From IMG/VR virus record IMGVR_UViG_3300010413_000164, positions 1 to 24,780 of that record: a stretch of DNA of 24,780 nt; one strand, written 5' to 3'. Positions 1 to 24,780 of this stretch are shown piece by piece. The notes beneath the pieces are model-generated. The model saw nothing but the letters and a program-made list of their open reading frames with translations, had not been told where the DNA came from and searched no databases. Numbering within the stretch: position 1 is the stretch's first letter; each line of letters starts with the position of its first letter. Both the position numbers and the translations under genes were made by a program. This stretch comes from a virus.

Positions 1-58
1 GCGCGCGTATAGCGTTTCTTAACTTAAAAACAGCTTTTTAGTCCTTTTTATTTCTTTA

Positions 59-79
59 GGTGTTACCTTTAGTAACACC
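59..79. repeat. Perfect hairpin GGTGTTAC-CTTTA-GTAACACC
   Basis: Eight base pairs with a 5-nt loop, followed on the plus strand by a T-rich stretch (80-118). It could act as a weak terminator for plus-strand transcription, or as a protein-binding palindrome. The half-site resembles other GTTAC motifs nearby. Confidence 0.5.
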
Positions 80-147
80 TTTAGGTTCCTTTTATTTTTC
101 TTTTTGTTTCTTTTTTGTTATTTATTTTAAGGTTAACTTTTGGTTTG

Positions 148-221
148 CTTAAGGAAGCTTTAAGCTTACTTATGGCCCTCCTTCAGTTCTAACCTTAAGT
201 CTAGCTTAGAGCTTCCTTAAG
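148..221. repeat. 12-bp perfect inverted repeat
   Basis: CTTAAGGAAGCT at 148-159 is the exact reverse complement of AGCTTCCTTAAG at 210-221, with 50 bases between the arms. The right arm abuts the 23-bp tandem duplication. This arrangement of inverted plus direct repeats is typical of regulatory or origin regions, but no function can be assigned from sequence alone. Confidence 0.6.
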
Positions 222-266
222 TCTAGCTTAAAGTATACCTTTTGTCTAGCTTAAAGTATACCTTTT
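221..266. repeat. Perfect 23-bp tandem duplication (iteron-like)
   Basis: Two identical adjacent 23-bp units (221-243 and 244-266) begin GTCTAGCTTAAAG and end TATACCTTTT. A partial third copy precedes them: the 16-mer CCTTAAGTCTAGCTTA occurs at 193-208 and 215-230. The core GTCTAGCTTA thus recurs at spacings of 22 and 23 bp, about two helical turns. On the minus strand each unit contains GGTATACT, a -10-like element. The TAGCTTAAA core also occurs in the divergent promoter region at 3219-3227. Confidence 0.75.
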
Positions 267-356
267 CCCCTTCACCTTTGTTAACAGTTTGTGTTATTTA
301 TAGTTAAAAATGTGTTACTTTAGGTTACTTTTGCCTCTTTTTTATACAACTTTTGG

Positions 357-389
357 CGTTACTTTTTGTAACGTTTTTTGTTAAAAACG
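357..389. terminator. Overlapping hairpins with T tract, possible terminator
   Basis: CGTTAC (357-362), loop TTTTT, GTAACG (368-373) is a perfect 6-bp stem followed directly by TTTTTT on the plus strand. A second, overlapping hairpin pairs CGTTTTT (372-378) with AAAAACG (383-389). The two stems share CG at 372-373, so they are mutually exclusive. The shape fits an intrinsic terminator or attenuator, but no gene is seen just upstream on the plus strand. Confidence 0.4.
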
Positions 390-527
390 ACGTTCTCGCC
401 CTTAGTAATACCCTAGTAAGGGTGGCACCCTTTCGGCGCTTCACGGGCAAATATACGTCGTTTTGGCCTCTTAAAGTGACGCTTTTATTACCCTCTTTAG
501 GCCCTTTTTATCGTCACCTTAAGTGTT

Positions 528-583
528 ACCTTTGGTTACACCTTGAGCTTTTTATGTGTTTTATTAGACCTTTGGTTACACCT
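528..583. repeat. Direct repeat of a 16-mer, 40 bp apart
   Basis: ACCTTTGGTTACACCT occurs exactly at 528-543 and 568-583, and each copy is followed within about 12 bases by a T tract. The first copy is preceded by GTGTTACC, giving an imperfect hairpin (GTGTTACC/GGTTACAC, one mismatch). Looser variants (GGTTACTTTTG, GTTACTTTTTG) lie at 311-370. Confidence 0.6.
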
Positions 584-704
584 CAGGCACTTTTTTATTA
601 TAAAGGGGGTGGTTCAGTATACTTTAAGTTTACTTTTGGCACAATACCCTTTGGATAAATTTGCGGGGGAATTTTTGAAAGGCCCTAAGTCGGACCTGGA
701 GTAA

Positions 705-806
705 GACTTAGGATAGAGACTGAGGGAGAGGCTGTAGGATAGAGACTTAGGATAGAGACTGAGGGAGAGGCTGTAGGATAGAGACTTAGGATAGAGACTG
801 AGGGAG
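705..806. repeat. 39-bp tandem repeat, about 2.6 copies
   Basis: A purine-rich unit starting GACTTAGGATAGAGACTGAG repeats at 705, 744 and 783 without mismatch, the last copy being cut off near 806. Inside each unit the shorter word TAGGATAGAGACT recurs, so the array looks like a repeat built from smaller repeats. It lies just beyond the stop codon of the last leftward gene. Confidence 0.85.
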
Positions 807-808
807 GA

Positions 809-823
809 GCACTCAAGGAGTGC
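809..823 (-). terminator. Hairpin at the end of the leftward operon
   Basis: GCACTC (809-814), loop AAG, GAGTGC (818-823) is a perfect 6-bp stem overlapping the stop codon of the minus-strand gene. There is no U tract on the minus-strand side, only a pyrimidine-rich stretch from the 39-bp repeats. Termination or 3'-end protection is possible but unproven. Confidence 0.3.
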
Positions 824-1637
824 GTAGGGTTTTGGAGCGGTTTAGGGTGAGGTTTGCCATGTGGAAAGGATCCTGGATGGTTTCAAGTTCGAGCCTTAAA
901 GTCTTAACATCTAGGATATGCAGATTAGTAATGAGATGCTCTGGGTATGAGCGTGGATGATCTCTGGGATCGAGGTATTGTTTGTACTCATCTTCTGGGA
1001 TAGGACCATTCCAATAAGTGTATGGGTTTGTTCTTTGGGCCTTACGGTGCCCTGATGGAAGATAGACATACCCATCCTCGAATATCACAACTTTATAAGT
1101 GTATGCGTATTGCCGTAAGAAGAATTGTCTATCGGCATCAGTTGCCGGAAGAACCAAAGGTCTCTCTGAGGGTTTATACTCATCCATGTTGATATAGCAT
1201 TTCATCTGGATTTCCCAAGGGTCATTCTCATAGACCTTCGGATGGTATGACTCAAGAGGTGGACTATCAAATGATGGAGGATGTGTAAAATCATGGACAA
1301 TTGTCAGCTTAAGGCCTTGCTGATCATAATAACTTAAGGATAACTGGTCAGGTGTATCTGTGTATACAATAAGTCTTCCCTCAAGGTCTACCTCAACAGC
1401 ATGCTGTCTACATTCACAAAACTCTTTTTGCTTAGGGTAGTAATCAGAGAAGGCTCTGGTTAACTTATGGGAGTTACCTCTGGTTCTCTGTCTACTTCTA
1501 AGAACGTTAATCTCTGAGGAACACTGCTTGCATGCAAAGAACTCAAGACCTGGAATCATTAATGTTTTGACTCCATCGTTCTTTATAAGTCTTTCTCTAG
1601 CCTCATAATTGTATACCCAAAGTTGTCTACGCGTCAC
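813..1637 (-). CDS. Unknown 274-aa phage protein with N-terminal Cys motifs
   Basis: I do not recognise this protein. It starts with GTG (1635-1637), inside the end of the preceding 59-aa gene (11-bp overlap), which supports translational coupling and this start. The N-terminal third has CKQC (C36, C39) and CECRQH (C74, C76, H79), a spacing that could bind one zinc ion. The middle and C-terminal parts are rich in Tyr, Pro and Asp, with no transmembrane segment or signal peptide. It is the last gene of the leftward operon carrying the probable small terminase, so a role in packaging, DNA handling or regulation is a guess from context. Coding status is strong because of length, coupling and position. 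Confidence 0.75.
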   Translation of the reverse strand: MTRRQLWVYNYEARERLIKNDGVKTLMIPGLEFFACKQCSSEINVLRSRQRTRGNSHKLTRAFSDYYPKQKEFCECRQHAVEVDLEGRLIVYTDTPDQLSLSYYDQQGLKLTIVHDFTHPPSFDSPPLESYHPKVYENDPWEIQMKCYINMDEYKPSERPLVLPATDADRQFFLRQYAYTYKVVIFEDGYVYLPSGHRKAQRTNPYTYWNGPIPEDEYKQYLDPRDHPRSYPEHLITNLHILDVKTLRLELETIQDPFHMANLTLNRSKTLRTP

Positions 1638-1806
1638 TAAGAGGCCTTACAATAATTACAGACTGAATAGATTTAATAGGAGGATTCTGAGCAAGCATTG
1701 GAAACTCCTGCAGTATCTCCGTTCGGGTAATCCCTAAGAGATATGCCATATGTTCTACTGTAAGGTTCTTGTAATTAGCCCTTACAAAATCCTTCCACTG
1801 TGTCAT
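1627..1806 (-). CDS. 59-aa small helix-turn-helix-like protein
   Basis: A short ORF, easily missed by length filters. Its ATG (1804-1806) overlaps the TGA of the upstream gene (1803-1805) in the classic ATGA arrangement, and its TAG (1627-1629) lies inside the start of the downstream gene. It therefore fills exactly the gap between two operon members. The translation begins MTQWKDFVRANYKNL and includes TVEHMAYLLGITRTEILQEF (residues 17-36), which reads like a helix-turn-helix: helix, LLGIT turn, recognition helix. It could be a small DNA-binding regulator, or a partner of the probable TerS encoded just upstream. The gene call is strong; the function is inference. Confidence 0.75.
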   Translation of the reverse strand: MTQWKDFVRANYKNLTVEHMAYLLGITRTEILQEFPMLAQNPPIKSIQSVIIVRPLSDA

Positions 1807-2228
1807 TTAAATACCTGCTGGAGGATTAATGAGTATTTATCTTCTGCCTCAGATTGCTGTTGGCCTTTAACAATCCCACCTGAGATATCTGCAAGGAGCT
1901 TTAAGACGTCTAATGTATCCTTCTTAGTTAACTGAGATAAGTCCCCATCTACTTCTGCAATACGTTCCTCAAGTACATCTGTAAGTAGCCCCTGTATTTT
2001 AAGCTGAACAATCTCTGCAGCCAACTCTTTCTGTTGTCTAATGTATTCTTTAACCTTTGGCTTATTTAAAAACGTAAGGATAAAAGACTTTGGGATGCGC
2101 AGACGAGTTGCAGTAACACGGGGGGTGTCTCCTGCTAAAACACTCTCCAAAATCTGAGTTTCGGTTTTTGTAAAATCTGGGAGTAATTTATCATTACCAT
2201 CAGTTCCAACTAATTCTTGTTTATTCAA
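1803..2228 (-). CDS. terS: Probable terminase small subunit
   Basis: This 141-aa, mostly helical protein has the layout of phage small terminases. An N-terminal helix-turn-helix-like segment (residues about 20-60; TETQILESVLAGDTPRVTAT, then FLNKPKVKEYIRQ) resembles the usual DNA-binding part with its NPKV-type motif. A long helical oligomerisation region follows (about 65-120), then a short C-terminal tail. TerS recognises phage DNA and loads the TerL motor. The terL gene lies nearby at 3293, but on the opposite strand, which is unusual. The start overlaps the stop of the zinc-ribbon gene by 8 bp. Another small HTH-bearing DNA-binding protein is the alternative. Identity rests on size, architecture and neighbourhood. 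Confidence 0.6.
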   Translation of the reverse strand: MNKQELVGTDGNDKLLPDFTKTETQILESVLAGDTPRVTATRLRIPKSFILTFLNKPKVKEYIRQQKELAAEIVQLKIQGLLTDVLEERIAEVDGDLSQLTKKDTLDVLKLLADISGGIVKGQQQSEAEDKYSLILQQVFK

Positions 2229-2814
2229 AGTTATCCTCCTCTTGGATAATGTAACCTACCTCTTGTTTTACCTTGAGTATCCCACGAGGTGATTTAATAA
2301 ATGGAGTTCCATCCGGAAATGAGAACTTGGTGTGAAACTGTAGGACATCTACAGGTTCACCTTCAGCGGTCTTAGGGATAGTAGTGAATCCACTAAGATA
2401 GTAAAAGCTAGTAAGCATTCCTTTATACTCATCGGAATCTTTTAAGATTTGCTTACCTTCTCTAATTAAGTATTGAAATTCAGCTAGGATTAAGCATGCG
2501 GTATTCTCACATTTCTTACAGATCGGTGAGTAATCATATGGGTAATTCCTATATTGCCTAATACGTCTAAACTTATTCCCTAAGTCAGTCATATCTTTCG
2601 CCACTTCGCCACAACATTCACAAGTTTTAACAGCCTTTGGGTTCTCTGAGATAAGACAGAACTCACCAACTATTTTTGTGTAATGAGTTGTGGCCCAGCA
2701 GCGTTTGCAAACAGACCCAACTCCATACTTATAATCAGAGATGTTTACAAAGTGTTTAATGATTTGGGAAGTTCCCTTATGAGAAGTTCCGCATATTCTG
2801 CAAATTTTAGTCAT
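2221..2814 (-). CDS. Tandem zinc-ribbon protein, function unknown
   Basis: This 197-aa protein has two similar zinc-binding units. Unit 1 is CRIC at C5/C8 paired with CKRC at C36/C39. Unit 2 is CECC at C65/C68 paired with CKKC at C99/C102. Both have the form CxxCG, about 30 residues rich in aromatic and basic positions, then CKxC, as in zinc ribbons of phage HNH/endonuclease-VII-like and DNA-binding proteins. No HNH catalytic triad is evident, so nuclease activity is not claimed. The C-terminal part (about 110-197) is unlike anything I recognise. The gene overlaps both neighbours by 8 bp in the leftward operon, immediately upstream of the probable terS. A DNA- or RNA-binding accessory or transcription factor is the likeliest class. 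Confidence 0.75.
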   Translation of the reverse strand: MTKICRICGTSHKGTSQIIKHFVNISDYKYGVGSVCKRCWATTHYTKIVGEFCLISENPKAVKTCECCGEVAKDMTDLGNKFRRIRQYRNYPYDYSPICKKCENTACLILAEFQYLIREGKQILKDSDEYKGMLTSFYYLSGFTTIPKTAEGEPVDVLQFHTKFSFPDGTPFIKSPRGILKVKQEVGYIIQEEDNFE

Positions 2815-3181
2815 GGTACATCTTCGCTAATACTTCTGGGGTTACCCAAGGATAATCTCTTAGTTGTTCTTTAAGTTTGAACTTAAGTCTCTTACTATCA
2901 TATTGAAACTCTCGGTCTTTCCAAGAGTCTTTCTCTAATGTATCTTCAATTTCTTTAATACACTGCCTAAGTTCTCTATGATAGAGTGAATAAATTTCAT
3001 GAACCTTAGGCATCTCTAAACATCTTTCTTTAAGATCAGGACGGATATCCTCGTCTATTTGATAAGAAAGAATCTTCATAATCTGTAAAGCACCTAGTAA
3101 TGGTGCGTATTCTAGTACTAGTTCTGTATTTGAATACAGCCCTGACGCATATTTAACTCTAATTGTTTCCGATAAGTGCAT
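2807..3181 (-). CDS. Unknown 124-aa helical protein, first gene of leftward operon
   Basis: I do not recognise this protein. It is predominantly helical and charged, with a hydrophobic patch around residues 24-42 and a Lys/Glu-rich second half that may form a coiled coil. There is no signal peptide or cysteine motif. The start is ATG 3179-3181, with AAAGGAG a few bases upstream (minus strand) and a promoter with an extended -10 at about 3205, so it is the promoter-proximal gene of the five-gene leftward operon. The end overlaps the zinc-ribbon gene by 8 bp. A small early or regulatory phage protein is plausible from position only. Confidence 0.75.
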   Translation of the reverse strand: MHLSETIRVKYASGLYSNTELVLEYAPLLGALQIMKILSYQIDEDIRPDLKERCLEMPKVHEIYSLYHRELRQCIKEIEDTLEKDSWKDREFQYDSKRLKFKLKEQLRDYPWVTPEVLAKMYHD

Positions 3182-3204
3182 AAAACTCCTTTAATTGTAA
3201 TAGT

Positions 3205-3233
3205 ATTATACCATAACTTAGCTTAAACTTAGC
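3205..3233 (-). promoter_or_regulatory. Promoter for the leftward operon (extended -10)
   Basis: Read on the minus strand, TATAAT (3205-3210 on plus numbering) is preceded by TGG, giving the extended -10 form TGnTATAAT. The -35 hexamer at a 17-bp spacing (3228-3233, GCTAAG) is poor, as is common with extended -10 promoters. The expected transcript starts about 15-20 bases before the ATG at 3181, which has AAAGGAG as ribosome binding site. Two copies of AACTTAGCT sit in the spacer and -35 zone. Confidence 0.65.
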
Positions 3234-3234
3234 T
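3215..3234. repeat. 11-bp-period direct repeat, candidate operator
   Basis: AACTTAGCT occurs at 3215-3223 and 3226-3234, one helical turn apart, covering the spacer and -35 position of the leftward promoter. The junction contains TAGCTTAAA (3219-3227), identical to a core word in the 23-bp duplication at 221-266. A regulator covering these sites would block polymerase or replace the weak -35. This is inferred from position. Confidence 0.45.
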
Positions 3235-3292
3235 GAATCCTTACATTATTTTGCATTAATCTGTGATTTATTGGCTAGAAAAGGAAGATTTC

Positions 3293-4660
3293 ATGATTAT
3301 TAATAAGGAAATAGAGCTCTATCAGCAGGTTTCTGATAAGATTTCTCTACAAAAAGTATGGAATTTGCTTGAAATGACACCTCATTCAGGCCAATCTCCT
3401 ATTATCGATGACTTCGATAATGACCCTATAGCCAATGTGTTTACAGTGTGTCTTGGTCGTCGTTCAGGTAAATCACTGTCAACATCACTTATTGTTATCC
3501 GTGAATTACTAATTCCATTTTCTAATACAATTCTTCTTACTCCATCTTATAAGAACTCGAAGATTCTGTTTAAGGAAGTTTTAAAATTTGTACGTGAGCT
3601 TGGTCTTCCGATTGCAGAAATTAATAAAGGAGCCTTTACTATTACATTAGAGAATGGTGCTTCCTTTGGTTCATTTACACAATCTAATATTTCATCTGCA
3701 CTTGGTTCTCGTTGTTCCCTTCTGGTTGTTGATGAAACACAATCAGTGTCCGGGGTACTGGATATTCTTAATCAAGAATTAGGACCAATGCTTTTGGACT
3801 ATGGTGTACGAGACTCAGGTGTTCTGTATGCTAATATAGTTTTCCTTGGGACACCTCGTGGTAAGAACACAGAGTTCCATACACTGTTTGAACGAGCAGA
3901 GCTTCCTGAATATAAGAACTATCGTAGCTACCAATCTCCATCTACGTGTAATCCTCTGTTACCTAAAGAGTATATTGAAGGACAGAAAGCAATCCTATCT
4001 GACCTTGTGTATAGACAAGAGATTCTAGCTGAATGGGTATCAACAGGTTCTGGAGTATTCCATGCGTTTGACCAAGACCTAAATATTTATAACCCAGATG
4101 AGATTGACTTGTCTGGGTGTAAATTTATTAGTGGATATGACTTTGGTCTATCAGATAGTACTGCAATGGTTTCAGCATATATTACTAATCAAGGTGATTA
4201 CTATGTGGCTGAAGCGTATATGGCAAATCAAATGCCTACGAAAAAACATTTAGAAAACTTTAAAGCACAAGATCTTAAGTTTAAAGATAGTAAAAATGTT
4301 GGCATGTATGGGGATCCATCTGCGGCCCAACTCTTACTTGATCTTGCATCAACTTATGATTACTATATTAGTAAGGCAAACAATCGTGTAGCTCCTGGTC
4401 TTCAATGTTTGAATGATCTAATGGCTCCTCAGGGTATGAACCGTAAGCCAAAACTTTATATTTCTTCTAAGTTAACTACGCTAATCCATCAGATCTCAAA
4501 CGTAGAATATAAGAATGGTGCGGGAAGTGCTGGGCTAAATGGAGACTTATTCTCTCCTCCTGCAGATCGTTCTCACCACTGGGACTTGATTGCGGCGTTA
4601 AGGTATTGTATATACTCACATTATCGTCAAAATGCGGCTGGGTCAGTAATCTTAGTTTAA
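3293..4660 (+). CDS. terL: Terminase large subunit
   Basis: ATP-driven DNA-packaging motor plus nuclease. Using the ATG at 3293 (455 aa), the ATPase domain shows Walker A GRRSGKS (G55-S61), Walker B LLVVDE (143-148) and a coupling motif GTPRG (186-190). The C-terminal RNase-H-like nuclease domain shows GYDFG (D283), GDP (D341) and HHWD (D431), the expected three acidic metal ligands. An in-frame GTG lies at 3263, but AAGGAAG at 3281-3287 sits 5 bases before ATG 3293, so 3293 is preferred. It is the first rightward gene and is divergent from the probable terS. A strong new promoter follows it, so the morphogenesis genes need not depend on its transcript. Confidence 0.95.
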   Translation: MIINKEIELYQQVSDKISLQKVWNLLEMTPHSGQSPIIDDFDNDPIANVFTVCLGRRSGKSLSTSLIVIRELLIPFSNTILLTPSYKNSKILFKEVLKFVRELGLPIAEINKGAFTITLENGASFGSFTQSNISSALGSRCSLLVVDETQSVSGVLDILNQELGPMLLDYGVRDSGVLYANIVFLGTPRGKNTEFHTLFERAELPEYKNYRSYQSPSTCNPLLPKEYIEGQKAILSDLVYRQEILAEWVSTGSGVFHAFDQDLNIYNPDEIDLSGCKFISGYDFGLSDSTAMVSAYITNQGDYYVAEAYMANQMPTKKHLENFKAQDLKFKDSKNVGMYGDPSAAQLLLDLASTYDYYISKANNRVAPGLQCLNDLMAPQGMNRKPKLYISSKLTTLIHQISNVEYKNGAGSAGLNGDLFSPPADRSHHWDLIAALRYCIYSHYRQNAAGSVILV

Positions 4661-4692
4661 ACTTAAGAAAAATAATTAGTTTAAATCTTCTA

Positions 4693-4721
4693 TTGACATT
4701 TAAGGTGTATTTGGGTATAAT
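4693..4721 (+). promoter_or_regulatory. Consensus sigma70 promoter for the head/tail genes
   Basis: TTGACA (4693-4698) and TATAAT (4716-4721) both match the consensus perfectly, with the optimal 17-bp spacer. It lies in the 175-bp gap after terL and reads towards the portal and capsid genes. The predicted transcript has a leader of about 110 nt before the ATG at 4841. Confidence 0.92.
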
Positions 4722-4795
4722 ATACTTATAAATGTATTTTATATATTTGTTAATAAGTATTAATTGATTATGGTTTAAATTACAATATAAATTCT

Positions 4796-4813
4796 TCTCC
4801 GCTCCGTTGGAGA
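4796..4813 (+). promoter_or_regulatory. Leader hairpin upstream of the structural operon
   Basis: TCTCC (4796-4800) pairs with GGAGA (4809-4813) around an 8-nt loop, in the leader between the consensus promoter and the AGGAGG ribosome binding site (4830-4835). It lacks a T tract directly after it. It may be a 5'-end stabiliser, or it may offer an alternative pairing partner (CTCC) for the AGGAGG downstream. Confidence 0.35.
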
Positions 4814-4840
4814 GGGTAAACAAATTTTTAGGAGGTGCCA

Positions 4841-5194
4841 ATGAGCACTATAGATGAATTCTTCAACTACTCCAAGTTTGAAGTAAGAGGATTGTCTAGT
4901 AATGTTATCGATATTGAGCCGGACGTTCAAGTAATAGTTCCACTTGAGATCTATGACGCAGTTGGAGTAGATGAGGCGTCTATTGTGACAGCTAAGTTAC
5001 TATCGAAATCAGGTAGGACTTCTACAGAACTTCCTGTAGCTGTAACAGTCGGCTATGTAAATGCTATTTCATTTTCTATGATTTTTACTATTCCTACAGC
5101 GGACTGGGTTGATGGCACTGAACTAATCTTGGATATCCAAGTAACTTCACGAGAAGCTTTTGCATATAAACTGCAGTACCAAGTAAGGGGTTAA
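4841..5194 (+). CDS. Small beta-rich protein between terL and portal, unknown
   Basis: This 117-aa protein has no cysteines and alternating hydrophobic/polar stretches, suggesting a beta-sandwich. It is acidic with no membrane segment. A GTG at 4835 is in frame but overlaps the AGGAGG (4830-4835), so the ATG at 4841, 5 bases after the SD, is the real start. It is the first gene behind the consensus promoter and ends 1 base before the portal gene. Position and fold suggest a virion protein, for example a head decoration, or an assembly helper. I do not recognise the family. Confidence 0.75.
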   Translation: MSTIDEFFNYSKFEVRGLSSNVIDIEPDVQVIVPLEIYDAVGVDEASIVTAKLLSKSGRTSTELPVAVTVGYVNAISFSMIFTIPTADWVDGTELILDIQVTSREAFAYKLQYQVRG

Positions 5195-5195
5195 T

Positions 5196-6533
5196 ATGTG
5201 GCCATTTAAGAAAGTAACGAAAAATCCTACTATTAAAGAGGATTATACAGCGTATGAGAATGGTGCTAATAAAACATTTAATTCTACTTATGAAGAATAC
5301 GTACAATCGGTTGAAGCACTTGATGCGGTAGTACGTACCTGTGCTAATATTGCCTCCATGGCAAAAATGGAAGTCTTTAAAGAAGATTCTAAAGGACAAC
5401 TGAAGCCGTATAAGATCAAAAATATTGACCTTAAGCATGACATTAATGAAACTGATTCTCAGACTGACTTTATTCGTAAAGTCTTTGCATCAATCTTTAC
5501 ACAGGGTGCATCTATTATTATTGCTGAGAAAGGACCTAGTGGTAATATCAACTTCTATCCTTATGATACAACAAAGTTTGATATTGATGCTACAACTAAA
5601 GCTACAATTTCTCAATTCACTTATACTAGTGAAACAGGTTCTGAGCTTATCTTTAAATCAAAAGATGTAATCTATATTAATAACACGATTGATATTACAA
5701 ACTTAGTGTATCCTATTAGCCGTCTTAAAAGTCTTAATGATATGCTATTAATGCAAGCTGGTCTTGTAAATAATCAAAAAGAGTTCTACGAATCTGGCTC
5801 TAAAAACTCTGTTATCATTTCTCCTAAAGAGCCGATCTCTGAAGAGAAGATGCGTTTAGTACAAGCAGCATTTACAACTTTTATTCAGTCTAATAAGACT
5901 CAGGCAATGTTCCTTAATTCAGACATTGGGGTTGATGCTGTTTCTAATGCACAATCTCCTTCTGATATTATGAAAGCAATTACTGAGATTAATACTCAAG
6001 TACTAAGAACTTTTGGCATGCCTGAATATCTTCTTGGAGATTACCGTGGTTATGTATCAGATGCTGCTGTTGTAAAGGCATCTCAGATCTTCTTTCAGAT
6101 TCAACTACGTCCTGTCTTTGATACCTTTGCACATCAAATGACTAAGTACTTCCGTACTACTCTAAAGTTACCTAATGCAGTAGTCGCATTTAGTTTCGAA
6201 GATATTGATATCCTTTCTGACTCTATACAGACAAAGATGGATATTACAGAGAAGGCGTATAAGTTAGGTTTACTATCAATGAATGAAGCCCGTGCTAATC
6301 TTGAGATGGATCCATTGAATACTCCTGAAGCAGACCTCCACTTCCTACCTGCTTACTTGTTAAGCTCTAGCCCAGTTGCTATCGAAGAGTACGCTGCTGT
6401 TAAAGATCAGCTATTCTCCCAGGAGACTACTGATACTACTAATACAGAAGTTGATGGTATGAATACAGATGGAACTGGATCTGGATCCACAGGTGGTGCA
6501 GATAATGCTGCACAAGATACTGCGGTATCCTGA
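5196..6533 (+). CDS. Portal protein, HK97 family
   Basis: This 445-aa protein forms the dodecameric ring at the capsid vertex through which DNA passes. The sequence follows the HK97-type portal pattern. An N-terminal segment contains VEALDAVVRTCANIASMAKM (the usual early 'V..a...ia..ia.l' helix). The wing region follows, then YPISRLKSL, a long clip/stem part, and the conserved stretch GMPEYLLGDYRG near residues 274-285. The downstream helix QLRPVFDTFAHQMTKYF is also typical. The C-terminal about 60 residues are Thr/Gly/Ser-rich and probably disordered. Length is typical. Position after terL and before the protease and capsid genes agrees. Confidence 0.93.
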   Translation: MWPFKKVTKNPTIKEDYTAYENGANKTFNSTYEEYVQSVEALDAVVRTCANIASMAKMEVFKEDSKGQLKPYKIKNIDLKHDINETDSQTDFIRKVFASIFTQGASIIIAEKGPSGNINFYPYDTTKFDIDATTKATISQFTYTSETGSELIFKSKDVIYINNTIDITNLVYPISRLKSLNDMLLMQAGLVNNQKEFYESGSKNSVIISPKEPISEEKMRLVQAAFTTFIQSNKTQAMFLNSDIGVDAVSNAQSPSDIMKAITEINTQVLRTFGMPEYLLGDYRGYVSDAAVVKASQIFFQIQLRPVFDTFAHQMTKYFRTTLKLPNAVVAFSFEDIDILSDSIQTKMDITEKAYKLGLLSMNEARANLEMDPLNTPEADLHFLPAYLLSSSPVAIEEYAAVKDQLFSQETTDTTNTEVDGMNTDGTGSGSTGGADNAAQDTAVS

Positions 6534-6584
6534 TATTATTTTGCAGAATACCCGAATCTACATTTTAGAACACTAGGAGACTCT

Positions 6585-7694
6585 ATGCATTTAGATAAAG
6601 CAGTAAGGATTAAAAAATCCTTCAACCTAGATAGTGTTAAAATGGTAAGCACGGGGGAAGAACTTCCTCGTATTCAGCTTACCGGATATGCATCTAGAGG
6701 TTTTACAGATACAGGGCATAAAGCTATTGACCTAGACGGAGAGACGATTAATCAATATGGTATTGATGTCAGCCGTTTGGAGACTGGTAATATCCCCCTG
6801 CTATTCCAACATGATCAATCCAAGATTGTTGGTAAGGTGCTCTCAGCATCCTATGATACTAAGGGATTATTTGTAACTGCGGAGCTGACTAAGCTTCCAG
6901 GGGATAGTTTAACTAATTATGTCTATGAAGCTGTTAAAGCTGGTTTGCTTAATTCTTTCTCAGTTGGCCTTATGGTTGAAGAGATTGATTGGGCAGAAGA
7001 TGATATAATTGAGATTACAAAATCGTATTTGTTTGAACTATCCGTAGTTTCAACCCCAGCACTTGCATCTGCTACCTTTAACTCAACCGTCATTAAAAGT
7101 GCTGACGGTCTTGTAGCTAAAGCGGCAGTAGATGTTAATGCTTTAAAAGAAGACAACCCTGATATGTGTGATACACTTGGATGTCTTCTTAAATCTGCTA
7201 AGAAGGAAGAAGAAATGCCCGCAGAAAAAATTAAAACAGAGGTCACTAAGTCTGAAGTTAAAGACGAAGAAACTGTGGTTGAAAGTCCTGCTACTGAACC
7301 TGAAGTTGAGCCTGAAACTCCTAAAGAGGAAGAAATTCCAAAAGAGGAAGTAGATGCAACGGAAGGGGAAGAGAAACCCAAGGAAGAAGAAGCGCCTTCA
7401 AAGACTTCGGATAAGCCAGCTGAAGAAGTTGAGATTTCAGATCCCGAACCTGTGGTAGAAGATCCTGCTCCAGCGGAAGAGCCTGAAGTATCACCGGAAC
7501 CAGTTGTTGAAGAAGGGCAAATGACTCTTGAAGATGCCATTAGCCTTCTTTCTGGTATTAAGATCGAAGACCTAACTGACGAAGAGTTGGAAGTGGTATT
7601 CGAAACTGTATCTACGCTTACTGAAGCTGTAGAGAAGAAAGTTGTTGCAGAAATTGCAGCTACTATGTTTGCTGAAGAGCAAGCAGAAGATTAA
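6585..7694 (+). CDS. Prohead protease with long acidic C-terminal extension
   Basis: Residues about 25-170 match the HK97-type prohead protease (U35, herpesvirus-assemblin-like). They show IPLLFQHD with H76, GLLNSFSVGL with the nucleophile-position S126, and the closing motif ELSVVSTPAL (151-160). The protease cleaves scaffold segments during capsid maturation. Residues about 200-335 form a low-complexity Glu/Pro-rich tail followed by a short helical end (about 335-369), unlike a minimal protease of about 200 aa. The tail may act as an internal scaffold or bind the capsid protein and be self-cleaved; that is inference. The start is supported by AGGAG just upstream. The next gene is the capsid protein. 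Confidence 0.92.
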   Translation: MHLDKAVRIKKSFNLDSVKMVSTGEELPRIQLTGYASRGFTDTGHKAIDLDGETINQYGIDVSRLETGNIPLLFQHDQSKIVGKVLSASYDTKGLFVTAELTKLPGDSLTNYVYEAVKAGLLNSFSVGLMVEEIDWAEDDIIEITKSYLFELSVVSTPALASATFNSTVIKSADGLVAKAAVDVNALKEDNPDMCDTLGCLLKSAKKEEEMPAEKIKTEVTKSEVKDEETVVESPATEPEVEPETPKEEEIPKEEVDATEGEEKPKEEEAPSKTSDKPAEEVEISDPEPVVEDPAPAEEPEVSPEPVVEEGQMTLEDAISLLSGIKIEDLTDEELEVVFETVSTLTEAVEKKVVAEIAATMFAEEQAED

Positions 7695-7717
7695 ACCCAA
7701 ACATAAAGGAAGTTTAT

Positions 7718-8956
7718 ATGTCTAAACTTAAATCACTAGTAGCTGACGCTATTAAATCTATGAAAGCTGAGATTGATACTGCTGGTGCTGAACTAGCTGC
7801 TAATCCTGCGGTAACTGCTCCTGCTGACAAACTTAACACGGCTCTTAAAGGTGCTCCTGCAGAGGCTGCTCGTGCTGCTGAACTTGGTATGATTATCAAA
7901 TCAATTCGTGGTGGTGCTCCTCTTCTTAAATCTGAAGCAGACATTCTTAACGCTCGTACTAAAGCTGTTGGTGTAACTACTGATATTACTGCACTTCTTC
8001 CATCTGGTTTCACTGGAACACTATGGCAAGATATTCAGGCTCGTCTTGTAGTTACTCAACTCTTCCCGTACAAACAAACTGCACCAGGTCAGTATGATTC
8101 TATCGCTACTCACGGTATCGAAGGTTTCCTAACATCTGAGGCAGTTGACGGTACTGATAGCTCTGAGTCTTACATCACAATGATTTACCTTGTTTCTAAG
8201 TGTATGTCTGTTGTTCGTAAGTCTTATGAAGCTCTTGACGATGCTCTTATCGACCTTGCTACTGAAGTACGTAATGGTATTATCGATGCTCTTGCTCGTG
8301 CAATTGAACAAGCTGTTATCTCTGGTGACAACACAGCTACTCACTTCGATACTGGTGATACTATCGCTGCTAACTCATTCAAGCGTGCGTTCAAAGGTCT
8401 TCGTAAGCTAGGTCTTGGTAAAGGTACTGTTGACTTCGGTGGTGCTGCTCTTGCTGAAGCTGACTGGTTGAAATATATCTCTGCAATGCAAGAGGCTGGC
8501 GGTGTTTACCTAGATGACCTTGAGGTTTCTATGGGTAACGTTGTTCTTCTTGTTGACCAAAACTGCTACAACCAACTTCGTATGTTGCCGTCATTCTTGA
8601 CTCGTGACAAAGCAGCTGGTGCAGCAACTCTATTTGGTTCTCCAGTAGATTCTGTATTCAACATTCCTGTTGTTATGACTCCGTACCTACCACAAGTTGA
8701 TGCTACTGGTATCATTGGTGGTGTTGCGGATAACTTCAGTTCTGTTGTTATGGTTAACCGTGAAACTTGTGTTTACTACACAACTGGTACTCCTCTAATG
8801 GAAATCGACCGTAACATTGTTAACCAACATGTCGTTACTACTGGTTCTGTCCGTGTAGGTTTCAACTCTAAGTTTGACCGTCTTGACTCTGATCCAGCAG
8901 CTATCGATGCAACTCGTAAGAACATCGTTGTTGGTATTAACGTCAACCGTATCTAA
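7718..8956 (+). CDS. Major capsid protein, HK97 fold
   Basis: This 412-aa coat protein follows the protease gene. The first 80 or so residues are Ala/Lys-rich and helical, resembling the HK97 delta (scaffold) domain that the protease removes. The segment after it, with TALLPSGFTGTLWQDI (about residues 91-106), resembles the start of the mature shell domain. The body has the E-loop/P-domain pattern (LIDLATEVRNGIIDALARAI), and the closing region has NRETCVYYTTGT and the usual C-terminal beta segments. Codon choice is distinctly biased (AAC, GAC, TTC, TAC, CGT, GGT, GCT), as expected for the most abundant virion protein. Two UUCG hairpins follow the stop. The AAGGAAG SD lies upstream of the ATG. 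Confidence 0.93.
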   Translation: MSKLKSLVADAIKSMKAEIDTAGAELAANPAVTAPADKLNTALKGAPAEAARAAELGMIIKSIRGGAPLLKSEADILNARTKAVGVTTDITALLPSGFTGTLWQDIQARLVVTQLFPYKQTAPGQYDSIATHGIEGFLTSEAVDGTDSSESYITMIYLVSKCMSVVRKSYEALDDALIDLATEVRNGIIDALARAIEQAVISGDNTATHFDTGDTIAANSFKRAFKGLRKLGLGKGTVDFGGAALAEADWLKYISAMQEAGGVYLDDLEVSMGNVVLLVDQNCYNQLRMLPSFLTRDKAAGAATLFGSPVDSVFNIPVVMTPYLPQVDATGIIGGVADNFSSVVMVNRETCVYYTTGTPLMEIDRNIVNQHVVTTGSVRVGFNSKFDRLDSDPAAIDATRKNIVVGINVNRI

Positions 8957-8994
8957 TCCTTCGGGATTTGATTCATAGGTAAGCCTTCGGGCTT
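8955..8994 (+). terminator. Tandem UUCG hairpins after the capsid gene
   Basis: The first hairpin is AATCC-TTCG-GGATT (8955-8968), overlapping the stop codon. The second is AAGCC-TTCG-GGCTT (8981-8994), followed by a weak T-rich run. UUCG tetraloops closed by C-G are exceptionally stable. They may partly terminate transcription, lowering expression of downstream genes, or protect the 3' end of the capsid mRNA. The lack of a strong U tract argues for partial read-through. Confidence 0.65.
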
Positions 8995-9022
8995 CCTTAT
9001 TGAGTTAATTGAAAGGATTCAC

Positions 9023-9346
9023 ATGACCATCACATCACTAGGTACTCTAACTGCTGCTGGACTTACAAGTCAATTTAATGCAGATACTGGAGGCATTCCT
9101 TCAAGAGCTGTTTCATTTCAGTGTCTTGCTACAGGAGACCCGACCGCTATCGTAGTAGATATCGAAGCTTCATTGGATGGTATTACATGGGGGTTGATTG
9201 ACTCTCATACATTCAGTGCTGGAGAGCTTGTTGCTCTCGCATCTGTTTTCTCAGTTGTTGATAAACCTGCACGTTTCCTACGTGCTAACGTTTCAACTCT
9301 AACATTTACTACAAGTGGTAGTATTACAATTAAAGGATTGGTATGA
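9023..9346 (+). CDS. Small beta-sandwich virion protein, possible head decoration
   Basis: This 107-aa Thr/Ser/Ala-rich protein has alternating beta-strand pattern and the segment VDIEASLDGITWGLID, a motif seen in small phage beta-sandwich proteins. It has no cysteine motif or membrane segment. It lies directly after the capsid protein, where many phages encode a decoration or cement protein, so that is the favoured but unproven role. A good GAAAGG SD precedes the ATG, and the 3' end overlaps the next gene by 4 bp. Confidence 0.7.
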   Translation: MTITSLGTLTAAGLTSQFNADTGGIPSRAVSFQCLATGDPTAIVVDIEASLDGITWGLIDSHTFSAGELVALASVFSVVDKPARFLRANVSTLTFTTSGSITIKGLV

Positions 9347-9564
9347 AAATTAAATTTATCGGAGTATCTGACTTCAACTCTAAGGGATATCGTTTTGCTC
9401 CTGGAAAAGAGTATGAAGTAGAGGATGAGTTTGGTTCTTATCTCCTTAAAACTTTTGTTTCTATGTTTGAAGCTATTAAAGTAGAGCCAGAAGTTATTGT
9501 AGACGAGGAAGAATCTCCTAAACGTAAAACTCGTACAAAGAAAGCTGTACCAACTGAGGAGTAA
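9343..9564 (+). CDS. Small head-region protein with charged tail, unknown
   Basis: This 73-aa protein has a compact N-terminal beta domain (residues 1-45; SKGYRFAPGKEYEVEDEFG looks SH3-like) and a Glu/Lys-rich disordered tail containing KRKTRTKK. Small proteins of this shape are often found between capsid and connector genes in siphophages, but their role is poorly defined. The ATG overlaps the stop of the preceding gene (ATGA), indicating coupled translation. Confidence 0.7.
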   Translation: MKIKFIGVSDFNSKGYRFAPGKEYEVEDEFGSYLLKTFVSMFEAIKVEPEVIVDEEESPKRKTRTKKAVPTEE

Positions 9565-9567
9565 TAG

Positions 9568-9903
9568 ATGACATTCTCATACACACAGTTCAAGTCAGTC
9601 ATGGGTATCTCTGATATTTCAGAAGAGACCTATGCATTTGTTCTTCGTTCTGTATTTAAGTATGTGAATACATTTCATAGTATAGATCTATTTGCAGACG
9701 ATTTTGTACTAGAGGAAGACTTGCAATATGCAATGTATATTCACGCTAAGTACATCTACGAAAACCAGATTAAAAATACTGCAGTAGTTACTAATGCTAA
9801 AGACTCGGCTGGTAATACTGTTGCTTATAATCCAAAGCTTCCAAGTATTGTGCATAGTACATACAAAGCTTATTCACCAATTGAGCCAGCGATTCTAACA
9901 TGA
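9568..9903 (+). CDS. Putative head-tail connector (adaptor)
   Basis: This 111-aa protein is helical in its N-terminal two thirds (helices around 5-35 and 50-70), with a short C-terminal part rich in beta/loop residues. That matches the size and position of HK97 gp6/SPP1 gp15-like adaptors, which bind under the portal ring. It lies immediately before the gp10-like gene and overlaps it by 4 bp. The call rests on gene order and size more than on a specific motif. Confidence 0.6.
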   Translation: MTFSYTQFKSVMGISDISEETYAFVLRSVFKYVNTFHSIDLFADDFVLEEDLQYAMYIHAKYIYENQIKNTAVVTNAKDSAGNTVAYNPKLPSIVHSTYKAYSPIEPAILT

Positions 9904-10370
9904 AACTCGTGTACTCTGGAGGTGCTCCTGGGATATCTCAACTTATTAAGGTTGCTGAGTCAAACATTAAAGCACAAGCCAGACGTTATGGTAGAGAACT
10001 CCAAGATCAAGTAAAGAGAGCTTCCAGACTTTGGCGAACAGAGTCTAAGGTAAAGCTAAGCCAACCTTGTGCTGCAACTGCTGGTCGAGTTAATTCTACT
10101 GGTTATCCAGGAAGATGCTCAGGTGATCTAGAACGATCATTACATTATCGAACATACGCAAGAATCAGAGGAAAATTTCCAAACTATTCTGTATATTCTG
10201 GTGCTGAAGCCCAATTTGTTCCTTTTAAGAATGCTGAAGGTGTAGATTACGGACAAAAACTAAATACGGAACACCCAAAGCTACTTGGGTATAAAGAGCG
10301 TATTTACAAAGCATTACAAGATAAAATAGCTCAAGCTATTCGATCTCATGATTTTAAACCATTTTTATAG
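9900..10370 (+). CDS. HK97 gp10-like neck/tail-completion protein
   Basis: This 156-aa basic protein has an N-terminal helix, then the segment GYPGRCSGDLERSLHYRT (about residues 78-95), which is the characteristic 'tG.L..Si' element of the HK97 gp10 family. A beta-rich part with YSVYSGAEAQFVPFKNAEG follows, and a C-terminal helix (LQDKIAQAIRSH) ends it. Proteins of this family sit at the head-tail junction. The neighbours are an adaptor on one side and a tail terminator on the other, as expected. Confidence 0.78.
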   Translation: MKLVYSGGAPGISQLIKVAESNIKAQARRYGRELQDQVKRASRLWRTESKVKLSQPCAATAGRVNSTGYPGRCSGDLERSLHYRTYARIRGKFPNYSVYSGAEAQFVPFKNAEGVDYGQKLNTEHPKLLGYKERIYKALQDKIAQAIRSHDFKPFL

Positions 10371-10378
10371 GAGGATAG

Positions 10379-10801
10379 ATGTCAACATATAGTACTAAAG
10401 AAGTCCTCCTAGAATTAAAAGCAATTTTAGAAGCTTCTAAATTACAACCTGTTGTAACAATTAGTGATCTTAAACCATTAACAGAGCTTACTAATGATTT
10501 AACGATTGATATCTCATTAGAATCTGTGATCTATACTCAAGAAAATCAGAACTCAGGACGCTCTGGGTATATGAGAAGCAATATGATTATGGTTCATATT
10601 GGAGTTGATTGTAGGGAGGACCCAACAGTTCTTTATGATACGGTTGATGAAATTGAGAATTCTATCCTTGAAGATAGTGATATTTGGACTGTAGTAGTTG
10701 ATAGAGATATCACCTCAGTCTCTTATGATCATAATGAAACTCCTCCTTATAGAGGAGCTACAATATTAATGGAAGCCTTAGTACGTCTTTCATGTCCGTG
10801 A
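10379..10801 (+). CDS. Putative tail terminator protein (gpU-like)
   Basis: This 140-aa protein has an N-terminal helix (residues 5-22), alternating beta strands with RSGYMRSNMIMVHIGVDC, a helix with DTVDEIENSILE (about 80-92), and closing beta strands. This alpha/beta arrangement and length match tail terminators of the lambda gpU/HK97 gp10-adjacent class, which cap the tail tube and join it to the neck. It is followed directly by the major tail protein. AGGAGG precedes the ATG. Confidence 0.7.
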   Translation: MSTYSTKEVLLELKAILEASKLQPVVTISDLKPLTELTNDLTIDISLESVIYTQENQNSGRSGYMRSNMIMVHIGVDCREDPTVLYDTVDEIENSILEDSDIWTVVVDRDITSVSYDHNETPPYRGATILMEALVRLSCP

Positions 10802-10844
10802 CCGTCCTATGGACTAACCTAGTGCATACGCACATCTTACTTTT

Positions 10845-10859
10845 AAAGGATCCATCATA
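10845..10859 (+). promoter_or_regulatory. Ribosome binding site facing a non-ATG start (ATA)
   Basis: AAAGGA (10845-10850), then TCCATC, then ATA (10857-10859). The 6-nt spacing is ideal. No ATG, GTG or TTG occurs in this frame between the in-frame stop TAA (10815) and the ATA. The next possible start, GTG 10926, has no SD. ATC at 10854 is the other near-cognate option but is only 3 nt from the SD. Confidence 0.6.
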
Positions 10860-12005
10860 TCTTACTTAACTAAAGGCAGAAGCCTCGCAGCCGTAGAAGA
10901 GGCAACCTACGCAGACCCAGCTACTGTGGTTCTCGATACTGACTATTTTGACTATACATCAGGTGATATGTCAGTTAATATTGAGCAAATCACTCGGGAT
11001 GTTCTTCGTAACTCTCTTGTACCTCTAGCATCTATTGCTGGTCAAGAGACGAGTTCTGGTACTATTGCTCTTGAGCTCAGCGGGAATGACCCAATTTCTG
11101 GAATTAATGGTCGTATACTATTTAAAAACGGTATTGGTGTAGAGCTTGTTGAGTCTACTCCTACAACTGTTGCTAGTGCAGTAGACGGCAGTAACATTAC
11201 TCTTACCGATGCATCAACTTATAATGTTGGGCAAATGATCAAAGTTAGCCTAACAGCAGATGAAATTGTACAGATTGTTTCTATCACAACTAATGACCTT
11301 GTTGTTACTCCAGCACTAACTGAAGTTCCTGTAGGTACTGAAGTTGTTGAAGGATTACAGACTTACATTCTTCCTCGCCCAGATGAGGAAGTACTTAGCC
11401 TTCTAATCCGTGAGCACCTAAAGCCAACTGCTGGTGATAATATCAATTATGACTATCGTGGTTGTATGGTTGACTCAACAGATCTTGACTTTCCAGTTGG
11501 TGGTATTGCAACAGCATCATTTGGTATTGCTGGTGCCGGGTCCTCTACAACAACTCCAGCAGCTGCTATTACACTAGATTGTGATACACTAACTCCTGTT
11601 GTTGGAAAGAACGCTACTGTTACAGTTCTTGGAAATGCTTATACAGCTCAAGACTTGACTGTAAGTATCGCAACAACTAATACTGATATCCTTTCTATCA
11701 CTACTGATGGTATTACCAATAAAGTAGGTACTGAGAAAGGTGTTACAGGTACATTCAGAACTGAATATACAGGCACATCAAACTTTGATGCCCTTATTGG
11801 TTCTACTCGTGGTCAGTTCCACCTCCAACTTCGTAATGGTAATGCAGGCACTCCAGTAATTGTTGGTGTTTTCATTCCTCAAATGAAGTTCACAGAAGTC
11901 GTTAGAACTGATGATGCTGGTATCCTATATGATGAAGTAACGTTTGAAGCTGAGTCTCCTGATTGTGTTGGCGCAGAAAGAACAATCTCTATCTACTTCG
12001 CATAG
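10857..12005 (+). CDS. Major tail (tube) protein, apparently starting at ATA
   Basis: This protein of about 382 aa forms the tail tube. Gene order (after the terminator, before tail chaperones and tape measure) and the end containing FRTEYTGTSNFDAL, RGQFHLQLRNG and VVRTDDAGILYDEVTFEAES support a tube protein. The middle region (about 190-290) may be an inserted Ig-like beta domain. The frame is open upstream of the first standard start (GTG 10926) back to ATA 10857, encoding an N-terminus SYLTKGRSLAAVEEATYADP that looks genuine and is preceded by a proper SD at 10845. If the GTG were used, about 23 residues would be lost and no SD would be present. An ATG-to-ATA change or sequencing error is an alternative explanation. 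A UUCG hairpin follows the stop. Confidence 0.85.
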   Translation: MSYLTKGRSLAAVEEATYADPATVVLDTDYFDYTSGDMSVNIEQITRDVLRNSLVPLASIAGQETSSGTIALELSGNDPISGINGRILFKNGIGVELVESTPTTVASAVDGSNITLTDASTYNVGQMIKVSLTADEIVQIVSITTNDLVVTPALTEVPVGTEVVEGLQTYILPRPDEEVLSLLIREHLKPTAGDNINYDYRGCMVDSTDLDFPVGGIATASFGIAGAGSSTTTPAAAITLDCDTLTPVVGKNATVTVLGNAYTAQDLTVSIATTNTDILSITTDGITNKVGTEKGVTGTFRTEYTGTSNFDALIGSTRGQFHLQLRNGNAGTPVIVGVFIPQMKFTEVVRTDDAGILYDEVTFEAESPDCVGAERTISIYFA

Positions 12006-12014
12006 AGTTTAGCG

Positions 12015-12032
12015 GAAAGCCTTCGGGCTTTC
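12015..12032 (+). terminator. UUCG hairpin after the major tail protein
   Basis: GAAAGCC-TTCG-GGCTTTC is a perfect 7-bp stem with a stable tetraloop. It is not followed by a U run. A second weak hairpin (CTATA-TTTT-TATAG, 12041-12054) comes next. It closely resembles the hairpin behind the capsid gene, and likely protects the mRNA 3' end or causes partial termination. Confidence 0.6.
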
Positions 12033-12074
12033 TAACTAAGCTATATTTTTATAGTACCACTAAAAGGAATTACA

Positions 12075-12479
12075 ATGGCACTCGTAGTCAATTCAGCTCC
12101 GCAAGGCGGACATAAGTTTATCCCCTCTTCACAAAAAGGTGAAGAAAAACCATTTACAGTATATCTTAAGCCACTTGATTCACGTGATCTTCTTAAACTA
12201 GAAGATGAAGTTGTAATTAAAAAAGGTGATGATACTGTATTTCTTGCTTCAGGCAGCTATGCATTCAAGGTAGTTCAAAAGACTTTGCAGTCTTGGGAAA
12301 ATATCGTTGATGACAATGGTGAGCCTTACGTTCTTAGTCGTGATGTGAATGGTGAAGCATCTTTGGAATCTGTTGGCCTAATTCCAGCAGAAATGATTAC
12401 TGAAATCTCTAATGCAATTTCAGCTATCAGTCGTGATCCAGCGGCTTTCCAAATTTACTTCAGTGAGAATGGAGAGTAG
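12075..12479 (+). CDS. Tail assembly chaperone (gpG-like)
   Basis: This 134-aa acidic protein lies between the tube and tape measure genes, where siphophages encode the chaperone pair that coats the tape measure. It has FTVYLKPLDSRDLLKLEDEV near the start, a core with LQSWENIVDDNGEPYVLSRD (about residues 75-94) and a C-terminal helix. The usual programmed frameshift is not evident: the downstream frame (-1) opens only from 12467, and I see no slippery heptamer there. Instead a separate ORF follows with its own SD (GGAGAG, 12471-12476). Confidence 0.72.
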   Translation: MALVVNSAPQGGHKFIPSSQKGEEKPFTVYLKPLDSRDLLKLEDEVVIKKGDDTVFLASGSYAFKVVQKTLQSWENIVDDNGEPYVLSRDVNGEASLESVGLIPAEMITEISNAISAISRDPAAFQIYFSENGE

Positions 12480-12481
12480 CA

Positions 12482-13183
12482 ATGCTGCCCTCTATCTTTC
12501 ATACTTCCTTATGGTTTACTCCTGAGTCACAACGCAATGAAGAAAACCCCGCAGAATTCTTAATCAGAACTTTTCCCTATCATTATTTATCTACTTTTAA
12601 ACTTTCATCTGAAATAGCAAAGCTTGAAGGCGTGTACACTGGCACTATTGAGCGTACTATTCTAGAACATTGTGTTGTAGATTTCCGTAATGTTGTGGAT
12701 GCAAGTGGTAGAATTTTAACAGTTAATGAGACTCTTAAGATTCTACCAGTATCAATAATAAATGAATTACTTATTTTTATCTTTAGTATAGCCATGTATG
12801 ATGATAAATTTATCTCTACATTAAAGAGTTCTTTGCATGTACACATGGACCCTAGATTCTCAGATGAATCTTGGAAATGTACTACTTGTCAAAAAAGAAG
12901 ATTAGATAGGCAAAGAAATTGCCCATATCTTCCAAAAGAAGAACATGATTCGCATATTACTTATCCAACGATGGATGGGGTGGTTACTGAGTGTCCAGTT
13001 GGTAAAGTTGACTTTATTGTGACTAACAATGCTATTGAAGCTTTTAATTATCGTACAAATGGTATGCTACCAGAAGATGGTGGTATACGAAATCAAACCG
13101 TCTTTTTTATGTTAGCCTCACAAGAAGTTGAGAACATTCGTAATTACTTCCAAGAGAAGGAGCGTAAGAAAGCTGAATCATAA
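12482..13183 (+). CDS. Second tail-chaperone-like protein with zinc-finger extension
   Basis: This 233-aa protein has an N-terminal half that aligns by eye with the preceding 134-aa protein. Both have a F-strand/L-rich start, then a helix, then a (W/F)(E/R)N(I/V)VD(D/A)(N/S)G turn, then an Ile/Pro-rich segment and a long helix. Residues about 130-160 add WKCTTCQKRRLDRQRNC, a putative zinc ribbon (C-x2-C-x10-11-C), with a further Cys at TECPVG. A C-terminal helical region follows. It starts 2 bases after the stop of the first chaperone and ends 11 bases before the tape measure gene, so it probably replaces the frameshifted gpGT product. The function is inferred from position and the shared core. 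Confidence 0.7.
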   Translation: MLPSIFHTSLWFTPESQRNEENPAEFLIRTFPYHYLSTFKLSSEIAKLEGVYTGTIERTILEHCVVDFRNVVDASGRILTVNETLKILPVSIINELLIFIFSIAMYDDKFISTLKSSLHVHMDPRFSDESWKCTTCQKRRLDRQRNCPYLPKEEHDSHITYPTMDGVVTECPVGKVDFIVTNNAIEAFNYRTNGMLPEDGGIRNQTVFFMLASQEVENIRNYFQEKERKKAES

Positions 13184-13194
13184 CAGGAGTTAGT

Positions 13195-16100
13195 ATGGCC
13201 ATTACTGGTAAACCGATTGAGTCTTATAAAATTGAGTATGAATCAATATTTACTATTGATAAAAAATCAGCTGATGAAGTGATAAAACAAGCCGATAGTT
13301 TGCTTAATAAGACCGTCAAGCAGGATGCCCGTTATACATCTATTGTAGCTAAACTTAAAGAGATGGCTGGATCTGAAGGTGCCCAAGCGTATACTGCTGA
13401 GATGGAACGTGCTTCAGCAGCAGTTAAACTTGTTGACGATCTTTTGGTTAAAGCTTCTAGGAAGCAAAAAGCTACTAAAAAAGATGTTAAAGATATTAAC
13501 TATGCTTATGAAAAAGCTGTTGTTGCTCTTACTAAACTTGATGCAGTACAAAGAGAAATCACGATTAAAAGTCGTGAAGAAGCCAGATTAGCTAAACAAA
13601 TTGAGGCATCAGAAAAGCGTCGTATAGCAAATCTTCAAAAAGGAACCACGGTTCCTATGTCAAAAGCTATGAAGGAAGAGTTACGAATTCAACAAGAAGT
13701 TCTTTCGATTGAAAAACGTATTACTCTTGAGAATAGTGAACAAGTACGTCAAGCTAAAGAACAACTTGCTATTGCTAGACGCCAGACACAAGAACGTATG
13801 GATAAAGCAACTGGTGGTGGAAGAGGTACTAGTTTTTTACATAAAGTAGGTACGACAGCTCAGTACTCTGCAGCTGCTGCTGGTATTTACGCTGTTGTTG
13901 AGGCACTACGTAGTGGTGTTGATGCAATTGTAGAGTATGACACTGCATATAGAACTTTAAGTGCTGTTGTAGATGGTCTTACACTTCCTGCGGCTCAAAA
14001 GCTTGAAGACCAATTAATTGATCTTGGTAAAGCATTCGGTGGAAGCCTATCTGAGATTAATGATGCGGCCATCTTACTTGGGCGTGCTGGTGTTGCTCAT
14101 CAAGACTTAGCTAAAGCCACTGAAATTACTATTAAGCTTGCAAGACTAACTGGTGATAGCCTTGAGGTATCCAGTGGTGCAATGATTACTTACTTGGAAG
14201 TTTATGGTAAGGCTGGAGAGACTGTACAAAGTCTTGGAGATAAGCTTGCATTCATGGCAAATGAGTCTCGTCTATCTACTCAAGATATTGAAACCTTCTC
14301 AAACTACGCGCTTGCTGCTGCTAATGCTGCAGGCCTTACAGTTAATGCTGTTAGTGCTTTGGCAACTGAGTATTCAAAAGCAGGTGTTAACGCATCAACT
14401 ATTGGTACCCAGATTCGTTCATTAACTAAGACGTTCTTAGATAATAGTCAGGGAGTTAAAACTTTCTTTGCTGACTTAGGTATTGTACAAGGTAACTTCC
14501 AAGCAGAACTAGCTGCTGGAGGAGAGCGTTCTAACCAAGCCCTCATTTCTCTAAGTAAACAACTAGCAACTCTTACTCGTGAAGAGTTTAACCAGATTAC
14601 TGCTAGTATGGATATCCTTCAACGTAACTCCCTAGCATTGCTTCGTCAGCAATCAGAGGGAATCGCTGATGATATTCAAACGCTAGTAGAGGGTACTCAT
14701 GAAGGTATTGCTGCTGCTGATAAAATTCTAGCTGGGCATGTAGTAACATGGGAGAAATTTAAAATTTCTGTTGCTGATGTGGCAATTGAGTTTGATAAAG
14801 CAACTGGGGCCTCCAAGTTCTTTGCTAATGCCCTTGAGCAAGTTACTGCTATCATTGGTGATGAGTGGGGCGGCTATGCTAATATTGTTGAGATTCAGAG
14901 GGTACGTGCAGAGCAAGATGCTCTTGGTATCAAATTAGCTAAGCAGAAATCAGAAGCAGAACAAGCCGCTACTATAGAGCAGATTAAATCTGCGAAGATT
15001 GCTATTGCTGCTACTGAATATGAGATTCAGGAAAAAGAAGCGTATATTCGTATTCTTAAAACTGGGGAAAAAGAAGAAGCAAAAGCTACAGAGTATACTC
15101 TAAGGCATGCTGAACTTCGTGTAAGAAGTCTTATCTCTCTTCGGTCAGAAATTAATAAAAATATTGAATCTGATAAGAGACGTAGGGAAGAATTAAGGGC
15201 TGCTGGAGAAGATACTACTCTTATTAATAAACGCCTATCTAAGTATAAAAAAGAGCTCAGAGATAATACTGATGAGCTTATCAAAATGGCAGGGGTTCTA
15301 GAAGATTTAGACCCTACTTCAGCAGCGCAGAAAACAGCTGAAGCTATTGGACATTTAAGAATTGCAGAGCAAGATATTAGAAACTTGGTATCTGCTACTA
15401 AAGCCTTATTCCAAGCTAATAAAGTTGAAGCTGGTGAAGCTCTTATTCCATATCAGCAGTTAAACCAACAGCTTGCTTCTTATCAGTCAAAGGTTGATAA
15501 ACTAGTTGCTGGAGGAAAAGATAAGAAACTCTTTATTGGTATCGAAGCTGCTCCTACAGATTCTATTGGTTTACAAGAAAAATCTGGGCAAATACAATCT
15601 AGAATCCTTGAATTAAAACGACAAGCCGAGCCTTTAGAAGGTAAAGAACTTGCTAACATTAATACCAAAATTAGACTTCTTGAAGAAGTACAATATTGGG
15701 TAACTGAGCAAGTTGGTCTTGCTAAAAATCTTACTGAACTTGAGACAGCTAGAATTGCAGCAGTAGACCGTGTTCTTGCAGCAAAAACAAAAGAAGAGCA
15801 GCTTCAAGCAACTACTACTTTACTATTAGAAAAGCAGAATCTTAATCAAAGAGATACTGTACAACTAGCACAGAAAGATGTAGAGATTGCGCAAAGAAAG
15901 TGGGAAATATCAAAAGCAAATGCTGAAACTGATAAATCTACCATTCAAGCTTTATCTGATAGAAAAACTTATGAAGAATCTATTCTAAATCTGAGGAAAG
16001 CAGCTGAAGTTCTTGATGCTAAGCAAGATGCCAATTATGAAAAAAGATCCGCTGCCTTATTAAAACAAAAAGAAGCTTTGACTTTTGTTGTTGGTCTGCA

Positions 16101-16896
16101 GCAACAGGAGGAAGCAATTTCTGCGCAGCATGCTGCAACACTTGATGAGATAAATCTTCAATACCAAAATGGCGAGATTACTGCTAGACAAAAACTAGCC
16201 CTAATAGACCAGGAAAATGCTTTATATCAAAAACAGCTATATCATGTAAATGCAGTAACCCAAGCTACTTCTAAGTCAATAGACGCATTTGGATCAAGCA
16301 TGTCTACTTTGTTATCTGATACTGCTATGGGAGTTCAGGATTCAAGAGCAGTATGGGAAAGTTTGAGGAGTACTATTACTCAAACTATTATTCAGCTTCT
16401 TGTTATGGAACCAATTATTAACCAAATTAAAGACGCTATGAGTTCTACTGGATCTAGTGGGAGCAGCTTCTTTGGTGGTCTTATTTCGTCAATAGTTAAA
16501 GCTTTTGGTGGGACTCCATCAGTCGAAGCAGCTAATGGCGCAGTTATCAGTAATGGAAACAAAGTAAATGCATATGCCACTGGCGGTATTGTAAGTTCTC
16601 CAACATTATTTCCAATGGCTGGTGGGGAAACAGGGCTTATGGGGGAAGCAGGTCCAGAAGCTATTGTACCTCTTACTAGAGTAAGTGGTGGAGATCTTGG
16701 TATAAAGGCTCAGCAACCAATTGTAAATATAGAAGTAATCAATAACAGCAATTCACAAGTTAAAACACAACAGGATGAAGCTGGTAATCTTCAAATTATT
16801 ATTGAGAGTGTTACCAATTCTATTGCCTCTGGTATTTCTAGGGGCACATCACCAGTAGGGGACGCCATCCAATCTACTTATGGTATAACTCGATAA
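13195..16896 (+). CDS. Tail tape measure protein
   Basis: This is the longest protein in the window (1,233 aa). It sets tail length and is ejected with the DNA. The N-terminus (about 30-200) is coiled-coil-rich, Lys/Glu-heavy. Residues about 220-420 form the TP901-type tape-measure core, with AIVEYDTAYRTLSAVVDGL and repeated Ala-rich helices. The middle (about 560-1,000) is a long coiled coil. The C-terminus carries the lambda gpH-like signature GGIVSSPTLFPMAGG followed by GLMGEAGPEAIVPLTR (about 1,128-1,160). No clear transmembrane helix is seen apart from Ala-rich stretches. AGGAG lies before the ATG. A length of 1,233 residues suggests a tail of roughly 180 nm by the usual 1.5 angstrom per residue rule. 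Confidence 0.95.
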   Translation: MAITGKPIESYKIEYESIFTIDKKSADEVIKQADSLLNKTVKQDARYTSIVAKLKEMAGSEGAQAYTAEMERASAAVKLVDDLLVKASRKQKATKKDVKDINYAYEKAVVALTKLDAVQREITIKSREEARLAKQIEASEKRRIANLQKGTTVPMSKAMKEELRIQQEVLSIEKRITLENSEQVRQAKEQLAIARRQTQERMDKATGGGRGTSFLHKVGTTAQYSAAAAGIYAVVEALRSGVDAIVEYDTAYRTLSAVVDGLTLPAAQKLEDQLIDLGKAFGGSLSEINDAAILLGRAGVAHQDLAKATEITIKLARLTGDSLEVSSGAMITYLEVYGKAGETVQSLGDKLAFMANESRLSTQDIETFSNYALAAANAAGLTVNAVSALATEYSKAGVNASTIGTQIRSLTKTFLDNSQGVKTFFADLGIVQGNFQAELAAGGERSNQALISLSKQLATLTREEFNQITASMDILQRNSLALLRQQSEGIADDIQTLVEGTHEGIAAADKILAGHVVTWEKFKISVADVAIEFDKATGASKFFANALEQVTAIIGDEWGGYANIVEIQRVRAEQDALGIKLAKQKSEAEQAATIEQIKSAKIAIAATEYEIQEKEAYIRILKTGEKEEAKATEYTLRHAELRVRSLISLRSEINKNIESDKRRREELRAAGEDTTLINKRLSKYKKELRDNTDELIKMAGVLEDLDPTSAAQKTAEAIGHLRIAEQDIRNLVSATKALFQANKVEAGEALIPYQQLNQQLASYQSKVDKLVAGGKDKKLFIGIEAAPTDSIGLQEKSGQIQSRILELKRQAEPLEGKELANINTKIRLLEEVQYWVTEQVGLAKNLTELETARIAAVDRVLAAKTKEEQLQATTTLLLEKQNLNQRDTVQLAQKDVEIAQRKWEISKANAETDKSTIQALSDRKTYEESILNLRKAAEVLDAKQDANYEKRSAALLKQKEALTFVVGLQQQEEAISAQHAATLDEINLQYQNGEITARQKLALIDQENALYQKQLYHVNAVTQATSKSIDAFGSSMSTLLSDTAMGVQDSRAVWESLRSTITQTIIQLLVMEPIINQIKDAMSSTGSSGSSFFGGLISSIVKAFGGTPSVEAANGAVISNGNKVNAYATGGIVSSPTLFPMAGGETGLMGEAGPEAIVPLTRVSGGDLGIKAQQPIVNIEVINNSNSQVKTQQDEAGNLQIIIESVTNSIASGISRGTSPVGDAIQSTYGITR

Positions 16897-16906
16897 AAGG
16901 AATCAT

Positions 16907-17416
16907 ATGGCATTATCAGAAGACCTTAAAGAGATCTACTCCAGTAATGTGGTAGGTCAACGTGTGTATGATACAGTCGAAATGTATCACCCGCTATTTG
17001 CCCCACAACGATTTTATCTTATTGCGGATCCTATTCCAAGAGATTTGCAAGTAGAGGATCCTGATAATCCTGGAGTGTATATCTCACAAACATTCCAACC
17101 TTTTGGATTTACAATTACCAGACCAGCTAAAGGATCTAATCAACAAGATATGCAATTTAATTTTGATAATGTTGCACAAATTGGTATAGAACAATTAGAA
17201 CTTGCAGCTGAGGATATGAATACTCCTATTGTTTTAACTTTTCGTCCATATATTGAAGGTAATACAATGCCTCAAGAAGATCCTATTATCTTGGAATTAG
17301 TTAATGTTAGTGCTACTGCTTCTTCTATTTCAGGAACAGCAGCTAGAACTAATCTATTTGGTAGAAAGGTCCCTACCCGTACATTTGACTCTTGGATATT
17401 TAAAGGGGTAGCATAA
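16907..17416 (+). CDS. DUF1833-like distal tail protein
   Basis: This 169-aa protein resembles the DUF1833 family encoded next to NlpC/P60 and gpJ-like genes in siphophages. The N-terminal part has SNVVGQRVYDTVEMYHP and the middle has FGFTITRPAKGSNQQDMQFNF. Closing strands (PIILELVNVSATASSISGT, then a Phe/Arg-rich tail) give a beta-barrel-like distal-tail character. The stop overlaps the start of the hydrolase gene by 1 base, so the two are co-translated. Family assignment is by recall of pattern and neighbourhood. Confidence 0.72.
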   Translation: MALSEDLKEIYSSNVVGQRVYDTVEMYHPLFAPQRFYLIADPIPRDLQVEDPDNPGVYISQTFQPFGFTITRPAKGSNQQDMQFNFDNVAQIGIEQLELAAEDMNTPIVLTFRPYIEGNTMPQEDPIILELVNVSATASSISGTAARTNLFGRKVPTRTFDSWIFKGVA

Positions 17417-17775
17417 TGGATATTGATAAAGTTCAATCTTTAATCGGTAAACCTTATCATCCAGAGAAGTTTAATTGTTGGCATTTAGTAATGGAGCTAG
17501 TTCCAAAAGCACCAACTGTAAATGTTGTGGCCACTAAAATGATTGGTATTGATTATTTTACTAATGAGAAATACTATGATGGATTTCATGAAGTCTGTGA
17601 GCCACAAGATGGTGATATTGTTCTTCTTGGAGATACTCCTAACACATTACATCATGCTGGCGTATTTGTTAATGGTGGAGTAATTCATGCAGAGCAGCCA
17701 AGTGTCGTATTTAGAATGCTTAAATTTATTAAACGACAATACAAAGAAGTGAGGTTTTATCGTGAGAACAATTAG
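17416..17775 (+). CDS. NlpC/P60-type peptidoglycan endopeptidase
   Basis: This 119-aa small cysteine peptidase would open the host peptidoglycan at the tail tip. Visible catalytic residues are the nucleophile C21 in KFNCWHLV (the NCwxLv box), H80 in LHHAGVFVNGG and a third polar residue H91 in VIHAEQP. The spacing matches the family. It is a minimal catalytic domain with no extra cell-wall-binding module. It overlaps its upstream neighbour by 1 base and the gpJ-like gene by 14 bp, consistent with the lambda gpK position. Confidence 0.88.
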   Translation: MDIDKVQSLIGKPYHPEKFNCWHLVMELVPKAPTVNVVATKMIGIDYFTNEKYYDGFHEVCEPQDGDIVLLGDTPNTLHHAGVFVNGGVIHAEQPSVVFRMLKFIKRQYKEVRFYRENN

Positions 17776-20700
17776 TATTATTGATAACATTGTCGAGCCT
17801 CGTCCTAGAATTAAAGAGACAACACATGAAACTCTTATAGATTTTCTTCTTGAAGAATATCCAAAAGGATTTCATAATGTCCCTACTAAGATCTTTGAAG
17901 ATTATACTGAAATACCTATTGAAGAGTACGATAGAGAGCTAGACCCTGAAGCATATTATACAATTATACATCAACCTGGGGTTACAGCTGCAGCAATTGG
18001 TTTAGCAGAAGTTTGGTATGGTGTATTTGTAGCGGCAGCAATTAACTTTGCGATTTCTTATGCTATTAACTATGTTTTGACCGCGATTTTTGCTCCAGAT
18101 TTACCAGCTGGGATGGATTCATCAGCTCAAAAATCTGATGGTAAAGCATCTAGTGTTTATAACTTGAACTCTAATCAAAACTCAGTACGTCTTGGTCAAC
18201 CAATACCTGTATTATATGGAAGAACAAGAACGTACCCATCTATCATCGAACGCCCATATTATAGATACGAAAATAACGAACAATACTTATATCAAATGAT
18301 GTGTGTTGGTGCTGGTAAGTATAATATTGATGAGTTATTAATTGGAGATTCACAAGAATCAAATTTAAGTCCAGATGATATTTTATATAAACCTTATATT
18401 AATAACTCATTTAATGCTGGCGATATTAAAGCAGATATTGCGGCAACATTTGGTGATAGTAATTATCATATGCGTGTAAATACTTTACCAGAAGTATCTA
18501 GTGTTGAATTACGAGGAACACCTTCAAGTTCAAAATTTATTATGCGGTTCGAGGGTACAAATATTACCTTTTATACTTATGCTAGTGGTGAATCGCCTGA
18601 CTTAAGTTCTATTGTAAATGGATCGGTAATTACTATTTCTGGCACAGTGTCAAACAACGGATCTTATGTTGCTTCTGGTTCTGCAATTAATGGTGTTGTT
18701 CCAATTGGTTCCAAAGTAGATAATCCTAGTTGGATATCATTTACTACTGAGCCTAGTGATGCGGTTAATTACTCATATAATTACCCTAACACACAATATC
18801 AAGAGTATAATAAGTACTTATCTCATATTATTAATGGAACAGATATTATCCAATATGCCCCAATTGGGTTAGGTGTTGGTTCTGTTGTTACGATTTCAGG
18901 AACAACAAATAACCCAGGTATAGAGTTCCAAGTAACAAGAGAGGCAACACGTAGCTGGGATGTATATGACTCAACATCTCCTAAATATGGAGGTACAGAG
19001 GTTACCCCTTTATTATCGTATTATCACCCAACCGTCTCTGGCACAGTGACTTTTACCTTTATTGCTAAAGAATATACTGCCCAATTTGAAACATCTTACG
19101 GGGCTTATACATTAGAAGCTACACCATCAAAATTGGCCGGTATTGAGCTTGATATAGAACTTCCTCGTGGTTTATATAATACAGACTCAAATGGGGATTT
19201 TACAAATAGAAATGTATTATTAGAATATAAGTTAATTGGGAATACAGAAACTAATTGGATTAATATGGCAGGAGTATCTGAAACATATACTGCTACTGAA
19301 AAAGAAGCTAACCCATTTAGATTTACGTTTCCAATTTCAATACCTTCTGAGTTTACAGATGAGAATCCTTTAAGTATTAGGGTTAGACGTTCTACAGTAA
19401 CTCCTGAACCTACAGGATTTAAAAGTCAAGATATGGCAGTTTTAACCTCTGTTAAAGCTATTTATAATGAACCTGATATAAATAATTATGGAGATATTAC
19501 ACTTCTATGGGCTAGACTAAAAGCCACTAACGCAATTAGCTCTGCCGGACAAGTTCGCTTAAATGCCTGGGTAACTAGGCAAGACAAGAAAGCTTCTGTA
19601 ATGGAAGCTATAGAAGATATTTATACAAATACTGATTATGGTGCTGGTTTACCTGCTTCAGATTTAGTTCTAGATGTAGTAGATGCAACAATCGTAGGAG
19701 AAACAGAAGGACCTTATAGTACAGACATTGCTTATTATATTCGTGACGGTGGTACAGGTCGTTACTATATTTATTGGGGAGGAATATTAGTAGTAGATTC
19801 AGCTACTCTATTACCTGTAAGTACGTGGATAGCATGTCTTCCTGGCACTACTGATGCCGAATATATGGTAACTGAGGTATCTCCTATATTTGATACCCCT
19901 TATCCAGTAAGTAGAAGATTATTATCAGTACCAAACCCTTTATATACTAAGTTTAATGGGGCATTGGATTCTAAAAATACAGTTATGGATACTCTAAAGC
20001 TTATTAGTAAAGCTGGAAGATATTCTGCATATTTAGATGGTCAAACTATTAATTTTAGAAAAGATGCAGAACAGCTTATAAGAACTAGTTTATTTAACGA
20101 AACAAATATATTAAAAAATTCATTTAAAATTGACTACCTATTTGGAGAAGAATCAGGCAATGATGGAGTACTTGTTAAATATCGTGACCCAGATACGTTT
20201 AAAGAATCTCAAGCTACATATCCAGATACCTCAATAAATCCACAACAAATGGAACTTATAGGATGTACTGAATATAATGTTGCAATCTCATCTGCTGCTT
20301 ACGGTTATAAGTCACAAAAAGCACGAAAAAAGATTGTTAAGTTCAAAACAGATGAACAAGGACTTATTCCAAATTACCTTGATAGAATTGGGGTAAGTCA
20401 CAATGTCCCTAAATGGGGGCAAGGTGGGCAAATTACAAGTTTCTCTGGTCAAACCATTTATATGGATGAAGAATATTTAACTGAGTACCCTTTTGCATCT
20501 GATTGTTCAGATACCTTAGATTGTACAGATGTTATGTTTCCAGAATGTCCAATAGAGCAATTGGCAATCGTTTTTAGAGCTCCTAATGGTACTGTTAGTG
20601 ATATTTACCCATGTACTAAAATATCTGCTAGTTCTGTTGATGTAACTGGTACCCTACCTACTTGGCTATACTTTGGGGATTTACAGGATAATACCTATTT

Positions 20701-21379
20701 CTCTATTGGAGAATTAGCTACTATTGTTAAAGATTATACTGTTACTGAGATTAAACCAAGTGGTTTAGGTGAATTTGAAATTCAAGCAGTAAACTATGAT
20801 CCAACAATATATACTTATGTTGAACCTTCTGGAAGTCAAGTCTTTACCTTTGATGATACATTCATTGTTCCTGCTGGAGTAACTTCTATTAACTTATGTA
20901 TGATTGGTGGAGGTGGCGGTGGTGCCTCTGCAGATTACACAGATAATGGTCATGTAGCTGGTGGTGGTCATGCAGGGCAGATTATCTCTATTACTATTCC
21001 TGTTGTTGAGTCAATGGAATTTCCAATTACTATTGGAAATGGTGGAAGTGGTGGAATTGGTGCTGCCGGATTTAATGGTAAATCAACTTCTTTTGGTGAT
21101 TATGTTGCCTCAGGAGGAACTGGTGGTTTAATTGCTACTCCATCTTGGTTAGGAAATGGTGGTGCAACTACTAATTGTCATGGAACATACTATGATGGTT
21201 TAGCTGCTACTGCTACTTTTACTTGGTACGGTGGGCAAGCTGGTTTTGGAAACGGCGGTGACGCTAGTACAACTACAACTGGTGCTAATGGTTCAGGATA
21301 TGGTTCTGGTGGTGGTGCTTCTACTGCTGCGTTCTTTGGTGGTGATGGAGCTAAGGGATTATGTGTAGTCTCATGGTAA
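17762..21379 (+). CDS. gpJ-like central tail tip protein with glycine-rich C-terminus
   Basis: This 1,205-aa protein starts at GTG (17762), overlapping the hydrolase gene by 14 bp. It corresponds to the tip attachment/host specificity class (lambda gpJ-like). The N-terminal region has a typical hydrophobic stretch (about 75-115) followed by LPAGMDSSAQ and RLGQPIPVLYGR (about 140-155), the hallmark of this family's early region. The middle is beta-rich, with a cysteine-bearing segment near 915-935. Residues about 1,022-1,205 form a glycine-rich domain opening FTFDDTFIVPAGVTSINL, with many GG runs and a terminal Trp. Such a domain suggests a polyglycine-type adhesin for host recognition, in place of the fibronectin-like C-terminus of classical gpJ. 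Confidence 0.88.
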   Translation: MRTISIIDNIVEPRPRIKETTHETLIDFLLEEYPKGFHNVPTKIFEDYTEIPIEEYDRELDPEAYYTIIHQPGVTAAAIGLAEVWYGVFVAAAINFAISYAINYVLTAIFAPDLPAGMDSSAQKSDGKASSVYNLNSNQNSVRLGQPIPVLYGRTRTYPSIIERPYYRYENNEQYLYQMMCVGAGKYNIDELLIGDSQESNLSPDDILYKPYINNSFNAGDIKADIAATFGDSNYHMRVNTLPEVSSVELRGTPSSSKFIMRFEGTNITFYTYASGESPDLSSIVNGSVITISGTVSNNGSYVASGSAINGVVPIGSKVDNPSWISFTTEPSDAVNYSYNYPNTQYQEYNKYLSHIINGTDIIQYAPIGLGVGSVVTISGTTNNPGIEFQVTREATRSWDVYDSTSPKYGGTEVTPLLSYYHPTVSGTVTFTFIAKEYTAQFETSYGAYTLEATPSKLAGIELDIELPRGLYNTDSNGDFTNRNVLLEYKLIGNTETNWINMAGVSETYTATEKEANPFRFTFPISIPSEFTDENPLSIRVRRSTVTPEPTGFKSQDMAVLTSVKAIYNEPDINNYGDITLLWARLKATNAISSAGQVRLNAWVTRQDKKASVMEAIEDIYTNTDYGAGLPASDLVLDVVDATIVGETEGPYSTDIAYYIRDGGTGRYYIYWGGILVVDSATLLPVSTWIACLPGTTDAEYMVTEVSPIFDTPYPVSRRLLSVPNPLYTKFNGALDSKNTVMDTLKLISKAGRYSAYLDGQTINFRKDAEQLIRTSLFNETNILKNSFKIDYLFGEESGNDGVLVKYRDPDTFKESQATYPDTSINPQQMELIGCTEYNVAISSAAYGYKSQKARKKIVKFKTDEQGLIPNYLDRIGVSHNVPKWGQGGQITSFSGQTIYMDEEYLTEYPFASDCSDTLDCTDVMFPECPIEQLAIVFRAPNGTVSDIYPCTKISASSVDVTGTLPTWLYFGDLQDNTYFSIGELATIVKDYTVTEIKPSGLGEFEIQAVNYDPTIYTYVEPSGSQVFTFDDTFIVPAGVTSINLCMIGGGGGGASADYTDNGHVAGGGHAGQIISITIPVVESMEFPITIGNGGSGGIGAAGFNGKSTSFGDYVASGGTGGLIATPSWLGNGGATTNCHGTYYDGLAATATFTWYGGQAGFGNGGDASTTTTGANGSGYGSGGGASTAAFFGGDGAKGLCVVSW

Positions 21380-21398
21380 TACTTTTAAAGGAGAATAA

Positions 21399-22199
21399 AT
21401 GGGTTTAATAACATGTGGGCCTGGAGGTAGTACTACAGCCGAAGTATTTACTGCGATTAATGAGGCTGTGCTTAAATCTTGGGAGTCTGCTGCAGCTCAA
21501 ATGACTTCAGCAAGTTATGCTATTGAGCCGTACGGTGTAGAAGTAAAAGTATATACTTCAAATGGGGATGGAACATTTACAGCCACTCCTCAGGTAGGTG
21601 TATATTCTGCCCTGCATCATGACACTGATGCCGCAACATCTGCTAGTAACGCTGCAACTTCTGAATCTAATGCTGCAACATCAGCAAGTAATGCTGCTAC
21701 TTCAGAATCTAACGCAGCAACAAGTGCTTCAAATGCTGCTATTTCTGAGTCTAACGCAGCAACAAGCGCTTCAAATGCTGCTACGTCTGAAACTAATGCT
21801 GCTACGTCTGAATCAAATGCTGCAACATCAGCAAGTAATGCTGCTATATCAGAAACTAATGCTGCATTATCATATGATAATTTTGATGACAGGTATCTTG
21901 GGGCTAAAGCTTCTGATCCTACATTAGATAATGATGGGGATCCATTATTAACTGGGGCACTCTATTGGAATACTTCAGCTAATGAGATGCGTGCATATGA
22001 TGGAGTATCGTGGAATGCTATTACTGCGGCTGGGGCAGTTGGTGGAGGTGCAGATAAAATATTCTGGGAAAATGACCAGACTGTTACAGCTGACTACACT
22101 ATTACTTCTAGTAAGAATGCAATGACTGCTGGAGATATTACCATCAATACTGGAGTAACTGTAACAGTTCCTACTGGTGTTAGATGGGTAATTGTTTAA
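21399..22199 (+). CDS. Tail fibre with heptad-repeat shaft
   Basis: This 266-aa protein has a short N-terminal attachment region (1-78), then 11 near-perfect heptads of the form ATS(A/E)SNA (residues about 79-155), a degenerate twelfth, then YLGAKASDPTLDNDGDPLL and GALYWNTSANEMRAYDGVSW. These last segments are a common collar module of phage fibres. The end, with TADYTITSSKNAMTAGDI and PTGVRWVIV, is a widespread fibre C-terminal module. It is probably a trimeric fibre or tip spike. AGGAG lies ahead of the ATG at 21399. Confidence 0.85.
   Translation: MGLITCGPGGSTTAEVFTAINEAVLKSWESAAAQMTSASYAIEPYGVEVKVYTSNGDGTFTATPQVGVYSALHHDTDAATSASNAATSESNAATSASNAATSESNAATSASNAAISESNAATSASNAATSETNAATSESNAATSASNAAISETNAALSYDNFDDRYLGAKASDPTLDNDGDPLLTGALYWNTSANEMRAYDGVSWNAITAAGAVGGGADKIFWENDQTVTADYTITSSKNAMTAGDITINTGVTVTVPTGVRWVIV
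21633..21863 (+). repeat. 21-bp coding repeats in the fibre shaft (11 copies)
   Basis: Eleven in-frame 21-bp units encode ATSASNA-type heptads. Copies mostly alternate Ala/Glu at position 4, so the effective unit is often 42 bp. Synonymous drift between copies shows the array is old in parts. Such arrays change length by slippage or recombination. Confidence 0.9.
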
Positions 22200-22208
22200 G
22201 GAGATAAC

Positions 22209-22607
22209 ATGGCTGGAACAATTGTAGCCGGAACTATTTCAGACGGGACTGATATAAGTCCTGTAACTGATGTCGTCAAAGGTAGTGCTAGAGCTTGGGT
22301 TACATTTAATGGTACATTAGTAAATGCTACAGCAGATTTAACAGGTGTAACCAGTTCGTATAACATATCAAGCGTTGTTGATAATGGTACTGGTGATTAC
22401 ACTATAAATTTTACAAACCCATTAGCTGATGGCTACTATACATGGTGCATAGGAAGAAATGGCAATGATACAGATCTTAACAGGGTTCATGCCCCCTACC
22501 TTATATCAAGGAGTGATGTCCATATTAGGATAGCAATGCCTGTTGATAATAGTTCATCATACAGTAGAGATGATCCTTATTCTGTATCAGTAACAATTTT
22601 TAGATAA
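22209..22607 (+). CDS. Tip-associated small protein, paralogue 1
   Basis: This 132-aa beta-rich protein lacks a membrane segment. It shares a domain with two later genes (22831 and 23444): an ARAWVTFNGT segment, then VDNGTGDYTINFTNPLADGYY, closing with VSVTIFR. The shared core is known in phage tail proteins as a small beta module ('AWVxFxGT...DNGTGxYxxxF'). It probably sits on a fibre or tip. It follows the heptad-repeat fibre by 9 bases, with a good SD. Confidence 0.72.
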   Translation: MAGTIVAGTISDGTDISPVTDVVKGSARAWVTFNGTLVNATADLTGVTSSYNISSVVDNGTGDYTINFTNPLADGYYTWCIGRNGNDTDLNRVHAPYLISRSDVHIRIAMPVDNSSSYSRDDPYSVSVTIFR

Positions 22608-22619
22608 AAAGGAGAAAAA

Positions 22620-22829
22620 ATGAGTATAATTATTTTTACGCAAGATGAAGGTTTGACTATTTCAGTCATTCATCCAGCACCAGGAGTTCAAATTACTGAT
22701 TGTGTTGGGGCAGTACCTGAGGGAGCTAAATATAAATTTGCATTAACCTCAGATATACCAACAGATAGATTATTCCGTGAAGCTTGGGAAGTTACTGTTG
22801 ATGCGACGTGGGTTGTAAAAGGAGCCTAA
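22620..22829 (+). CDS. Small protein resembling N-terminal half of a tail/fibre accessory protein
   Basis: This 69-aa protein contains SVIHPAPGVQI, VPEGAKYKFALTSDIPTDRLF and REAWEV. From recall, this pattern (xDlPtDRxFRnAWe) is the first half of a phage protein of about 140-150 aa whose second half carries RDPLLxxxD...EKQRLRDLP. That second half is present here as a separate gene (23203-23442), with a tip paralogue in between. A complete stop ends this gene at GA*. AAAGGAG precedes the ATG. The role may be fibre or tail assembly; function is not established. Confidence 0.65.
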   Translation: MSIIIFTQDEGLTISVIHPAPGVQITDCVGAVPEGAKYKFALTSDIPTDRLFREAWEVTVDATWVVKGA

Positions 22830-22830
22830 T

Positions 22831-23193
22831 ATGGCAGGTAATATTACTTTTGATGGTTGGATGAATGATGATGGCTCTGAAAACTTTAAATGCCGTGCGT
22901 GGGTAAACTTCGATGGTACAGGAACTGTTGCAATTCGTAATTCTGGAAACGTTTCAAGTATCACTGATAATGGTACTGGGAACTATAGAGTTAATTTTAT
23001 AAACAGTATGCCAGATACAAACTACGCGACAATATATTCACATAACGCAGCACAGTCAGGTACAACTAATGTTGAGGGAGGTATGTACTCAGGAGCTGGA
23101 GGACAGCTGGTTGATAGTGTACCTATATTAGTTGAGCTGGCTAATGGATCTGAAATAGATCTCGTGTATAACTATGTGACCATATTTAGATAG
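22831..23193 (+). CDS. Tip-associated small protein, paralogue 2
   Basis: This 120-aa beta-rich protein begins 1 base after the stop of the 69-aa gene. It shares the CRAWVNFDGTGT segment, then ITDNGTGNYRVNFINSMPDTNY and a VTIFR end with paralogue 1 (22209), and more distantly with paralogue 3 (23444). It separates the two halves of the putative accessory protein. A small receptor-facing or fibre-decorating module is likely; the binding target cannot be told. Confidence 0.72.
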   Translation: MAGNITFDGWMNDDGSENFKCRAWVNFDGTGTVAIRNSGNVSSITDNGTGNYRVNFINSMPDTNYATIYSHNAAQSGTTNVEGGMYSGAGGQLVDSVPILVELANGSEIDLVYNYVTIFR

Positions 23194-23202
23194 GGAGAAA
23201 TA

Positions 23203-23442
23203 ATGATACAAATTAATCAGGTAAAAGCTGAAGCTATTACACAAGAACGGATCAGAGCATATCGTGATCCTCTATTAATAGAGCAGGATGTGTTAGTACA
23301 GCGGGAACTAGAAAAGCCAGCTGTAGATCAAAATATGGCCGCTATTGTTGCTGAAAAGCAGAGATTGAGAGATCTACCAACATTAGCTGTTGGAAAAACC
23401 GTAGCAGAACTTGCACAGCTCCATATAGATTTAGGACTATAA
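23203..23442 (+). CDS. Small Phage_tail_APC-like protein (C-terminal-half homologue)
   Basis: This 79-aa, fully helical protein has RIRAYRDPLLIEQDVLVQR, then VAEKQRLRDLPTL, the recurring pattern of the tail assembly chaperone-like (APC) family, RDxLLxxxD...yRqxLRDlP. It resembles the second half of a longer protein whose first half matches the 69-aa gene upstream. GGGAG precedes the ATG, and the stop is 1 base from the next ATG. Whether it acts as a fibre or tail chaperone is inference. Confidence 0.7.
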   Translation: MIQINQVKAEAITQERIRAYRDPLLIEQDVLVQRELEKPAVDQNMAAIVAEKQRLRDLPTLAVGKTVAELAQLHIDLGL

Positions 23443-23443
23443 T

Positions 23444-23803
23444 ATGAGTTCTGTAATTAGAGGTGGAGACAACTTTGATAGTTCCACCAGAACAACTGCT
23501 TGGGGAGTAATCGATGGAGCAACTGGAGCAACTGCTACTCTTCTAGCTGGTTATAATGTTGGAACTGTAACTAGGGTAGCAACTGGGCAATACACAGTAG
23601 CATTTAGTACGCCATTAGCTAGTGCTAATTATAGTGTTTTATTTTCAGTAAGGCATGAAGGTGGGACAGATGGACGTCAGGCAATATTAAGTAACCTCGC
23701 TGGGACTTTTACAACTAATGGTTTTCGTGTACATATTCTAAATCTTGCAGCCTCAGCAAATTTGGATGCTGATTATATTTCATTTCAAGTAATTGGTGGT
23801 TAA
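23444..23803 (+). CDS. Tip-associated small protein, paralogue 3
   Basis: This 119-aa protein is a divergent member of the same small beta module as 22209 and 22831. It keeps TTAWGVIDGATGA, then TRVATGQYTVAFSTPLASANY, but ends FQVIGG in place of VTIFR. It starts 1 base after the stop of the APC-like gene, so it is probably translationally coupled. A role as a small tail-tip or receptor-binding component is likely but not shown. Confidence 0.68.
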   Translation: MSSVIRGGDNFDSSTRTTAWGVIDGATGATATLLAGYNVGTVTRVATGQYTVAFSTPLASANYSVLFSVRHEGGTDGRQAILSNLAGTFTTNGFRVHILNLAASANLDADYISFQVIGG

Positions 23804-23834
23804 ATAATTAATCTCCACTTTAAAAGGATTTAAA

Positions 23835-24221
23835 ATGAGTTTTTACTACCCATCAAATTTGCCAGAACCAACAATAACTGGAAATAATATGGATGTTGGA
23901 CAATCATTTACCAAGGTGGAGTTTGATTCTGGATTTCGTTATAGAAGATCCGCTAACTCCCCAATGATTTTAGAATTTGCCTTTCAGATTATTAGTCATA
24001 CTCAGATGAATGAGTTTATAGATTTTTATCATAGGTATTTACAAAGAGGTGTTCAACCTTTTTATGCAACTTGGGAAGTTAGTGGTTTTTCTAGTCAGAA
24101 GTTATTTAGGTTTGCTGATGCTCCATCAGTGGTAAATCTAAAAGGAAACTTATATGCTGTTACAGCTAAATTTGAATTGCATACTACTATTGCTGAGATG
24201 ATTGCAGCTGACCCGATTTAA
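23835..24221 (+). CDS. Small tail-region protein, paralogue A
   Basis: This 128-aa protein shares its layout with the next gene. It starts YPSNLPEPTITGNN, has FIDFYHRYLQRGVQPFYATWEV at mid-length (about 60-81), LFRFADAP and a closing beta part VTAKFELH. It has no cysteine motif, signal or membrane segment. The pattern (PxLPxPxxxGNN ... F.xFY...L..G..PF.A.W) occurs among small siphophage tail proteins; I cannot name the family with confidence. A clear AAAAGGA lies before the ATG. Confidence 0.7.
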   Translation: MSFYYPSNLPEPTITGNNMDVGQSFTKVEFDSGFRYRRSANSPMILEFAFQIISHTQMNEFIDFYHRYLQRGVQPFYATWEVSGFSSQKLFRFADAPSVVNLKGNLYAVTAKFELHTTIAEMIAADPI

Positions 24222-24232
24222 AAGGACTAATA

Positions 24233-24697
24233 ATGGCTATAGTTTATCCAACAACTTTACCTAAACCGAATGTTTCAGGTAATAATACAAAAACTACTCC
24301 TACCTTCTTACGGTCTGAATTCTTGTATGATATTCAACAACGTGGTATTTTTGGGGAAACAGTTTCAGTTACTTTCACATTTTTATGTGAGTCTAGAGAT
24401 GTTACTAAAGCATTTCTTAATTTTTATTATACGGATCTAAATAATGGCATTTTACCATTTGAAGCAGATTGGCCTGTTTACGGAAATACGGCAGTAAAGA
24501 CTTTTAGATTTTCTGAGCCAATCTCTATGTCTGCTGAAGGTTTAGGTATTTATACAATTTCTTGCCAGTTTGATATTTCTGAAAATATTAACGAGATTAT
24601 AAACTATGATATCTTACTGAGTGAGTTTACTATTAATTATGATATGACTTCAGTTATTACAGTTGGAGATACTGTTGTTATTGAGAATGGAGCATAA
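24233..24697 (+). CDS. Small tail-region protein, paralogue B
   Basis: This 154-aa paralogue of the preceding gene keeps YPTTLPKPNVSGNN, FLNFYYTDLNNGILPFEADW, TFRFSEP and TISCQFDISE, and adds about 25 residues at the C-terminus (from about 128). Identity to paralogue A is modest, implying an old duplication. It lies 11 bases after A, with an AAAGGA SD. It is probably a structural subunit of the tail tip; function is not known. Confidence 0.7.
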   Translation: MAIVYPTTLPKPNVSGNNTKTTPTFLRSEFLYDIQQRGIFGETVSVTFTFLCESRDVTKAFLNFYYTDLNNGILPFEADWPVYGNTAVKTFRFSEPISMSAEGLGIYTISCQFDISENINEIINYDILLSEFTINYDMTSVITVGDTVVIENGA

Positions 24698-24780
24698 ATG
24701 AATAACGCAATAGTAAATGCCTCAAACCATATCTACCATGACGGAGTAACACACTCTACACCTTGTGGTATTGTGCATAC
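24698..24780 (+). CDS. Partial gene at right edge
   Basis: The ATG at 24698 follows the preceding stop directly, with GGAG (24689-24692) as SD, spacing 5. The frame stays open to the end of the window (27 complete codons), reading MNNAIVNASNHIYHDGVTHS and beyond. It is too short to identify. It continues the tail-tip operon. Confidence 0.6.
   Translation, partial: MNNAIVNASNHIYHDGVTHSTPCGIVH

Follow-up and report, generated by a model that had tools for sequence, protein, structure and literature searches.

Two small genes near one end of a viral DNA fragment are separated by a gene for a tail fiber tip. The locus raises the question of whether the two genes, here called N and C, encode halves of one protein and, if so, how the tip gene came to lie between them. 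The window, that is, the whole stretch of DNA analyzed, has the length of its virus record (24,780 bases). It represents a fragment of a tailed phage, with genes for the large terminase, portal, head protease, major head protein, and minor tail proteins followed by a fiber region. In the 3′ part of the window, the gene order on the plus strand is fiber, T1, N, T2, C, T3. The fiber gene (21399..22199; phrog_38058, tail fiber protein, E 3.6e-37) encodes 266 aa with an SNAATSA repeat shaft and lies upstream of the tip array. T1 (22209..22607; 132 aa; phrog_11355, E 3.7e-13) is a stand-alone tip immediately 5′ of N and scored 5e-26 with the T HMM, for which it was among the seeds. N (22620..22829; 69 aa) carries a VP..DIPTDRLFREAW motif, and the residues V P R F R A W of N are invariant across 11 relatives. 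As the earlier sequence-only reading had noted, N and C are separated by a tip paralogue: T2 (22831..23193; 120 aa; phrog_11355, tail fiber protein, E 4.4e-20) has the leader MAGNITFDGWMNDDGSENFKCR, and its AlphaFold model is all-beta (pLDDT 77). Comparison of the tip with solved structures gave no significant match. C (23203..23442; 79 aa) is followed by T3 (23444..23803; 119 aa; phrog_11355, E 1.2e-11), which has a leader of the VIRGGDNFDSS class. Both halves are complete genes, each with its own start, stop, and Shine-Dalgarno sequence (AAGGAG 5′ of N and GGGAG 5′ of C). The Shine-Dalgarno sequence of T2, AAAGGAG, falls within the last codons of N.

The sequence-only reading took the 69-aa and 79-aa products to be the two halves of one phage protein of about 150 aa. 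HMMs for N and C were built from 29 fused relatives, with the window left out. These fused-only models matched window N at 56.5 bits (E 5.2e-17) and window C at 39.4 bits (E 1.6e-11), while the best scores from 50 shuffled frame sets were 8.7 and 7.5, respectively. Across the window, they gave no further real match beyond N and C. At the level of sequence, the resemblance of both halves to the fused relatives is greater than chance would give and shows homology with single-chain proteins. Both window halves belong to the N+C fused tail accessory family as defined here. Existing families cover the pair in part. C matched phrog_20196 (E 7.8e-10), an 88-aa family of unknown function that also matched 20 of the 29 fused proteins but covers only the C half. 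PF16778 (Phage_tail_APC, phage tail assembly chaperone protein) matches C and, in fused proteins, the C-terminal region; window C scored 18.6 bits, under the curated cutoff of 26.6, while a fused relative (L150) scored 27.3 bits, above it. Comparison of N with Pfam and PHROG matched no family, and a single-sequence search of viral contigs with window C gave no match.

Such a single-chain protein does exist. At least 32 distinct fused open reading frames (ORFs) were found in viral contigs and one prophage-like contig, and the complete ones are 130 to 163 aa long. The prophage-like contig (L113) encodes complete N and C in one ORF of 163 aa; among the matches listed, the 31 further distinct fused sequences come from viral contigs. 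The isolate Synechococcus phage S-CBP42 encodes a 160-aa fused homologue (AGK86665.1; G8EYC3) directly 3′ of an annotated tail fiber gene; this locus resembles the window in placing the homologue behind the fiber but differs in that the protein is a single chain with no tip gene inside. Microcystis phage Mel-JY33 and HMO-2011 have ORFs that join a DRTFRGAW-type motif to the C domain, and these motif-fused ORFs adjoin a larger upstream gene bearing an N domain. In HMO-2011 (L102), a long row of stand-alone putative tail fiber or tip genes surrounds the motif-fused helper, a layout similar to the tip arrays seen here. One phage (L073:1928-3889) carries two tandem tip-helper cassettes, one with a fused and one with a split helper. 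The C parts of the two copies are 90% identical (60/67) and the N parts about 40%; therefore, C moves between fused and split genes.

Gene orders were compared across relatives, using the best 80 loci per query, so that class counts are not unbiased frequencies, and the A3 scan favors fused forms. Among the matches listed, with this biased sampling, 231 distinct instances comprised 161 with N and C adjacent and split, 32 fused, 15 with a T-family tip between N and C (the window included), 14 with a longer gap (5 HMO-like motif-fused and 9 true inserts, including L005 and L033), and 9 without a detected C. When ranked by the window's own N, 77 distinct instances among the matches listed comprised 56 adjacent, 6 fused, 3 N-tip-C, 8 with another insert, and 4 without C. 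Split and adjacent is the commonest form in the sample, and the usual order is tip-N-C; of the 215 instances among the matches listed in which this could be tested, 213 have N immediately 3′ of a tip. In 107 of 159 adjacent pairs among the matches listed, the two genes overlap by 4 nt (ATGA), with C in another frame, and in 13 of the 159 the halves share a frame with one stop between them, as in cyanophage NATL2A-133. Vibrio phages 1.009.O and 1.077.O also have the split form. That the arrangement is unique to this phage was considered and rejected: among the matches listed, a tip lies between N and C in 14 further distinct instances, and another insert in 9. A different order, C, tip, N, was seen in L060:2388-3549, where a 60-aa ORF of unknown kind lies 5′ of C.

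What fills the slot between N and C varies from phage to phage. In the window it is occupied by T2, with the leader GWMNDDGSENFKCR; elsewhere, tips of the T2 leader class lie before N (L027, L030, L031, and L037) or after C (L001). Tips with leaders of the class VVSDNFETSTGAIP fill the slot in one contig group. VIRGSDNFDS-class tips fill it in L043, L052, L075, L076, L092, and L093, most with a partner gene of 96 to 102 aa; in the window, the VIRGSDNFDS-type leader class is represented by T3, after C. Among named phages, Vibrio phage 1.052.A (MG592433; L005) likewise has a tip gene between N and C, but the tip is of another family (Gp53-like C, PF21882, 30.7 bits), with a similar VIRGVDEFDS leader. 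Endonuclease genes also occur at this site. In L033:3613-4047, an HNH_3 endonuclease ORF lies exactly in the N/C junction, and in L211:2744-3728, a C stub of 17 codons is followed by a 231-aa NUMOD3 homing endonuclease ORF and then by a restarted C with a replaced start. L201 and L202 are nearly identical and have identical N proteins, and in L201 the interposed tip is reduced to a 28-codon leader; the tip body is gone, C is kept, and the halves are still separate. The varied tips, the endonucleases, and the loss of the tip body in L201 show that the slot is in repeated use and in motion. Behind VIRGSDNFDS-type tips in L018 (4654-4938) and L036 (4192-4485), a second small protein of about 95 aa (RAKAYPSLTEQADMAYWDRQNGTTTLDDAI) is encoded. 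It perhaps represents another tail fiber helper family, and it matched no convincing Pfam family.

The tips themselves appear to consist of two parts with different histories. In the N-tip-C group, median leader identity was 77 to 78% within a slot and 32% across slots, while tail identity was 23 to 24% whether within or across slots. T1 of L199 and T2 of L211 have tails that are 80% identical though they occupy different slots. Outside the N-tip-C group, tails at least 65% identical are common to stand-alone tips and fiber ends with unrelated leaders. Comparison of these sequences thus shows exchange of leaders and bodies, and the pattern fits a role for the leader as an address and for the body in receptor binding. 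Slot-specific leaders with exchangeable bodies provide a concrete, testable model for how phages may change receptor specificity.

For structural comparison, a fused relative (L116) was modeled with AlphaFold (pLDDT 94.4, pTM 0.81). The model shows a small beta/alpha N domain followed by two long helices, and from these helices the C half of the window is predicted to form a long helical hairpin. A Foldseek comparison with viral models returned G8EYC3 of S-CBP42 as the closest (E 2e-9), followed by tail fiber assembly protein U of Erwinia phage Hena1 (A0A6B9J8B7; E 5e-3, prob 1.00) and DUF4376 proteins (E 0.04, prob 0.9), with moderate TM values of 0.4 to 0.5 for the protein U and DUF4376 matches. 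No solved structure matched the fused model significantly in either sequence or fold searches. The position of the pair agrees with that of intermolecular tail fiber chaperones (Tfa, gpU, gp38, and V22 gp27), whose genes lie directly 3′ of the fiber or tip gene. With the fold neighbors, the PF16778 score of L150, and the position behind a tip, N and C are best read as forming a putative tail fiber chaperone.

The known systems resemble the pair in some respects and differ in others. Gp27 of Alteromonas phage V22 is a proven chaperone that is required for an active fiber (PMC7289586). The Alteromonas chaperones, V22 gp27 and A5 gp9, are encoded by a small gene directly behind the fiber gene and combine a beta part with an alpha-helical body (PMC7289586, PMC10579305); these chaperones are thought to cap the fiber (PMC10579305). 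Unlike N and C, they belong to the DUF4376 family and are single chains. The assignment of V22 gp27 to PF14301 (DUF4376) was confirmed, and PF14301 matched none of the 29 fused proteins. No sequence link to V22 gp27 was found; hhalign of the profile A5 against gp27 gave a probability of 1%. The Mu-type protein U of Hena1 is a fold neighbor of the fused model but at a TM of 0.5 and 16% identity.

How the tip gene came to lie between N and C has two possible answers, both raised by the sequence-only reading: an insertion split one gene, or the halves were separate from the start and became fused elsewhere. The latter fits better, given that adjacent split pairs predominate among the matches listed, that most of them overlap by 4 nt, and that fused forms are scattered. 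The former, in which a tip gene split a fused ancestral gene whose halves later gained their own start and stop signals, draws on the existence and wide scatter of fused forms and on a tree of N alone, which with a midpoint root differs from the N+C rooting in placing fused forms at the base. The N+C tree, midpoint-rooted and with modest supports, implies 11 changes of the fused state, most of them gains of fusion by split forms, which is consistent with repeated fusion. The clade of the concatenated tree that holds the window's N-C pair contains 91 rows, and 71 are adjacent split, 15 N-tip-C, and 5 fused. The sister lineages thus mostly keep N and C separate rather than continuous in one ORF, a fused gene that the tip could have interrupted is absent from the close relatives, and in the window the genes on either side of the tip are complete. 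Most adjacent pairs among the matches listed have the ATGA overlap in a different frame, the slot accommodates tips whose leaders belong to several unrelated classes, and in L201 the halves remained separate after loss of the tip body. Taken together, these data make splitting of a fused gene very unlikely. The window's pair clusters with other N-tip-C phages, at a weak support of 35, and the T2 leader of the window is unrelated to the leaders of those phages; a single old interposition followed by exchange of the tip may account for this, or interposition may have occurred twice.

The locus fits best as a split-gene member of a tail fiber accessory family whose gene junction carries a tip cassette; the same kind of rearrangement is seen repeatedly among relatives. 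We consider it probable that N and C form a two-piece accessory that most likely works as an intermolecular chaperone, in the manner of Tfa, gpU, and gp38, and that the tip cassette entered a two-gene junction without cutting an ORF. In some phages the accessory is a single chain of about 140 aa with a small beta domain and a helical body; in most, it is divided into two small products whose coupled genes immediately follow a fiber tip. In the window's phage, the same two pieces are encoded by two genes that flank a tip gene, and their assembly into an N-C complex after translation would still be expected. Distances among N and among C proteins correlate in every class (rho 0.52 for the N-tip-C class, reached in 0 of 200 permutations), a correlation that partly reflects common descent. 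It also bears on a distinctly unlikely alternative, that the halves have parted functionally, with N serving tip 1 and C serving tip 2, so that tip-N-tip-C amounts to two tip-plus-helper pairs. Each tip in N-tip-C phages indeed has one half directly behind it, in L014/L016/L018-type phages a third small protein is encoded behind the next tip, and the L036-type insert between N and C consists of a tip with its own 96- to 102-aa partner. Most relatives, however, have one tip followed by both halves, and at least 32 fuse the halves; L201 has kept C even with no tip body between N and C; and the N and C distances are still correlated in N-tip-C phages, which argues against such a parting. The main rival, itself unlikely, is that N and C remain in the virion as components of the fiber tip, where they would form an adhesin or cap comparable to Mu gpU or S16 gp38 instead of, or in addition to, acting as transient chaperones. 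The tail fiber accessory proteins of Mu and S16 remain attached, in contrast to that of V22 (PMC7289586), and a place behind the tip fits both readings. The conservation of N and C beside variable tip bodies suits a helper better than a receptor binder.

The tip gene sits at the junction of two complete genes. This junction is best read as a site at which tip cassettes come and go and change order, each cassette having a short, position-specific leader and an exchangeable body; homing endonucleases lie alongside in some relatives. A broader model, possible but on balance doubtful, is that the genes of a two-subunit chaperone flank an exchange slot in which the leader acts as a docking address and the body is swappable; homing endonucleases would drive tip turnover, and one fixed chaperone would serve changing tips. 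The fused, coupled, and separated forms of the same accessory make a natural set for testing how much of a fiber chaperone needs to be one chain. The unannotated pair lies beside receptor-binding tips in many aquatic phages, and names and coordinates for it should aid in finding and delimiting those tips. Downstream of the tip array in the window, two neighboring paralogues (23835-24697) both match the same part of the phrog_384 profile, annotated as a virion structural protein.
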